Part shown: one piece after another, positions 1-64,000 of the stretch
How the letters are laid out: every line of letters begins with the position of its first letter
Numbering within the stretch: position 1 is the stretch's first letter
Source: Thalassolituus maritimus
GTDB taxonomy: Bacteria; Pseudomonadota; Gammaproteobacteria; Pseudomonadales; Oceanobacteraceae
Length of the DNA stretch: 64,000 nucleotides
Reading direction: 5' to 3'
Assembly (NCBI RefSeq): GCF_900156675.1
Contig: NZ_FTOH01000004.1
Coordinates: 253,820-317,819, forward strand
Translations under genes and position numbers: made by a program
Notes under the pieces: model-generated
The model's database searches: none
Told to the model about the DNA's origin: nothing
The model's input: only the letters and a program-made list of their open reading frames with translations

Positions 1-1
1 T

Positions 2-844
2 GTTCTGATGGCACTCGGTCTGGCGATTATTTTCGGCCAGATGGGTGTGATCAATATGGCACACGGCGAGTTTATGATTCTCGGTGCTTACGTTACCTAC
101 ATAATTTCAAATCTGTTTGCTGACTACCTGCCAAGTATTTATGGCAGTTACTTCTTTCTGGCCATGATAGTGGCCTTCTTTGTCACGGCCGCTCTCGGGG
201 CCTTTGTCGAGTGGGCGATGATACGCCACCTGTATCACCGCCCCCTGGATACTCTGCTTGCTACCTGGGGCCTGAGCCTGATTCTGCAACAACTCTACCG
301 CACCGTATTTGGCGCACGCGAAGTGGGCGTCACTCTGCCTGACTGGTTGATGGGTTCGTACCCGGTAACCGACATGGTTGAAGTGCCGGTGAACGGTCTG
401 TTTGTGATGGGCCTGACGATCGTGATTACCGTCGGTGTTGCATTAATGATGCAGAAATCCCGTCTGGGTAAACAAACCCGCGCCGTTGTACAGAACCGTC
501 CGATGGCTGCTGCTGTTGGTATTAATACCGAGAAAGTTGACCGTATGACCTTCGCTCTGGGTTGCGGCATCGCAGGTATCGCAGGTTCTGCGTTCACCAT
601 GATCGGTTCTACCGGTCCGACGTCTGGTCAGCTGTATATCGTTGATACCTTCCTTGTTGTTGTGTTCGGTGGTGCATCCAGCCTTCTGGGTACCGTCGCT
701 TCGGCCTTCACTATCTCTCAGGCCCAGTCAACGATGGAATTTTTCCTCAGCGGTTCGATGGCCAAAGTACTCACCCTGCTGTTTGTGGTCGGCATTCTGA
801 TGCTTCGTCCTCAGGGTCTGTTCACTCTCAAAGTACGTCACTGA
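2..844 (+). CDS. urtB: Urea/short-chain amide ABC transporter permease UrtB (5' end cut by window)
   Basis: Inner-membrane permease of a branched-chain-amino-acid-type (LivH/UrtB) ABC importer. The reading frame is open to the window edge, and an internal ATG at position 8 is not the real start, because the first visible residues (MALGLAIIFGQMGVINMAHG) are the conserved interior of the family. About seven hydrophobic segments are visible, with the typical GGASSLLGT stretch near the C-terminus and the ending MLRPQGLF. It is followed 15 bases later by the second permease and then two ATPases, the usual urtBCDE order. The binding protein (urtA or fmdC) presumably lies just upstream. The amidase genes downstream suggest the substrate is an amide or urea; that is inference. 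A general Liv-type substrate cannot be excluded. Confidence 0.88.
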   Translation, partial: VLMALGLAIIFGQMGVINMAHGEFMILGAYVTYIISNLFADYLPSIYGSYFFLAMIVAFFVTAALGAFVEWAMIRHLYHRPLDTLLATWGLSLILQQLYRTVFGAREVGVTLPDWLMGSYPVTDMVEVPVNGLFVMGLTIVITVGVALMMQKSRLGKQTRAVVQNRPMAAAVGINTEKVDRMTFALGCGIAGIAGSAFTMIGSTGPTSGQLYIVDTFLVVVFGGASSLLGTVASAFTISQAQSTMEFFLSGSMAKVLTLLFVVGILMLRPQGLFTLKVRH

Positions 845-859
845 GCAGGAGTCTAATTG

Positions 860-2047
860 ATGAATAAATTTGCCGATTTTATTGCCCGCAATCAGTACAG
901 CCACATGATCATTCTTGCAGTTCTGCTGCTGGTGATCCTGCCGCTGTCGATGGATATCTTCCGCCTTAACCTGGTGGGTAAATATCTCACTTACGCTTTC
1001 GTTGCTCTTGGTCTGGTTCTTTGCTGGGGCTACGGTGGCATTCTCAGCCTCGGTCAGGGGGTATTCTTTGGCCTGGGCGGTTACTGCATGGCGATGTTCC
1101 TGAAACTGGAAGCCTCGTCACCTGAAAATACTGCGATTCAGTCTACTCCTGGTATTCCGGACTTTATGGACTGGAACCAGCTCACCGAACTGCCATGGTT
1201 CTGGGAACCCTTCCACAGCTTTGGCTTTACTCTGTTCGCAGTTATTGCTGTGCCTGCTGTCTTCGCTTTCATCATTGCTGTTGCCATGTTCAAGCGTCGT
1301 GTCGGTGGTGTGTACTTTGCCATTATCACGCAAGCAGTTGCGGCTATCCTGACCATCCTGATTATCGGTCAGCAAGGCTACACCGGCGGCGTAAACGGTA
1401 TTACCGACCTGCGCACACTGCACGGCTGGGATATCCGCACCGACGAAGCGAAATACATTCTCTACTACATCAATGCACTGCTGCTGTTTCTCGCTCTGTT
1501 CGTTGCCGCCTTTGTGATTAAAAGCAAACTCGGTCGCTTATTAGTCGCGATGCGTGAAAGTGAAGAACGCGTTCGTTTCTCTGGCTATGACGTCTCCGGC
1601 TTCAAGATTTTTATCTTCTGCCTGGCCGCTGCGATTTCAGCTGTCGGCGGTGCCATGTTCACTCTGCAGGTTGGCTTTATGTCACCTACCTTCGTCGGCA
1701 TCGTGCCATCGATTGAAATGGTGATTTTCTGTGCACTGGGTGGTCGTCTGTCAATCCTCGGCGCTGTGTACGGCACCCTGTTGGTTAACTGGGCGAAAAC
1801 CAGCTTCTCAGAATCCTTCCCTGAACTCTGGTTGTTTGCCATGGGCGCATTGTTCATCGGTGTTGTGATGGCCTTCCCGAATGGTCTGGCCGGTGTTTAC
1901 CAGCGTTACATCGAACCTCTGTTGCTGAAAATGAGTAAAAAAGACGATTCACCTTCGGCACCTACTCCTGCAGCGAAAGATGCTTCATCTGACAAAGCAG
2001 ATACCAGCGAAGAGACCCTGACTTCTGAGGAGCGCAAACATGCTTGA
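860..2047 (+). CDS. urtC: Urea/short-chain amide ABC transporter permease UrtC
   Basis: Second membrane subunit (LivM/UrtC family), 395 residues from the ATG at 860. That start sits eight bases after an AGGAG ribosome site and is preferred to a TTG three bases earlier. The protein has about nine or ten hydrophobic segments and the family stretch CWGYGGILSLGQGVFFGLGGY near residues 55-75. It also has a large loop around residues 95-125 that is usual for UrtC. The C-terminus carries a charged, low-complexity tail rich in Ser, Asp, Lys and Glu (about residues 360-395) that is not needed for transport. The stop overlaps the start of the ATPase gene by eight bases, which indicates translational coupling. 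Confidence 0.9.
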   Translation: MNKFADFIARNQYSHMIILAVLLLVILPLSMDIFRLNLVGKYLTYAFVALGLVLCWGYGGILSLGQGVFFGLGGYCMAMFLKLEASSPENTAIQSTPGIPDFMDWNQLTELPWFWEPFHSFGFTLFAVIAVPAVFAFIIAVAMFKRRVGGVYFAIITQAVAAILTILIIGQQGYTGGVNGITDLRTLHGWDIRTDEAKYILYYINALLLFLALFVAAFVIKSKLGRLLVAMRESEERVRFSGYDVSGFKIFIFCLAAAISAVGGAMFTLQVGFMSPTFVGIVPSIEMVIFCALGGRLSILGAVYGTLLVNWAKTSFSESFPELWLFAMGALFIGVVMAFPNGLAGVYQRYIEPLLLKMSKKDDSPSAPTPAAKDASSDKADTSEETLTSEERKHA

Positions 2048-2804
2048 GTCAACGAAATCTATTCCGGCAAAAGACTTTGTCTTGAGCGTAGAAGGTCTGA
2101 CTGTGTCCTTCGATGGTTTTAAAGCAGTGAACGATTTATCGCTGTACGTCGAAGAACAGGAAATCCGCGTCATTATCGGCCCTAACGGGGCCGGTAAGAC
2201 CACGGTACTGGATCTCATCTGTGGCCGTACCAAGGCCACTGAAGGTTCGATTAAATTTAAGGGTAAAGAATTAACCAAGCTGAACGAGCACCAGATTGTT
2301 CACGCAGGCGTTGGTCGGAAATTCCAGAACCCATCCATCTATGAAGACCTGACGGTATTCGAAAACCTTGAGCTGTCGTTCCCGCGTGGACGCAACGTCT
2401 GGGGTGCCCTCTTCTTCCGTCGCGATAAAGAGGTCGTCGACAAAGTAAAAGAAATCGCCGACATGATTTTTCTCGGCGACAAACTGGATACCTCTGCCGA
2501 TCTGCTCTCTCACGGTCAGAAGCAGTGGCTGGAAATTGGCATGCTGCTGATCCAGGACCCTGAACTCCTGATGCTGGACGAGCCGGTTGCAGGTATGTCG
2601 GTCTCTGAGCGTAAACAGACAGCAGACCTGCTGCACCGAATTACCAAAGACCGCTCAGTACTTGTGATTGAACACGATATGCAATTCGTTGCCGACATTG
2701 CCGACCGGGTGACCGTGCTTCACCAGGGCAAGGTTTTATCTGAAGGCTCAATGGACCGGGTGCAGTCTGACCCGAAAGTCGTTGAAGTTTATCTCGGTCA
2801 CTAA
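2040..2804 (+). CDS. urtD: Urea/amide ABC transporter ATP-binding protein UrtD
   Basis: First ATPase subunit (LivG/UrtD type), 254 residues. The Walker A motif is GPNGAGKTT near residue 50. The signature motif is the UrtD-typical LSHGQKQWLEIGMLL instead of LSGGQ, and the Walker B is LLMLDEPVAGM. A closing EHDM switch histidine is also seen. The SHGQKQWLEI variant is what separates UrtD from ordinary LivG proteins and supports a urea/amide assignment over amino acids. The start codon lies inside the end of the permease gene. It acts on the cytoplasmic face as partner of the next ATPase. Confidence 0.92.
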   Translation: MLESTKSIPAKDFVLSVEGLTVSFDGFKAVNDLSLYVEEQEIRVIIGPNGAGKTTVLDLICGRTKATEGSIKFKGKELTKLNEHQIVHAGVGRKFQNPSIYEDLTVFENLELSFPRGRNVWGALFFRRDKEVVDKVKEIADMIFLGDKLDTSADLLSHGQKQWLEIGMLLIQDPELLMLDEPVAGMSVSERKQTADLLHRITKDRSVLVIEHDMQFVADIADRVTVLHQGKVLSEGSMDRVQSDPKVVEVYLGH

Positions 2805-2815
2805 GGAGGCCTGCC

Positions 2816-3505
2816 ATGCTGCAATTAAACGATTACTCAGTGGCCTACGGCCAGAGCACCATCATTGATGGTATGAACCTGACCCTCAAAGAGAACGAAA
2901 TCATCGCCATTCTCGGTCGTAATGGCATGGGCAAAACCACATTAATGAAATCCCTGATTGGCATGATTCCAAGCAAGGGAGGCACGGTTAAATTAGCAGA
3001 CAAAGAACTGTCGCCATTAAAGAGTCACGAGCGTGTCAGCGCTGGTCTGGCGTTCGTGCCCCAGGGCCGGATGATTTTCTCGACCATGACAGTAGAAGAA
3101 AACATTGAAACCGGACTGACCAGCACCGGCGAACGTCATATTCCATCTGACCTCTACAGCATCTTCCCGGTGCTCGATGAAATGAAACATCGCCGCGGTG
3201 GCAACCTGTCGGGCGGTCAACAGCAACAGCTTGCCATTGCGCGAGCGCTGGCAAGTAATCCGGATGTCCTCATTCTGGATGAACCTACCGAGGGTATTCA
3301 GCCCAGCATCATTAAAGATATGGCGAAAACGCTGAAAGAAATACGCACCCAGCGTGGCTTATCCATTCTGGTTTCCGAGCAGGTACTCAGTTTTGCACTG
3401 GATGTCGCTGACCGGATTCTGGTGATTGAAAAAGGAAAAATTGTACTGGACGTACCGGTCGAAGAAGCCGACCAGGAAACCATTTCAAAATACCTTTCTG
3501 TTTAA
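2816..3505 (+). CDS. urtE: Urea/amide ABC transporter ATP-binding protein UrtE
   Basis: Second ATPase subunit (LivF/UrtE type), 229 residues, a normal length. It has Walker A GRNGMGKTT near residue 34, signature LSGGQQQQLAIARAL, and Walker B VLILDEPTEGIQPSI, where the EGIQPSI extension is characteristic of UrtE. An AGGAGG ribosome site stands directly before the ATG, 11 bases behind the urtD stop. The next gene, amiE, starts 12 bases after its stop, so transport and hydrolysis genes are on one transcript. Confidence 0.92.
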   Translation: MLQLNDYSVAYGQSTIIDGMNLTLKENEIIAILGRNGMGKTTLMKSLIGMIPSKGGTVKLADKELSPLKSHERVSAGLAFVPQGRMIFSTMTVEENIETGLTSTGERHIPSDLYSIFPVLDEMKHRRGGNLSGGQQQQLAIARALASNPDVLILDEPTEGIQPSIIKDMAKTLKEIRTQRGLSILVSEQVLSFALDVADRILVIEKGKIVLDVPVEEADQETISKYLSV

Positions 3506-3517
3506 GCGGAGAACATT

Positions 3518-4564
3518 ATGCGTCACGGTGATATTTCCAGTAGCCCAGATACCGTTGGTGTTGCAGTCGTTAACTATAAAATGCCACGTCTTCACAGCAA
3601 AGCTGAAGTCCTCGACAACGCCCGTAAAATAGCCGACATGATCAAGGGCATGAAAATCGGACTACCAGGCATGGATCTGGTCGTATTCCCGGAATATTCA
3701 ACCATGGGAATCATGTACGACGAAGAGGAAATGTACGCGACCGCAGCCACAATCCCGGGTGATGAAACGGACATTTTTGCAGCAGCATGCAAAGAAGCCG
3801 ACACCTGGGGCATCTTTTCACTGACAGGTGAACAGCACGAAGAACACCCGAATAAAGCACCCTATAACACCCTGGTTCTGATCAATAACAAAGGAGAAAT
3901 TGTTCAGAAATACCGAAAATGTATTCCATGGTGCCCGATTGAGGGCTGGTATCCGGGCGACCGTACTTATGTAAGCGAAGGCCCTAAAGGATTAAAAATC
4001 AGCCTGATCATCTGTGATGACGGTAACTATCCGGAGATCTGGCGCGACTGTGCCATGAAAGGCGCGGAGCTGATTGTTCGCTGTCAGGGCTACATGTACC
4101 CAGCCAAAGAACAGCAGATCATGATGGCGAAAACCATGGCGTGGGCAAATAACTGCTACGTGGCTGTTGCCAATGCAACGGGCTTCGACGGTGTCTATTC
4201 CTACTTTGGTCACTCTGCTCTGATCGGCTTCGACGGCCGTACACTCGGCGAATGTGGCGAAGAAGACATGGGGGTCCAATACGCACAATTATCTGTGTCA
4301 CAGATTCGCGACGCCCGTAAAAACGATCAGTCGCAGAATCATTTATTCAAGCTTCTGCACCGTGGATACAGCGGTGTTCATGCCTCGGGCGATGGCGACA
4401 AGGGCATTGCCGATTGTCCGTTTGAGTTTTACCGCACCTGGGTAACCGACGCTGAAAAAGCCCAGGCCGATGTCGAAGCCATGACGCGCACAACAGTAGG
4501 CGTAGCAGACTGTCCGGTCGGTACTCTGCCCGTCGAAGAGCGCTCAATGGAGGCTGGCGAGTAA
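3518..4564 (+). CDS. amiE: Aliphatic amidase AmiE
   Basis: Cytoplasmic acylamide amidohydrolase of the nitrilase superfamily. It hydrolyses short aliphatic amides such as acetamide or propionamide to the acid and ammonia. The 348-residue sequence starts [20 protein letters not shown], almost identical to the Pseudomonas enzyme. The catalytic residues are at the expected positions: Glu59 (VVFPEY), Lys134 (KYRK) and Cys166 (LIICDDGN). Family knowledge gives a homohexamer. GGAGAACATT precedes the ATG. Formamidase AmiF is the nearest alternative, but length and N-terminus favour AmiE. Unlike the Pseudomonas ami operon, no amiC or amiR sensor pair is next to it inside this window, so its regulation cannot be read here. 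Confidence 0.95.
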
Positions 4565-4578
4565 TCGCCTGATTGCCG

Positions 4579-5649
4579 ATGGTCTTCGTCACTGATCGCA
4601 TTCGTTCACAAGCACAATCACAGAGCCAACCGCTTCTGTCGCGGTTCGCTTTTCAGCCGGCTGAAGTATCAGCTCACCTGAAAGCCTGTATCCGTAGTCA
4701 GGATGCTGTGATTGATCGACTTGAATCGCAACTGAACGTGATCAGTGCCGGACTTAACGACCGTCGGCGCCCGCTTCTCTCAGCTTTATTTATCGGCGCG
4801 ACCGGCGTTGGTAAAACCGAAATGGTGCGGCAGGTCGCGCAGGCGATTCACGGTCGCAGCGATGCTTTCTGTCGTATCGATATGAATACTCTCGCACAGA
4901 GCCACTACAGTGCTGCTATTACAGGCGCACCGCCGGGCTATGTGGGCAGCAAAGAAAACCTCAGCTTACTTAATGAAGAACTGATCAGTGGCACAAGCTC
5001 GCGCCCGGGCATTGTCCTGTTCGATGAAATAGAAAAAGCAGACCACTCGGTAGTACTGAGTCTGATGAACATCCTCGACAACGGCACCCTGAAGCTGGCG
5101 TCAGGACAGAAGTCGATCAGTTTCACCAATACGCTGGTGTTTATGACCAGCAATGTCGGCAGCCGCCTCGCGGAGTCATTACGCTGGCTGGACTCCGTTC
5201 CCGGCGTTAACCGCAGTGGTCTTTATAAGCGCGCACTGGAACGCCATTTTAATACGGAATTTATCAACCGCATCGGCATTGTTGAGTACTTCTCTGCACT
5301 GACATCCGAGGATATGCCGAGTCTGGTTGAAGGCCTTGAGCAGTCGCTGAATTCCCAGCTGAAACGCCACAACACCAGTATTGAGCTTGAACCGGCGGCT
5401 CGTGATTTTATCGTCATGACATCCGGATTCCGTAAGTACGGTGCCCGCGCCATCGAACGTCGTTTCCGCGACCTGGTTATTACCGAGGTGGCTCGTCACC
5501 TCACTGCGCACAACGACACTATGAATACACACCTGCAGGGCATTCTGTCTGACCGACAGGTCACTCTGCTCCCGGTTTCCCTTGCGGAAACGCACTCTGA
5601 ATTCCCTTCCGAACCGGAATTTACCCCGAAAAGCCCCAAGGCTACCTAA
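4579..5649 (+). CDS. amiB: AmiB-like AAA+ ATPase of the amidase operon
   Basis: A roughly 356-residue Clp/AAA_2-type ATPase with one ATPase domain. Walker A is GATGVGKT near residue 74, Walker B is IVLFDEIEKAD near residue 150, and the sensor stretch is VFMTSNVGS. A C-terminal ClpB-like lid domain contains FRKYGARAIERRF. There is no N-terminal Clp domain and no second ATPase ring, so it is not ClpA or ClpB. AmiB, encoded behind amiE in Pseudomonas, is the closest remembered match; its role there is unclear (a chaperone-like helper has been suggested). Translation could begin at ATG 4579 or at TTG 4573; neither has a good ribosome site, so coupling with amiE (14 bases upstream) is likely. Confidence 0.75.
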   Translation: MVFVTDRIRSQAQSQSQPLLSRFAFQPAEVSAHLKACIRSQDAVIDRLESQLNVISAGLNDRRRPLLSALFIGATGVGKTEMVRQVAQAIHGRSDAFCRIDMNTLAQSHYSAAITGAPPGYVGSKENLSLLNEELISGTSSRPGIVLFDEIEKADHSVVLSLMNILDNGTLKLASGQKSISFTNTLVFMTSNVGSRLAESLRWLDSVPGVNRSGLYKRALERHFNTEFINRIGIVEYFSALTSEDMPSLVEGLEQSLNSQLKRHNTSIELEPAARDFIVMTSGFRKYGARAIERRFRDLVITEVARHLTAHNDTMNTHLQGILSDRQVTLLPVSLAETHSEFPSEPEFTPKSPKAT

Positions 5650-5659
5650 GGAGAAAACC

Positions 5660-6889
5660 ATGACTGATACCATCATTAAAATTGATCTCAGTAAATCCGC
5701 TTATGAAAATGACCAGGTTCACAACCGCTGGCATCCGGACATTCCGATGGTAGCAACCGTAAAACCCGGTGATGACTTCATTGTTGAATGTTATGACTGG
5801 ACCGGTGGTCAGATTGAAAATAACGACGACGCATCCGACGTCCGTGATGTCGACCTGAGTCAGGTCCACTTCTTATCCGGCCCGATTAAAGTCGAAGGTG
5901 CCGAACCCGGTGACCTGCTTGAAGTCGATATTCTGGACATCGGAGCCTTCCCTGATAACCAGTGGGGCTTTAATGGTTTCTTCTCGAAAAAGAACGGCGG
6001 TGGCTTCCTGACCGATCGCTTCCCGGAAGCACAGAAATCCATCTGGGACTTCAACGGCATGATGACCAGCTCACGTCACGTTCCAGGCGTTGAGTTTGCC
6101 GGTATTCTCCACCCCGGTCTGATCGGCTGCCTGCCAGACAAGAAAATGCTGGATATGTGGAATACCCGTGAAAAAGCTTTAGTCGACACCGATCCAGAAC
6201 GCGTCCCTGAACTGGCAACACTGCCTTATGCAGAGACCGCTCATATGGGGCGTTTATCGGGCGATGAAAAAGCCAAAGCCGCAGCAGAAGGTGCGCGTAC
6301 TGTGCCTCCTCGTGAGCACGGTGGTAACTGTGATATTAAAGACCTGACACGCGGTTCTAAAGTCTATTTCCCTGTCTATGTTGATGGTGCGGGTCTGTCT
6401 GTTGGTGACCTTCACTTCTCACAGGGTGACGGCGAAATCACCTTCTGTGGCGCGATTGAAATGGCCGGCTGGATTCACATGCGCGTCAATATCATCAAAG
6501 ATGGTATGGCGAAATATCAGGTTAAAAACCCAATCTTTAAGCCAAGTAAAATGGTGCCGAAATACGACGATTACCTGATTTTTGAAGGTATTTCTGTTGA
6601 TGAAGACGGTAAACAGCATTACCTGGATACCAGCATCGCCTATCGTCAGGCCTGTCATAACGCCATTAACTACCTGACCCAGTTCGGTTACAGCGAAGCT
6701 CAGGGTTACGCCATTATTGGTTGTGCGCCGGTACAGGGTCACATCAGTGGTGTGGTTGATATTCCGAACTCCTGTGCGACGCTTTGGTTACCAACCGATA
6801 TCTTCGAGTTTGACGTGCAGCCGAATTCCGAAGGGCCTAAGAAACACCTCGATGGCAGCATCGATATTCCAAAAGCACCGGATCTTTAA
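5660..6889 (+). CDS. fmdA: Formamidase/acetamidase FmdA
   Basis: Zinc-type formamidase/acetamidase (FmdA/AmdA family), unrelated in fold to AmiE, hydrolysing formamide or acetamide to acid and ammonia. It is 409 residues from the ATG at 5660, which directly follows AAGGAGAAAACC; the frame stays open further upstream inside amiB, but that extension has no support. Family stretches seen include VKPGDDFIVECYDWTGGQI near residue 35, GCLPDK, PPREHGGNCDIKDL near residue 215 and GDLHFSQGDGEI near residue 255. It has the normal family length. Together with amiE it gives the operon two independent amidases, probably with different chain-length preference (inference). Confidence 0.93.
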   Translation: MTDTIIKIDLSKSAYENDQVHNRWHPDIPMVATVKPGDDFIVECYDWTGGQIENNDDASDVRDVDLSQVHFLSGPIKVEGAEPGDLLEVDILDIGAFPDNQWGFNGFFSKKNGGGFLTDRFPEAQKSIWDFNGMMTSSRHVPGVEFAGILHPGLIGCLPDKKMLDMWNTREKALVDTDPERVPELATLPYAETAHMGRLSGDEKAKAAAEGARTVPPREHGGNCDIKDLTRGSKVYFPVYVDGAGLSVGDLHFSQGDGEITFCGAIEMAGWIHMRVNIIKDGMAKYQVKNPIFKPSKMVPKYDDYLIFEGISVDEDGKQHYLDTSIAYRQACHNAINYLTQFGYSEAQGYAIIGCAPVQGHISGVVDIPNSCATLWLPTDIFEFDVQPNSEGPKKHLDGSIDIPKAPDL

Positions 6890-6904
6890 TAAGGGGATTT
6901 CACT

Positions 6905-7282
6905 ATGCCACTCTATGATTATAAATGCCCTGAGCACGGTGTATTCCAGGAACTGGCGTCGATGGAGCACCACGATAAACCCGCGTTCTGCCCGCAATGC
7001 CAGACTATGTCTGCGCGGGTGATTGTGTTGCCACCAGAGATTGCCAGCATGATCAAAGAGCGGCGGGAAGCCATGGAAGCGAACGAAAAAGCAAGTCACT
7101 CACCCGAGGTTATGACCGCCGGTGAATTCCATGCGCGCGAGAAGGAAAAGCAGGAGCGCCATGCCCACAAGCATGGTAGCAACTGTGGTTGTAACGCGAA
7201 AAAACGTCGGAGCAATCTGATGTATACCGCGGAAGGCAACAAGATGTTCCCCTCGATGCGGCCATGGATGATCAGTCACTGA
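6905..7282 (+). CDS. fmdB: FmdB-family zinc-ribbon protein
   Basis: Small protein of 125 residues beginning MPLYDYKCPEHG, the FmdB (CxxC_CxxC_SSSS) family signature. The zinc ribbon shows Cys8 with His11, then CPQC near residue 34; the first pair is C-x-x-H instead of C-x-x-C. A His- and Lys-rich middle and a second GSNCGC cluster near residue 105 follow. FmdB was named as a putative regulator of the formamidase operon in Methylophilus, but a DNA-binding role is not proven. It is the last gene of the amide operon, 15 bases after fmdA with a clear AAGGGG site, and a strong hairpin terminator follows. Confidence 0.85.
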   Translation: MPLYDYKCPEHGVFQELASMEHHDKPAFCPQCQTMSARVIVLPPEIASMIKERREAMEANEKASHSPEVMTAGEFHAREKEKQERHAHKHGSNCGCNAKKRRSNLMYTAEGNKMFPSMRPWMISH

Positions 7283-7357
7283 CAGCTCATTGCAGCTCTC
7301 GAATCACCTTGCAGTTTTTTCGGGGCTGTTTCTGAGGCGATCAGTGTTTTGAGACTT

Positions 7358-7384
7358 CCCCGGGCATCTGCCCGGGGCTTTTTG
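7358..7384 (+). terminator. Terminator of the amide operon
   Basis: An eight-base-pair GC stem (CCCCGGGC, loop ATCT, GCCCGGGG) is followed by CTTTTT, 75 bases after the fmdB stop. A second stem, ATAAGGCGAC with GTCGCCTTAT (about 7385-7415), follows at once and ends in TTATTTT. The pair may back each other up and insulate the operon from the convergent deaD gene. Confidence 0.85.
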
Positions 7385-7434
7385 ATAAGGCGACGAAGTA
7401 AACCTGTCGCCTTATTTTACCGATAAAAGATATA

Positions 7435-9315
7435 TCAGTCGGCTTTACGTGCAGGCGCGTTTCCGCCTTTACGGTGAGGCTTACGTGGCTTGTCTTTAAA
7501 GTCGCGGCTGCCTTTAAAATCACGGTCTTTAGAACCTTTGCCTTTAAAGCCGCCGTCACGGCGCTTAGGACCACCCGGCTTACGCTCAGGAATACCCGCC
7601 TCGCCTTTAAACTCTTTAATTTCCAGTGCACGGCCACACACGCGCGCATTGCGCAGTGTTTTCATCGTTTCTGGTGGCATGCCCGCTGGCAGGTCAACGA
7701 TAGAGTAATTTTCCAGAATTTCGATATGACCGATATAACGGCTTTCGAGATCGGCTTCGTTCGCCACTGCACCTACGAGGTTACCCGGACGCAGGCCGTC
7801 GTCGTATCCGACGCCAACCATGTAACGCACCATATCGACATTTGGCTGACCTTTTAATGGCAGCGGATTAATGTCTGGTGTCGCCTTACGGCCACGGTTT
7901 CCACGATCACCTCTGTCGCGTGGTTCACGCTGCTGACGAGGCTCACGATCATCGCGGTCGCGCTTTTTGCGTTCCTGCATTTTCTGATCGGCTTTTTCAT
8001 CAATAAACAGCGCTTTGTCACCCTGAATCAGGCTGGCGCAAGCGGCAGCAACGTCGAGTGCATCGACCGGATGCTCGGTCAGTACCGACTCAATAATCTC
8101 GCGGTAAAGTGCATTTTTCTCGGTGTTGAGAGCATCAATAATGCGCGCTCGGAAAGCTTCGCGACGCTTTGCATTCACCTGGGCTGCGCTTGGCAACGGC
8201 ATTTCTTCAATCGGCTGACGCGTGGCTTTTTCAATATCACGCAGCATGCGCTTTTCACGACCACGTACAAATACAATCGCTTCACCTTCACGACCGGCAC
8301 GGCCAGTACGACCAATACGGTGAACGTACGACTCTGTATCCTGTGGAATGTCGTAGTTGATAACGTGACTGATGCGTTCAACGTCAAGGCCACGAGCGGC
8401 AACGTCGGTCGCCACAATCATGTCGAGCTTGCCTGCTTTCAGCTTTTCAACAGCGCGTTCACGCTGCTGCTGCGGAATGTCGCCGTTCAGAGGCGCACAA
8501 CGAAAGCCGTTCGCAGCCATAAAGTCAGCCACTTCTTCCGTTGCCTGCTTGGTGCGCACGAAAATCATCATGGCATCAAAGTCTTCGGTTTCGGCGATAC
8601 GCAGCAGTGCGTCATTCTTATGCACTCCACCTACAAACCAGTAACGCTGACGGATACGGTCATTGGTGGTTGTCTTTGATTCAATCTTCACCTGTACCGG
8701 TTCGTTCAGGTGAGTTTCAGCGACACGCTGGATTTCTTTTGGCATGGTTGCCGAGAACAGAGCGACCTGGCGTTTCGCCGGTGCCTGCTCCAGAATCCAG
8801 TTTACGTCGTCAATAAAGCCCATGCGCAGCATTTCATCGGCTTCATCAAGCACGACGGCCTTGATGTCAGCCAGACTCAGTGTGCCGCGACGCAGGTGAT
8901 CCATAACACGACCCGGCGTACCAACCACCCACTGTGGTCCGCGCTTAAGATCACGCAGCTGGCTACCATAGTCTGAACCACCGTAGATTGCGGTAACATT
9001 GATGCCGCTCATGTGCTTGCTGTAGGTTTTCGCTGCTTCCGCTACCTGCTGAGCAAGTTCGCGGGTTGGCGCCAGTACCAGCACCTGTGGTGTGCGGAAG
9101 TCTGGGTTGGTTCGTACCAGCAGTGGCAACGCGAATGCTGCGGTTTTTCCGGTACCCGTCTGGGCCATACCCAGCACGTCTTTGCCTTCCAGCAACGGCG
9201 GGATACTGTTTGCCTGAATGGCAGAAGGAGTTTCGTAACCCAGCTCTTCAAGAACACGGAGTACAGGAAATGGCAGGCCCAGGCTCGCAAAGCCTGTGCT
9301 GTTCGAATCGGTCAT
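7435..9315 (-). CDS. deaD: DEAD-box ATP-dependent RNA helicase DeaD/CsdA
   Basis: Cold-shock and ribosome-assembly RNA helicase, 626 residues from the ATG at 9315, which has AGGTGA eight bases upstream; a longer frame from 9333 is not needed. Seen in order are the Q motif (GYETPSAIQ), motif I AQTGTGKT, motif Ia PTRELAQQ, DEAD box VLDEADEML, SAT, and HRIGRTGRAGREG. These are followed by the DbpA-type RNA-binding domain (about residues 460-550, VRYMVGVGYDDGLRPGN) and a basic tail rich in Lys, Arg and Gly. The DbpA domain plus tail is the DeaD layout and differs from RhlB, RhlE or SrmB. It converges with the amide operon. Confidence 0.94.
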   Translation of the reverse strand: MTDSNSTGFASLGLPFPVLRVLEELGYETPSAIQANSIPPLLEGKDVLGMAQTGTGKTAAFALPLLVRTNPDFRTPQVLVLAPTRELAQQVAEAAKTYSKHMSGINVTAIYGGSDYGSQLRDLKRGPQWVVGTPGRVMDHLRRGTLSLADIKAVVLDEADEMLRMGFIDDVNWILEQAPAKRQVALFSATMPKEIQRVAETHLNEPVQVKIESKTTTNDRIRQRYWFVGGVHKNDALLRIAETEDFDAMMIFVRTKQATEEVADFMAANGFRCAPLNGDIPQQQRERAVEKLKAGKLDMIVATDVAARGLDVERISHVINYDIPQDTESYVHRIGRTGRAGREGEAIVFVRGREKRMLRDIEKATRQPIEEMPLPSAAQVNAKRREAFRARIIDALNTEKNALYREIIESVLTEHPVDALDVAAACASLIQGDKALFIDEKADQKMQERKKRDRDDREPRQQREPRDRGDRGNRGRKATPDINPLPLKGQPNVDMVRYMVGVGYDDGLRPGNLVGAVANEADLESRYIGHIEILENYSIVDLPAGMPPETMKTLRNARVCGRALEIKEFKGEAGIPERKPGGPKRRDGGFKGKGSKDRDFKGSRDFKDKPRKPHRKGGNAPARKAD

Positions 9316-9506
9316 ATTTTCACCTGTGTACAATCGCTTAGGGGCTTACCGTTGACGGTCAGTTCTCTGCTGTCCGTGCAATGCTCAATGAGGCATCTGT
9401 TGACCCCGAACACCCCTCAGGGTGCTGCTGACACGGTGTTGCCCGACGATCTGATTTAAAAGGGTGGCGGAGTATACACAAATGATGGGGCTTTTGCTCG
9501 TCTATT

Positions 9507-9536
9507 TTGCGCTTATGGACAGTGCCTGCGTATAAT
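9507..9536 (+). promoter_or_regulatory. Candidate sigma-70 promoter of ppnP
   Basis: A perfect TATAAT at 9531-9536 lies 29 bases before the ppnP ATG, with TTGCGC at 9507-9512 and an 18-base spacer as a weak -35. The region between deaD and ppnP (9316-9565) holds no other gene. Confidence 0.5.
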
Positions 9537-9565
9537 CGCCCGCCAGATCCACAGGAGAATCTAAA

Positions 9566-9847
9566 ATGTTAAAAGTAAACGAGTATTTTGACGGCAAGGT
9601 GATGTCGATTGCCCTGCAGACCGAGACACTGCCAGCGACTGTTGGCGTTATGGAGCCCGGCGACTACGAATTCGGCACCAGCCAGAAAGAAGTCATGACT
9701 ATCGTGTCAGGCAAGATGGACGCTCTGCTGCCAGGCAGCGAAGAGTGGCAGACCTTCACTAATGGTGAATCCTTCGAGATTGAAGCTAACGTGAAGTTCA
9801 AAGTCCGCCTGTCAGGTCAGACGGCTTACTTCTGTACTTACGAGTAA
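9566..9847 (+). CDS. ppnP: Pyrimidine/purine nucleoside phosphorylase PpnP
   Basis: Small cupin-fold protein of 93 residues, the same length as E. coli PpnP (YaiE, DUF1255). It cleaves nucleosides with phosphate to a free base and ribose-1-phosphate and accepts several purines and pyrimidines. Conserved stretches are MLKVNEYFDGKV at the N-terminus, GVMEPGDYEFGT near residue 30 and the ending SGQTAYFCTYE. AGGAGA precedes the ATG. It stands alone, divergent from deaD. Confidence 0.93.
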   Translation: MLKVNEYFDGKVMSIALQTETLPATVGVMEPGDYEFGTSQKEVMTIVSGKMDALLPGSEEWQTFTNGESFEIEANVKFKVRLSGQTAYFCTYE

Positions 9848-9892
9848 GTTGCTCGGGTACAAGTCTTGGGTACAAGTTAAGTACCTGAGCGT

Positions 9893-9922
9893 CGTTATCG
9901 GGCAGACAACCGCCCGATAACG
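9893..9922. terminator. Perfect hairpin between convergent ppnP and the GGDEF/EAL gene
   Basis: Arms CGTTATCGGGC and GCCCGATAACG (11 base pairs) enclose an eight-base loop between the two stop codons. Neither side has a U-tract, so it may be a weak bidirectional terminator or an RNA end-protecting stem. Just upstream, GGGTACAAGT is repeated at 9855 and 9868. Confidence 0.45.
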
Positions 9923-9933
9923 CTGAGACGTCA

Positions 9934-12579
9934 TCAGTTAAGTCTCAGTTCTTCTACCGGCACCGGGCGACTGAAGAAGAACCCCTGGCAGGTTTCACAG
10001 CCGTTATCCCTCAGGAAGTGCAATTGACCTTCCGTCTCGACACCTTCAGCCAGCACCTGTAAACCCAGGCCTTTCGCCATCTGAATGATGGTACGGGTAA
10101 TAACTTTTCCTTCATCTTCAATTTCGACGCTCTGAACGAAGCCCCGGTCGATCTTGAGCTTATCAACCTGATAACGGTGCAGATAAGACAAGGAAGAGTA
10201 GCCAGTTCCGAAATCATCAATCGCCAGAGCCACCCCTAAGGCTTTCAGGCCCGAAATGGTACTGAGCACCTGAGAACTCGGCTCCAGTAAGGCACCCTCG
10301 GTAATTTCCAGCTCAAGCCAGCTGGGATCAATGCCAGTCTCGTCTAAGAGAGCGGTCAGCCGTCCTACCAGACCACCGGCCATAAATGTTGGCTGGGTGA
10401 TGTTTACCGCAACCGTAATTTTATTTATCCCCTCATATTGCCAGTCTGCAATCTGGCGACAGGCAACACCAAGCACGTAGCTATCGAGGTCCGGCATCAT
10501 GCCGCCCTCTTCCGCCACTGGAAGGAAGCGCCCAGGCGGAATGACTTCGCCGTCCGGCGTATGCCAGCGTATCAGTGCCTCAACACCCACAACGCGACCT
10601 TCGGTGAGCTCTACCTGAGGCTGATAATATAATCTCAGTTCATCCTCGCTGGTGAGCGCCTGTCGTAATCGGTTACCCAATTCAAGACGGTCAGCAACGA
10701 CCTGAGTCATTTCGTTGCTGTAGACCTTGTACATATTACGGCCTTCTTTTTTAGCCTCGTACATAGCCACATCAGCGTTACTGAGCAACTGGGTCACATC
10801 TGCCCCATGATCCGGAAACAGGGTGACACCAATGCTCGCACCGATATAAAAGTCTTTGCCGACCCCCACATCGAATGGCGTCTTGAGTAGTTCGAGAATA
10901 ATACCTGCAACATTCTCGATCTGAGAGACGTTACCCACACTTTCCAGCACGACAACAAAATCATCACCACCCTGACGTGCAACGGTATCCGAATCTCTCA
11001 ACCTTTGACGCAGACGTTTGGCAAAGTCCTGTAACAAACGATCGCCCGCGGGATGTCCGAGGCTATCATTAATGTGCTTAAAGTGATCCAGATCGATCGC
11101 AATCACTCCGACCTTGCGCTGATTAATCGTGGCATCAGCGATCGCACCTTCGAGGCGACTCAGTAATAAATGGCGATTAGGAAGATTCGTTAAAGAATCG
11201 TAATTGGATAAATGTTTGAGTTGTTGTTCGTGCTCTTTTATACGCGACATATCCGAGAATACACCGACGTAATGCGTCACTCGTTTCTGTTCATCACGAA
11301 CTAAGGTCAGAGTAAGCCACTGAGGATAACTTTCGCCGTTTTTACGTGTATTCCAGATTTCTCCGCGCCAGTAGCCACGTTCATTCAACTGACTGTTAAT
11401 GCGCTGGTAAAATTCCCGGTTGTGCCGACTGGAACGAAGAAAACCAAGATCTTTGCCCAGAGCTTCTCGTTCAGAATATCCGGTAATGGTACTGAACGCC
11501 GGATTAACCGCTTCAATTTTCTGGTCAGCATCGGTAATCACCACACCTTCCATTGAAAACTCGAACACTGTCATCGCCAGGCGCAGGCGATTCTCCCGTG
11601 CCTGCTGTTCGGTAATATCCTGCACCGAACCAACACGAGCAACAACCCGGCCCTCGGCATTAACAATAACTTCAGCACGGCCGTGAATAACTTTCTCTGC
11701 TCCGGACGGTAAGCTGATCCGATAGGTCATGTCCGACGGCTTACATTCGTTCATGCTTTCCGTGAGTGTCTGCGCAACACGCTCTATATCTTCGGGGTGA
11801 ATGTACTCGAAATACTGAGAAAGACTGACGACTTCAAGATTTTCATCCTGCTCAAAAATTGCTGCCGTTTGGGGAGTAATAGTGATCTGATCGTTTTCAA
11901 CGTCGTCATACCAGGAACCAATATTGGCAAGACGCTCTGTCTGACGTAAAAGATGCTCACGATCTTCGAGTACTTCCATGACATGCAGGCGTTCCTGCAT
12001 AAGCAGGCAGAACTGCGCGAACGTTCCCAGCTGAGTCAGCTTACGTGGAGAAAGGCGCTGCGTAGGATCATCGAACGTGAGAAATAACCACCCAGTCACG
12101 CCATAGTCATTTAACAGGGGAATAGTAGAAAGGCGGTTGCCTCCGAGATAATGACGTAATGCTTCTTCGTCCGAATTTTCATCATCAGCAAAAGAGCAGC
12201 GTGGAGATATACTGGCACCCTCTATGGTCCATCCATCGCGAATAACCGTCGCCAGTTGCTCCGTATCATTCGGTGACACAGCAACGGCCAGCTCGGGACG
12301 TTTTCCTGAGCCGTCTGTCGCAATATAGAGTGCAGCCGCCCTGGCCTTGAGGACTCGGGCCATCTGGAACAACGCTCCCTCAACGTCAGTCGCAAAGGTC
12401 GCGGCACGGGTAGTAATAAATACCCGCATGGTTCTCTCCAGAATGGTTTCCAGACGCAAATCAGCCGCACCGAAACGTCCACCATTGGTGACGCCAGCGC
12501 GACGACTTTCTTCTTCTACGCGTTTCCATCCCTCACTAGGCTGATATTTCCCTTCAGCTGTTGAGGTCAGCACAACCAT
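9934..12579 (-). CDS. GAF-PAS-PAS-GGDEF-EAL cyclic-di-GMP protein
   Basis: Soluble 881-residue signalling protein. Order: GAF-like domain (about 60-200), two PAS/PAC domains (about 210-330 and 340-450), GGDEF (about 455-620) and EAL (about 635-875). The GGDEF signature reads RQGGDDF, a Glu-to-Asp change in the catalytic loop. The EAL domain keeps EALIRW, LEITEG, DDFGTGYSSL, KIDRGFV and AEGVET, so phosphodiesterase activity is likely while cyclase activity is uncertain. No transmembrane segment is evident, so the GAF and PAS domains would sense intracellular cues such as a ligand, redox state or oxygen. The ATG is preceded by AGGAG about 13 bases upstream. No functional partner is adjacent. 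Confidence 0.9.
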   Translation of the reverse strand: MVVLTSTAEGKYQPSEGWKRVEEESRRAGVTNGGRFGAADLRLETILERTMRVFITTRAATFATDVEGALFQMARVLKARAAALYIATDGSGKRPELAVAVSPNDTEQLATVIRDGWTIEGASISPRCSFADDENSDEEALRHYLGGNRLSTIPLLNDYGVTGWLFLTFDDPTQRLSPRKLTQLGTFAQFCLLMQERLHVMEVLEDREHLLRQTERLANIGSWYDDVENDQITITPQTAAIFEQDENLEVVSLSQYFEYIHPEDIERVAQTLTESMNECKPSDMTYRISLPSGAEKVIHGRAEVIVNAEGRVVARVGSVQDITEQQARENRLRLAMTVFEFSMEGVVITDADQKIEAVNPAFSTITGYSEREALGKDLGFLRSSRHNREFYQRINSQLNERGYWRGEIWNTRKNGESYPQWLTLTLVRDEQKRVTHYVGVFSDMSRIKEHEQQLKHLSNYDSLTNLPNRHLLLSRLEGAIADATINQRKVGVIAIDLDHFKHINDSLGHPAGDRLLQDFAKRLRQRLRDSDTVARQGGDDFVVVLESVGNVSQIENVAGIILELLKTPFDVGVGKDFYIGASIGVTLFPDHGADVTQLLSNADVAMYEAKKEGRNMYKVYSNEMTQVVADRLELGNRLRQALTSEDELRLYYQPQVELTEGRVVGVEALIRWHTPDGEVIPPGRFLPVAEEGGMMPDLDSYVLGVACRQIADWQYEGINKITVAVNITQPTFMAGGLVGRLTALLDETGIDPSWLELEITEGALLEPSSQVLSTISGLKALGVALAIDDFGTGYSSLSYLHRYQVDKLKIDRGFVQSVEIEDEGKVITRTIIQMAKGLGLQVLAEGVETEGQLHFLRDNGCETCQGFFFSRPVPVEELRLN

Positions 12580-12829
12580 ACAAATTCTCTGACTCCTGAT
12601 ATTACTGTCTCTGGCACAACCTGATGACCCGTGGTCATATGAATATCAGACGAGCCTTACTACTCAATGTCCGAGCGCCCTAACAACTCTATCACCCGGT
12701 AGATCTCTTAAAGTGTAGACTATCAATATGAGGTTTAACTGACTTTTTAACAATTTGAAAGAATCTGGGGAACTTTTTAGAATCAAAACTGTTGCTGCAT
12801 TGCCCCCAACCATCCATACAGGCCAAATA

Positions 12830-13087
12830 ATGTATACCAAAGAGCACCTTCTACAGCTGGTTCAGATGACCATGCCGTTCGGTAAATATCAGGGAAAACG
12901 CATTTGCGACATTCCTGAAGAATACTTGCTCTGGATGCAAAAAAAGGGGTTCCCTCAGGGGCGTCTGGGTGACTTGCTTGCTATGATGCTCGAGATACGG
13001 ATTCATGGGGTCGAAGATGTCCTTCTCCCTCTCAAAAAAGCTTATCCGGCAAAGTTGATACAACCAGCAGCAAAAGGGACCCATTGA
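12830..13087 (+). CDS. DUF3820 family small protein
   Basis: An 85-residue protein starting MYTKEHLLQLVQMTMPFGKY. The core MPFGKYQGKRICDIPEEYLLW matches the DUF3820 family, whose biochemical role is not established. I choose the ATG at 12830 because the family begins shortly before MPFGKY; an in-frame extension back to 12755 lacks family similarity. No strong ribosome site is visible. The next gene begins three bases after its stop, so the two are probably co-transcribed. The roughly 250 bases upstream to the divergent GGDEF/EAL gene show no further gene. Confidence 0.78.
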   Translation: MYTKEHLLQLVQMTMPFGKYQGKRICDIPEEYLLWMQKKGFPQGRLGDLLAMMLEIRIHGVEDVLLPLKKAYPAKLIQPAAKGTH

Positions 13088-13090
13088 TCT

Positions 13091-13801
13091 ATGGCCACTC
13101 TCGGTATCCTTGAATGTGATGTTCTCTATGATGACCTTATCGGCGATTATGCGTCCTATGGCGTCATGTTGTCTGAACTTCTCGCCAGCATTGATCCACA
13201 CCTGAACTTCACTTTCTATCAGATTCATGACGGCGAGTTACCGTCAGCGGGGGAATGCGACGCCTACCTACTGACCGGCTCAAAGACCGGTGTCTACGAC
13301 CCTGAGCACTGGGTTCAGCCTTTGATGGAGTGGGTACGCGAGGCTCATGCACGTAAAGAACGCATGCTCGGCATATGCTTTGGCCATCAGTTGTTGGCCC
13401 ATGCATTGGGTGGCCACGCAGGCTTAAGCAACAAGGGTTGGGGCGTCGGTAATCATATGACGGAGATTGATCACCGCCCCATGTGGCTGAATGATGATCA
13501 GCCAGCCTATCAACTTATCTACAGTCATAAAGATCAGGTCTCCGCGCTACCAGAAGGGGCCCGCAGGCTAGCGGGCAGCGACTTCTGCCAATTCGCCGCC
13601 TGGTACCTCCATGATCTGATCCTGAGCTTTCAAGGGCACCCGGAGTTCACACCCGAATACTTCAGAAGGTTGCTGGGGCGGCGCAGAGAAGACGTTGGCG
13701 ATGAGCGTTTAACCCAGGCAATGAATACTTTGGAACAACCGAATGACAGCAAAACCATCGCTCGCTGGATGACTGAATTTATTCACCTGCCGCGCGCTTA
13801 A
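13091..13801 (+). CDS. Class I glutamine amidotransferase (GATase1) protein
   Basis: A 236-residue stand-alone class I glutamine amidotransferase domain. The nucleophile is Cys96 in GICFGHQLLAHALGG, and the triad is completed by His183 and Glu185 in FQGHPEF. It resembles the GMP-synthase-like amidotransferases (type 1 GATase, YfeJ-like). No synthetase domain is fused or adjacent, so the acceptor of the ammonia is unknown; related proteins hydrolyse gamma-glutamyl compounds. It follows the DUF3820 gene immediately. Confidence 0.85.
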   Translation: MATLGILECDVLYDDLIGDYASYGVMLSELLASIDPHLNFTFYQIHDGELPSAGECDAYLLTGSKTGVYDPEHWVQPLMEWVREAHARKERMLGICFGHQLLAHALGGHAGLSNKGWGVGNHMTEIDHRPMWLNDDQPAYQLIYSHKDQVSALPEGARRLAGSDFCQFAAWYLHDLILSFQGHPEFTPEYFRRLLGRRREDVGDERLTQAMNTLEQPNDSKTIARWMTEFIHLPRA

Positions 13802-13989
13802 GCGTGGTATCGATGGTTTTATTTTTACTGACGATTTTCTCGAGTCCTTATGCATTCAGCATTTAATTCTCTCTGGACAGAAATTCGTAAATATCAGTGA
13901 ACGTCCTGCCAGGTTTGCTGATACCTGAGCACACACAATTCACTATGGATGAGGCTATCGAGTGTGCAGATTAGACAGGTTGTAAATGC

Positions 13990-14226
13990 TTACAGAAATT
14001 TCTTCACATACCAACAACTGGCCTTGATATTAAGCGAATTCTCATTCGCCCACCGCAGTCCAGAGCCGACAAGCTCTTCGGCTAACCCCTTGCCGCGCAA
14101 AGCGAACGGGACGTAGGTGTGTGTAAAATTCACTTGATCACCTTTCAGTACGTAATCAAGTACACACTCTTTACCGTCCTGTTCAATCACAAAGCGGGAC
14201 TTCTCTGTTTCGTGTTTAACCATCAT
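13990..14226 (-). CDS. Small GNAT-like (YidJ-type) N-acetyltransferase
   Basis: A 78-residue protein of the short GNAT family (Gcn5-like, YjdJ/NATD1 type). The acetyl-CoA-binding stretch is seen as VPFALRGKGLAEELV near residues 38-53. The family is tiny and its substrates are mostly unknown. Two consecutive ATG codons (14226 and 14223) follow AACAGGAACAGG, so the exact start is uncertain by one residue. The DUF3301 gene lies 35 bases upstream on the same strand. Confidence 0.8.
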   Translation of the reverse strand: MMVKHETEKSRFVIEQDGKECVLDYVLKGDQVNFTHTYVPFALRGKGLAEELVGSGLRWANENSLNIKASCWYVKKFL

Positions 14227-14261
14227 CCTGTTCCTGTTGAGCGATTATTAATGGCAGACTG

Positions 14262-14582
14262 TCAGGCCTGAGGATCAGAATGCACCGCCAGCACCACAGA
14301 TACCGGCCGGTAGCCCTCCAGTACCAGGGAACCCGGATAGCGATCTCCTCCGTCGACACTGAATTCAAATTCGTAGCCGCGTACCAGCACAGGTCGCCCC
14401 TTAATAAACTTAAGACGCATACGTGCCAGCGACACAGTGTCATCGAGCAGCTGTAGATTTTCCTGCTGACACTGTTTCCGTAGATACCTCAGCGCAAGCA
14501 CTCGCGCCGCCTGTTGCCGCTGAATTGCGGGCCAACCAAGCAAAGCCAGCCCGGCGAGTACCGCTATGACCAGTAATTCCAC
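14262..14582 (-). CDS. DUF3301 family membrane-anchored protein
   Basis: A 106-residue protein with one N-terminal hydrophobic segment (about residues 3-20) and a cytoplasmic part holding ALRYLRKQCQQENLQLLDDTV, the recognisable DUF3301 pattern. Function is unknown in the family. It starts with GTG behind AGGTGAGGTACGG. It is divergent from ppiC, with only 86 bases between the starts. Confidence 0.8.
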   Translation of the reverse strand: MELLVIAVLAGLALLGWPAIQRQQAARVLALRYLRKQCQQENLQLLDDTVSLARMRLKFIKGRPVLVRGYEFEFSVDGGDRYPGSLVLEGYRPVSVVLAVHSDPQA

Positions 14583-14668
14583 CCGTACCTCACCTGTGGG
14601 CCTGTGATATTATCCGCGCTGAGAGTAACACACCTGTATGACCCGTCAGTATTCCGGAGGTTTCCACC

Positions 14669-14950
14669 ATGGCCAACCGCGCCTGCGCCTGCCATATTCT
14701 CGTCAAAACCCGTGAGGAAGCCGAATCTTTGTTGAAACAGCTCAACAAAGGCGCTGAGTTCGACAAGCTGGCGCGTAAACACTCCACCTGTCCGTCCGGC
14801 AAACAGGGCGGCTCACTGGGAGAGTTCGGTCGCAACGATATGGTGAAGCCCTTCGCCGATGCCGTCTTCAAAGGCCCCCTGTTAAAAGTACAAGGGCCGG
14901 TGAAAACCAAATTCGGCTGGCATCTGATCAAAACACTTTACCGTCAGTGA
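14669..14950 (+). CDS. ppiC: Peptidyl-prolyl cis-trans isomerase PpiC (parvulin)
   Basis: A single-domain cytoplasmic parvulin of 93 residues, the same length as E. coli PpiC. Motifs include ACHILVKTREEAESLL, GSLGEFGRNDMVKPF and the ending TKFGWHLIKTL. No signal peptide is present, so it is not SurA or PpiD. GGAGG stands ten bases before the ATG. It accelerates prolyl isomerisation during folding. Confidence 0.93.
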   Translation: MANRACACHILVKTREEAESLLKQLNKGAEFDKLARKHSTCPSGKQGGSLGEFGRNDMVKPFADAVFKGPLLKVQGPVKTKFGWHLIKTLYRQ

Positions 14951-14984
14951 AGACGCTGACGCCCCTCAAAATACGGAGAACCCC

Positions 14985-16094
14985 ATGATGACACCCGGTC
15001 TGTTTCACACTCTGACGGTCGCCGACACGCAACCCCAGGGCCTGTACCTGAGCGACGAAAACGGCGAGCGCGTGCTCCTGCCCAACCGTTTTGTGCCCGA
15101 GGGCATAGAAACCGGCAGTACGCTTGAGGTATTTATTTACCTGGATTCCGATGATCGTCTGATCGCCACGACTCAGCGCCCACGGGTACAGCTGAATCAG
15201 GCGGCCAGCCTGATGGTGAAAGACGTGAACCGTACCGGAGCGTTTCTCGACTGGGGCCTGCCGAAAGATCTGTTCGTTCCTTTTGCTGAGCAGAAGCAAC
15301 GCATGGAAGCCGGGCAGTCGTACGTGGTCTACGTCACCAGCGACAATACCGGGCGTTTAATCGGCACTACACGTCTGAATCGCTTTATTAAAGACGAAGC
15401 AAGCGCGAACTGGCCTGGCGCGGCTGCCCCGTACCAGATGGGCGATAAGGTCAAGCTGCTGATCGCGCAACGTACGGATATTGGCTACAAAGCCATCGTC
15501 GATAACACCTACTGGGGTGTGCTTCACAACAGCCAGATTCATAAAGCGATCCGCGTTGGACAGAAGACCGAGGGCTTTATCCGTCAGGTACGGGAGGACC
15601 AGCGTCTGGACCTGAGCCTCGAGCCCATTGGCCATCAGAGAGCCGATTCGCTATCAAAGCGCATCCTGCAGAAGCTCAAAGACTCCGGTGGCACGCTGGG
15701 CCTGAACGATTACAGCCCGGCAGAACTGATCGAAATGCACTTCGGAGTCAGCAAGCGTGCGTTTAAGATGGCCATCGGTAAGCTCTACAAAGAGCGGGAA
15801 ATCGTGATTGAAGAGAATGGCATCCGGCTCGCCAGCGAAGAAGAGCGTAAGAAAGCCATCAAACATGCCGGTGACAAGTCCAAAAGAAAGGCGAAGCCAA
15901 AGGCCGGATCAGAACAGAAACCGAAGCAAAAGCCAAAGAATCAGGCATACAAAGACAAGACTGATAAGCATACCGCCCGGAGAGAACAGCCCAACGACAG
16001 CAAGGATGACAGCAGCTCATCTGCACCGCGCAAAAAGACGGTGTACCGCAATCCTAAGAACACTTCGGGCAATACCCTTCGCCTGAAAAAGTAA
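14985..16094 (+). CDS. S1-domain RNA-binding protein (CvfB/YitL family)
   Basis: A 369-residue protein with tandem S1-type modules in the first 220 residues (for example VNRTGAFLDWGLPKDLFVPF near 75-95 and WGVLHNSQIHKAIRVGQ near 170-190). A winged-helix segment follows (about 225-285), in the CvfB/YitL arrangement. The last 85 residues form a low-complexity tail very rich in Lys, Pro and Gln, likely disordered and RNA-binding. CvfB proteins affect gene expression post-transcriptionally, but their exact target is not defined. CGGAGAACCCC precedes the first of two ATG codons. Confidence 0.83.
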   Translation: MMTPGLFHTLTVADTQPQGLYLSDENGERVLLPNRFVPEGIETGSTLEVFIYLDSDDRLIATTQRPRVQLNQAASLMVKDVNRTGAFLDWGLPKDLFVPFAEQKQRMEAGQSYVVYVTSDNTGRLIGTTRLNRFIKDEASANWPGAAAPYQMGDKVKLLIAQRTDIGYKAIVDNTYWGVLHNSQIHKAIRVGQKTEGFIRQVREDQRLDLSLEPIGHQRADSLSKRILQKLKDSGGTLGLNDYSPAELIEMHFGVSKRAFKMAIGKLYKEREIVIEENGIRLASEEERKKAIKHAGDKSKRKAKPKAGSEQKPKQKPKNQAYKDKTDKHTARREQPNDSKDDSSSSAPRKKTVYRNPKNTSGNTLRLKK

Positions 16095-16233
16095 GTCACT
16101 CAATTAAGTCCCCCGCGACAGGCACTCTGGTGTATGTGGTGGGGGTTCAGACTCGTTTTCTGTGGCGAAAACGCGTATAGTCGCGGCCTTTGAATACGTC
16201 CCAAAATCTGCCTACGCAATTCAGGAAGTGCCT

Positions 16234-17829
16234 GTGATTTCTACCGCTAATATCACCATGCAGTTCGGTGCCAAGCCGCTGTTCGAGAACATCTCTGTCA
16301 AATTCGGAGATGGCAACCGCTACGGCCTCATTGGTGCCAACGGTTGTGGAAAATCTACCTTCATGAAGATCCTCGATGGTTCACTGGAGCCAAGCGCGGG
16401 CAACGTCAGTGTGTCACCGGGCGAACGCCTGGGTAAGCTGCATCAGGATCAGTTTGCGTTTGAAGAATGCACTGTGATCGATACCGTAATGATGGGCAAC
16501 AAAGAGTTGTGGGCCATCAAAGAAGAGCGCGATGCGATCTACGCTAACCTGGAAGCCACCGAAGACGACTACATGCGCGCCGCTGAGCTTGAAGGTGAGT
16601 TCGCAGAAATGGACGGCTACACCGCCGAAAGCCGTGCCGGTGAGCTTCTGTTAGGCGCGGGCATTGAGACCGAACTTCATCAGGGCCCGATGTCTGAAGT
16701 CGCGCCAGGCTGGAAACTGCGTGTTCTGCTGGCGCAGGCGCTGTTCTCAAACCCGGACATTCTGCTGCTCGACGAACCGACCAACAACCTCGACATCAAC
16801 ACGATTCGTTGGCTGGAAGGCATCATCAATGACATGAAGTGCACCATGATCATCATCTCGCACGACCGTCACTTCCTGAACTCTGTGTGCACGCACATGG
16901 CCGACATTGATTACGGCGACATTAAGATTTACCCGGGCAACTACGACGACTTTATGATTGCCTCGACCGCAGCCCGTGAGCGTCTGCAATCGGAAAATGC
17001 CAAGAAGAAAGCTCAGATCGCTGAACTGCAGCAGTTTGTATCGCGCTTCTCGGCCAACGCGTCGAAAGCGAAGCAGGCCACCAGCCGCGCGAAGCAGATG
17101 GAAAAAATTAAGCTCGACGACATCAAGCCTTCGAGCCGTCAGAACCCGTATATCCGCTTCAATCAGGAGAAGAAACTCCACCGTCTGGCGCTGGAGATCG
17201 AAGGTCTGGCACATTCTTACGATGGCGAAGCACCGCTGTTCAAGAACACCAATCTGCTGATTGAAGCCGGTGAAAAAATTGCCGTGATCGGTGCCAACGG
17301 CGCCGGTAAGACGACCTTCCTGAAGTGTCTGGTCGATGACGTCACTCCGACCGAAGGTACTATCAAGTGGGCTGAAAACGCCGACCTTGGCTACTACGCT
17401 CAGGATCACGAATACGAATTCGATATGGGCGGCAACCTGTACGACTGGATGGAACAGTGGAAAACCGATAAGCACGACGATCAGGCAGTGCGCGGTACTC
17501 TTGGCCGTCTGCTATTCAACCAGGACGACATCAAGAAATCCGTCAAAGTGTGCTCAGGGGGTGAGAAGGGTCGCCTGCTGTTCGGTAAGCTGATGATGAA
17601 CGACCATAACGTTCTGCTGATGGACGAACCGACCAACCACATGGACATGGAATCCATTGAGTCTCTGAACATGGCACTGGAGATGTACGAAGGCACCCTG
17701 ATCTTCGTCTCTCATGACCGTGAGTTCGTGTCGTCTCTGGCGACCCGCATTATCGAGATCCGTGACAACGAGATCGTCGACTTCCACGGCAGCTATGACG
17801 AGTACCTGAAATCTCTGGGTATTGAGTAA
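16234..17829 (+). CDS. ybiT: ABC-F family ATPase YbiT
   Basis: Cytoplasmic ABC-F protein with two ATPase domains and no membrane part, 531 residues, the same size as E. coli YbiT and alignable from its first residues ([20 protein letters not shown]). Both Walker A motifs ([18 protein letters not shown]) and both Walker B motifs ([24 protein letters not shown]) are intact. The linker near residues 240-310 is Lys/Arg-rich. ABC-F proteins act on the ribosome during translation. I choose GTG 16234, preceded by AGGAAG at six bases; a frame from ATG 16162 adds 24 residues with no family similarity. The second signature reads CSGGEKGR, with Cys in place of Leu. Confidence 0.93.
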
Positions 17830-17839
17830 AGTCAGGTGG

Positions 17840-17866
17840 GTGACTGAGCCATAACGGCTCAGTCAC
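17840..17866. terminator. Hairpin between convergent ybiT and the GH114-like gene
   Basis: Arms GTGACTGAGCC and GGCTCAGTCAC with a five-base loop. It overlaps the stop codon of the minus-strand gene. There is no clear U-tract on either strand, so the terminator assignment is tentative. Confidence 0.45.
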
Positions 17867-18728
17867 AAACAAACCGGAAACTGTCGTCCAGTTCGAGCGG
17901 CAGCACCATTGAGCTAAAGCCAAGCGCGACCATTTCATCGCAGAACAGTGCTCGCGCTTCGGGGTCGTTGACGAGTGTCTCCGCGTATTCCGCATGCAAC
18001 ACCGGCTTTCCAGCTTCGATAAAGGGTGTCAGTCGCTCACACTCGTCATATTCATAACATTCTTCATTCACGGCAAAGTCAAACGCAGCGACTAACTCGC
18101 TGATCTGATCGAGATCATTCTTGAGGCCAATCAGTAACCCCCGCTCGTGAGCAGCGGAGGCAAGGAAGCGGTTGTAGGCAAGCTGGTCATTGCCTGATAA
18201 CGGAAAGCCCGAATCATTGGCATAACCATCGACGTTATCGGGTTCGACACCATCACAGCCTTTCTCTACCGCGACATCAAGACGAGCCTCCATGACAGCC
18301 TCAAGCGACGAGGCTCTGACATCCAGCCACTTCTCGCCTGGCCAGCCGTCCAGAGGGTTGCCCAGCGCCGCCTGCTCGAAGTCATCCGCATCATCGCGCC
18401 AGTCCTCCCAGGAGCCTGCCGAGAAGTAGCAGATCACCACCCGCCCCTGAGCCTTCAGGTCGTCGATGATCTGGGTGTCTGTATCGAACAAATCAATGTC
18501 ATACAGATCCACGTCATAGCCCGTATTCAGGTCTCCCTGTAACTGCCAATGCCAACTATTACCCACCTCCAGAGTACGGGGGACAGGGGTGTCTGAGCCT
18601 GTCGGGCCGCTATCGTCCCCGACCTGCGGTAACGGCTCAGGGTCAGAGCCTCCACAGGCACTGAGCACGGCAGACGCCGCCAGCACTAACACTGAACGCA
18701 ACATCATTTTATACAGCGATGACTTCAT
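17859..18728 (-). CDS. GH114-like (endo-alpha-1,4-polygalactosaminidase family) lipoprotein
   Basis: A 289-residue exported lipoprotein with signal peptide and lipobox LSAC (Cys25). A Gly/Asp/Pro-rich spacer to about residue 50 is followed by a GH114-type TIM-barrel domain. Visible family stretches are WHWQLQGDLN near 60, YDIDLFDTD near 76, VICYFSAGSWEDWR near 98, and the acidic GCDGVEPDNVDGY near 158, which holds likely catalytic carboxylates. Members cleave alpha-1,4-galactosamine polymers, but many, including marine ones, are uncharacterised; a role in exopolysaccharide or surface-glycan turnover is inference. It stands alone, convergent with ybiT. Confidence 0.82.
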   Translation of the reverse strand: MKSSLYKMMLRSVLVLAASAVLSACGGSDPEPLPQVGDDSGPTGSDTPVPRTLEVGNSWHWQLQGDLNTGYDVDLYDIDLFDTDTQIIDDLKAQGRVVICYFSAGSWEDWRDDADDFEQAALGNPLDGWPGEKWLDVRASSLEAVMEARLDVAVEKGCDGVEPDNVDGYANDSGFPLSGNDQLAYNRFLASAAHERGLLIGLKNDLDQISELVAAFDFAVNEECYEYDECERLTPFIEAGKPVLHAEYAETLVNDPEARALFCDEMVALGFSSMVLPLELDDSFRFVCD

Positions 18729-18912
18729 ACTGGGCTACTCTTAATCAGACGATGCGATAATCTGCCACAATGCGAGCCGATTCTCATTTTCATCGTAAAG
18801 CGAGTGGTATGCTCCCGTCGTTCGTATGTGGCTGAGCCGGATTACGATTGGAGCTACATAAATCATAGGGCATACCTGAGCGTTAGGTGTGCGTTAGACA
18901 ACAGGATCTTTT

Positions 18913-19545
18913 ATGCGCCCCGTCACCCGGGAAGAGTACCCGCTTGAAAACCTCCACAGAATCGTTTCCGGCGTCACTTTTTTCAAAGAGCTACTGAAGA
19001 CTGATCCAGAACAATTCGAGTTATTGATGACGCAGGCGCGATTTGTGACCGCCGAGCAGAATGAAATTGTGCTGCATAAAGGTGATGGCGCAAACGTATT
19101 GTATTTTCTGCTGCGCGGTGAGCTCGACGTCATTGCCGATGATCACGCAGAAGAAGCCTTGGGCACAATCAACCCGGGGGAACCATTTGGTGTCATGGCA
19201 ATGGTGCTGAATTTTAAGCGCTCAGCATCTATCCGGGTCTCGAGTAAGAACGCCCTGCTGGCAGGCATTGAGTTTGACCACTTCCGTCACAACGACAACG
19301 CCAGTATCTTCAGCCTGACAACTCGTATTACCTTCTTCCGCATGCTGAACAGCAATATCCGCTGGGCACTTGAGCGAAACAAAATGGAATCACCGGACCA
19401 CGCACTCGTACAACGCATCCGCTCTCTGCCTATCTATTCTGGCGAGAAGAATACAGCCGCCGAACTGCATGCATTGATGGAGCTTGCTCATCTTCAGGCA
19501 GAACTATTGCGCGACTGGAACGACGCCAGCCTGTCAGATAACTGA
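18913..19545 (+). CDS. Cyclic nucleotide-binding domain protein without DNA-binding domain
   Basis: A 210-residue protein. Residues about 25-140 form a cNMP-binding beta-roll (EIVLHKGDGANVLYFLLRGELDVI, then GEPFGVMAMV where CRP has the phosphate-binding cassette). The rest is helical and has no recognisable helix-turn-helix. The cassette lacks the usual RTA(A/S) arginine-threonine pattern (here FKRSASIRVSS), so ligand binding is uncertain. AGGA precedes the ATG. It stands alone upstream of nhaD. Confidence 0.75.
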   Translation: MRPVTREEYPLENLHRIVSGVTFFKELLKTDPEQFELLMTQARFVTAEQNEIVLHKGDGANVLYFLLRGELDVIADDHAEEALGTINPGEPFGVMAMVLNFKRSASIRVSSKNALLAGIEFDHFRHNDNASIFSLTTRITFFRMLNSNIRWALERNKMESPDHALVQRIRSLPIYSGEKNTAAELHALMELAHLQAELLRDWNDASLSDN

Positions 19546-19665
19546 TCTCACGTAACAGCCTCTGAGCTGGATCAATTTGTTCATCAATTAGGACATATGT
19601 CTGCTTTCACGCCTGTAGTGATGGGCATAGAATAAAGACTCTCCTGTCCTTAATAAGCGCTGCTC

Positions 19666-20928
19666 ATGCCTGAATTTGTTTCCTGGATTCTGATTACACT
19701 CGCCGTGCTGGCGTTGATCGGAATTATCTTCGAAGAAGTTATTCATATTAATAAAGCCCAGTCGGTATTGTTCTTCGGCTCAATTTCCTGGGTCATTCTG
19801 TTTGCCGCCAGCATCGGGACACCGGAGCATCATAGGATTGAGGAAGGGCTGAAAGAAAACATCGGAGAAATTGCCGCACTCTGGCTGTTCCTCACCGCAG
19901 CGATGACCTTTGTCGCTTACCTTAATAAAAAGGGCTTGATCGAAAGCGCCATTTTCAAGGTACTTCCGCAGCAAATATCCGAACGAAAACTGATGCTGCT
20001 CACTGGTTTATTTGCCTTTGTCTTCTCATCGCTCGCCGACAACATTACCGCGACACTGGTATCCGTCGCTCTCATTCTTTCGTTGCAATTACCTGCTCAG
20101 AAGACACTGAGGTTCGCCGCGATTGCTGTCTTTGCTGTGAATTCAGGCGGTGTCGCCATGATAACTGGCGACGTCACCACCCTGATGATATTTCTCGCTG
20201 ATAAAGCAGAAATTACCAGCCTGCTAATGCTTTCTCTGCCAGCCTTCTGTGCCGTTCTCGCTTTGATCGCTCTGCTGATGTTGCCTATGTCCGACGAGGT
20301 AACTGTCACTAAGACTTCACACGACCTGCAGCAGGTCGACATCGTCGTAGCCGGTATTTTCCTGCTGACGATCATGACCACCATTGCCTTCAATGTACTC
20401 TTCGATATTCCACCTGTACTTACCTTTCTGACCGGGCTGTCCATTATGTTCCTGGTCGCGAAAGGGATGGGAGAAGATACTGAGGATGACCCTATCATGG
20501 ACTACGTACGCCGTATCGAATTCGATACCTTGATGTTCTTCCTGGGCATTCTGTTGGTGGTTGGCGCACTGAAAGAAATACGCGCACTGGATTCGTTTGT
20601 TGCTGTGTATGAGTATCTTCCGGCCTGGCAGGCGAACTATCTGATGGGGCTATTTTCATCCATTATCGATAACGTCCCTCTTACTGCTGCCCTGCTCAAA
20701 TCAGACGTTGTGATGAACCCAGCGGAGTGGTTGGCACTGACCTATGCCGTGGGAGTGGGTGGATCACTTCTGATCATAGGTTCAGCCGCAGGCATTGTCG
20801 CAATGAGTAAGATTGAAGCGTTAACGTTTGGCTCTTATCTGAGGTTTATCGTCGCTTTACTACTGGCATACACCCTGGGGTACGCTCTGACGATGGGGCT
20901 CGGTACCCTGATCTTCGCTCAAACCTGA
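19666..20928 (+). CDS. nhaD: Sodium/proton antiporter NhaD
   Basis: Inner-membrane Na+(Li+)/H+ antiporter of the NhaD (IT superfamily) type, 420 residues with about eleven to twelve hydrophobic segments. Family stretches seen are EEVIHINKAQSVLFFGSISW near the N-terminus, FSSLADNITATLVSVAL near 120, and NSGGVAMITGDVTTLMI near 160. NhaD proteins are common in marine and halophilic bacteria and help at alkaline pH and high sodium. The ribosome site is weak. Its stop lies four bases from the convergent GST gene stop. Confidence 0.92.
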   Translation: MPEFVSWILITLAVLALIGIIFEEVIHINKAQSVLFFGSISWVILFAASIGTPEHHRIEEGLKENIGEIAALWLFLTAAMTFVAYLNKKGLIESAIFKVLPQQISERKLMLLTGLFAFVFSSLADNITATLVSVALILSLQLPAQKTLRFAAIAVFAVNSGGVAMITGDVTTLMIFLADKAEITSLLMLSLPAFCAVLALIALLMLPMSDEVTVTKTSHDLQQVDIVVAGIFLLTIMTTIAFNVLFDIPPVLTFLTGLSIMFLVAKGMGEDTEDDPIMDYVRRIEFDTLMFFLGILLVVGALKEIRALDSFVAVYEYLPAWQANYLMGLFSSIIDNVPLTAALLKSDVVMNPAEWLALTYAVGVGGSLLIIGSAAGIVAMSKIEALTFGSYLRFIVALLLAYTLGYALTMGLGTLIFAQT

Positions 20929-20932
20929 CGCC

Positions 20933-21664
20933 TTAACGGTTCTGTTCGTAGCGAATAGCCAACGATTGCAGGGCTCGCTCATGAGACGCTTTCCAGTGTT
21001 GCATTTCGGCGGGTTCCTCGACGTCAGTCGGCCACTTAAGGCCATAGCCATTCGGTCTGAATAATGGTGCAAACAAAGCGCAGGCAGTGAGATCAGCACG
21101 CGTAAATTCATCACCGACCAGATATCGGGTATTCGCATATATCTGTCGCAATTCGTTCAGCAGTTCATCCATGTCGTTCATTGCTTTGTGAGCACTGGTT
21201 TCGTTGATGTTCATCCAGCCACGTAAGGTATTCGAGAGCTTACGATAACCAACGTAAAACATCATGCTGACTATCAGGCTCTGTTTCGCAGTAAGCAAAG
21301 GCACGATTGCTCTCGGGAATGGTAACAGGAAATGATAATTAAACGTTCTGACCGCTGGGCCAGCGATCCGATCCAGACGCTCCTCCCAAGCCCTGGCTTG
21401 CTCTGCCAGCGACGGGTCTTTTGGCGTGAGTGAGCGTTCGGGGTATTTCGATTCGAGATAATCAATGATCTCTGCACTGCCCTGCACTATTACTTTGCCG
21501 TCTTCAAGAACCGGCACCTGTGATCTTGAGGCCATCTGCAGAACCTTGCGCACATGAGGGCCAGGCACAAGATTAATTTTCCGGTATTTCAGTCCCTTAA
21601 AATCCAGCGCCCAGCGAACTTTTTCGCAGTAATGCGACACCGGGAACTGATATAGCTTTATCAT
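20933..21664 (-). CDS. Glutathione S-transferase family protein
   Basis: A 243-residue cytoplasmic protein with an N-terminal thioredoxin-fold GST domain (residues 1-78: LYQFPVSHYCEKVRWAL, then SQVPVLEDG and the glutathione-contacting GSAEIIDYLE). An all-helical C-terminal domain holds TRADLTACALFAPLF near 195. The substrate is unknown. An excellent GAGGAGGTCCG site precedes the ATG. It is the last gene of the dnaE-tilS-lipoprotein-thioesterase cluster, with a nine-base gap to the thioesterase gene. Confidence 0.87.
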   Translation of the reverse strand: MIKLYQFPVSHYCEKVRWALDFKGLKYRKINLVPGPHVRKVLQMASRSQVPVLEDGKVIVQGSAEIIDYLESKYPERSLTPKDPSLAEQARAWEERLDRIAGPAVRTFNYHFLLPFPRAIVPLLTAKQSLIVSMMFYVGYRKLSNTLRGWMNINETSAHKAMNDMDELLNELRQIYANTRYLVGDEFTRADLTACALFAPLFRPNGYGLKWPTDVEEPAEMQHWKASHERALQSLAIRYEQNR

Positions 21665-21673
21665 CGGACCTCC

Positions 21674-22186
21674 TCAGCGGGGTCCCGATGCACTCCGGAC
21701 TTCCGCCTGAAATTGCTGCCAGCTCTCCACGATACCCGCAGCACTCTGTGGACTTTCTCCACTGAAAATATCTTCCGGGGACAGAACTGCTCCTTTGGCG
21801 ACACACGCTTCCTTCACGATTCCGGTTGCCACCAGTTTTTTCCCCACGTAAAAATCGTGTCTGAAATATACGTACTTTTTATCCCACCCCAGAAGCGTGG
21901 TCTCCATATCCAACCGGGCGAGAAAACCTACCGGGCGGATATAAATCATGTCCTGCGCGGCAATCAGACGCATCCCAGCTGGCCGCTTCAGTTCTTGTTT
22001 AAGCCCTCTCCAGAACTGAAACCTTCCTAATTCCATAAAACTCAGAAAACGGAAATTTGGAAGATGGTTCCGCCAGCCCATATCATGAGGCTGGATGCGG
22101 TAACTCTGCCTGACCGTATCACTCTGGCTATGCTGTGTCTGGCCGCTGAACAGCCAGAGAAGAAAAAAACGTATTAACAGATTCAT
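21674..22186 (-). CDS. Thioesterase-like protein (THEM6/4HBT hotdog family)
   Basis: A 170-residue hotdog-fold protein with an N-terminal hydrophobic stretch (MNLLIRFFLLWLF) that may be a membrane anchor or signal. The core HDMGWRNHLPNFRFLSFMELGR resembles the THEM6-like branch of 4-hydroxybenzoyl-CoA-thioesterase-type proteins, where the HDMGWxxHxxN pattern replaces the more usual D-N-GH-N. RPVGFLARLDMETTLLGWD follows. Probable acyl-CoA or related thioester hydrolysis is family inference. AGGA stands ten bases before the ATG. Confidence 0.75.
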   Translation of the reverse strand: MNLLIRFFLLWLFSGQTQHSQSDTVRQSYRIQPHDMGWRNHLPNFRFLSFMELGRFQFWRGLKQELKRPAGMRLIAAQDMIYIRPVGFLARLDMETTLLGWDKKYVYFRHDFYVGKKLVATGIVKEACVAKGAVLSPEDIFSGESPQSAAGIVESWQQFQAEVRSASGPR

Positions 22187-22197
22187 GGCCTATCCTG

Positions 22198-22767
22198 TCA
22201 GGGCAAATAGAACTGCAGTTCTACCTCTGCGCCTTTAATAGTATCTTCGATCGGCATTCGCCTCGCCTCTTCTGATTCATCCCAGAGCAGTTTTCCGGAG
22301 AAGTTCAGTGTCGACTCCTGTGGTATTTCCCGGAATACATCGGGGAGCACGCCACGAGAAGAACCGTCATCTCCTATCGTCTCCCAGGACATCGAGGGCA
22401 AAGATAAATTCAGGGGCCTTTTGTCTTTATTTTTATTCTCTTCTTTTACTTTCGTTACTGTCTTCAGAAACGTCTTTTCAGCCTCAGAACTCTCTTCTGA
22501 TTCTGATACGTCTTCCAGATCTGAATTCTGATCTGACTGACTCTGAGCTGAAGTATCGTCGCTAGCCTCTGCCTCTGTCTGAGAGGCAGTCCCCATTTCA
22601 GACCATAAATTTGAGACTGGCTTTTCTCCACGCAGTATTTTTGCGGTCTGATCGTCACATCCGACCAGAAAGATCATCGATACAATACTTATTACTGCAG
22701 ACATCCTTATCCAGCAGCGCTTCGTTTTTGAAGTTTGCTTTCTGCTGTCTGTCATAGATAACGTCAT
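22198..22767 (-). CDS. Hypothetical acidic lipoprotein
   Basis: A 189-residue protein of no family that I recognise. A positively charged start, one hydrophobic segment and lipobox FLVGC (Cys37 from ATG 22767; Cys33 from ATG 22755) mark it as a lipoprotein. The middle (about residues 65-110) is low-complexity, rich in Ser, Glu, Asp and Gln; the C-terminal 75 residues look folded, with LLWDESEEARRMPIEDT and the ending VELQFYLP. It begins four bases after the tilS stop and ends 11 bases before the thioesterase start, so it is part of the same transcript. Confidence 0.75.
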   Translation of the reverse strand: MTLSMTDSRKQTSKTKRCWIRMSAVISIVSMIFLVGCDDQTAKILRGEKPVSNLWSEMGTASQTEAEASDDTSAQSQSDQNSDLEDVSESEESSEAEKTFLKTVTKVKEENKNKDKRPLNLSLPSMSWETIGDDGSSRGVLPDVFREIPQESTLNFSGKLLWDESEEARRMPIEDTIKGAEVELQFYLP

Positions 22768-22771
22768 AATA

Positions 22772-24124
22772 TCATTCAGTTGTTTCCCTCCAAATAGCGC
22801 CTCGGCGCCATTTGAGGCTCAAAATGTCTACCGGTTCACATTTCAGAGAACAATCATTCACCAAGCCCAGAGCAGCCACAATCTCACCGGCGTAAATCAG
22901 CATGGGCCAGTCATCTCTGAGCCAGACAGGAACACCCTTCTCCTGCCACACATTCTTTAGTGATTTCGTCTGCTGCCCAACCCTGCTCAGAACTTTCGAC
23001 GCACATTGTCGGGTGGGCGAGACCGACCAGCCCTCAGGCAAGGGTTGACTATTTGCTGAAGGCGCGATGGTACCCCGCCCCCATGTTACCGGTATACAGT
23101 CGACACTATCGGGCGTCTTTTGTTCACTCCACACGTAAAGGTGTTGTCTGAAACGCTGTAGTACAACACCGTCAAACCGTAAGCTCGGATGACGGTCTGG
23201 CCCTGCGTTCAATGCCTGTTCCAGCCAATGCCAGACCTTCTTTCCCTGCGGTACGGGTAGCCCGTTTTTCTCAAGCCAATACCTGACCTGATGAAAGCGC
23301 ACACGCGAGGGCTGCTTCAGGACGGCTTCGACGGAAAGACAAAATGGTGCGGTGGCGGGCCAGTCACACTCCGAGACAGCCGAATTCAGTACTGGGGTCA
23401 GTAATTCCATCAGCAGGTAATAGTCAGCGGACAAGTGCTGGGTTGTTTCAATCAAGGTTGATTCAACGGCGGGATACCTGACCTGTAACAAGGGCATCAG
23501 ACTGTGCCGCATCCAGTTGCGGTCAAAGGTCTGGTCCCGATTAGAATCATCTTCAATCCAGCTCAGCCCTCGTGCCGCCAGAGCCAACTGCTCTCTCGTA
23601 AACCCCAGCCACGGGCGGACGACTGTGCGTTTATCGTCAGAGTGACGAGTCAGCTTACGACTGGGTGACATGCCTTTGAGTCCGGCCAAACCGCTGCCAC
23701 GAAATAACCGCAGCAGTAGGGTTTCTGCCTGGTCAGAGCCGTGATGTGCGGTCAGTAACAGGGCATGTGGCGGGAGAAGCTGCTCGAAAGCGGCATAGCG
23801 GGCGTCTCGGGCAGCGGCTTCGGTTCCCTGCCCTGTGTATTCCAGCGTTACCTTCTGGCCGATGAAAGAAACACCACAGGCTTCACAGTAACGCTGGCAT
23901 TCCTGCTGCCAGAGGTCTGCGTCACGGCTAAGGCCGTGATTAACATGAATCGCCATCACCCGTGAGCACCACTCTGGCCGAGAGGCAATGCAATCGAGCA
24001 TCAGGCGGGAGTCCATGCCGCCACTCAGCGCGAGATACACAGCCGTATCGGGGGATTCTGAGAATACCGGTGCGAGTGCCTCAGTTAACTCAATGCGCAG
24101 CTGCTCAGCTGAAGACAAGCTCAA
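22772..24124 (-). CDS. tilS: tRNA(Ile)-lysidine synthetase TilS
   Basis: Cytoplasmic enzyme that uses ATP to attach lysine to cytidine 34 of the CAU-anticodon tRNA(Ile), making it read AUA. 450 residues. The PP-loop ATP motif is LSGGMDSRL near residue 35, followed by HVNHGLS near 77 and HHGSDQAETLLLRLFRGSGL near 135-155. A central tRNA-binding domain and a C-terminal TilS domain follow, giving a length typical of gammaproteobacteria. The start is probably TTG 24124 (GAGG six bases before), inside the end of dnaE by 20 bases. It is essential in known bacteria. accA, which often lies between dnaE and tilS, is absent here. Confidence 0.93.
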   Translation of the reverse strand: MSLSSAEQLRIELTEALAPVFSESPDTAVYLALSGGMDSRLMLDCIASRPEWCSRVMAIHVNHGLSRDADLWQQECQRYCEACGVSFIGQKVTLEYTGQGTEAAARDARYAAFEQLLPPHALLLTAHHGSDQAETLLLRLFRGSGLAGLKGMSPSRKLTRHSDDKRTVVRPWLGFTREQLALAARGLSWIEDDSNRDQTFDRNWMRHSLMPLLQVRYPAVESTLIETTQHLSADYYLLMELLTPVLNSAVSECDWPATAPFCLSVEAVLKQPSRVRFHQVRYWLEKNGLPVPQGKKVWHWLEQALNAGPDRHPSLRFDGVVLQRFRQHLYVWSEQKTPDSVDCIPVTWGRGTIAPSANSQPLPEGWSVSPTRQCASKVLSRVGQQTKSLKNVWQEKGVPVWLRDDWPMLIYAGEIVAALGLVNDCSLKCEPVDILSLKWRRGAIWRETTE

Positions 24125-27100
24125 CGGAGGCCTCGCCGAATTCGTATCTCAACTCCTGCAATAGCTCATCGGTTGGATTGATACGCCAACGATCATCGAG
24201 ACGGATATCACAACTCGCAACTTCGTTGCGGTAGTCCAGAACCACAGGGCAGCCGTTTTCTAAGGGTTGCAACAGCCTGGTAAGGCGCTGACAGAAGGTG
24301 TCCGGGTTGACCTCACCGTCGACGCTGACACGTACTGAATTGGCGTAAGTGAGCCGAGCCTGGCTGATTTCCATGGCATTGCGCCCGGTGGCTTTCAGGC
24401 CACCTGAGTAATCGTCGTGGCTGATCTGCGCTTCAACGACCAGCACTTTGTCTTTGGCAACGACTTCCCGCACCTGCTCATACACGTCGGAGAAGAGTGC
24501 GACTTCCATTCGACCGGATCGGTCATCAAGTGTGACAAAGCACATGTTATCGCCACGCTTATTTTTCATCACCCGCATATCAACCACCAGACCAGAGAGC
24601 TTCTGCGGTGCTTTGGCCTCCTGCAGGTGCGACAGGCGGGTCGGCACTAACTGGCGGACCTCTTTCTCATATTCATCAAATGGGTGGCCAGTGACGAATA
24701 GACCGAGCGTATCTTTTTCGCCTTGTAAGCGCTCTTTCAGGCTCCAGTCACGCAAACGACGGTGACGCTCGTAGACATCGCCAGTGACCGCCTCTTCGGC
24801 TTCCACTTCACCAAACATGTCGAACATGCCAGCGGCTTCGTTTGCGGCGCTCTGGTTAGCTGCTTTGATGGCATCTTCAATGCTGGCCATCAGCACGGAA
24901 CGCGGTGCGGTGTACTCCAGTCGGTCAAAAGCGCCGCAACGCACCAGCGCCTCCATTACCCGTTTGTTGATTTTCTTTGGGTCGACACGCTTGCAGAAGT
25001 CAAACATGTCGCGGAACGGACCGTCTTTGCGGGCGGCAATAATGGCGTCAATCGGGCCTTCACCCACGCCTTTTACCGCGCCCAGACCGTAGACGATGGC
25101 GTCGTCATCGTTCACGGTAAAACCGTATTGGCTCTGGTTTACATCCGGCAAAATCAGCTCAATGCCCATCTCCCGACACTCTTCGATAAAGACCACCACC
25201 TTGTCGGTGGTCTGCATATCCGAGGTCAGTACCGCCGCCATAAACGGCGCCGGGAAGTGCTGCTTCAGCCAGAGTGTCTGATAAGACACGACCGCATACG
25301 CCGCCGAGTGCGATTTGTTAAAACCGTAACCTGCGAATTTTTCTACGAGGTCGAAGATCTTCATCGCAAGATCAGGATCAACGCCGACGGAAATCGCCCC
25401 TTCACGGAAGGTATCCCGCTGTTTGGCCATTTCTTCGGGCTTTTTCTTACCCATGGCACGACGCAGCATGTCTGCGCCGCCCAGCGTGTAGCCCGCCAGG
25501 ATCTGGGCGATCTGCATCACCTGTTCCTGATAGACGATAACGCCATACGTCGGCTCGAGCGTTTCTTTTAGGGTTTCATGTTGGAAATCCGGGTGTGGAT
25601 AGGCGACTTCGGCACGACCGTGCTTACGGTTAATAAAGTCATCTACCATGCCGGATTCGAGCGGCCCCGGACGGAACAGGGCCACCAGTGCGATCATGTC
25701 TTCGATGTTGTCCGGCTGGAGACGCCGGATCAGGTCTTTCATCCCGCGTGATTCGAGCTGGAATACCGCGGTGGTTTTGGCTTCTTTAAGCAGCTTATAA
25801 GAGGGCTCGTCATCGAGTGGAATCATATTGATGTCCACCGGCTCGAGACCCTTTTCCGCCTGCTTGCGGTTAATGGTTTCGAGCGCCCAGTCGATGATAG
25901 TCAGGGTCCGCAGACCCAGGAAGTCGAACTTCACCAGACCGGCTTCTTCCACGTCGTTCTTATCAAACTGAGTCACCAGACCGGTACCGTCTGGTTCACA
26001 GGCTGTCGCCGAGAAGTCGGTCAATTTAGTCGGTGCGATCACCACACCACCAGCATGTTTACCGGTCTGACGGGCAATCCCCTCAAGCTTGAGGGCCATT
26101 TCCCAGATTTCCTGGGCTTCTTCGTCTTCGTCGAGGAATTCTTTCAACAGGGCTTCGGTCGACAAAGCTTTCTCCAGCGTCATGCCCGGATCACCCGGAA
26201 TCAACTTAGAGAGCTTATCGGCCAAGCCAAACGACTTGCCCTGTGCACGGGCCACGTCACGCACTACCGCCTTCGCCGCCATGGTGCCGAAGGTCACGAT
26301 CTGAGACACCGCCTCACGGCCATAGTTGTCGGCCACGTACTGAATCACCTTCTCACGATCTTCCATACAGAAGTCGATATCGAAGTCAGGCATGGAGACA
26401 CGTTCTGGGTTCAGGAATCGTTCGAACAGCAGGTCGTATTCGAGCGGATCAAGGTCGGTAATTTTCTGCGCGTAGGCCACCAACGAGCCCGCACCAGAAC
26501 CCCGCCCCGGGCCGACCGGAATATCGTGATCTTTGGCCCACTGAATAAAGTCCATTACGATCAGGAAGTAACCGGGGAATCCCATCTGGATAATAATATC
26601 CAGCTCGAACTTCAGACGGTCATCGTACGGTTTACGCTTTTCGGCGTACTCGGGAGAATCTTTCGGGATGCCAGCGAGAATAACGTCCAAGCGCTCATTC
26701 AGACCCACCTCAGAAATCTTGCGGAAGAAGTCGTCCTCGTTCATACCCTCCGGAATCGGATAGTCCGGCAGGTAGTAGGTGCCCAGTTCAACTTCTACCG
26801 AACACCGCTTGGCAATCTCCACTGTGTTTTCAATGGCGGACGGAATATCGCTGAACAGCGACTCCATCTCTTCGCCCGAGCGGAAATACTGCTGCTCGCT
26901 GTAGTCACGCGGGCGGCGTGGGTCATCCAGTGCGAAGCCCTGACCGATAGACACTCGGGTTTCATGGGCTTCAAAGTCATCGGCGTTGATAAAGCGTACG
27001 TCGTTGGTGGCGACTAAGGGCACATCCAACTTGCTGGCCATCGCCATGCCCGCGCGGACAATATGTTCATCGCCCTCACGCCCAGTGCGCTGGACCTCAA

Positions 27101-27599
27101 AATAGAAGCGATCCGGGAAATGCGCCATATACTCTTCGACCAGAGCCTCAGCCGCTTCAAGCTTACCTTTAATGATCCGCTGACCAACATCGCCATTACG
27201 CCCACCCGATAACAGAATCAGGCCTGCAGACTGTTCGAATAGCCATTCTTTTCGAACAATGGCTTTATCAAAGTGCTGGTTCTGGCTGTACCCGCGTGAC
27301 ACCAACTCACGCAGGTTTTTGTAGCCCTCACCGTCGATGCAGAGCGCACAAACGCGAAAAGGCGCCGTCTGGTCATCGGGGTTTTCCAGCCAGAGGTCCG
27401 CGCCCAGAATCGGTTTAAGGCCTGCTCCCAACGCGGTTTTGTAGAATTTAACCAGCGCATAGGTATTGGCCTGATCCGTTAAAGCAACCGCCGGCATGCC
27501 CGCATCTGCGGCTGCCTGAACCAGTTTTTTTACACGAATTGTGCTGTCGTAAAGCGAGTACTCGGAGTGAACTCTGAGATGAACAAAGCGACCGGCCAT
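24105..27599 (-). CDS. dnaE: DNA polymerase III alpha subunit DnaE
   Basis: Catalytic subunit of the replicative polymerase, 1164 residues, matching the usual DnaE1 length. It starts MAGRFVHLRVHSEYSLYD at ATG 27599 behind AGGGGG. The frame runs further upstream into the riboswitch region, but that part is not coding. Seen in order are the PHP domain (residues 1-280), the polymerase core with GPGRGSGAGSLVAYAQ and the acidic PDFDIDFCMEDR, the helix-hairpin-helix region near 840, and the OB domain (MRVMKNKRGDNMCFVTLDDRSGRMEV near 1000). It is first gene of a five-gene minus-strand operon. Confidence 0.96.
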   Translation of the reverse strand: MAGRFVHLRVHSEYSLYDSTIRVKKLVQAAADAGMPAVALTDQANTYALVKFYKTALGAGLKPILGADLWLENPDDQTAPFRVCALCIDGEGYKNLRELVSRGYSQNQHFDKAIVRKEWLFEQSAGLILLSGGRNGDVGQRIIKGKLEAAEALVEEYMAHFPDRFYFEVQRTGREGDEHIVRAGMAMASKLDVPLVATNDVRFINADDFEAHETRVSIGQGFALDDPRRPRDYSEQQYFRSGEEMESLFSDIPSAIENTVEIAKRCSVEVELGTYYLPDYPIPEGMNEDDFFRKISEVGLNERLDVILAGIPKDSPEYAEKRKPYDDRLKFELDIIIQMGFPGYFLIVMDFIQWAKDHDIPVGPGRGSGAGSLVAYAQKITDLDPLEYDLLFERFLNPERVSMPDFDIDFCMEDREKVIQYVADNYGREAVSQIVTFGTMAAKAVVRDVARAQGKSFGLADKLSKLIPGDPGMTLEKALSTEALLKEFLDEDEEAQEIWEMALKLEGIARQTGKHAGGVVIAPTKLTDFSATACEPDGTGLVTQFDKNDVEEAGLVKFDFLGLRTLTIIDWALETINRKQAEKGLEPVDINMIPLDDEPSYKLLKEAKTTAVFQLESRGMKDLIRRLQPDNIEDMIALVALFRPGPLESGMVDDFINRKHGRAEVAYPHPDFQHETLKETLEPTYGVIVYQEQVMQIAQILAGYTLGGADMLRRAMGKKKPEEMAKQRDTFREGAISVGVDPDLAMKIFDLVEKFAGYGFNKSHSAAYAVVSYQTLWLKQHFPAPFMAAVLTSDMQTTDKVVVFIEECREMGIELILPDVNQSQYGFTVNDDDAIVYGLGAVKGVGEGPIDAIIAARKDGPFRDMFDFCKRVDPKKINKRVMEALVRCGAFDRLEYTAPRSVLMASIEDAIKAANQSAANEAAGMFDMFGEVEAEEAVTGDVYERHRRLRDWSLKERLQGEKDTLGLFVTGHPFDEYEKEVRQLVPTRLSHLQEAKAPQKLSGLVVDMRVMKNKRGDNMCFVTLDDRSGRMEVALFSDVYEQVREVVAKDKVLVVEAQISHDDYSGGLKATGRNAMEISQARLTYANSVRVSVDGEVNPDTFCQRLTRLLQPLENGCPVVLDYRNEVASCDIRLDDRWRINPTDELLQELRYEFGEASVELVFS

Positions 27600-27663
27600 G
27601 TTGCCCCCTGTTAATGATCGGGAGATTGTACCGGTTTTCTCTGAGCGCCAAAACAGACGTCCT

Positions 27664-27692
27664 TTGACCTGAGCGGCCCATACGCCTATATT
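27664..27692 (+). promoter_or_regulatory. Candidate sigma-70 promoter of the FMN riboswitch-ribH transcript
   Basis: TTGACC at 27664-27669 and TATATT at 27687-27692 with a 17-base spacer. A transcript from here would begin about 20 bases before the riboswitch. It fires away from dnaE. Confidence 0.55.
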
Positions 27693-27721
27693 GGCCGCCC
27701 CCTGCAAAGGGGAAACAACCA

Positions 27722-27842
27722 TTCTCGGGGCGGGGTGCAATTCCCCACCGGCGGTATAGCCCGCGAGCGCCTGTTAAACAGGGTCAGCAGATCTGGTGAA
27801 ACTCCAGAGCCGACGGTCACAGTCCGGATATGAGAGAGAGAC
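27722..27842 (+). promoter_or_regulatory. FMN riboswitch (RFN element)
   Basis: The stretch shows the hallmark conserved blocks of the RFN element in order: CTCGGGGCGGGGTGCAATTC, CCCACCGGCGGTATAGCCCG, then CAGATCTGGTGAAACTCCAG, AGCCGACGGTCACAGTCCGG and ATATGAGAGAG, closed by the outer stem. It ends only three bases before the lumazine synthase ATG. No separate U-rich terminator is seen between, so control is probably at translation initiation, with the ribosome site (GAGAGAG) inside or beside the closing stem. High FMN would repress ribH. Confidence 0.95.
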
Positions 27843-27845
27843 GAT

Positions 27846-28310
27846 ATGAGTACTACGTTTGACCCAAGCAAAGCCCGCTTTGCCTTTATCCATGCCAGCT
27901 GGCATACCGACATTGTTCTGAAATGCCTGGACGGTTTCCGTGAAGGTCTGGCAGAACGCGGTTACAACACCGATAACATTGATGTCATCGCCGTTCCCGG
28001 CGCTTATGAAATCCCACTGCAAGCCAAGCTTCTGGCGAAAACCGGCCGCTACGATGCCGTTGCCTGCAGCGCATTAGTGGTAGATGGTGGCATATATCGC
28101 CATGACTTCGTGGCCAATGCCGTCTGTCAGGGACTGATGCAAGTGCAACTGGAGACAGAAGTACCGGTACTGACCGCAGTGCTGACACCGCATAACTTCC
28201 ACGAGCACGACGAGCACAAGCAATACTACACTCGCCACTTCGTGGTGAAAGGTCAGGAATTGGCCAATGCCGCCGATGGCTCTCTGCGCGCTAAGGCAGC
28301 GATCGCCTGA
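27846..28310 (+). CDS. ribH: 6,7-dimethyl-8-ribityllumazine synthase, type-II (RibH2-like)
   Basis: Cytoplasmic enzyme of riboflavin synthesis joining 5-amino-6-ribitylaminouracil with dihydroxybutanone phosphate. 154 residues. It shows FIHASWHTDIV near residue 13, VPGAYEIPL near 50, LVVDGGIYRHDFVANAV near 78 and LTPHNFHEHDEHKQYYTRHFVVKGQELA near 118. The GGIYRHDF and HNFHEH stretches resemble the RibH2 type known from Brucella and Mesorhizobium, not the common RibH1 (GGTPHFDY type). It is directly controlled by the FMN riboswitch and is not near ribBA/E or nusB, so it may be a second, FMN-regulated copy. Confidence 0.9.
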   Translation: MSTTFDPSKARFAFIHASWHTDIVLKCLDGFREGLAERGYNTDNIDVIAVPGAYEIPLQAKLLAKTGRYDAVACSALVVDGGIYRHDFVANAVCQGLMQVQLETEVPVLTAVLTPHNFHEHDEHKQYYTRHFVVKGQELANAADGSLRAKAAIA

Positions 28311-28334
28311 AGAAACACTCGTTTGTTCGGGTAC

Positions 28335-28376
28335 GTTGAGTGACGCTAATCAAACAGCTCACTCAACATCTTTTCT
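28335..28376 (+). terminator. Terminator after ribH
   Basis: Stem GTTGAGTGA...GCT pairing with AGC...TCACTCAAC (a bulged 12-base-pair stem, loop AATCAAAC) followed by ATCTTTTCTT. It begins 24 bases after the ribH stop. Confidence 0.8.
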
Positions 28377-28406
28377 TACCATTAATGAACCACAAACGCC
28401 GATGAT

Positions 28407-28670
28407 TCAACGGTGACCCAGCACAGTCTGAAAGCGCCGGATTCGCTGGCACTCGCTGGCAATATCGTCACACACATCGCGGAGATCAGTCTCAGAATGC
28501 GAGTGGGCTTGGGGGATGTTGTCGACTGTTGTGCCGGTTGCTTCGGAGTGACGTGCTTCAATGGAAGCATCGTTCGCCGAAAAACGACGCGGTCCACACA
28601 GATTACGTACCAGGTTGGCACATAAGTGCTTCAGGTGATGCTCTATCTGAGGTTCTGAATGACTACTCAC
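28407..28670 (-). CDS. Possible small hypothetical protein
   Basis: An 87-residue frame starting GTG behind GAAGGTATGAACA. The product is hydrophilic and rich in His, Ser, Arg and Glu, with LCANLVRNLCGPRRF near residues 16-30 and DLRDVCDDIASECQRIRRF near 62-80, which look like amphipathic helices. I recognise no family. It is the best candidate in the 548-base stretch between ribH and the TatD gene, where competing frames on the other strand look worse. It may be an orphan gene or chance. Confidence 0.35.
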   Translation of the reverse strand: MSSHSEPQIEHHLKHLCANLVRNLCGPRRFSANDASIEARHSEATGTTVDNIPQAHSHSETDLRDVCDDIASECQRIRRFQTVLGHR

Positions 28671-28858
28671 TGTTCATACCTTCGCGTGTGGGGCTCGTTC
28701 TTTTAACCATAGCGGCTATCCCGATTTCTGCCCGTCACACTGAACTGTCATACTCGCCTTTCGGCCCGTATAATGACGTCGATCACATAATGACCAATAT
28801 CCAAGGGTCGTTGCTTATTTGCACTTTATCCCATTCATGACTTTTTATCACATTCGAC

Positions 28859-29662
28859 ATGGCCAAAAAACGCAGAGATATCCCCAACTATCAGCAGCCC
28901 ATCATTGAAACGCACTTTCATCTGGACTATCTGAAGGAACAACCGGCATCAGACATCCTGCAGCAGGGTCGTGATATCGGTGTCGAGCGCTTTATGACAA
29001 TCGCTGTCGCGCCAGAGAACATGGGGCAAGTACTGGCTTTAACAGAAGAGCACCACGACGTTTATGGCACACTAGGAGTGCACCCGCATGATGCGGAAAA
29101 GTACACCGAAGAAACTGGCAGCTTTGTTCGTGAGCATTGTCAACGCGAGAAGATTGTCGCCATAGGTGAAATTGGCCTCGACTATTTTTACGACAACAGC
29201 GACCGTGCCGTGCAGCGTAAGGTCTTTGCTGAGCAGCTTCAGATCGCTGTCGATACCGGCCTGCCAGTCGTCATTCACACGCGTGAAGCCGACGACGACA
29301 CCATGGCGCTACTGCGTGAATACGCCCCAAAGATGAAACGCAAAGGCGTGGTTCACAGCTTCACCAGTGGCATGGAGCTGGCCCAGTTGGCGGTTGAGCT
29401 GGGCTTCTGTTTGGGCATAAATGGGATTGTGACCTTTAACAAAGCTGAGAACGTGCGAGAAGTCGTTGCCGCCACCCCGATTGAGCGTCTGTTACTGGAA
29501 ACGGATTCGCCGTTTCTGACTCCAGTTCCATACCGCGGAACCGAGAATGCGCCGAAGTATCTGCCGTTTATTGCAGAGAAAATCGCCGAGGTAAAAGATC
29601 TCTCTGTTGAAGAAGTTCTCAGCGCTTCTTACGATAATTCGTTACGTACCTTCTTTAACTGA
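28859..29662 (+). CDS. TatD-family metal-dependent hydrolase
   Basis: A 267-residue TIM-barrel hydrolase of the TatD DNase family. The first metal site is His19-x-His21 in ETHFHLDYL, where most members read D-x-H-x-HLD. Other motifs are GTLGVHPHDA near residue 70, AIGEIGLDYFYD near 100, VIHTREADDD near 138, VVHSFTSG near 163 and the closing LLETDSPFLTPVPYRG near 210. Members act as 3'-5' exonucleases or D-aminoacyl-tRNA deacylases; the function here is not fixed. No good ribosome site precedes the ATG. Confidence 0.88.
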   Translation: MAKKRRDIPNYQQPIIETHFHLDYLKEQPASDILQQGRDIGVERFMTIAVAPENMGQVLALTEEHHDVYGTLGVHPHDAEKYTEETGSFVREHCQREKIVAIGEIGLDYFYDNSDRAVQRKVFAEQLQIAVDTGLPVVIHTREADDDTMALLREYAPKMKRKGVVHSFTSGMELAQLAVELGFCLGINGIVTFNKAENVREVVAATPIERLLLETDSPFLTPVPYRGTENAPKYLPFIAEKIAEVKDLSVEEVLSASYDNSLRTFFN

Positions 29663-29767
29663 TAGGCACCAGCTCCCGCAACAAGTAGAGCGGCAATCCT
29701 TGCAAACTGTCTGACCTGTCGTCATTCTGAGCGATTAACTCACTGACGACAGACTCAGGAACAGGGA

Positions 29768-30298
29768 ATGACACTACAGAACTGGTTCGGCCGCGGATGG
29801 CTTGCGTTGGCTTTTGCAACCATCTACATCATTTCGCAAGCCACTATTGCATCAACCTTACACAGTGCAAATGCATCGCATCTTCTGTTCGCATTCCAGT
29901 TTACTTACGATGCGGCCAGCTTCAGGGAACTGTTAGCGTCGATCAGTGCCGTACAACAAGCCGGTCTTCAGGCGCATTTCACTTACGATCATATCCACCC
30001 TCTCTGGTATGGCGGCCTGATTGTGACCCTGACGGCCTGGTTACTTAAGAAGAATGACTTGGGTGGGCGCTGGAATCTTCTGATTATTTTCGGTGTTATT
30101 CCTTCGTTGATGGATGTCATCGAGAACAGTATTCACGAGCCACTGCTGTTTGAAACAGCCATTCCCACTGACCCTGCTGTTACCATCGCAGCAATCTGCG
30201 CTACCATTAAATGGTCCATGGCATTGGGCTATCTGCTGATGGCCATCACCCTTGGGATACGAGCAGCGGTTCAAGCGAAGAATGAAAAAACGAGCTAG
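29768..30298 (+). CDS. Hypothetical membrane protein (four segments)
   Basis: A 176-residue protein that I do not recognise. Four hydrophobic segments lie near residues 10-30, 78-93, 103-118 and 137-165, with a periplasmic-type loop between the first two (FTYDAASFRELLASISAVQQAGLQ). A run of Pro-Ser-Leu-Met-Asp in segment three and WYGG before segment two could be functional. It has a good CAGGGA site and overlaps the next small gene by 17 bases, which suggests coupled translation. Confidence 0.75.
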   Translation: MTLQNWFGRGWLALAFATIYIISQATIASTLHSANASHLLFAFQFTYDAASFRELLASISAVQQAGLQAHFTYDHIHPLWYGGLIVTLTAWLLKKNDLGGRWNLLIIFGVIPSLMDVIENSIHEPLLFETAIPTDPAVTIAAICATIKWSMALGYLLMAITLGIRAAVQAKNEKTS

Positions 30299-30605
30299 TA
30301 AGCAAGAGATTCGTGACAGCCTGAAACAGGATATCGAGCGATACCTGAGCGATGGTGGTGAAGTCCACGAATTTGAACGCGGAGAGAGTGGCCTGGTTGA
30401 TGGCCGCTACAACGAACAGGCCATGTCGTTTGAAAAACGACAGGAACGTACCCCAGTGTCTGACGTTCTGCGCGCTATTGATGAACGCCGTGATGCCCGA
30501 CGCAAACCCCAGAAGAAAACCACAGAAAAACGCTCGTCCGGCCCAAAAAAGAAAGTCATATACGACGACTTCGGTGAACCTTTACGGGTTGTCTGGGAAG
30601 ACTGA
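30282..30605 (+). CDS. Small basic hypothetical protein (SutA-like N-terminal pattern)
   Basis: A 107-residue hydrophilic protein from ATG 30282, which lies inside the end of the upstream membrane-protein gene. The N-terminal part IRDSLKQDIERYLSDGGEV has the helix followed by [FY]LxxGGxV seen in small proteobacterial regulators such as SutA. The middle is charged, and residues 75-95 are very Lys/Arg-rich, followed by VIYDDFGEPLRVVWED. No cysteines or hydrophobic segments. An RNA-polymerase or nucleic-acid-associated role is a guess. The CPA1 antiporter starts 16 bases after its stop. Confidence 0.7.
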   Translation: MKKRASKQEIRDSLKQDIERYLSDGGEVHEFERGESGLVDGRYNEQAMSFEKRQERTPVSDVLRAIDERRDARRKPQKKTTEKRSSGPKKKVIYDDFGEPLRVVWED

Positions 30606-30621
30606 CCTCAGGAAACATTAA

Positions 30622-31824
30622 ATGAGTAACGACCCTCTCCTGCTGATTCTTGCGGCAGGCCTACTCACATTCGGACTTATATCTCAGCGTATCGAACGGC
30701 TCGCACTGACAGCCCCCATGCTGTTTCTGCTGCTTGGGGTAGCCTGTGGCCCTGTCCTGCTTGATTGGAGCGCGCCTGCAATAGAAAGCAGTGCACTCAA
30801 AATCATCGCTGAGTTGACCCTGGCCCTGATACTTTTCACCGACGCCAGTCAGGTTCAGAGATCGCACCTGGTAAAGTTCGAGAATCTTCCGATACGGCTT
30901 CTCGGCATTGGTCTGCCTCTAACCATGCTGGCAGGCGCCGCCGTCGCTTTCTTACTGTATCCAGGGTATTGGCAGGTCGCGATTATGATCGGTGTGATTC
31001 TGGCCCCTACCGATGCGGCGCTTGCCCAGAGCGTATTCTCAGCATCGGCCATCAAAGAAAAACTCCGTCATTCAATCACAGTTGAAAGCGGCCTGAACGA
31101 TGGCCTTGCTCTTCCTTTCCTCCTTTTGATTATTGCCATTGCCAGTGCCGGTGACCTCAGCACCGTAGATCCATGGTACTGGGGTAATTTTCTGTTTCAG
31201 CAGATTGCACTTGGGGCCTTAACAGGTATTGCCGTGGGCTACTTTGGTGGATACCTGCTTGAGCAAGCCGGAAGGCATGATTGGATGGATCCGGTATTTC
31301 AGCGGTTATCCTCTGTCGCACTTGCTCTGGTAACCTACACCGGCGCTGAACACACAGGCGGAAACGGGTTTATTGCCGTATTTATGGCCGGACTTTTCCT
31401 ACACGCAGGGCGCACTATGGTTGTTACCCGTCTCAAAGAATTCGGAGAAGCGGAGGGCCAGTTATTAACACTGGTCATGTTCTTCCTGTTCGGTCTTATT
31501 TACGTGCCCGATGCGCTGCCACAGATCACCCTTGAAACGGTCATTTACGCACTCCTCAGTCTCACCCTGATACGCATCATTCCAGTCGTATTAGCCCTGA
31601 CTGGGACAGGGCTTGATATCAAAGAAAAGCTGTTTCTGGGATGGTTTGGTCCTCGCGGAATCGCCAGTATCCTGTACCTGTTAATGGTGATTGAGCAGTT
31701 GGGTTTTGCAGAGCAGCTACCCGGGTATCAGCTGCTTTTCCCTACGGTAGTCACGACGGTTATGCTCAGTATTTTTGTACACGGGATGTCGGTGCCTCTG
31801 TGGGTCCGATGGCTCAAACGCTAA
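30622..31824 (+). CDS. CPA1-family cation/proton antiporter (NhaP-type)
   Basis: Inner-membrane antiporter of 400 residues with about twelve hydrophobic segments and no large cytoplasmic C-terminal domain. The CPA1 ion-binding signatures are clear: LAPTDAALAQSVF near residue 131 and VESGLNDGLALPF near 152. Near the C-terminus FGPRGIASILYL is the third conserved block. Substrate (Na+, K+ or Li+) cannot be read from sequence. AGGAAACATTAA precedes the ATG. The stop overlaps the convergent DUF1275 stop by four bases. Confidence 0.9.
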   Translation: MSNDPLLLILAAGLLTFGLISQRIERLALTAPMLFLLLGVACGPVLLDWSAPAIESSALKIIAELTLALILFTDASQVQRSHLVKFENLPIRLLGIGLPLTMLAGAAVAFLLYPGYWQVAIMIGVILAPTDAALAQSVFSASAIKEKLRHSITVESGLNDGLALPFLLLIIAIASAGDLSTVDPWYWGNFLFQQIALGALTGIAVGYFGGYLLEQAGRHDWMDPVFQRLSSVALALVTYTGAEHTGGNGFIAVFMAGLFLHAGRTMVVTRLKEFGEAEGQLLTLVMFFLFGLIYVPDALPQITLETVIYALLSLTLIRIIPVVLALTGTGLDIKEKLFLGWFGPRGIASILYLLMVIEQLGFAEQLPGYQLLFPTVVTTVMLSIFVHGMSVPLWVRWLKR

Positions 31825-32486
31825 GTACGGGCACTCCGCAACAGCACCACCGCGTATCCAACAGACACCAGGGCAACCCAGATACCGTTAATCAGTACAG
31901 CATCGTAACCTAGTTGCTGAAAACCGAGAGTGCCCGCCGCAGCCCCCAGGATAAAGGCAAGAAAAATAGACAATTGCAGTAGCAACTGTTGCCTGAGCAG
32001 ACCACGCCCTGCAAAGAAATTCCCGAGCGCAGAACCTATATCAGACACGATGCCGGTCAGGTGGGTTGTACGAATGACTGAGCCGCTATAGGTCGCTACC
32101 ATAGCATTCTGCAACCCACACGCCGCTGACGCCAGCCACTCCGCCGACATATGGTCAGTACGGAAAGCGTACCAGGCAAAAAACAGAAGAAAGGCTTCAA
32201 TGGTCAACGCCAGACCGTAACGGCGGCCGAGTTGCAGCGCCTCATTACCAACGATGATGCCGCTGATAATGGCTCCAATTACGAAGCTGAGAAGTATGCT
32301 CGCTGTATGGAATAAAACTTCAGACCGCCCTGACACCAGCGCATCCGCTGCAATGGTCGCCGTCCCTGTTACATGAGAAACCGCATTATTCGCGAAAGAA
32401 AGTAAAGCGACGCTATTGATAAAGCCTGCGTTCAGCGCCAGCATCACACTGCCCGCCAGAACCCAGACGGGAAGTTGACGAATCAT
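31821..32486 (-). CDS. DUF1275 (YoaK-type) membrane protein
   Basis: A 221-residue membrane protein with about six hydrophobic segments. AGFINSVALLSFANNAVSHVTGT near residue 20-40 and GLQNAMVATYSGSVIRTTHLTGIVSDIG near 123-150 are hallmark DUF1275 stretches. Function unknown. I choose ATG 32486 (AGGAG eight bases before); a frame from 32531 would run back over the end of the upstream solute-binding gene. Confidence 0.87.
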   Translation of the reverse strand: MIRQLPVWVLAGSVMLALNAGFINSVALLSFANNAVSHVTGTATIAADALVSGRSEVLFHTASILLSFVIGAIISGIIVGNEALQLGRRYGLALTIEAFLLFFAWYAFRTDHMSAEWLASAACGLQNAMVATYSGSVIRTTHLTGIVSDIGSALGNFFAGRGLLRQQLLLQLSIFLAFILGAAAGTLGFQQLGYDAVLINGIWVALVSVGYAVVLLRSART

Positions 32487-32509
32487 TCTGCCTGCTCCTG
32501 TCGAGCGTT

Positions 32510-33640
32510 TTATTCTATCGGATTTGCGCACTCAAAGTGATCGGGATGAAAGCGACAGCGCACTTTGCGTTGCAATGTCAGCATTTCAGGGTCGTAATAA
32601 TCATGTTCCCTGAGTGCTATCCGGGCCTGCTGCATCATGGTCTGGTATCCCGCTTTCTCATCCTCGGGAATCTCAATCCATAATTTTTCAGGGATTTCTC
32701 CCGTCGCGCGATTAATCTGATTAATAATACGATCAAAATTGGCGATAAATTCTTCTCTGACCAGCTGCGCAACCTCATTAGGAATGCGATCTACCTTACC
32801 GATCATCTGTACGGTCAGCTGAGTAAACGGATAATTAATGATGCCACCAGTCTCACCTATCCCCTTGTGTAGCTCGAGAATATGGTATGCTCCAAGCGGA
32901 GCCGGAAGCACATCCACCGCACCATTGTTAAATTTAGGCCCTGCACTCACGATACTGACCGGTACCGGGTTGGCACCGATATTCTGAATCATTTCTGCCT
33001 GAATCGGGTCGTAGTCCATCACAGCAACACGCTTACCCGCAGCTTTATTAAGTGACGTTATGGATCGGTCATTAACAAAAATATAGGCCGCCCCCGCTGG
33101 TGCATACCCCATGACAACATACTGGCCACTGACCATTTTTTCTGCATTTTTTGGCTGAGTTATCGCTTGGAACAGTAATTTCATCTGCGCGGTCTCAGGT
33201 AGTGCACCGATGGCATCCAGAGTCCCTGTATATTTATTAAAACTGCGCGCCCGCATGCCCGTCATTAAGGCTGCATCACACTGGTCTGCTTTGAAGTCCT
33301 CTACCAGTACGGCTTCATTCGTGTACACCCTGAGATCAACATGAATATCCCACTCCAGCAACCGGGTTACCTGATCCTGCGCGGCAGCATAGATAGGGCC
33401 ATTTTTACCAATTGGGTCCCAGATGCAGACGCTACGCGCCGGGACACTGCCATCATCGTTGAGCATGTGCCGATACATTTCGCGCAGCGCTTTTATGCGC
33501 TCCATCAGGTCTGCATTCGAGTCCATTGCGATGACTCTGAGCTCGTCCCGTCGCTCTGCTGAAACAGATGGTTCAGCCGCCATTAAAATCGTTGGTATGG
33601 CTAACAGAAAAACAGCAATAGAGCGCTTCAGGTTACTCAT
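32510..33640 (-). CDS. AdeT-like putative solute-binding protein, copy 1
   Basis: A 376-residue periplasmic protein with a signal peptide (cleavage near Ala22). It resembles the AdeT1/AdeT2 proteins of Acinetobacter (putative solute-binding, DUF6091-like), whose claimed role in efflux is disputed. Family stretches: VCIWDPIGKNGPIYAAAQDQ near 67, the CDAALMTGMRARSFNKYTGTLDAIG block near 118-141, YVVMGYAPAGAAYIFVND near 172, and the ending KVRCRFHPDHFECANP with two Cys. The fold resembles TRAP-type binding proteins, but no TRAP permease is nearby. AAGAGG precedes the ATG. Confidence 0.82.
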   Translation of the reverse strand: MSNLKRSIAVFLLAIPTILMAAEPSVSAERRDELRVIAMDSNADLMERIKALREMYRHMLNDDGSVPARSVCIWDPIGKNGPIYAAAQDQVTRLLEWDIHVDLRVYTNEAVLVEDFKADQCDAALMTGMRARSFNKYTGTLDAIGALPETAQMKLLFQAITQPKNAEKMVSGQYVVMGYAPAGAAYIFVNDRSITSLNKAAGKRVAVMDYDPIQAEMIQNIGANPVPVSIVSAGPKFNNGAVDVLPAPLGAYHILELHKGIGETGGIINYPFTQLTVQMIGKVDRIPNEVAQLVREEFIANFDRIINQINRATGEIPEKLWIEIPEDEKAGYQTMMQQARIALREHDYYDPEMLTLQRKVRCRFHPDHFECANPIE

Positions 33641-33714
33641 AATGACCTCTTAAAATGTGTAGTTTTCAGGCCTCAAAGTGAGATCACAATGAGAGCGCTG
33701 CCCAATAGTATGGG

Positions 33715-33744
33715 CAAAAAAATACCCAGCATTGCTGGGTATTT
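33715..33744 (-). terminator. Terminator between the two AdeT-like paralogues
   Basis: Read on the minus strand: AATACCCAGC, loop AAT, GCTGGGTATT, then a run of T. It lies 38 bases after the stop of the upstream paralogue (33782) and before the start of the next, so the two copies have separate transcripts. Confidence 0.88.
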
Positions 33745-33781
33745 ATTTCAATCACCGGTGATGTTCTCTTACTCTACCGGC

Positions 33782-34894
33782 TTATTCTACTGGGTTGGCA
33801 CATTCAAAGTGCCCTGGCTCGAACTTACAGCGAACCTTACGCTGCAGCTTCAGCATATCGGCATCATAGTATTCACGCTCGCGCAGCTGGATACGGGCTT
33901 CCTGCATCATGACCTGATATTCCGCTTTATCGTCGTCAGGAATATTAATCCAGTACTGTTCCGGAATCTCACCTTCCTGTGCTTTAACCAATTTTTCGAT
34001 TTTATCGAAACGCGTCAGGAAATCTTCGCGCACTAACTGCGCCAGCTCATTCGGGAATTTATCAGCACGCCCGACGAGCTGCAGAGTGATCTGTGAGAAC
34101 GGATAATCGACGATACCGCCGTTATCCCCCAGCCCTTTGTAGAGCTCCATGATCTGATACGCAGCCAGTGGCGCAGCGAGTACGTCGACAATTTTGTTAT
34201 TGAACTTAGTACCCGCGTTCACGAGTGCCGTTGGCACCGGGTTAGCACCGATCTGCGATACCATTTCAGCCTGCACCAGATCGTAATCAAGAACGGCTAC
34301 ACGCTTACCTGCCGCTTTTGCCAGCGTATTAATCTTACGGTCATTCACGAAGATGTAGGCTGCCCCCATTGGCGCATAACCCATCACGACGTATTGGCCA
34401 TCCAGCATGCGCTCAGAGTTTTTAGGGCTGGTAATCGCCTGCATCAGCAGCTTCATGTGATCACGGCTTGGCACCGCACCGATCGCATCAATGGTGCCTG
34501 TGTAGCGGTTAAACAGACGTGCGCGTAAGCCAGTAAACAGTGCCGCATCACACATGCCCGCTTTGAGTTCTTCAGTCAGAACAGATTCGCTGGTGTAAGC
34601 ATCCAGTTCAACGGTAACGCCCCATTCCATCAATTGAGCAGCCTGATCGACTGCGGCATTGTAGATAGGGCCATTTTTACCCGCAATATCCCACACACAG
34701 ATACGGCGCGATGGAATCGAACCATCTTCATTCAGCATATCGGGATACATGGCCTTGATCGCTTCAACACGCTCAGCTTTAGCGACCTTAGGGTCCATGG
34801 CTTTGATTCTGAGGGCCTCAGTATCGGCAGCGATGGCCGACGCCGAAACCAGAGTCGAAACAGCACATACGGCTGTGGCGATAAAACGCTTCAT
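33782..34894 (-). CDS. AdeT-like putative solute-binding protein, copy 2
   Basis: A 370-residue periplasmic protein, clearly paralogous to the neighbouring copy; by eye well over half of the positions are identical. The signal peptide ends near Ala22. Matching blocks: RICVWDIAGKNGPIYNAAVDQ near 65, CDAALFTGLRARLFNRYTGTIDAIG near 116, YVVMGYAPMGAAYIFVNDRKI near 170, and the ending RKVRCKFEPGHFECANP. Lys/Asp-rich differences concentrate near the N-terminus. AGGAACAAACT precedes the ATG. The product may scavenge an unknown anionic solute; no transporter partner is visible. Confidence 0.82.
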   Translation of the reverse strand: MKRFIATAVCAVSTLVSASAIAADTEALRIKAMDPKVAKAERVEAIKAMYPDMLNEDGSIPSRRICVWDIAGKNGPIYNAAVDQAAQLMEWGVTVELDAYTSESVLTEELKAGMCDAALFTGLRARLFNRYTGTIDAIGAVPSRDHMKLLMQAITSPKNSERMLDGQYVVMGYAPMGAAYIFVNDRKINTLAKAAGKRVAVLDYDLVQAEMVSQIGANPVPTALVNAGTKFNNKIVDVLAAPLAAYQIMELYKGLGDNGGIVDYPFSQITLQLVGRADKFPNELAQLVREDFLTRFDKIEKLVKAQEGEIPEQYWINIPDDDKAEYQVMMQEARIQLREREYYDADMLKLQRKVRCKFEPGHFECANPVE

Positions 34895-35064
34895 AGTTTG
34901 TTCCTGTTCTTATTTTATTCTCGGCGACCGCGTTACCTAGGCAGTGCCGGTTATTTTTGTTGTCACACCGGGCACAGCATCTGCCGGGTGTTTGTCGTCG
35001 GAATAACCCCATACATCGACGAACACGAGATACTTTACACCTGTCTGTAAAAATTAACCAGTAC

Positions 35065-35379
35065 TCAGATATGAGTCGCCCGGTAAGGGCGGCGGCTGCG
35101 TTCTTTACGCATGCAGTGTAACCACCAGATGCAGCAGGTTGGCGCCAGAATCAAGCCTATCGGTACGCCCACCAGTAGGGTCCAGCCCAACATTGACAGC
35201 CCGTAGAGAAGATCAGCAATATTCACGTCCCCCAGATGGCAGACGCCTCCGACCGAGGATATCAGGTCACACCCCAGAAACTCTGCCAATGAAGTTGCAA
35301 AGACAATAAACAGGAAAGGAGAAATCAACAGGAGGGCTGATGTCCAGAGGCTGATCAACGCTTTGTATGACAACTGCAT
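35065..35379 (-). CDS. Small hypothetical membrane protein
   Basis: A 104-residue protein with two long hydrophobic segments (about residues 8-32 and 55-88), a Cys-rich loop between and after them (CDLISSVGGVC, PTCCIWWLHC) and a basic C-terminus (RKERSRRPYR). I recognise no family. GGAGG stands seven bases before the ATG. It is separated from the AdeT-like gene by 170 bases that hold no other gene. Confidence 0.7.
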   Translation of the reverse strand: MQLSYKALISLWTSALLLISPFLFIVFATSLAEFLGCDLISSVGGVCHLGDVNIADLLYGLSMLGWTLLVGVPIGLILAPTCCIWWLHCMRKERSRRPYRATHI

Positions 35380-35400
35380 CTGGCCCTCCAGACTGCTTAC

Positions 35401-36618
35401 TTAGTGACGGTTCTTCGCCTCTATCCACTGCGCCATATACTGGGTGCTCTTGAGGCTATGGTGGCGAAGCATACCACCAATAAAGTCGCACTGGCGGTGT
35501 CTTTCGAGGCCATTGAGCAGGTCATCAATCCGAGTCAGTAAATTCTGGCCATGAATGGCCTCATTGAACCTGCCGATGGCCAGATGCGGCCCCCTTGCAC
35601 TGTATTCGGACCACAGAAATTCATCCCTGTAGAGTGCAACCGCCGATTCAACGAACTCACTGGCTTCGTCGGCGACCATAGCTGGCGATGGCTCACTACC
35701 GTACATACCTTCTGCGCCAATCCCTGAGGTCACCGCTGGCGTCCCCAGTGTGGCAGCATCCAGTAACTTCCCTTTAAGGCCCGCACCAAAGCGCAGAGGT
35801 GCCAGCATCACTCGGGCGTTACTGATCACAGCCTCTGCGGACGGTGCCCAGCCTTTTACTCTGAAACCAAGGCCTGGGGTATCCAGCTGCGTTGCTTTCT
35901 TTGGCGGGTACGCGCCGTAAACGTGAAGTTCCGCAGAACGGAGCTGACGACGAATATTCGGCCATAACTCGCGTAACTGCAGCACGGCATCCCAGTTCGG
36001 TGCATGGCGAAAATTCCCGATTGCGACAAAGTGTTCACGCTCATTAAATGCTTTGATCTCCCGATCGGACGGACTAAGCATAAACGGCAGGTACAGGATC
36101 TTTGATCGATCAACCGGAAAGTTATCCTGCAGCCAGCTCATCTCATACTCTGAAATGACGAGCGTCAGATCACAGCGAAGCAGCGAGGCGATTTCCCTGA
36201 AGGCCATATCCGTCTGCCACTCCAGCTCAGTCGCCGGGCGCCCTGCCTTAACTGCTCGGTGTCGAGCATCACGCAGGCAGTGAACGTCTTCCATATCAAG
36301 TATACGAAGCGCCTTCGGGGCGAACTTCTCGACGCGCCAGCCAAACTGCTCCTCCATCATAAAGCGATCAAACATCACGATATCAGGCGACTGTTCCGTC
36401 AGCCAGGTATCAAAGGTCGATGAGTTCAGCTCAATACGATGCTTCTCTATGTCCATCGCAGCGAGGTTAACCGCATGATCACTGTCATCGGCGGGAGAGG
36501 CAAACAGCACACGGTAGCCGCTCGCACGCATCAGCGAGAGAATCTGCAGCATACGACTGCCAGCTGCTGATGAATTGGGTTCTGGCCAGACGTAGCCAAT
36601 AGCAATAAAGGTTTTCAT
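35401..36618 (-). CDS. Glycosyltransferase (GT4-like, GT-B fold)
   Basis: A 405-residue cytoplasmic glycosyltransferase. The N-terminus is MKTFIAIGYVWPEPNSSAAG, as in enzymes that handle nucleotide-sugar donors. The C-terminal donor domain shows FVAIGNFRHAPNWDAV near residue 210, then GYVKGW-type FRVKGWAPSAEAV near 260 and APLRFGAGLKGKLLDAATLGTPAVTSGIGAEGM near 285-315. Substrate unknown; no polysaccharide cluster surrounds it. I choose ATG 36618; the frame stays open to 36969 but would cover the divergent gene. There is no ribosome site, and a perfect TATAAT lies right before the ATG (see the promoter entry). Confidence 0.85.
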   Translation of the reverse strand: MKTFIAIGYVWPEPNSSAAGSRMLQILSLMRASGYRVLFASPADDSDHAVNLAAMDIEKHRIELNSSTFDTWLTEQSPDIVMFDRFMMEEQFGWRVEKFAPKALRILDMEDVHCLRDARHRAVKAGRPATELEWQTDMAFREIASLLRCDLTLVISEYEMSWLQDNFPVDRSKILYLPFMLSPSDREIKAFNEREHFVAIGNFRHAPNWDAVLQLRELWPNIRRQLRSAELHVYGAYPPKKATQLDTPGLGFRVKGWAPSAEAVISNARVMLAPLRFGAGLKGKLLDAATLGTPAVTSGIGAEGMYGSEPSPAMVADEASEFVESAVALYRDEFLWSEYSARGPHLAIGRFNEAIHGQNLLTRIDDLLNGLERHRQCDFIGGMLRHHSLKSTQYMAQWIEAKNRH

Positions 36619-36621
36619 GGC

Positions 36622-36630
36622 GCGATTATA
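36622..36630 (-). promoter_or_regulatory. TATAAT six bases before the glycosyltransferase ATG (possible leaderless transcript)
   Basis: On the minus strand TATAAT is followed by CGCGCC and then ATG, which would place +1 on the A of the start codon. The -35 is poor. No Shine-Dalgarno is present, which fits a leaderless message. Confidence 0.4.
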
Positions 36631-36689
36631 GCGCGTTGCACCGCACAATTTGGTCTTAACACGGAGACGACCAAAAACAGCCCGGATGC

Positions 36690-36698
36690 TGGTATACT
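36690..36698 (+). promoter_or_regulatory. Extended -10 promoter of the ART-like gene
   Basis: TGGTATACT is an extended -10 (TGnTATAnT) 35 bases before the ATG at 36733. No good -35 is seen, as usual for extended -10 promoters. It is divergent from the glycosyltransferase promoter. Confidence 0.5.
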
Positions 36699-36732
36699 CC
36701 GCTCCTGTTTTTAATTGCCCGACGGTTGAATA

Positions 36733-37290
36733 ATGAGCGAAATTACCACTCCTGATTACCTCAAAGACGCCGAGCAACTGCTCAGCGAGAACGGTTTTGC
36801 AACCAGTGATGACTGGTATCACGGCACGGCCTCTGGTCTGGTAGACACGATTCTCAAAGACGGCCTGAAAGGCGGCGGCGATACAGAGACGGCTCAGCGT
36901 GAGCAGGGCACTCTGGGCACTATCGGCAACCGCCAATTCGAAACCAGCGAACCGGTGTTCCTCACGCAAAGCAAAGAGTTAGCGTACTTCTGGGCCGCAC
37001 GTAAAGCCCACATGCGTAACCTCTATTTCCGCAAAGAAGAGACGCCTGTCGTTCTCAAGGTGACGGCGCCTGAAAAAGTGACTCCTGATGTCGGCGGTAC
37101 CGCTATCCTGCTGGAGCCTTCCAACACGTACATTATGATGTTGAAAGAACTCTACGAGAAGAAAGGCATAGCCTGGGTCGATGAATCAAATCCACTCAAG
37201 CTGCCACGTGAGACCTATCTCAACATGCTGGGTCTTGGCTACAGCTACAATGACATTCCGGCCGATAAAATCAGCCTTGTCAGTGAGTGA
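36733..37290 (+). CDS. ADP-ribosyltransferase-fold-like protein (Arr/KptA-like pattern)
   Basis: A 185-residue cytoplasmic protein with no name that I can give with confidence. The segment DWYHGTASGLVDTILKDGLKGG (residues 27-48) and, 30 residues on, PVFLTQSKELAYFWAARKA (74-92) match the H-G-T / V-[FY]-[LI]-T-Q / A-x-x-[WF] pattern of rifampin ADP-ribosyltransferase Arr and the RNA 2'-phosphotransferase KptA, so an NAD-binding ART fold is likely. A Glu late in the chain (TVYE-type) is not evident. It is followed 72 bases later by a nucleoside deoxyribosyltransferase-like gene on the same strand. Alternatives are a Tpt1-like RNA processor or a toxin. Confidence 0.55.
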   Translation: MSEITTPDYLKDAEQLLSENGFATSDDWYHGTASGLVDTILKDGLKGGGDTETAQREQGTLGTIGNRQFETSEPVFLTQSKELAYFWAARKAHMRNLYFRKEETPVVLKVTAPEKVTPDVGGTAILLEPSNTYIMMLKELYEKKGIAWVDESNPLKLPRETYLNMLGLGYSYNDIPADKISLVSE

Positions 37291-37362
37291 CATGGCCTGA
37301 ATTAAAGGTCTGAAGAGCGGCTGACACAGTGCTTTATCAGGCACTTGATATGGATAACTAAG

Positions 37363-37908
37363 ATGAAGATCTACCTTGCGGGCCCGGAAGTCTTTTTCCC
37401 TGACGCGGATGAGCTCGGGGCCCGCAAGAAGCAGATCTGCGATCAGTACGGTTTTACCGGTCTGTTCCCCCTCGACACCCAGATTGAACCGGCCGCAACG
37501 GCCTCGGCAACCGGGTTCCTGATCAGCCATGAAAATGAACAACTGATCCAGGCCTGCGATCTGGTGATCGCCAACCTCACGCCTTTTCGTGGTGCCAGTG
37601 CCGACGTCGGCACCGTCTATGAGATTGGCCTTGCCCGCGGTATGGGTAAACCAATCCACGGCTACACTAATGACCCGGAGCTATACCACTCCCGTCTGAA
37701 CGCTCTGTTTGGAAGCGGGACGGAACAGCCACAAGGTCAACTCCGTGACCGCGACGGCCTGAAGATCGAAGAGTTCGACCTGCGCGACAATCTTATGATT
37801 GATGGTGGTATCCATGCCGGCGGCGGACACTTTATCGCAGCACAAAAAAAGGCCGCCATCACAGAGACAGCGGCCTTTGAAGAAGTCCTGATCAGACTCA
37901 GCCGTTAA
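37363..37908 (+). CDS. Nucleoside 2-deoxyribosyltransferase-like protein
   Basis: A 181-residue protein of the Nuc_deoxyrib_tr (PF05014-type) family, which cleaves or exchanges the N-glycosidic bond of (deoxy)nucleosides or nucleotides. It has the N-terminal [14 protein letters not shown], the loop [29 protein letters not shown] with catalytic-type Glu87, and [14 protein letters not shown] 37363 is used; six codons more upstream lack conservation. The last 11 bases overlap the convergent acrB stop, and the acrB terminator sits inside its 3' coding part. Actual substrate unknown. Confidence 0.85.
37843..37878 (-). terminator. acrB terminator embedded in the neighbouring coding sequence
   Basis: On the minus strand: AAAGGCCGC, a 13-base loop, GCGGCCTTT, then TTTT. 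It lies 20 bases after the acrB stop but within codons of the convergent nucleoside deoxyribosyltransferase-like gene, whose encoded residues there are [15 protein letters not shown]. Confidence 0.8.
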
Positions 37909-40900
37909 GCTTCACCCCGGACATTCTGCGCACCAGAACATAGAAGAGCGGGATAAAGAAGATCGCCAGTACAGTTGCGGCAACCACCCCACCAAACACC
38001 CCGGTACCAATCGCATGACGTGCACCTGAACCCGCGCCGGAGCTGAGCATCAGTGGTGTCACACCCAGACCAAAGGCCATCGATGTCATCAGGATCGGAC
38101 GTAGACGCATACGGGTGGCATCAAGCGTTGCCTGAAGCAGTGTTTTACCCTGATCCTCCAGCGCTTTGGCAAACTCAACGATCAGAATCGCATTCTTAGA
38201 CGACAGACCAATGGTTGTCAGCAGGCCGACCTGGAAGAAAACGTCATTGCCGAGCCCACGGAAGTTCGCCGCAGCAACCGCACCAATAACACCCAGAGGC
38301 ACAACCAGCATCACAGAGAACGGAATCGACCAGCTTTCATAAAGTGCCGCCAGGCACAGGAAGACTACCAGCAACGACAAGGCATACAGTAACGGCGCCT
38401 GGTTACCGGCCTCAGCTTCCTGATAGGAAAGCCCGGTCCACTCGAAACCAAACCCGTCCGGCAGTTGAGCAGCGATTTCTTCCATCGCCGCCATGGCATC
38501 ACCGGTACTGAAACCTGGCGAAGCTGAGCCCTGAATATTTATCGACGGCACGCCGTTATAGCGTTGCAGCTGCTGTGCACCGTAGGTCCAGTTACCTTCA
38601 GAGAAGCTTGAGAACGGTACCATCTCACCACTGGTATTGCGTACGTACCAATCCGTAATATCATCCGGAAGCATTCGGTAAGGTGCATCCGCCTGAACAT
38701 ACACACGCTTGATCTGACCGCGGTCGAGGAAGTCATTCACATAACTCGAACCCCAGGCAACGGCCATGGTGCTGTTAATTTCAGAGACTGGGATACCCAT
38801 CGCCAGCGCTTTCTGATGATCTACTTTGAGGTCAAACTGTGGCGCATCCGGCAGACCGCTGTAGCGCACCTGGCTCATTTTCTCATGCTGATTAGCCTGG
38901 CCAAGTACCTGATAGGTCGCTCCCATCAGCGCTTCGTGCCCCATACCACTGCGATCCTGTAGCTGGAAGTTAAAACCACTGGCCACACCAAGTGCAGGAA
39001 TCGCTGGCGGGTTGATCGCGAATACAAAGGCTTCACGGATTTGAGAGAAAGCCCCCCATGCTCGGCCAACAATCGCCTGCACACCGTCTTTTTCAAGATC
39101 ACGCTCATCCCAATCTTTAAGACGGATAAAGGCGATACCTGAGTTCTGACCACGACCTGAGAAGCTGAAACCAGCGGCCGCGAACATTGACTGCACAGCA
39201 TCTGATTCATTATCGAGGAAGTGATCTTCAATCTTCTTCAACACCTCAATCGTCTGCTCCTGTGACGAACCCACCGGCAACTGAACCAGCGCGATCAACA
39301 TGCCCTGATCTTCTTCGGGTAAGAACGCACTTGGCAGACGCATAAAGGCAAAGATCAGCACGCCAACAATCAGCACATACATCACCACGTAACGAACCCA
39401 GTGACGGATGGTGCTATCAACGCGATTACGGTAGCCGTTCGTTGCTTTCTCAAACGTGCGGTTAAACCAGCCGAAGAAACCACTTTTGGTCTGGTGATCA
39501 CCGTCGTGAGGTTTGAGCATAGTGGCGCACAGTGCCGGCGTCAGAATCAGTGCCACCAACACCGATAACACCATGGCCGACACGATAGTGATCGAGAATT
39601 GCTGATAAATTGCACCTGTCGAACCAGGGAAGAAGGCCATCGGAATAAATACCGCAGACAACACCAGGGCAATACCGACGAGAGCACCGGTAATTTCACC
39701 CATCGACTTGCGGGTTGCCTCAACGGGCCCAAGGCCCTCTTCGGCCATGATCCGCTCGACGTTTTCCACCACTACAATGGCGTCATCTACCAGAAGACCA
39801 ATCGCCAGCACCATACCAAACATGGTCAGGGTGTTTACTGAGAAACCAAAGGCATAAAGAACCGCAAAGGTACCCAGCAGAACCACGGGCACTGCAATGG
39901 TCGGGATCAGTGTCGCACGGAAGTTCTGCAGGAACAGGTACATCACCAGGAAGACCAGTGCGATCCCTTCAAACAGTGTTTTCACAACCTCGGTAATAGA
40001 GATCTCAACAAACGGTGTAGTGTCGTACGGATAGCTGACTTCGAGGCTGTCCGGGAAGAAATCCTGTAGTTCAGCCAGGCGAGCTTTTACCAGTTTTGCC
40101 GTGTCCAGCGCGTTCGCACCGGATGCCAATGTGACGGCTAGACCGGCCGCTGGCTTACGGTTGAAGCGACCACTGATTTCATACGACTCAGAACCGAGTT
40201 CAATACGGGCAACGTCAGATAGCGTGACGCGCGAACCGTCAGGTGTCACTTTCAGAAGAATCCGCCCAAACTCTTCTGGCGTTTCCAGAAGCGTCTGCAC
40301 AACAATCGACGCATTCAATTGCTGGCCTTCAACAGCCGGCGTACCACCTAACTGACCACCAGCCACCTGATTATTCTGCACCTGAATCGCAGAGGTTACG
40401 TCGTTAGGCGTCAGGCTGTACTCATTCAGTTTGTTCGGATCCAGCCAGACACGCATTGCATACTGAGAGCCGAACAAGCGCGTATTACCCACGCCTTCAA
40501 CACGGGCAATTGAGTCCTGAACATTTGCACCGATAAAGTCTGCGATATCAGAGCGCGTCATGCTGCCGTCTTCAGAAGTGAAACCAATCACCATCAGGAA
40601 GGTATCGGACGACTTGGCAACGCGTACACCCTGCTGCTGAACCGCCTGAGGCAGGCGTGGCGTCGCCATCTGCAGTTTATTCTGAACCTGAACCTGTGCG
40701 ATGTCAGGATCAGTCCCAGCAGCAAAGGTCAGTGTGATCGACGCGTTACCCGATGAGTCACTGCTCGCCGACATATAAAGCAGATTGTCGATACCGTTCA
40801 TCTGCTCTTCAATCACCTGCGTCACAGAGTTTTCAACGGCTTTCGAAGACGCACCCGGGTAAGTCGCAGTAATCTGAACTTCGGGTGGCGCCACCTGTGG

Positions 40901-41005
40901 ATATTGCTCCACTGGCAGGTTGATGATCGACAGTGTACCCGCCAGCATCAGAATGATGGCGATTACCCAGGCGAAAATCGGGCGATCAATAAAAAAACGA
41001 GCCAT
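37898..41005 (-). CDS. acrB: RND multidrug efflux transporter AcrB/MexB (HAE1 family)
   Basis: Inner-membrane proton-driven pump of 1035 residues, normal for HAE1. It has the N-terminal [17 protein letters not shown], twelve transmembrane segments in 1+5+1+5 order, two large periplasmic loops, and the proton-relay Asp pair in [15 protein letters not shown] near 407-408. Lys near 940 is seen in [10 protein letters not shown]. It trimerises and works with the fusion protein AcrA (six bases upstream in the operon) and an outer-membrane channel not encoded here. Likely substrates are antibiotics, solvents and other hydrophobics. Its transcription is probably repressed by the divergent AcrR. Confidence 0.96.
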
Positions 41006-41011
41006 AAATTA

Positions 41012-42190
41012 TCAACCCTCAGCTGACGATTGTGCAGATGCTTTTTCAGCGTTGACGTCTACTGGCGTCACCGGTATCCCAGGGCCAATTTTCTGCAGGC
41101 CGTCGACAATTAGTTTATCTCCTGCATTCAGGCCAGACTTGATTAACCAGTTACCGCCCACGGCTTGCTCAGTTTTCACCGTACGCTTCTCGACGATATT
41201 GTTCTCACCAATCACCAGCGCAGTTGCAGAGCCGTTAGGCTGACGGGAAATGCCTTTCTGAGGAACGACAATGGCTTTTTCACGCTCGCCCTGAGGCAGA
41301 CGCGCACGAACAAACATGCCCGGCAGCAACGCACCATCAGGATTTGGAATCAAAGCGCGAAGAGCGACAGTACCTGTCTGTTCATCCACTGCGTATTCAG
41401 AAAACTGCAGCGTACCTTTGTGTGGGTACACGGTACCGTCAGGGAGAGCCAACTCGACGGTTGCCTGATCTTTACCGGTCGTGATCAGTTCACCATTAGC
41501 CATTGCCGCGCGCAGGCTGCGTAGCTCTTCATAAGACTGAGTTAAGTCCACATAAATTGGGTCAAGCTGGCGGATCGTCACCAGCGCTGCTGCCTGATTC
41601 GCGGTGACCAGAGCACCTGCGGTCAGTGACGAACGACCAATACGACCGTTAATCGGCGCCTTGATCGTAGTGTATTCAACATTGATTCGAGCCGTATCCA
41701 GACGTGCCTGAGCTGCCGCCACCTGAGCTTCACTGACAGCAAGATTAGCGTTGGCATCTTCAAGCTCCTGTTGGCTGACAGCTTCAGACTTACTCAACTT
41801 GTCGTAGCGACCATCGGTCAACTTCGCCAGTTCCCGGTTCGCTTGCGCATTCGCCAGGTCGGCTTCAGCACTGGCCAGTGCTGCCTGGTAAAGCTTGTCG
41901 TCCAATTGATATAGAGGCTGACCCGCCTTTACCCGATCCCCTTCCTTGAACAGGCGCTCTTCGATAATGCCTGTTACCTGCGGACGAACTTCAGCGACCT
42001 GATAAGGCGTTGTCCGGCCCGGCAACTCGTTCACCAGGGTAAACGGCTGTGCAGTCACTTCCACATATCCGGCCTGAGGCGGTGGCATCTGCCCAGCACC
42101 GGCGGCCTGTTGGCCCGACTGCTCACCGCAGGCAGCCAGAAGAAATGAAACCGTCAGCGCAGCTGCTGGTAAACGGAATGATGTACGCAT
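41012..42190 (-). CDS. acrA: RND efflux periplasmic fusion lipoprotein AcrA/MexA
   Basis: A 392-residue lipoprotein adaptor. Signal peptide with lipobox LAAC (Cys21), lipoyl/barrel-sandwich half motif GYVEVTAQPFTLVNELPGRT near 40, RLFKEGDRVKAGQPLYQLD near 80, then an alpha-hairpin (about 95-165), second half lipoyl with IKAPINGRIGRSSLTAGALV near 175, and beta-barrel domain. Length and layout are those of AcrA/MexA. It links AcrB to an outer-membrane factor. The gene is first in the acrAB unit, starting 108 bases from the acrR start, with the operator between. Confidence 0.95.
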   Translation of the reverse strand: MRTSFRLPAAALTVSFLLAACGEQSGQQAAGAGQMPPPQAGYVEVTAQPFTLVNELPGRTTPYQVAEVRPQVTGIIEERLFKEGDRVKAGQPLYQLDDKLYQAALASAEADLANAQANRELAKLTDGRYDKLSKSEAVSQQELEDANANLAVSEAQVAAAQARLDTARINVEYTTIKAPINGRIGRSSLTAGALVTANQAAALVTIRQLDPIYVDLTQSYEELRSLRAAMANGELITTGKDQATVELALPDGTVYPHKGTLQFSEYAVDEQTGTVALRALIPNPDGALLPGMFVRARLPQGEREKAIVVPQKGISRQPNGSATALVIGENNIVEKRTVKTEQAVGGNWLIKSGLNAGDKLIVDGLQKIGPGIPVTPVDVNAEKASAQSSAEG

Positions 42191-42227
42191 GAGTAACCTC
42201 AGTCTGGTGGTACTTTAAAGGGCACAA

Positions 42228-42255
42228 TATACATACATGCACGAATGTATGTATA
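42228..42255. promoter_or_regulatory. AcrR operator
   Basis: A perfect inverted repeat, TATACATACAT and ATGTATGTATA (11-base arms, six-base spacer GCACGA), sits between the divergent acrA and acrR starts. Its 24-base core TACATACAT-N6-ATGTATGTA has the same arms as the E. coli acrAB operator that I remember. Binding of AcrR would control both directions. Confidence 0.9.
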
Positions 42256-42298
42256 GTGTGAAACAGTGAGTTGTCATTCGTAGTACAGTGAGCCCGCC

Positions 42299-42952
42299 AT
42301 GCCCCGCCGCACCAAAGAAGAAGCCCTACAGACCCGTGAGACACTAATCGAAGCGGCGGAGGTAGTCTTCCACCGGAAGGGCGTCTCAGCATCCTCATTA
42401 AACGACATCGCGAAAGAAGCGGGTGTGACACGCGGTGCCGTCTACTGGCATTTCAAAAACAAACACGACATTTTCCAGGCCATCGTCGATCGTCTATTGG
42501 CTCCACTCGATGCCTTACACGACCAGATAGAAGACCCTTCGGAGCCTGATCCACTCAGCCGTTTCCGCGAGTTACTTGAATACCTAACTCTCGAAATCGC
42601 CCGTGATCCACGGCGCCGCCGCGGGTTTGAAATAGCATTTCTGAAATGCGAGCAGACCGAGGCCAATGCGATGCTGAACGAGCGTCATCGCCAGAACTAT
42701 CTGGATGGGTCAGAACGGATAAGAAAAGCTTTGGAAGCAGCCGTAAACAAAGGGCAGCTTCCGGCGGATCTGGACATCGAGCGCGGCGTTGCACACCTTC
42801 ATATTCAGCTCACCGGAATTATCTACCTCTGGCTGGTACTGCCAGACGTAATCGATTTTAAGAAAGAAGCCCTCCACATGATCGATAGCTTCTTTTTGAC
42901 GATTAAGCAGAATTTTGGCTCTCACTCCGAAGGCGAAAATGAAAGCCAATAA
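42299..42952 (+). CDS. acrR: TetR-family repressor AcrR/TtgR of the efflux pump
   Basis: A 217-residue TetR-type repressor. The N-terminal helix-turn-helix spans residues 11-57, with SLNDIAKEAGVTRGAVYWHFKNKHDIF, almost the AcrR/TtgR sequence. The C-terminal ligand-binding domain contains RRRGFEIAFLKCEQT near 103 and LVLPDVIDFKKEA near 180, as in TtgR. It starts ATG 42299, divergent from acrAB. Known relatives bind flavonoids, antibiotics or dyes and then release the operator; the inducer here is unknown. Autoregulation through the shared palindrome is expected. Confidence 0.94.
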   Translation: MPRRTKEEALQTRETLIEAAEVVFHRKGVSASSLNDIAKEAGVTRGAVYWHFKNKHDIFQAIVDRLLAPLDALHDQIEDPSEPDPLSRFRELLEYLTLEIARDPRRRRGFEIAFLKCEQTEANAMLNERHRQNYLDGSERIRKALEAAVNKGQLPADLDIERGVAHLHIQLTGIIYLWLVLPDVIDFKKEALHMIDSFFLTIKQNFGSHSEGENESQ

Positions 42953-42957
42953 GGGAT

Positions 42958-43365
42958 TCAGCCTTTAGCGGCTGAAGCACTCTTCAGATACACCCAGGCA
43001 AAAAAGACCATAAACACGGCATCGTTCAAGCCATAGATACTGTAGAAAATCCCTGCAAAGAGATCCTGCTCGTACACCGCCTGCAAATTATCTCTACTGA
43101 ACCATGTCAGCCAGCAAACAACGTAGACCAGTTTTTCAACAGCAAAGGCTCCTGCGATCCAACGCAAATTGCCCGGCGTAAAAGCGGCCCCCAAATACGC
43201 CAGCCCCCAGACCATGATCATGATCAGACCGAAAGACGACATAACCACAGGGTCGGCTTCCATTAAGGCTGTATTCGTCAGGCCCTTTGAAAAAATAAGA
43301 ACACCACTGATGTTAGCAATGGCAGCGGCGATAAAGCCTTGCTTGACCAACGAAGAATTCAACAT
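42958..43365 (-). CDS. Hypothetical membrane protein (four segments)
   Basis: A 135-residue protein with four hydrophobic segments (about residues 8-27, 42-62, 68-90 and 103-125) and very short loops. I recognise no family. AGGAATAATTAA precedes the ATG, four bases after the stop of the DUF2059 gene, so the two are probably co-translated. Its stop faces acrR with a five-base gap. Confidence 0.75.
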   Translation of the reverse strand: MLNSSLVKQGFIAAAIANISGVLIFSKGLTNTALMEADPVVMSSFGLIMIMVWGLAYLGAAFTPGNLRWIAGAFAVEKLVYVVCWLTWFSRDNLQAVYEQDLFAGIFYSIYGLNDAVFMVFFAWVYLKSASAAKG

Positions 43366-43369
43366 TTAA

Positions 43370-43807
43370 TTATTCCTGACGCTCTTTCAATGTTTCTTGC
43401 GCGCGTTGCATCAATTTTATGCCCCATTCCTGACCAACCATCATGGATTCCTGCATGATCAGCGGCTGCACTTTGATCATTTTCTGACCTACATCTGACT
43501 GCAGGAACTTCAGCTGTGCATCGACATCTGCCTGAGTGAGGTGCTTCTGATAGATCGGGATCACCATATCTTCCAGCTCGTCGCCATCGACCTGGCTTGC
43601 AAATTCCTCCCAGAAAGCTTCTGGTGCATCCGGCACCATACGCTTCATGGAAGGTATCATCTGCTCCATCATCTGCGTGGCCATATTACCCGCACCGGTT
43701 ACCTGAAGAAGCTCTTTAACACTCTCACTGCTCGGGGCCTCTGCCCACGAAGTCGCAGAAATAATGAACATCAGGCCCGTGAAAAAAGTTAACTTAATTG
43801 GTTTCAT
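43370..43807 (-). CDS. Periplasmic DUF2059 domain protein
   Basis: A 145-residue exported protein with a cleavable signal (TSWAEA near residue 23). The mature part is a DUF2059 helical domain: SVKELLQVTGAGNMATQMMEQM near 30-50 and the C-terminal LKFLQSDVGQKMIKVQPLIMQESMMVGQEW. It is Met- and Gln-rich. Function of the family is unknown. The ATG at 43807 follows AAGGA; the frame extends upstream to 43906 without a signal sequence, so the shorter start is right. Confidence 0.83.
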   Translation of the reverse strand: MKPIKLTFFTGLMFIISATSWAEAPSSESVKELLQVTGAGNMATQMMEQMIPSMKRMVPDAPEAFWEEFASQVDGDELEDMVIPIYQKHLTQADVDAQLKFLQSDVGQKMIKVQPLIMQESMMVGQEWGIKLMQRAQETLKERQE

Positions 43808-43838
43808 GCGATAGTCCTTCAACAAATGAAGGCCTATG

Positions 43839-44642
43839 CTAATCCCATTGCGGAGCAAAGTCAGGGTCAATTTTACGGTCACCGCGATCAAGCTTGCCGA
43901 TTGCAATCATGTCTTCAGCATCAAGCTGTAAACCGCGACTGTTGAAGTTGTCTTTCAGGTGATCTTTATTGGTCGATGCAGGAATCGTTATCAAGCCGTT
44001 CTGTAACTGCCATGAAATAGCAACGTTTGCAGGGCTGACACCATGCTTGTCAGCAATACGTACGATCTCAGGATCAGAGAGAACCTCACCCACGTAGAAT
44101 GGGTTATAGCCCGTGACTTTAATATCATTAGAAGCACAGAATGCGCGCAAATCATGGTTCTGAAGATACGGTTGTACTTCCACCTGATTCACATACAACT
44201 CGCCTGCTGGGAGAATACGCAGTGCATCTTTTAGCTGAGCGATAGTAAAGTTTGATACACCGATGTGCTTTGTCAGCCCCTGTTGCTTCGCCTTTAGAAG
44301 CTCGCCCAGATACTCATCCATCGGTGCATTATCTTCTGGCGATGGCCAGTGAATCAATAAAAGATCCACGTAATCCACAGACAGCTTTTCAAGGCTTTCC
44401 TTCACGCTGGGGATAAACCCGGTGCGGTTCAGATGACTATTCCAGACCTTAGTCGTCAGAAAGAACTCGTCACGCTCTAATTCGAAATCAGCGAGTGCGG
44501 AACCCACCTCAGATTCGTTATCGTAAATCTGAGCAGTATCGATGTGGCGGAACCCCACATCGAGTGCGTCAGTAACTGCCTGATACGCGGTTTCGCCCTT
44601 CAGACGAAAAGTGCCCATACCCAGTGCTGGAATGTCTTTCAT
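43839..44642 (-). CDS. Aldo/keto reductase (DkgB-like)
   Basis: A 267-residue NADPH-dependent aldo/keto reductase. The catalytic tetrad is seen as Asp35 and Tyr40 (GFRHIDTAQIYDNE), Lys65 (FLTTKVW) and His98 (LLLIHWPSP). GVSNFTIAQLKDAL near 128 and the cofactor loop NVAISWQLQNGLITIPAS near 210 follow. It is closest to the 2,5-diketo-D-gluconate reductase B group, which in vivo also reduces methylglyoxal and other reactive aldehydes. GAGGATATTCTCTT precedes the ATG. Confidence 0.9.
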   Translation of the reverse strand: MKDIPALGMGTFRLKGETAYQAVTDALDVGFRHIDTAQIYDNESEVGSALADFELERDEFFLTTKVWNSHLNRTGFIPSVKESLEKLSVDYVDLLLIHWPSPEDNAPMDEYLGELLKAKQQGLTKHIGVSNFTIAQLKDALRILPAGELYVNQVEVQPYLQNHDLRAFCASNDIKVTGYNPFYVGEVLSDPEIVRIADKHGVSPANVAISWQLQNGLITIPASTNKDHLKDNFNSRGLQLDAEDMIAIGKLDRGDRKIDPDFAPQWD

Positions 44643-44696
44643 AAGAGAATATCCTCGAAAATTAAAAGAGTCTGTACAGATGACTTAAACGCTTAA

Positions 44697-44981
44697 TCAG
44701 AAGCGTGAAGCGGCAGAAGAAACAGCGTCGGACATTGAACTCCAGGCACTCTCTGCTCCGTCTTTTATATCCTCCCAGGCATCTTCACTGGCAGACTTAA
44801 GCTCGTCGAGTTTTTCCTTCATATCATCACGACGACTTTCGAGCTTATCGATTTCTTTCTCATGATCTGCTTCAGCATCTGCACTGGCTTTTTTAGCCTG
44901 CGCCTTGAGCTTGTCGATGTCGGCATTCCACTCGTCGATTTGAGCTTCCAATTTTTTCTCATACGCTTGTTTATCGCTCAT
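44697..44981 (-). CDS. Small coiled-coil protein
   Basis: A 94-residue, highly charged, helical protein with no hydrophobic segment. Residues 7-65 form a heptad-like coiled coil rich in Lys, Glu, Asp and Ala (AQIDEWNADIDKLKAQAKKA, then KEIDKLESRRDDMKEKLDEL), followed by AWEDIKDGAESAWSSMSDAV. This matches the sll1863-type stress proteins. ATG 44981 has AGGAGA before it; a longer frame from 45047 lacks a ribosome site. It may be induced by stress, as it neighbours groESL, but that is inference. Confidence 0.78.
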   Translation of the reverse strand: MSDKQAYEKKLEAQIDEWNADIDKLKAQAKKASADAEADHEKEIDKLESRRDDMKEKLDELKSASEDAWEDIKDGAESAWSSMSDAVSSAASRF

Positions 44982-45078
44982 AGTGGCTATCTCCTGAGTT
45001 TCTCTACTTAAAAAATTGTTACCTGTTTTGTGACGTGTATGAGCCAAACAAGTTCGCTTTTTTATAAAAATCAGGCAT

Positions 45079-45110
45079 AAAAAAACCGGCCCTCGTGAGG
45101 CCGGTTTTAA
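45079..45110 (-). terminator. Probable groESL terminator
   Basis: On the minus strand: AAAACCGGCC, loop TCACGAGG, GGCCGGTTTT, followed by TTTATG; the T-run is on the minus strand. It lies about 320 bases after the groEL stop, so a long 3' untranslated region that holds the hairpin repeats would precede it. On the plus strand it lacks a clean T-run. Confidence 0.75.
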
Positions 45111-45155
45111 TTGCTCCCCGGTAAGGTCGCAATGTTCTTAAATACATAGTGAACA

Positions 45156-45412
45156 GCGTGAGCTTCGACTGTTTGAGTAAATTTAAAGCTGAGAGCAGTT
45201 CAGTCTAGACGCTGGTTTCGATGGTCTGCAATCTGTTCGATGATTGAACGAGGCGTGAGCTTCGACGTGTAGTTCACCTACACGAGAAGCTCACACTGGA
45301 AATGAACAACGTCGAAGACATGAATCAATTGCAAGCTGAGGGCAGTTCAGTCACGGCGCTGGTTTCGACGTGTAGTTCACCTACACGAGAAACCAGCAAC
45401 AAAGAATGAACA
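45156..45412. repeat. Imperfect repeat cluster with two covarying hairpins 3' of groEL
   Basis: Blocks recur in the roughly 320-base spacer: GCGTGAGCTTCGAC at 45156 and 45253; AAGCTGAG[A/G]GCAGTTCAGT at 45186 and 45333; CGCTGGTTTCGA at 45210 and 45357 (the last two pairs are both 147 bases apart). Two hairpins, 45255-45294 and 45358-45397, share an identical core CGTGTAG-TTCAC-CTACACG. Their outer stems differ (GTGAGCTTC/GAAGCTCAC against GCTGGTTTC/GAAACCAGC) yet both pair perfectly. ATGAACAAC follows each hairpin. No reading frame is present in this stretch. Confidence 0.8.
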
Positions 45413-45429
45413 ACCTCAGGCAGCAATTT

Positions 45430-47103
<1,674 letters not shown>

Positions 47104-47121
47104 TCAGAAGACGGATAACAA

Positions 47122-47415
47122 TTAGTCTTCGATTACACCGTAGATTTCGCTTTCGTTGAGAATCAGCAGTTCTTCGCCGTCTACAGTGATTGTGTTGGAA
47201 CCTGAATACTTACCAAACACAACGATATCCCCTACGTTTACAGCCAGAGCCTGCACATCACCGTTATCCAGAACTCGGCCATTACCGACGGCTACCACTT
47301 CACCCTGATTCGGCTTCTCAGCCGCAGCGCCCGGCAGCAGGATGCCACCAGCAGTGGTTTGCTCTTCTTCCTTGCGACGAACTACGACGCGATCGTGTAA
47401 AGGACGGATTTTCAT
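47122..47415 (-). CDS. groS: Co-chaperonin GroES (Hsp10)
   Basis: A 97-residue co-chaperonin beginning [20 protein letters not shown]. The mobile loop [20 protein letters not shown] is near residues 16-35, and the roof loop follows. ATG 47415 is preceded by GGAGAGAAC; the upstream frame extension is not conserved. First gene of groESL; a heat-shock promoter candidate lies about 105 bases upstream. Confidence 0.97.
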
Positions 47416-47518
47416 TTGAAGTTCTCTCCAATGTATATGCAAATAAGTTGCGTGTTATGAAACCCCGCTGTCAGCGTGCTCGCTGATCAGGCGGCCCCAA
47501 AATCTGTGTGGTTTTCTT

Positions 47519-47548
47519 TATTGGGGTGGTGATCTGGTTTTCAACACC
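47519..47548 (-). promoter_or_regulatory. Candidate sigma-32 heat-shock promoter of groESL
   Basis: On the minus strand GTGTTGAAAA (47548 side) is followed, 13 bases after TTGAA, by CCCCAATA. This is close to the RpoH consensus CTTGAA-N13-17-CCCCATnT. It starts transcription about 95 bases before groES. Confidence 0.7.
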
Positions 47549-47593
47549 CCGAAATGAAATTTTTTACTCTTGTCGCTTTTCGATCTTCACGCT

Positions 47594-48073
47594 TCAGTCT
47601 TCGCGTTTATAGTCGCCCTCAATCACATCGCCACCAACCCGGCCATCGCGCTGAGGCCGTTGTGATTGCTGACGCTGATTGAACGGCTCCTGAGTGCCGG
47701 GCTGCTCGAATGGATTCATTACCTGAGGCTTGAATCGCTTCATGATCGACTGCGCCATCACTCCACGCACACCGGGAAGCAGAAGACTGAAGCCAAAGGC
47801 ATCAGTAATGAATCCGGGAGTCAATAAAAGTGCACCGGCGAGAGCTAATAAGAAACCTTCAGCCAATTCCTGCGCCGGCAGGCTACCCTGCTGCATACGT
47901 TCACTGGCACGCATCAATGTGGCGAGACCCTGAGCACGCAATAGAGTGACACCGACCAGAGCGGTGAGAAGAATCAGAGCGAAAGTCCACAGTATGCCGA
48001 TGGCACTGCCAACTTTGATCAGGACGGCCAACTCGGCCATAGGAACAAGAATAAATATAAAGAGTAAAGGCAC
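47594..48073 (-). CDS. fxsA: FxsA family membrane protein
   Basis: A 159-residue inner-membrane protein with three or four hydrophobic segments in its first 110 residues (LFIFILVPMAELAVLIKVGSAIG, then TFALILLTALVGVTLL). The last 40 residues are polar, rich in Gln, Arg and Pro. FxsA was found as a gene whose overproduction blocks exclusion of phage T7 by F plasmid; its natural job is unknown. It commonly sits directly upstream of groESL, as here. GTG start behind GGGAGTTATAC. Confidence 0.9.
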   Translation of the reverse strand: MPLLFIFILVPMAELAVLIKVGSAIGILWTFALILLTALVGVTLLRAQGLATLMRASERMQQGSLPAQELAEGFLLALAGALLLTPGFITDAFGFSLLLPGVRGVMAQSIMKRFKPQVMNPFEQPGTQEPFNQRQQSQRPQRDGRVGGDVIEGDYKRED

Positions 48074-48265
48074 GTATAACTCCCGTAAGCTTTGCTATCT
48101 GAAATGGGGGCCAATCTTCTGAATACAACCCCAGCGAGACTGAAGCACAAGTCCGGGGATGACCCATAAGTGTCACGATTGCCCGTAATTTGTCTTCTTT
48201 TGCCCTACTATTTGATACCTACACAACGGATAGTGCCCGCGTCAGATAATAATTGGAGTAAAAAA

Positions 48266-49714
48266 ATGGCAACTGAACATTTCGACGTATTGATTGCAGG
48301 CGCGGGACTCTCCGGGATCGGGGTAGCTTGTCACCTGACAAAAAAGTGCCCTGATAAGTCATTTGCCATTCTGGAAGCCCGCGACGCCATTGGCGGCACC
48401 TGGGATCTGTTCCGCTACCCTGGAATCCGCTCTGATTCCGATATGTTCACACTGGGCTACCGCTTTAAGCCCTGGACCAGCGATAAGGGCATCGCCGACG
48501 GCGGTGACATCCGCCAGTATATCCGTGACGCCGCTGCAGAAAATAAAGTCGATGAGAAAATCCGCTTTAAGCACAAAGTTAAGAATGCCGACTGGAACAG
48601 CCGTGAAAAACTCTGGACTGTGACCTCGGACGTTGACGGCGAAACCCGCACCTACACGGCCAAGTACCTGGTCGGTTGTACCGGTTATTACGATTACGAT
48701 GAAGGCTTCACGCCAGAATTTGCAGGACGTGAAGACTTCAAAGGTCAGGTTATTCATCCGCAGTTCTGGCCGGAAGATCTCGACTACACAGGTAAGAAAG
48801 TCGTGGTGATCGGTTCAGGTGCAACGGCGGTTACATTAATCCCGTCTATGTCACGCGAAGTTGAAAGCATTACTATGCTACAGCGCTCGCCAACCTACAT
48901 CGTACCAGTACCGAGCAAAGACAAACTCGCTATCCGCCTGCGTAAGTTCCTGCCTGAGAGTTTCGTATACAGCATCATCCGTAGCCGTAACATCATGCTG
49001 ACCATGGCGTTCTACAACTACTGCAAGCGCTTCCCGCAGAAAGCCCGTGACTTCATTTTCAATTTCAACAAGAAGATTCTGCCGAAAGACTTCGACATGT
49101 CGCACTTCACTCCGAAGTACAACCCATGGGATGAGCGTTTGTGTGCCGTTCCCGGTGGCGACCTGTACAAGGCCATTCACAAGGGCAAAGCAGACGTTGT
49201 GACAGACCACATCGATAAGTTCGTCGACAACGGTATCCTGCTGAAATCAGGTAAAACGCTGGAAGCCGACATCATCATTACCGCTACCGGCCTGAAGGTT
49301 GTTGTACTTGGCAAGATCAACGTCACAATGGACGGCCAGCCGTTCGATGTCACGGACAAGATGAGCTACCGTGGTGTGATGTTCGAGGGCATCCCGAACG
49401 CCGCGATGGTATTTGGTTATACCAACTCATCATGGACGCTCAAAGCCGATCTGATTGCTGATTACTTCTGTCGTGTTGTGAACTACATGGATGATAAGGG
49501 CTATGACGAAGTTATCCCGGTCAACCACGATCCGGGTATGGCGAAGAAATCCTTTATCGACCTCACATCAGGTTATATCTCCCGGGTAAAAGATCAGCTG
49601 CCAAAGCAAGGCACCAAAGGCGCCTGGAAGCTGCATCAGAACTACTTCCGTGATTGGCTGTCTCTCCGTGCCAGCCGCATTACCGCAAAAGAGCTTCAGT
49701 ACGGTAAGAAGTAA
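48266..49714 (+). CDS. almA: AlmA-like flavin-containing monooxygenase, copy 1
   Basis: A 482-residue FAD/NADPH monooxygenase of the Baeyer-Villiger/flavin-monooxygenase group. The FAD motif is GAGLSGIG near residue 12, and GGTWDLFRYPGIRSDSDM lies near 41-58. The BVMO fingerprint F-x-G-x-x-x-H-x-x-x-W-P is seen in FKGQVIHPQFWP, and the NADPH motif in GSGATAVT. The closest match that I remember is AlmA of Acinetobacter, needed for growth on very long alkanes; steroid or ketone monooxygenases are alternatives. GGAG stands before ATG 48266; an upstream extension to 48170 is unneeded. Confidence 0.82.
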   Translation: MATEHFDVLIAGAGLSGIGVACHLTKKCPDKSFAILEARDAIGGTWDLFRYPGIRSDSDMFTLGYRFKPWTSDKGIADGGDIRQYIRDAAAENKVDEKIRFKHKVKNADWNSREKLWTVTSDVDGETRTYTAKYLVGCTGYYDYDEGFTPEFAGREDFKGQVIHPQFWPEDLDYTGKKVVVIGSGATAVTLIPSMSREVESITMLQRSPTYIVPVPSKDKLAIRLRKFLPESFVYSIIRSRNIMLTMAFYNYCKRFPQKARDFIFNFNKKILPKDFDMSHFTPKYNPWDERLCAVPGGDLYKAIHKGKADVVTDHIDKFVDNGILLKSGKTLEADIIITATGLKVVVLGKINVTMDGQPFDVTDKMSYRGVMFEGIPNAAMVFGYTNSSWTLKADLIADYFCRVVNYMDDKGYDEVIPVNHDPGMAKKSFIDLTSGYISRVKDQLPKQGTKGAWKLHQNYFRDWLSLRASRITAKELQYGKK

Positions 49715-49729
49715 GCTCTATCGCTCTGC

Positions 49730-49753
49730 TTGTCCGGGCACCCGCCCGGGCAA
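49730..49753 (+). terminator. Hairpin after the first AlmA-like gene
   Basis: Arms TTGTCCGGGC and GCCCGGGCAA, one G-U pair, four-base loop. No U-tract follows, so attenuation or an RNA end stem is as likely as a terminator. Confidence 0.4.
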
Positions 49754-49836
49754 AGCGGACAGAGCTGCCAGTGCCTGCAAGGTACACCAGCGAACCGCTA
49801 TACTCTCAGGGCATTCAGCCGCCCCAGGAGCCCCCC

Positions 49837-50595
49837 ATGAATATTCACGGACACACAATCGCAATCACTGGCGCAGGACAGGGACTCGGCCGCACTATGG
49901 CTGTAGAACTCGCCAAGAAAGGCGCCCGCCTCGCTATTATTGATCTCAACCCTGAGCCGATGCAGGAAACACAACGCCTGATCAGTGCTTTGGGAGGGGA
50001 AGCTCGAATATACGAATGCAATGTCGCCGATGAAGATTCCGTTGTCTCCACCTTCAATACGATTAACACCGACTTCGGTGGGATTCACGGCCTGATAAAC
50101 AATGCGGGGATCTTACGGGACGGTCTCTTCATCAAATCAAAGAATGACGAAATTACGACCATGAGCCTGGCTAACTGGCAAATGGTCATCGACGTTAACC
50201 TCACCGGTGTTTTTCTGTGCGGGCGGGAAGCCGCCAGCCATATGGTGCGCAATAAAGAACCCGGCTGCCTGATCAATATATCCAGCATCAGTCGAGCAGG
50301 TAACGTTGGCCAGACCAACTACTCTGCCGCCAAGGCTGGTGTTGCCGCAATGGCAGTGACCTGGGCGAAAGAGCTGGCGCGTTACAACATCCGTTCAAAC
50401 GCGATTGCGCCAGGCTTTATATCTACAGAAATGACATCTGGTATGCGCCCTGAAACACTGGAGATGATCTGCTCTGGCATCCCGGCATCGCGTATGGGGA
50501 CGCCTGAAGAAATTGCTCATGCTGTTATTTTTCTGCTAGAGAATGAATACGTTTCCGGCCGGGTCATTGAAGTCGATGGTGCATTACGTATCTGA
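49837..50595 (+). CDS. Short-chain dehydrogenase/reductase (SDR)
   Basis: A 252-residue classical SDR using NAD(P). The cofactor motif is TGAGQGLG (residues 11-18), with NNAG at 88-91, Asn121, and the catalytic Ser150, Tyr162 and Lys166 (YSAAK). Asp36 at the end of beta-2 suggests NAD(H). Resembles FabG-type 3-oxoacyl reductases in general shape. CAGGAG precedes ATG 49837. Position between two AlmA-like monooxygenases suggests oxidation of a hydrocarbon-derived alcohol, but this is inference. Confidence 0.87.
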   Translation: MNIHGHTIAITGAGQGLGRTMAVELAKKGARLAIIDLNPEPMQETQRLISALGGEARIYECNVADEDSVVSTFNTINTDFGGIHGLINNAGILRDGLFIKSKNDEITTMSLANWQMVIDVNLTGVFLCGREAASHMVRNKEPGCLINISSISRAGNVGQTNYSAAKAGVAAMAVTWAKELARYNIRSNAIAPGFISTEMTSGMRPETLEMICSGIPASRMGTPEEIAHAVIFLLENEYVSGRVIEVDGALRI

Positions 50596-50599
50596 GTCT

Positions 50600-50920
50600 A
50601 TGCCCGAAGAGATCCAGACGCCCTCTGATGAAGAGAGGCTATACATTGCCTTGAGCAGCGTGCCGGCTGGGCGGGTCATTGCCTATGGAGAGCTTGCCCG
50701 GTTGGCCGGGCTCCCGGGACGAGCGCGCTGGGCCGGACGCACACTGTCAAAACTTCCGGATGGAACAGCTCTGCCGTGGCACCGGGTAATCAATGCCAAC
50801 CGGAAAATAAGCCTGCCAAATGGCTCACCAGGCTATGAAGAACAACGGCAGCGTCTGCTCTCAGAAGGCATCCATTTCTCTCCTGCTGGCACAATCGACA
50901 GGAAATTCCTCCTGACCTGA
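50600..50920 (+). CDS. Alkyltransferase-like protein (Atl/YbaZ type)
   Basis: A 106-residue protein of the MGMT C-terminal-domain family. Catalytic Cys of methyltransferases is replaced: the motif reads PWHRV (Trp60) instead of PCHRV. Such ATL proteins bind O6-alkylguanine in DNA and hand it to nucleotide-excision repair without removing the alkyl group. GRARWAGRTLSKLPDG supplies the arginine-finger region. ATG 50600 is four bases after the SDR stop, so co-transcription is likely. Confidence 0.88.
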   Translation: MPEEIQTPSDEERLYIALSSVPAGRVIAYGELARLAGLPGRARWAGRTLSKLPDGTALPWHRVINANRKISLPNGSPGYEEQRQRLLSEGIHFSPAGTIDRKFLLT

Positions 50921-51113
50921 ATGCACAAATCCGACGGATATGACGTTAAAACACCCCGTAAGATTCCGGGTGCTGAAACGACGTCTGACAGATGCCACGC
51001 CATAACCCAGCGCACATGAGAGACAGAAAAGCTATTAGACTTATACTGTCGATAGCTTTAGTGCATGATATTAAAAACGCCAGATCAACACCAAGTGCGA
51101 TAGTGAGTACAAA

Positions 51114-51212
51114 CTAACAAACAGAAGCGGACACCGCTATAACAATCCCGGCCAAGGCAATGAAGCCAGCAATGACGGGGCTTTTAGAGCCAATCAATAG
51201 TGTATTCTGCAT
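51114..51212 (-). CDS. Possible single-helix small membrane protein
   Basis: A 32-residue frame starting MQNTLLIGSKSPVIAGFIAL and ending VSASVC, almost wholly one hydrophobic helix (residues 12-31) after a short polar lead. It occupies an otherwise empty spacer (50921-51402) upstream of the second AlmA-like gene. No ribosome site is clear; an upstream GTG start (51233) would add seven residues. It may be a small membrane peptide, a gene remnant or chance. Confidence 0.25.
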   Translation of the reverse strand: MQNTLLIGSKSPVIAGFIALAGIVIAVSASVC

Positions 51213-51402
51213 CAGGCAACTGGCGGGTTTCACGACATGTGTCAATTAAGTACAGATTTGTGTCGGCCAATCACCTTTCCCCCTTGCTTTATTTCAGACA
51301 AATTACACACCATCAGCCGCAAGGCACCCTTGAACAACGAGGGCCTGCTACCGACATATACCGGTCAGCAAGCCGACTCATACGATAACAACAGGTGTGA
51401 CT

Positions 51403-52884
51403 ATGTCTCAGACTAACGAATATTTTGACCTTCTAATCATCGGCGCAGGCCTGTCAGGCATTGGTGCTGGTTGCCACATGAAAAAAGAATGTCCAGGTAA
51501 AAGCTTCGCCATTCTGGAAGGCCGTCAAGCAATTGGTGGCACCTGGGACCTGTTCCGCTACCCTGGTATCCGTTCAGACTCTGACATGTACACTCTGGGC
51601 TATGAATTCAAACCATGGGTAAACAAAAAAGGCATCGCTGATGGCGACGACATCCGTAACTACATCCGCGAAGCTGCCCAAGAAAATAAAGTAGAAGAGC
51701 ATATCCGCTTTGGCCACAAAGTGATCGGCGCTGACTACTCGAGCAGTGAATCACTGTGGACAGTCACGGTAGAAGTTGATGGCGAGACACGTACCTATCG
51801 CTCACAGTTCCTGCTGAGCTGTACTGGTTACTACAACTACAACGAAGGTTTCACGCCAGACTTCGAAGGACGTGATGACTTTAAAGGGCAGATCCTTCAC
51901 CCACAATTCTGGCCTGAAGACCTGGATTACGAAGGTAAAAACGTACTCGTAATCGGCTCTGGTGCAACGGCGGTTACTCTGGTGCCGGCGATGACCGACA
52001 AGGCTAAGAGCGTCACCATGCTGCAGCGCTCACCGTCTTACGTAATTTCTGTACCGCAGATGGACCCTATGATTAACTTCATGCGTAAAATCATGCCTGA
52101 AAAGTGGGTCTACAAAATCACACGCGGTCGCAATGTAACTATCACCCTAGCTATCTACAATTTCTGTAAGAAATTCCCGGGCCTGGCTCGCAAGCTTCTG
52201 CAGAAGCAGGTATCCAGCCAACTGCCTAAAGACTTCGATATGTCGCACTTTACGCCTAAGTACAATCCTTGGGATGAGCGCCTTTGCGCTGTGCCAAATG
52301 GCGATATGTTCAAAGCAATTAAGGCCGGTAAAGCCAACGTCGTTACCGATCACATTGATCGTTTCGTCGAGAACGGTATTCTGCTGAAGTCCGGCAAAGT
52401 ACAGGAAGCGGACATCATCGTAACGGCGACAGGCCTGAAAATTCAGTTGCTCGGCAACATGAACCTGACGATGGATGGTCAGGAAATTCCAATGCCAGAG
52501 AAGATGAGCTACCGCGGCGTGATGTTCGAAGACATCCCGAACTTCGGTATGATTTTCGGTTACACCAATGCGTCATGGACACTGAAAGCGGACATGCTGT
52601 CTAAATGGTTCTGCGGTCTGATGAAGCACATGGATCACATTGGCGCACGTGAAGCTAAGCCAGTTAATCATCACGGTAAAATGGAAACTCGTCCGTTCGT
52701 GGATATGCAATCTGGCTACATCGCGCGTATGGCCCACACACTGCCTCGTCAGGGCATGGAGAAACCATGGAAGCTTTACCAGAACTACTTTGCTGATATG
52801 GCGGCCCTGAAAACAGCGAACTACGATGAAGAAACCATCGAGTATGGCAACAAAGTAGTAACGACCGAACCACGCCCTGCGTGA
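51403..52884 (+). CDS. almA: AlmA-like flavin-containing monooxygenase, copy 2
   Basis: A 493-residue paralogue of the monooxygenase at 48266; by eye roughly two thirds of residues are identical. It keeps the FAD motif GAGLSGIG, GGTWDLFRYPGIRSDSDM, the BVMO fingerprint in FKGQILHPQFWP and the NADPH motif GSGATAVT. Differences cluster at the N-terminal end and near residues 205-240 and the C-terminus, where substrate contacts may lie. ATG 51403 is preceded by AGGTG; GTG 51397 is an alternative. Separate regulation is likely, since a 480-base spacer lies before it. Confidence 0.82.
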   Translation: MSQTNEYFDLLIIGAGLSGIGAGCHMKKECPGKSFAILEGRQAIGGTWDLFRYPGIRSDSDMYTLGYEFKPWVNKKGIADGDDIRNYIREAAQENKVEEHIRFGHKVIGADYSSSESLWTVTVEVDGETRTYRSQFLLSCTGYYNYNEGFTPDFEGRDDFKGQILHPQFWPEDLDYEGKNVLVIGSGATAVTLVPAMTDKAKSVTMLQRSPSYVISVPQMDPMINFMRKIMPEKWVYKITRGRNVTITLAIYNFCKKFPGLARKLLQKQVSSQLPKDFDMSHFTPKYNPWDERLCAVPNGDMFKAIKAGKANVVTDHIDRFVENGILLKSGKVQEADIIVTATGLKIQLLGNMNLTMDGQEIPMPEKMSYRGVMFEDIPNFGMIFGYTNASWTLKADMLSKWFCGLMKHMDHIGAREAKPVNHHGKMETRPFVDMQSGYIARMAHTLPRQGMEKPWKLYQNYFADMAALKTANYDEETIEYGNKVVTTEPRPA

Positions 52885-52897
52885 TCATCCTCTGTTA

Positions 52898-52930
52898 CTG
52901 ATGAAAAGAGCCCACTCTGAACGAGTGGGC
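52898..52930 (-). terminator. Terminator of the membrane chemoreceptor gene
   Basis: On the minus strand GCCCACTC, loop GTTCA, GAGTGGGC, then TCTTTTC. It lies 18 bases after the chemoreceptor stop and could also slow convergent readthrough from the second AlmA-like gene. Confidence 0.7.
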
Positions 52931-52948
52931 CATCAACCTGCATAGCGG

Positions 52949-54970
52949 TCAGTTAACTTTAAACTGGTCGACTTTATTGCCCAGCGATTCAGCGATTGAA
53001 CGGGTCTTGGCAACGGCCTGAACCGTACCTTCTGCATTGCGTGACGTTTCTTCACCGGTACTGCGGATCTCACTCAGGTTTGTGCGCAAGCGCGTCGCCG
53101 CCTCACGTTGCTGCCCAGCGGTACCCGCAATACGGTCCGTACGCTGCTGAATATCCCCCATGCTTTGTTGAATCTCCGCCAGAGTATCACTCACCTGTAC
53201 TGAATTTTTCACGGTTGCATCCACCATGTCGCGGTTGACGCGCATGGTGTCGACTGCTTTGACAATGTTTTCCTGAACATCGCTGATCAAGGTTTCAATC
53301 TCCTGAGCGGACCCCTGAGTTCGGCTCGCCAGTGTCCTTACTTCATCCGCCACCACAGCAAACCCGCGGCCCTGCTCTCCAGCGCGTGCAGCTTCAATGG
53401 CTGCGTTCAAGGCCAGAAGATTGGTTTGTTCAGCAATACCTTTAATCGTTTCAAGGATAGAGCTGATGCTGGTCGAGTTATCCGCCAGCCGGTTTACCGC
53501 AGCCATCGAATTTTCCATCTCGTCAGACAGACGACCCACCTCACCCATCACGCGTGTCACAACCTTGCCTGCTTCGTCGGATTTGCCTTGTCCTGACCGG
53601 GCTGCCTCTTCGGCTTCTTCTGCAAGACGACTGACATCAGCCGCACTCTCAGCAACCTCTTCAATGGTGGTACTCACTTCGTTGGTCTGTGCCAACTGAA
53701 CGGTGACTGCCTCACGACTGCGGTCTGCAATGGATTCAACCTCAGACACATTGACCCCGACTTCAGACGCAGAGTCTTTGACCGCGGTCAAAGTCTGACG
53801 AATATTATCAATCATCTGATTAAATGCATCGCGTAACTGTCCCATCTCATCACTGCCGACTACGTCAATCCGACGAGTGAAGTCACCTCCCGCCACAACG
53901 CCTGCAGTTCTGGTAAAGCTCTTAATCGTAGCCCGGACAGACATAAAGAAAGAGAGATACAGATAAACGATAATCGAAAGGGTTACGAGGAGCACAGTAA
54001 CGAGCGTGGTGACTCGTGCGCTCTGGCCCGCAAGTCGCTCTTCAAGTCGGGTCTTAAGCAGAGGGAACGCGTTGCCACGCATATTACTGAAGACGGACGA
54101 TGCATCAAGATAGTAACTGTGAAAATCCTGCCATGGCCGCTCAACGGAAGCGGCCATAATCACCTCTTCATCCAATGTCATTCTCAGGTCATTCAGAAAC
54201 GCCAGGACATTGCGTGCATTGTCGGCAAGTGCGGCATCGCCGGTCACTTCAGCGTTAGCCATAACCAATTCCGTACCCTGTTCAGCGGCAAGAATTTCAT
54301 CATAAATAAGATTCATCAGATCGTAAGTCGATGACTGCAAGTACTGCTCTGCAAAGGCATAAATACCCGCAGAATGGCCAAGTCCAGCGGCTCTTTCAAC
54401 CTGAGGAAGATCAATCAGCAAGGTAGAAGTCAGACGCTGAATCGTGTCGTCAGAATCCAGCGTAAGTCCGGAGGTCTGCGCATACTGACGGGCAGTCAGA
54501 TAGATTTCTTCGATGTTCGTCTGAAAGTAATTAAATTGATCAAGAAAAGCCGGTTGGCGTTGCTCACCAACGATGCTGAAACGTCCGAGGTATTGAGAGC
54601 GCCACTCTTCAATAGAGGTGATCAGATTATCGTCTTCAAGCTGATCAAGAAGGGTATTGGTTTTTTGCGGCAGCAAGCCAATCAGACGAGTCGCTTCATC
54701 CCGAAGGGCTTGATCACTCTGAATCACCGCTGCTGCAGAAATATCGCGGACGATCTCAAGCTCTTCGGCAAAAGCGAGCAACAATTCTACAGAGTGTACG
54801 GCGTTAATCTCGCGCTCAGTTTTCTTCATGGAATCGAAAGCGGCCAGAAAGACCTGACCGCTGAGAATAACGAGAGGCACCAGAAACAGGAAACTGATGA
54901 GGCTGAACTTTGAGGCATAACTTAGACGCCCCATGAACTTGATACCCGGAAGCATCAGTGACCTGAACAT
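52949..54970 (-). CDS. Methyl-accepting chemotaxis protein (membrane type)
   Basis: A 673-residue chemoreceptor. Transmembrane segments are near residues 22-45 and 322-345. They flank a periplasmic helical domain of about 275 residues, resembling the nitrate/nitrite- or four-helix-type sensor. A HAMP domain (about 345-398) holds [19 protein letters not shown], and the signalling domain carries [20 protein letters not shown] and [16 protein letters not shown]. No C-terminal CheR-tether pentapeptide is seen. The ligand is unknown. A GGAG stands 10 bases before the ATG. Confidence 0.92.
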
Positions 54971-54992
54971 ATGTACAATCTCCGCTAGAACA

Positions 54993-56612
54993 TCACATCA
55001 ATAGCTGCCTCATATCCTCCAGATAACTCACGAGTTTCTGACTGAAGCGCGCTGCTTCAGCCCCGTCGATGACCCGATGATCGTAGGAAAGCGACAAAGG
55101 CAACATCAAGCGAGGTACAAACTCAGATCCATTCCAGACGGGTTTCATCTCAGACCGTGACAGGCCCAGAATGGCAACCTCTGGCGGATTAACAATCGGT
55201 GTAAATGCAGTACCACCAATTCCGCCCAGACTGGATAGACTGAAGCAACCTCCCTGCATGTCCTTTAAGGATAGTTTACCTTCACGGGCCAGGCTGGCCT
55301 TATCGCCCAGTTCTTGTGTAATTTCTGTAACCGACTTCTGATCGACGTCACGAATTACAGGAACCAGCAATCCTTTCGGTGTATCCACCGCGACGCCAAT
55401 ATGAACGTACCCCTTCATAATCAGAGATTCACCGTCCGGCGCGAGCGACGCGTTAAAGGTAGGAAATTCCTTCAACAGTTTCGCGATGGCTTTAAGTACG
55501 AAAGGAACAATTGAGTAGCGCACGTCTCCGTTGGCGTTCTGTTCCTTACGGAAAGCCTCCAGACCCGTGATATCCGCGTGGTCAAACTGAGTCACCTGAG
55601 GCACGTTTAACCAAGCCGTCGTCATCGAGCGTGCAGTCGCTCGCTTAATATTGTTAAGAGCCTCTGTAGTTACCGGGCCAAACTGCGAGAAGTCCACCTC
55701 TGGGACTGCTGGGATGCCTGTTCCGCCTGCGCTTGCAGGACCGTTCACACGCTCTTTAACGAAAGCCTGAACGTCCTCTTTAAGAACACGCCCTTTAGGG
55801 CCAGAGCCCGCAACTAACGCCAGATCGACACCAAATTCCCGTGCGACCTTACGGACCGCAGGGCCCGCATGAACCTGCTTCGACGGCGATGCCGCCGCAG
55901 CATTACTCTTGGCTGGCGCAGACTGAGAAGGCAGTGAAGCCGGTGCGGACTCCGGTTTCTTATCGCTGCTTTCGGCAGCCCTGTCAGTCGCCGCCTTACT
56001 CTTTTCTTGAGTGGCGACAGAGGCAGCGGTTTTTATCACCACCATAGGGTCGCCTTCGCTGACCTTATCACCCATCTTAATCAGGATTTCTTCAACCGTG
56101 CCGGCAACGCCAGCAGGAATCTCCATGCTGGCTTTATCGGTTTCGAGAGTGATCACTGACTGCTCTTCGTCAATCTTTTCACCGACGCGAACAGACACTT
56201 CGATCACTTCAACATCTTTAGAACCACCTAAATCAGGAATCGGTACGGTTTTGCTTTCACCACCGCCAGCAACTTCTTTACTCTCGGCAGGTTCCTCAGA
56301 AGTCTCGGGTTCAGGCGCAGTATCAGAGTTACTTTCGCTGTCGTCGCTGTCTGAACTTTGAGCGTTGCCGTCTCCTGAAGATGCACTGTCCAGTTCCAGA
56401 AAATCGTCTCCCTGGCTGACTTTGTCGCCGACCTTCACCAGCACACCAGTTACTGTACCCTCTTCTTCGGCCGGAATTTCCATCGTAGCTTTGTCTGTTT
56501 CGAGGACAATCAGAGCCTGCTCTTTCTCGACGCTGTCCCCCTCACTGACCAGTACCTCGATAACTTCGACGTTGCTGGAGCCACCCAGGTCAGGAATTTT
56601 CAATGTTGTCAT
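54993..56612 (-). CDS. aceF: Pyruvate dehydrogenase E2, dihydrolipoamide acetyltransferase AceF
   Basis: A 539-residue E2 that transfers the acetyl group from lipoamide to CoA. Two lipoyl domains: residues 1-75 with lipoylated Lys in [10 protein letters not shown], and about 118-195 with [10 protein letters not shown]. They are separated by acidic Ser/Asp/Glu and Ala/Pro/Lys-rich linkers. The E1/E3-binding domain [16 protein letters not shown] is near 243, and the catalytic domain ends with [17 protein letters not shown] (His and Asp of the active site). It follows aceE by 11 bases. Two lipoyl domains, instead of three as in E. coli, are common among gammaproteobacteria such as Pseudomonas. 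Confidence 0.95.
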
Positions 56613-56623
56613 CGGTTCCTTCC

Positions 56624-59305
56624 TCAGCTGTACAGCGGATCTGGTTTAGACGCATCAATAGAAAGCTCTTCTCTCCAGCTTTCTAACTCATCGGCAGACA
56701 GAGAGCCCTCTTTCATCAGCTCATAACCTGCGGCCCAGGCGATATGCTGCCAGTCGACTTCGAAGAAGCGACGCAGGGCATCACGCGTATCACTGCGGCC
56801 GAAGCCGTCTGTACCTAACACCTGATAGCTACGCCCCTCCGGAATGTAAGGACGAATCTGATCGGAATACGCCTTCATATGGTCGGTCGCAGAAATCAGC
56901 GGGCCTGCACTCTGTTTTAGCTGCGAGGTCACATACGGCTCAGGCGTTCTCTGCCCTGCTGACAGAAGCGCTTCACGCTCACAGGCCATACCATTACGGC
57001 GCAGCTCGTTGAACGAAGTCACAGACCAGACGCTGGCAGCGATACCTTTTTCGTTCAGCCATTCGGCCGCTTTTTCAACCTGTCTGAGAATAGAGCCCGA
57101 TCCCATCAACTGTACGGGTTTGTCGGTACCTGCCGACTCACGCAGCCTGTAGATACCGCGGCGTATGCCTTCTTCAACACCTTCTGGCATCGCTGGATGT
57201 GGGTAGTTTTCATTCAGAGAGGTGATGTAGTAGAAGACTTTTTCTTTCTTCTCGTACATGCGCTTCAGACCATCCTGAACGATCACGGCCATTTCATAAG
57301 CGTAAGTCGGATCGTAAGAAATACAGTTCGGAATGGTCGACGCCAATAAGTGACTGTGACCGTCCTGATGCTGTAGGCCTTCACCGTTAAGCGTGGTGCG
57401 CCCGCTGGTTGCACCAATCAGGAATCCCTGACACTGCATATCGCCTGCCGCCCAGGCAAAATCGCCGATACGCTGGAAACCGAACATCGAGTAATAGATG
57501 TAGAAAGGAATCATGGCCAGGCCGTTAGTGCTGTAAGAGCTGCCCGCTGCCATCCAGGCAGAGAATGCACCGGCTTCGTTGATGCCCTCTTCAAGGATGC
57601 GGCCTTTCTTATCCTCGCGGTAGTACATGACCTGCCCCTGGTCGACCGGCTCATAAAGCTGGCCTTCAGATGAGTAAATCCCCATCTGACGGAACATGCC
57701 TTCCATACCAAACGTGCGCGCCTCATCGGGAACGATAGGCACAACGCGCTCGCCCATGTTCTTGTCTTTTACTACCTGTGACAGAATCCGGACAAACGCC
57801 ATGGTCGTTGAGATCTCACGTTCTCCAGTACCATCAAGCTGGGCCTGGAAGAACGACAGATCCGGCGCAGTAAGGCCCTGCCAGTTCTCGGTACGTACCG
57901 GCAGGCTGCCGCCCAGTTTCTCACGTTGCTTACGCATGTAAGTCATTTCAGGGCTGTCAGCAGGCGGACGGTAGAACGGCAGGTGCTCTAGGTCTTCGTC
58001 ACGTATAGGAATACCGAAACGATCCCGGAAGGCTTTCAGGCTATCGATATCCAGTTTCTTAACCTGGTGCGCCTGATTCTGACCTTCGGCTTCGCCACCC
58101 ATGCCATACCCTTTTACGGTATGAGCCAGAATTACCGTGGGCTGCCCTTTGTGATTCACGGCTTCGTGATACGCCGCGAATACCTTGTACGGGTCATGTC
58201 CGCCACGGTTAAGTTTAAAGATGTCCTCATCGCTGAGGTCTTTAATCAGATCTTTCAGCTCAGGATACTTTTCGAAGAAATGCTCACGCGTATACTTACC
58301 GCCTTTGGCCTTGTAGTTCTGATATTCACCATCAACGGTTTCGTCCATGCGTTTCTGAAGGAGGCCTTTACGGTCTTTCGCTAACAAAGGATCCCAGTGG
58401 CGACCCCAGACGACTTTAATAACGTTCCAGCCAGCTCCACGGAACTGACTCTCCAGCTCCTGAATAATCTTACCGTTACCCCTGACCGGGCCGTCGAGGC
58501 GCTGCAGATTGCAGTTAATAACGAAGATCAGGTTTTCGAGCTTTTCGCGCCCAGCAAGACCGATGGCGCCCAGAGTCTCTGGCTCATCACATTCGCCGTC
58601 ACCGAGGAAGGCCCAGACTTTACGGCCTTTACGCGGCACGAGCCCACGCGCAGACAGGTAACGCATAAAATGCGCCTGATAGATCGCCTGTAACGGGCCA
58701 AGGCCCATGGAGACCGTTGGGAACTGCCAGTAGTCCGGCATAAGCTTAGGGTGCGGATACGATGACAGTCCTGGTGCCAGTGCTTCCTGTCGGAATCGTT
58801 CAAGATCGTGTTCGTCGAAGCGACCTTCAAGGTAGCTTCGCGCATAAATGCCCGGGGATACGTGACCCTGGTAGTAAATCAGGTCACCTAAGGGTGACTG
58901 CTCACTGTCAGCGTTCGGAGCACGGAAGAAGTGATTGAACCCCACATCATATAGCGTCGCACTGGAAGCAAAACTGGAAATATGACCACCAAGATCACCC
59001 GCGCCCTCTTTATTTGCTCGCAGTACCATCGCCAACGCATTCCAACGCACCAGAGAGCGGATACGTCGTTCCATGAAAAGGTCACCGGGCATCGGCGCTT
59101 CTTTTTCAGGTGGAATAGTGTTGCGGTACGGGGTATTCAACGCATACGGGAGTGGCATCCCGTCCCTGGTGGCCCTTTCGGCAATACGTTCAATTAAGAA
59201 GTGGGCTCTGTCTAACCCTTCAGCTCGAATAACGGAGTGGATTGCATCCACCCATTCTTTGGTTTCCTGAGGATCTGCATCGTTCGTGTAGACCTGATCA
59301 TCCAT
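56624..59305 (-). CDS. aceE: Pyruvate dehydrogenase E1 component AceE
   Basis: Homodimeric thiamine-diphosphate E1, 893 residues, the typical size. It decarboxylates pyruvate and acetylates the lipoyl groups of AceF. N-terminal [16 protein letters not shown] and the ThDP motif [32 protein letters not shown] near 230-262 are seen, as are HRKGLL-type [13 protein letters not shown], and [13 protein letters not shown]-like [12 protein letters not shown] near 645. GGAGCC stands before the ATG. lpd is not downstream; a chemoreceptor gene follows aceF instead, so E3 must be elsewhere. Confidence 0.96.
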
Positions 59306-59747
59306 TTGCTAGGCTCCTGACCTTGGGCATGTGCTGCTTTCAGTATAGATAAAGTCTCGGAAAACACTCACTCGGGGCCGTAAAGAAATTCGAGGCTGGT
59401 CGCAAAACTCTCAACCAGCCCCCTATCATTTCCACGAATGTTGACGCCCCCGTCACAAAGGTGACTATTTTGTCATTTAAGACTTTCACGAAAATATTGA
59501 GACATCGATATGTCCGTAGGGTTTCATCCTCGCCCAGTGACTCTTTTTGTCCGGATTGATGAGCCCATCTTTACCAGTGTCCCTAAGCGACACTCCGAAC
59601 AACATATTCCTTATAGAATCTAGGGTTGAATGCATGGAATTAGTTCAAATAGTTCTAAGACACTTTACGTCAAGATAAGTAAACTCTCGGCCACTTAACA
59701 TGCTGGCTACGCCAGTGCAGGGAATAACACTAAATCAGGCAGGACTT
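59306..59747. other. Intergenic region between divergent aceE and the peroxidase-like gene
   Basis: No gene seen. An inverted repeat GGCTGGT...ACCAGCC (about 59393-59420) and a TGACGCCCCC/GTCA palindrome near 59450 could be regulatory. TATACT near 59342 on the minus strand could be an aceE -10, with a weak -35. Nothing is firmly assignable. Confidence 0.4.
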
Positions 59748-61313
59748 ATGCCCTTCAATGCGACCACTCTCCTATCAAAAATACTAATAATTATGCCAAT
59801 GACGGCAGCCGTCAGCGGGTGTCTCTTCGACAACGATGGCAAAACCCGTGAAGAAAAACTGGACCGCGATCTGAGTGCCGTCATAGCCAGTCAGAATCTG
59901 ACCGGCGACCCGGCTTCCGGCCGATCTCTACCAGAAATTTCTGAGCCAGAAGCTCAGCTGGGTATGAAGCTTTTCTTTTCTAAATCTCTCAGCGGAGACC
60001 AGGACACCGCTTGTGTCAGTTGTCACCACCCTGCCCTCGGCGGCGGCGACGATCTCTCTCTGCCTATTGGTGTCGGTGCAGATCGTCCTGAATTACTAGG
60101 CCCAGGTCGTACCCATTCAGGCAGTACGCACCCAACCGTGCCGCGTAACGCCCCCACGACCTTTAACATTGCCCTGTGGGATCAGGTGCTTTTCCACGAT
60201 GGGCGGGTAGAAAGTATCGGTAAAACAGCGGGAAGGAATGGTAATGATGGTCAGGGAATCCGTACACCAGACAGTACATTTAATACTGCTGACGCAGACT
60301 CCGGCCTGACAATGAGCGCAGCACAGGCCCGCTTTCCTGTCACCTCTGCTGCCGAAATGCGTGGCCACACTTACGCGCCAGGTGACAACACAGTCATCCG
60401 CACCCGCCTCGAGCAACGCCTTCAGAATGTGGGTGACAGCCTGAACGAAGTAAATGTTGATCCAGATGGCGACAGCGTCAATAACTGGGTAAACGCCTTT
60501 GAGGAAGTCTACGATGCCACCGTTCCGGCAGAAGATATTATTACCTTCGAGCGGATCACGTCAGCTATCGCAGCGTATGAAAACTCACAGGTGTTTACCG
60601 ACAACCGTTGGGCTGAGTACGTTGCCGGAGATACCGAAGCTCTGACTATTGAAGAGAAAGCAGGGGCCTATCTTTTCTTTAATAGCGCTGAGGGCGGTGG
60701 CGCCGGCTGTTCTTCCTGTCACAGTGGTGACTTTTTCACCGACGAAGGCTTCCACAATATTGGTATGCCACAGATCGGCGAAGGTAAAGGAAACGGCGAC
60801 AACACTCATGAAGATTTTGGCCGTATGCGCGAAACCGGCAACGAATCAGATCAGTTTGCTTTCCGCACACCGTCACTTCTGAATGTGGAGCATACGGGGC
60901 CGTTTGGACACGCCGGTGCCTATGACTCTCTGGAAGCCGTGGTGCGCCATCACCTGAATCCGACTCGAGCCGTTGATGACTACTTTTCGGCCGGTGGCGC
61001 CTGCGCCACTCTGGCTCAGAATGAAAGCGATGCCTCGTGTGAAGATTATTCAGGTGGTTATGCCGAAGAGAACAGCCGCAAAGTGCTGACCGCACTTGAG
61101 GCTGAACAGGCAGCAGGGGCTTCATTGCTCATCAATACCGAGCTCAGCGACAGTCAGATAAATAATCTGGTGGCTTTTCTTGAAGCACTGACCGACCCGT
61201 GTCTTGAAGACAGCACCTGCCTGAGTCAGTGGATACCGCAAGACCTTGATGAGGAAGACGGTAACCGTCTGGAAATCATTGATCAGTACGAGTCGCAACT
61301 GCTGGCCAACTAA
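59748..61313 (+). CDS. Di-haem cytochrome c peroxidase-like lipoprotein (MauG/CcpA superfamily)
   Basis: A 521-residue periplasmic lipoprotein with lipobox VSGC (Cys25). Two c-type haem sites: CVSCHH (Cys89, Cys92, His93) and CSSCH (Cys321, Cys324, His325). The bacterial peroxidase stretches LGMKLFFSKSLSGDQDTAC and FRTPSLLNVEHTGPFGHAGAYDSLEAV are clear. It is longer than CcpA because of an insertion near 110-300 and a C-terminal tail. It probably reduces peroxide or oxidises a protein/small partner. Start ATG 59748 follows AGGACTT; a frame from 59700 lacks a signal. No partner gene adjoins. Confidence 0.87.
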   Translation: MPFNATTLLSKILIIMPMTAAVSGCLFDNDGKTREEKLDRDLSAVIASQNLTGDPASGRSLPEISEPEAQLGMKLFFSKSLSGDQDTACVSCHHPALGGGDDLSLPIGVGADRPELLGPGRTHSGSTHPTVPRNAPTTFNIALWDQVLFHDGRVESIGKTAGRNGNDGQGIRTPDSTFNTADADSGLTMSAAQARFPVTSAAEMRGHTYAPGDNTVIRTRLEQRLQNVGDSLNEVNVDPDGDSVNNWVNAFEEVYDATVPAEDIITFERITSAIAAYENSQVFTDNRWAEYVAGDTEALTIEEKAGAYLFFNSAEGGGAGCSSCHSGDFFTDEGFHNIGMPQIGEGKGNGDNTHEDFGRMRETGNESDQFAFRTPSLLNVEHTGPFGHAGAYDSLEAVVRHHLNPTRAVDDYFSAGGACATLAQNESDASCEDYSGGYAEENSRKVLTALEAEQAAGASLLINTELSDSQINNLVAFLEALTDPCLEDSTCLSQWIPQDLDEEDGNRLEIIDQYESQLLAN

Positions 61314-61743
61314 TACAGCGCACTCTGACTGATCGTAAAAGGCCGGAACGTGCAGATCGCGTACCGGCCTTCAGTTACCGGATCCGTGACTTTAAGCAAA
61401 TAGAACATTTTGCGATTAAAAATAAAGGAACTAAATTTCTCAGTTATAAATTTCTGCTCGAAACAGCCGCTATTTACCACCTGTAACATCACAGCCCTAT
61501 CGCTCGAAACAATGCTGATTAATTCTGTTGAATTTGTGTAGCAAACGCTGCGCACCAAAGAATTTCAGCTACCGCGTATTTTTTGACAAGACCCCCTCCC
61601 CGTCTATCGTTTTAACCATGAGTGGCCCGAAAGGCTAACTCATTGTCTCCTTAAGGGACAATTAACTATCCACTGGCCGTGCTGCACCACCTTCTGTCGG
61701 GAGGCTAGCGCTGCACCCCAATACCTGAAGCAGGATCACGAAC
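61314..61743 (+). promoter_or_regulatory. Promoter and structured leader of the soluble chemoreceptor gene
   Basis: TTGACA (61583-61588) and TATCGT (61605-61610), spacer 16, form a sigma-70-type promoter. A leader of about 125 bases follows, with possible stems ATGAGT...ACTCAT around GGCCCGAAAGGC and TTGTCTC...GGGACAA. A GGA-rich part (GGGACA, GGGAGG, AGGATC) comes near the ATG. The earlier part (61314-61580) holds a weak stem AAGGCCGG/CCGGCCTT after the peroxidase gene and nothing else clear. Confidence 0.5.
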
Positions 61744-63657
61744 ATGGCACTTGTGAAAAAACCTCAGAACTCCAGCGCAAAAACCTCCGACAGTGCAGTC
61801 GACCCTAACGTCGCGAAAGAAGCCGAGGCGAAGCGCCGTCGTGCTCGCACTCTCGCCAAACAACAACAGGCAGCAGAACGCATTGCAGCGGCCACCGGGC
61901 AGCTATCATCCGGGATTACCGAAGCCGCAGCAGCCAGCCAACAACTGCAAAGCGCATCCGATCAGATCGCGGTAACGGCAGAAGAAACCAGCGGCGCCGC
62001 TCAGGAATCCCTGGCTGCGTTTAACCAGGTCAATGACTCTATTTCATTGCAGCTGACCAATGCCGAAGGCTCTCGTAACCGGTGCGAAGAATTAACAGGT
62101 ATCGTGTCTGACACCAGCGAAAAAATTGACAGCCTGGTCGCGAACGTCCGTGAGGCTGCCACTCGCCAATCGGCTTCAGTAGTGAAAGTGTCTGAGCTTG
62201 AAAAACAAGCAGCCAATATCGGCGACATCGTTAAAGCAGTTGTGCGCATCGCCGACCAGACCAACCTTCTGGCGCTGAATGCAGCAATCGAAGCTGCCCG
62301 TGCAGGCAAGCACGGTAAAGGCTTTGCTGTCGTCGCAGACGAAGTGCGAACGCTTGCTGAGACCTCTGAAACCAGCGCGAATGAAATCCAGACTCTGGTG
62401 AAGCAAATTCAGCACGAGGTTAAGGGCATCGCCGAAGGTATTAAGACGTCGTCTGAGCAGGTCGAGGTTGAAGTCGAAAAAGGTCATGTTATTCGCGAAC
62501 AGCTTACTGGTATTCGCCGTAATATGTCGGAAATCATGGACGGAACCCAGGAAATCGCCAGCGGTGCATCCCAGTCCAGTATCGCAGCAAAACAGGCGCT
62601 CAAGGGCATCGAAGACATTGCCACTGCGGCAGAAGAACAATCTGCGGCGGCTGAAGAATCAGCCAAGACAGTCAACGAACAGAGCCAGGCTCTGAGTGAG
62701 TGTGAGCGAGCATCCCAGAGCCTCTTTGATCTTGCTGATGACCTGCGAAATTCAACAGACGTTGCAAAGAGTGCCGAAGAAGTCGCGTCCAGCGCCGAAG
62801 AGCTCTCTTCTGCGGTGCAGGAAATTAATCGTGCATCCACCCAAATCATGACAGCGATTGAGCAGATTCGACTTGGATCACAAACCGCCGCTGCTGCGAC
62901 CGAAGAATCTTCGGCCGCGATCAATCAGATCGAACGCGGTCTGGAGATAGCTCAGGAGCGAGCCACTCGCAGTCAAAGTCAGATAGCCGAAATTAAAGAA
63001 TCATTAGCGACCAACAAAACGTCAGTGGATGAACTGATACATGGTATTGGCGCATCGGTTGAAGCCACTCAGAACAGTATTAAACAGGTACGTGATCTCG
63101 AGACTGTATCCCGACGTATAGACAAAATCGTAGAAGCCATTGCGATGGTATCGATTCAGACCAACATGCTTGCTGTGAACGGCTCGATTGAAGCTGCACG
63201 GGCCGGTGAATTTGGCAAAGGTTTTGTTGTAGTTGCTACCGACATACGAAACCTGGCCCGCGATTCTGCTGAGAATGCCGATCGCATCAAAGACCTGGTG
63301 AAGTCCGTGCAGGATCAGATATTTGCCGTCGGAACAGACCTTGATGAAATTGTAGAAGCAGCGATAGAGGAAACAGAAAAGGCCAAAACATCAACCTCCA
63401 ACCTGACGCGTATTGAGAAAGAAATCCTCGTAGTAGAAACAGGCTCCGATGAAATTCTGAAAGCATCTAACGATATTTCCTCCGCGATTCTGCAGGTGAA
63501 AAACGGGTCTGAACAAATCGCGGCCGCCTCAGAAGAAGCAGAAAAAGCCGCAGACGAAGCTGCCAGTGCTGCAGAGCAACAGTCCCGTGGTGCCGATGAG
63601 CTTGCCTCCGCTATTGAAGAGATTGCGTCGCTTGCTGATGAACTCCAGAGCGTCTGA
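61744..63657 (+). CDS. Soluble methyl-accepting chemotaxis protein with two signalling tips
   Basis: A 637-residue, almost entirely helical protein with no transmembrane segment. It is a tandem duplication of the MCP signalling hairpin. The first tip is near residues 171-205 ([35 protein letters not shown]). The second is near 470-505 ([33 protein letters not shown]), 300 residues apart, and has diverged (VNGS for LNAA, ATDIR for ADEVR). Coiled coils with Ala/Glu heptads link them. The N-terminal 40 residues are basic. It has no known sensor domain. cheW follows by 11 bases, so it opens a chemosensory operon running out of the window. AGGATCACGAAC precedes the ATG. Confidence 0.88.
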
Positions 63658-63668
63658 GGTGAATAACT

Positions 63669-64000
63669 ATGAGCGCAGCCGAAGAAATAAACGAGCTGGA
63701 CGAGCTGGATAATGACGAGCGCCAACAGTACGTCACCTTCCGTGTCGGAGATGAACTGTTCGCCGTAGAAATGAATCCAGTTCAGGAGATCATCAGGGTT
63801 CCGGATGTCGTCCGGGTGCCGTTAGCGCCACCGTCACTTTGTGGGCTGGCTAATTTACGCGGCAAAGTCCTTCCTATTCTGTCATTGCGTTACCTGTTTG
63901 GTATTCCGGATGCAGAAACCGACGAAGCAACGAGAGCCGTCGTTATCGATGTAGGCCAGCCATTGGGTTTCGTAGTTGACCGGGTGGCCAGTGTCATTGA
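63669..64000 (+). CDS. cheW: CheW-domain chemotaxis coupling protein (3' end cut by window)
   Basis: Start ATG 63669, 11 bases after the chemoreceptor stop, read for 110 codons to the window edge. An acidic lead (AAEEINELDELDNDERQQ) precedes a CheW domain: YVTFRVGDELFAVEMNPVQEI, then GLANLRGKVLPILSLRYLFGI near residue 63-83, and GFVVDRVASVI at the edge. CheW couples receptors to kinase CheA. Fusion to other domains further on cannot be excluded. Confidence 0.9.
   Translation, partial: MSAAEEINELDELDNDERQQYVTFRVGDELFAVEMNPVQEIIRVPDVVRVPLAPPSLCGLANLRGKVLPILSLRYLFGIPDAETDEATRAVVIDVGQPLGFVVDRVASVI

Follow-up and report, generated by a model that had tools for sequence, protein, structure and literature searches.

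Enterobacterial Repetitive Intergenic Consensus sequences (ERIC, also called IRU or RU-1) are tiered palindromes of 127 bp. They are a common target for typing, and to our knowledge it is not known what moves them. In Yersinia, as De Gregorio is said to have found in 2005, ERICs overlap stop codons and do so in one preferred orientation. Another class of dispersed extragenic palindromes, the REPs, prefers the 3' ends of genes. One source describes REPs as units of 20-40 bp, its title naming GTAG and CGTC tags (PMC3733652). The hosts of ERIC named in a review passage are the Enterobacteriaceae and the Vibrionaceae (PMC2229807/PMC10969869), and according to passages of the same sources Yersinia ERICs are co-transcribed and can cause an orientation-dependent loss of the upstream message via an RNase E site (PMC2229807, PMC10969869). 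Repeats of Pseudomonas fluorescens (R0, R2, R178 and others) are described in a further paper as intergenic sequences, some of them containing inverted repeats, with a bias towards the space between gene tails; by description they resemble the family analysed here (PMC2718517).

Two hairpins in the groEL 3' spacer

The window, that is the whole stretch of 64,000 nucleotides of Thalassolituus maritimus DNA that was analysed, contains on its minus strand a groEL reading frame of 546 aa (45430-47070) with its stop codon at 45430-45432. The encoded protein ends in GGMM, as do those of the eight genus loci that were read. Two hairpins follow on the same strand, at 45358-45397 and 45255-45294. The first is made up of a 9-bp outer stem, a T/TC internal loop, a 7-bp inner stem and a GTGAA loop, and the second has the same 28-nt centre between different outer arms. 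The first-pass annotation had described the pair in these terms, with an identical 28-base centre and differing outer stems, and the description was correct, the 9-bp outer arms pairing perfectly. The groEL 3' region folds with a z score of -8.7. By sequence, an intrinsic-terminator-like hairpin with a T-run lies further downstream, at approximately 45079-45110 of the minus strand. This terminator-like hairpin (CCGGCCT...AGGGCCGG) recurs in seven of the eight genus loci read, G007 having another one. Neither of the two upstream hairpins has, by reading of the minus strand, the T-run that would directly follow an intrinsic terminator. With Rfam 15 at gathering score, the only match in the window was an FMN riboswitch (27717-27843, plus strand, 114 bits), and no match to the elements described below was obtained either in the window or in nine short loci. 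At a loose E-value the nine short loci gave 10 matches below gathering score (E 0.04-0.91), none of them relevant.

Searching the window for the 19-base core of the hairpins with up to three mismatches gave four matches, which are two sites seen on both strands each, compared with an average of 0.02 in shuffled sequences. Genome-wide, the exact core is present only at these two groEL-spacer sites, the next best place, on the 3' side of purH, having two mismatches. That the core occurs nowhere else, which the first-pass annotation had named as something that would speak against it, is true of the exact 19 bases in this genome, but not of diverged relatives of the element, which were found at many genes.

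The groEL spacers of eight genomes of the genus were compared, the incomplete assembly G004 having given no match. One or two such hairpins are present in seven of the eight, which answers positively the question, raised with the first-pass annotation, of whether orthologous spacers have the stems. In G006, only a stem resembling the outer tier of the elements remains, as judged by eye. These seven genomes contribute ten hairpins, and no gaps are needed to align them. In the covariance test that had been proposed for such an alignment, 10 of the 16 pairs are changed on both sides, with a covariation of 0.435 compared with 0.160 after shuffling and at most 0.162 when the alignment is slid.

A dispersed palindromic family and its placement at stop codons

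The core pattern CTCATGTA..TACACTCCG was found in 15 of the 55 genomes searched (source genome counted), on contigs that include Thalassolituus, Oleibacter marinus, Oceanobacter, Shewanella and beta-proteobacterial MAGs. From 50 pattern copies we retained 33 after discarding near-duplicates, short copies and most of those with a 52-nt insert, then 32, and finally 27, the last cut removing L066, L076, L098 and both L100 copies for poor fit. The resulting alignment (A1) of 27 non-groEL copies has 131 columns and 40 pairs. Its apex is fixed by the search pattern and the remainder is not; 31 of the 40 pairs show compensatory changes and the covariation score is 0.657, against 0.197 in shuffled alignments. 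A covariance model of 128 positions and 40 pairs, R1, was built from these 27 copies. It describes an element of about 128 nt whose nested stems are set apart by conserved internal loops.

At E<=10 with default filters, R1 had a single match in the window. This match, copy A (45323-45432, minus strand; 50.3 bits, E 1e-13), covers model positions 1-128 and begins at the groEL stop codon, which forms its 5' edge. It measures 110 nt, the two arms of its inner stem tier being short by 10 and 9 nt. The second hairpin lies in a more degraded stretch, copy B (45233-45319, minus strand). The larger R1 search, run with default filters, gave no match there up to E<=10; once the filters were switched off, a search of 22 kb scored it at 12.9 bits (E 0.07). 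The assignment of copy B to the same family is weak by itself, and the identical apex backs it. Among the eight genus genomes in which the spacer could be compared, R1 detected groEL copies in six (24-50 bits), and it missed the hairpin of G003, though that hairpin is real. From these alignments we identify the groEL hairpins as the tips of shortened copies of a dispersed palindromic element, placed between the stop codon and the terminator-like hairpin.

Direct repeats in the spacer had been reported at a constant offset of 147 bases. Only one block, D1, recurs at 147; others recur at 97, 103 and 104. We read these several offsets as resulting from the presence of two short elements plus two right-half remnants in the spacer. 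One remnant, at 45174-45221 (minus strand), would be of the copy-A type, lacking the core and the left arm; it is a 48-nt direct repeat with 83% identity to 45321-45368, and stretches that resemble it by eye are found in G001, G005 and G008. The other, at 45156-45169 (minus strand), would be of the copy-B type and repeats 45253-45266 exactly over 14 nt. Both interpretations were made by eye. Tandem duplication confined to a single groESL spacer would produce direct repeats at offsets of 97-147, and would leave the exact core confined to that spacer in the source genome, as observed. Diverged forms of the element occur, however, beside many further genes and also in other species, which refutes local duplication as the sole explanation, and we give it practically no credence.

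With a threshold of E<=1, R1 matched 27 times in the source genome (G000) and between 2 and 68 times in each of the other eight genus members (G001-G008). At E<=1e-4 about half of the genomes sampled gave matches, namely 89 of 194 in the order and 126 of 274 in the class, the number of matches per genome in these two samples being a lower bound. Further matches in a Shewanella and two beta-proteobacterial genomes (three of the four genomes searched) were not counted as the stop-anchored kind: these 29 matches score 16.5-36.6 bits and measure 90-122 nt, mostly 107-110, with none anchored in sense, one in antisense and eight inside an ORF. Shewanella corallii (G223; L202, L204, L206, L209-L228) has 23 weaker R1 matches, mostly of 110 nt and none sense-anchored at a stop codon, which probably represent another hairpin repeat family.

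We then counted the copies lying close to stop codons. In the nine genomes of the genus, 80 of 114 distinct copies start no more than 15 nt from a sense stop codon, and none (0/114) is found in antisense. This count covers 114 distinct copies among 116 matches in 85 chosen loci, out of 190 R1 matches tallied. In the source genome, 17 of 22 copies begin no more than 15 nt from where the upstream ORF stops, in sense, and 0 of 22 do so in antisense, the 22 being 21 places from the R1 tally (L135 2897-3026 taken from that at E<=1) plus the window copy. The genes that they follow, named by reading the proteins, are dnaK, dnaJ, dapB, purH, eno, glnA, acnD, sufB, prfB, hinT, purU, ffh, leuS, glnS, a thiolase gene and groEL, plus one doubtful ORF. 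No copy lies inside an ORF in a genus sample of 30 from the best-scoring loci, and among the loci examined the same gene recurs as host in several genomes (sufB and dnaK in six each; eno, purH and dnaJ in five each). ORFs were called mechanically, with a minimum of 60 aa for the 114-copy count and 90 aa for the source-genome count and the genus, order and class samples, so that a few of the "genes" (e.g. in L146) may be spurious. In samples made of the best-scoring loci, sense and antisense copies numbered 13 and 2 of 26 in the order and 10 and 7 of 29 in the class, where the bias is weaker than in the genus. Strong stem-loops in bacteria are reported generally to favour the 50 bp after stop codons (PMC1590033), and anchoring alone is therefore not special. 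The one-sided orientation is the stronger point.

The family had been tentatively described as of REP or MITE type. It is indeed a dispersed palindrome family, of an ERIC-like kind as detailed below, but neither the unit size of REPs nor a link to RAYT was found. Mobilisation of a REP/REPIN element by a RAYT (Y1 transposase) would suit extragenic palindromes that are dispersed and sometimes occur as inverted pairs, as between purH and purD. Against it, the R1 element has many tiers and 128 positions, well above a unit of 20-40 bp, and the number of PF01797 genes is unlinked to copy number in the nine genomes: G007 has none with 68 matches, and G006 has three with 2. We regard this explanation as very improbable. 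No transposase for the R1 elements was found by these counts; an ORF in L160 considered as a RAYT matched no Pfam family.

The inverted element pair between purH and purD lies in L134 (2296-2423, plus strand, and 2533-2659, minus strand), and comparable pairs exist in loci of G002, G003, G005 and G008. In L133, an apex-only fragment (5008-5058, plus strand; 47 bits) follows a full copy behind dapB.

Relation to ERIC

Of the known kinds, ERIC comes closest to the R1 family. The R1 family is, like ERIC, a tiered imperfect palindrome of about 127 bp: R1 has 128 positions with 40 pairs, and a model of E. coli ERIC (see below) has 127 positions with 38 pairs, the groEL copy being only 110 nt long. 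An apical TCA/CTCC internal loop is common to both, as seen in the A1 columns and when R1 is aligned on ERIC, and by reading a GCGTT...GCCTT loop is similar in both. The R1 family also prefers one orientation at stop codons, as is reported for Yersinia ERIC. The differences concern mainly the ends and the stems. The fixed 7-bp terminal inverted repeat of ERIC, TATACTC/GAGTATA, is absent from the family consensus, whose outer tier is variable in A1, and the ends of the groEL copy differ from ERIC ends as given by an E. coli alignment (A6). The stems of R1 elements are far more diverse than those of ERIC, and the hosts differ. In the groEL copies part of one stem tier is missing and T/TC is what remains of the ERIC-type loop; these copies escape the ERIC model.

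In order to compare the two families directly, we made use of E. coli ERIC loci. A 48-nt ERIC core occurs in 4850 of the 5426 E. coli genomes searched, and ten matches were examined, corresponding to seven distinct spots (L233, L234 and L238 are the spot of L232). In all seven the best R1 match was ERIC itself, on the same strand, with 9.2-18.5 bits compared with 8.9 for the best match off ERIC; individually these scores are weak (E 0.001 to 1.2). The TCA/CTCC loops are in register in three of the R1-on-ERIC alignments, the other four being judged from coordinates. In three of the seven spots ERIC begins no further than 6 nt from a sense stop codon; in none does it begin within 15 nt of an antisense one.

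The reciprocal search used a model made from E. coli ERIC only (our model R2), that is from seven sequences of which six are nearly alike. It gave nine matches at E<=5 in 117 kb, eight of them inside R1 elements and five with both ends within 4 nt of those of R1; four of the nine lie in loci chosen for the ERIC apex, and three have E above 0.1. The best of them (30.3 bits, E 1.7e-6) has its start at the purL stop codon and shares 38 nt with an R1 element. The ERIC model touches 9 of the 34 R1 elements in the searched loci and misses 25, that of groEL among them. The exact ERIC apex pattern occurs at six places in the 274 class genomes; four of the six are in R1 elements, and two of these four belong to the source genome.

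Because the results of R1 on ERIC, of the ERIC model on R1 elements and of the exact-apex search point the same way when taken together, common descent of the R1 family and E. coli ERIC is probable, at a strength below that of the family assignment itself. We call the family ERIC-like, and not ERIC proper, since the fixed ends of ERIC are absent. The ERIC kind of element is already known. What appears new is the shortened form at groEL, together with the broad set of relatives, varied in their stems, that Pseudomonadales and other groups contain: our literature search, which did not cover the three main ERIC papers and is not proof of absence, found no ERIC relatives in Pseudomonadales among the titles listed, and a text search with the core sequence strings returned no paper containing two of them.

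Upkeep of the arms and possible effect on groESL mRNA

If base pairing were selected at the level of the mRNA, G.U should outnumber A.C among imperfect pairs. We counted both, keeping only pairs that are 80% or more Watson-Crick and show two or more pair types. In the 114 genus copies there were 46 G.U and 75 A.C, and in the 80 anchored copies, read on the sense strand, 23 and 61. After thinning to 56 copies of less than 75% identity, the numbers were 22 and 36 (p 0.087). A looser count on 111 copies and 29 variable pairs gave 84 G.U and 96 A.C; 47 of these G.U cells come from a single pair of columns that in fact belongs to a loop.

Whole blocks differ between some orthologous copies. Behind purL, the element of G001/G003 matches that of G008 at its ends, and most of the interior stems differ; behind eno, the copies of G000/G003 are widely different from those of G005/G008. 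In the groEL spacer of G008, one hairpin joins the left arm of copy A with the right arm of copy B, and looks like the product of recombination in the core that both copies share, or is possibly an assembly error. Such block-wise differences fit, without proving it, an exchange of whole palindrome blocks or a recopying of arms at the DNA level. Template switching can create and repair RNA stems, according to a published study (PMC8794818). The first-pass annotation had argued that, in the absence of selection, copying should not be expected to leave the two arms complementary. With block-wise differences, no excess of G.U and template switching published, complementary arms do not entail selection, and covariation at R1 elements does not prove that selection acts on the RNA.

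These data bear on two further explanations. The elements may be functional 3'-UTR RNAs (a stabiliser, a protein-binding hairpin or the source of a small RNA) whose pairing is selected in the sense transcript, as the placement in sense at stop codons (80 copies against none in antisense), the conserved internal loops, the strong covariation and the recurrence at the same genes would suggest. However, G.U is not favoured over A.C on the sense strand, either in anchored or in thinned copies, the copy number varies from 2 to 68 between congeners and Rfam has no match at gathering score, so that we judge this account unlikely. The elements may also act as DNA only, as a cruciform or hairpin bound by a protein of replication, recombination or the nucleoid, the stop codon being the least harmful place. 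The wobble test, which gave no sign of RNA-level pairing selection, and the location of copies beside genes (0/30 inside an ORF in the genus sample) agree with this. A merely harmless place should nevertheless receive antisense copies too, and the genus has none, though the class sample has seven; we consider a role in DNA alone quite improbable.

We lean towards a joint reading, which we hold to be reasonably probable: the groEL hairpins would be tips of ERIC-like elements that spread in a MITE-like manner, keep their arms by DNA-level processes and modulate the decay of the groESL mRNA. The arms would be kept complementary mainly by block exchange or recopying of the DNA, for which gene conversion, nested insertion and template switching are candidate routes. 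Since copies lie mostly in sense directly at stop codons, often those of core genes, the element would be co-transcribed with the upstream message, as part of its 3' UTR or spacer. At groEL the hairpin could then act on the decay of the upstream groESL mRNA either as a 3' barrier or through an RNase site unmasked when ribosomes disturb the hairpin, as reported for Yersinia ERIC. We favour an effect on the upstream mRNA because of the sense-only placement and of the position between stop codon and terminator; given the family assignment, this is the likeliest role, with about an even chance of being correct.

A wider proposal, somewhat unlikely in its entirety, would place these palindromes in an ancient superfamily that spans the class, with ERIC as no more than its enterobacterial member. 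Stop-anchored in some lineages, and kept intact by DNA-level block exchange and not by selection on RNA, they would have been adopted as a general, orientation-dependent regulator of mRNA 3' ends for core genes, among them those for chaperones, tRNA synthetases and purine synthesis, groEL having a stable short form. Likely relatives across the class, with stems that differ between orthologous genes, offer material to date ERIC and to find its mover. They also allow the sense-only placement at stop codons to be tested as a matter of insertion chemistry or of mRNA control. The family is in addition a warning case, as strong covariation without an excess of wobble pairs may reflect DNA copying and not RNA function.

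The elements themselves contain a further repeat. A sequence of about 52 nt (TGAC[CT]GCCATGGATGGC...GCAGGAGCAAAAATCTGC) is found in the apex, just 5' of CTC and at the same point each time, in L055, L063, L074, L103 and L153, in elements that lie behind the thiolase gene in several genomes. L063 has two copies of it, and a diverged form lies behind eno in G004. It looks like a second repeat that targets the R1 hairpin.
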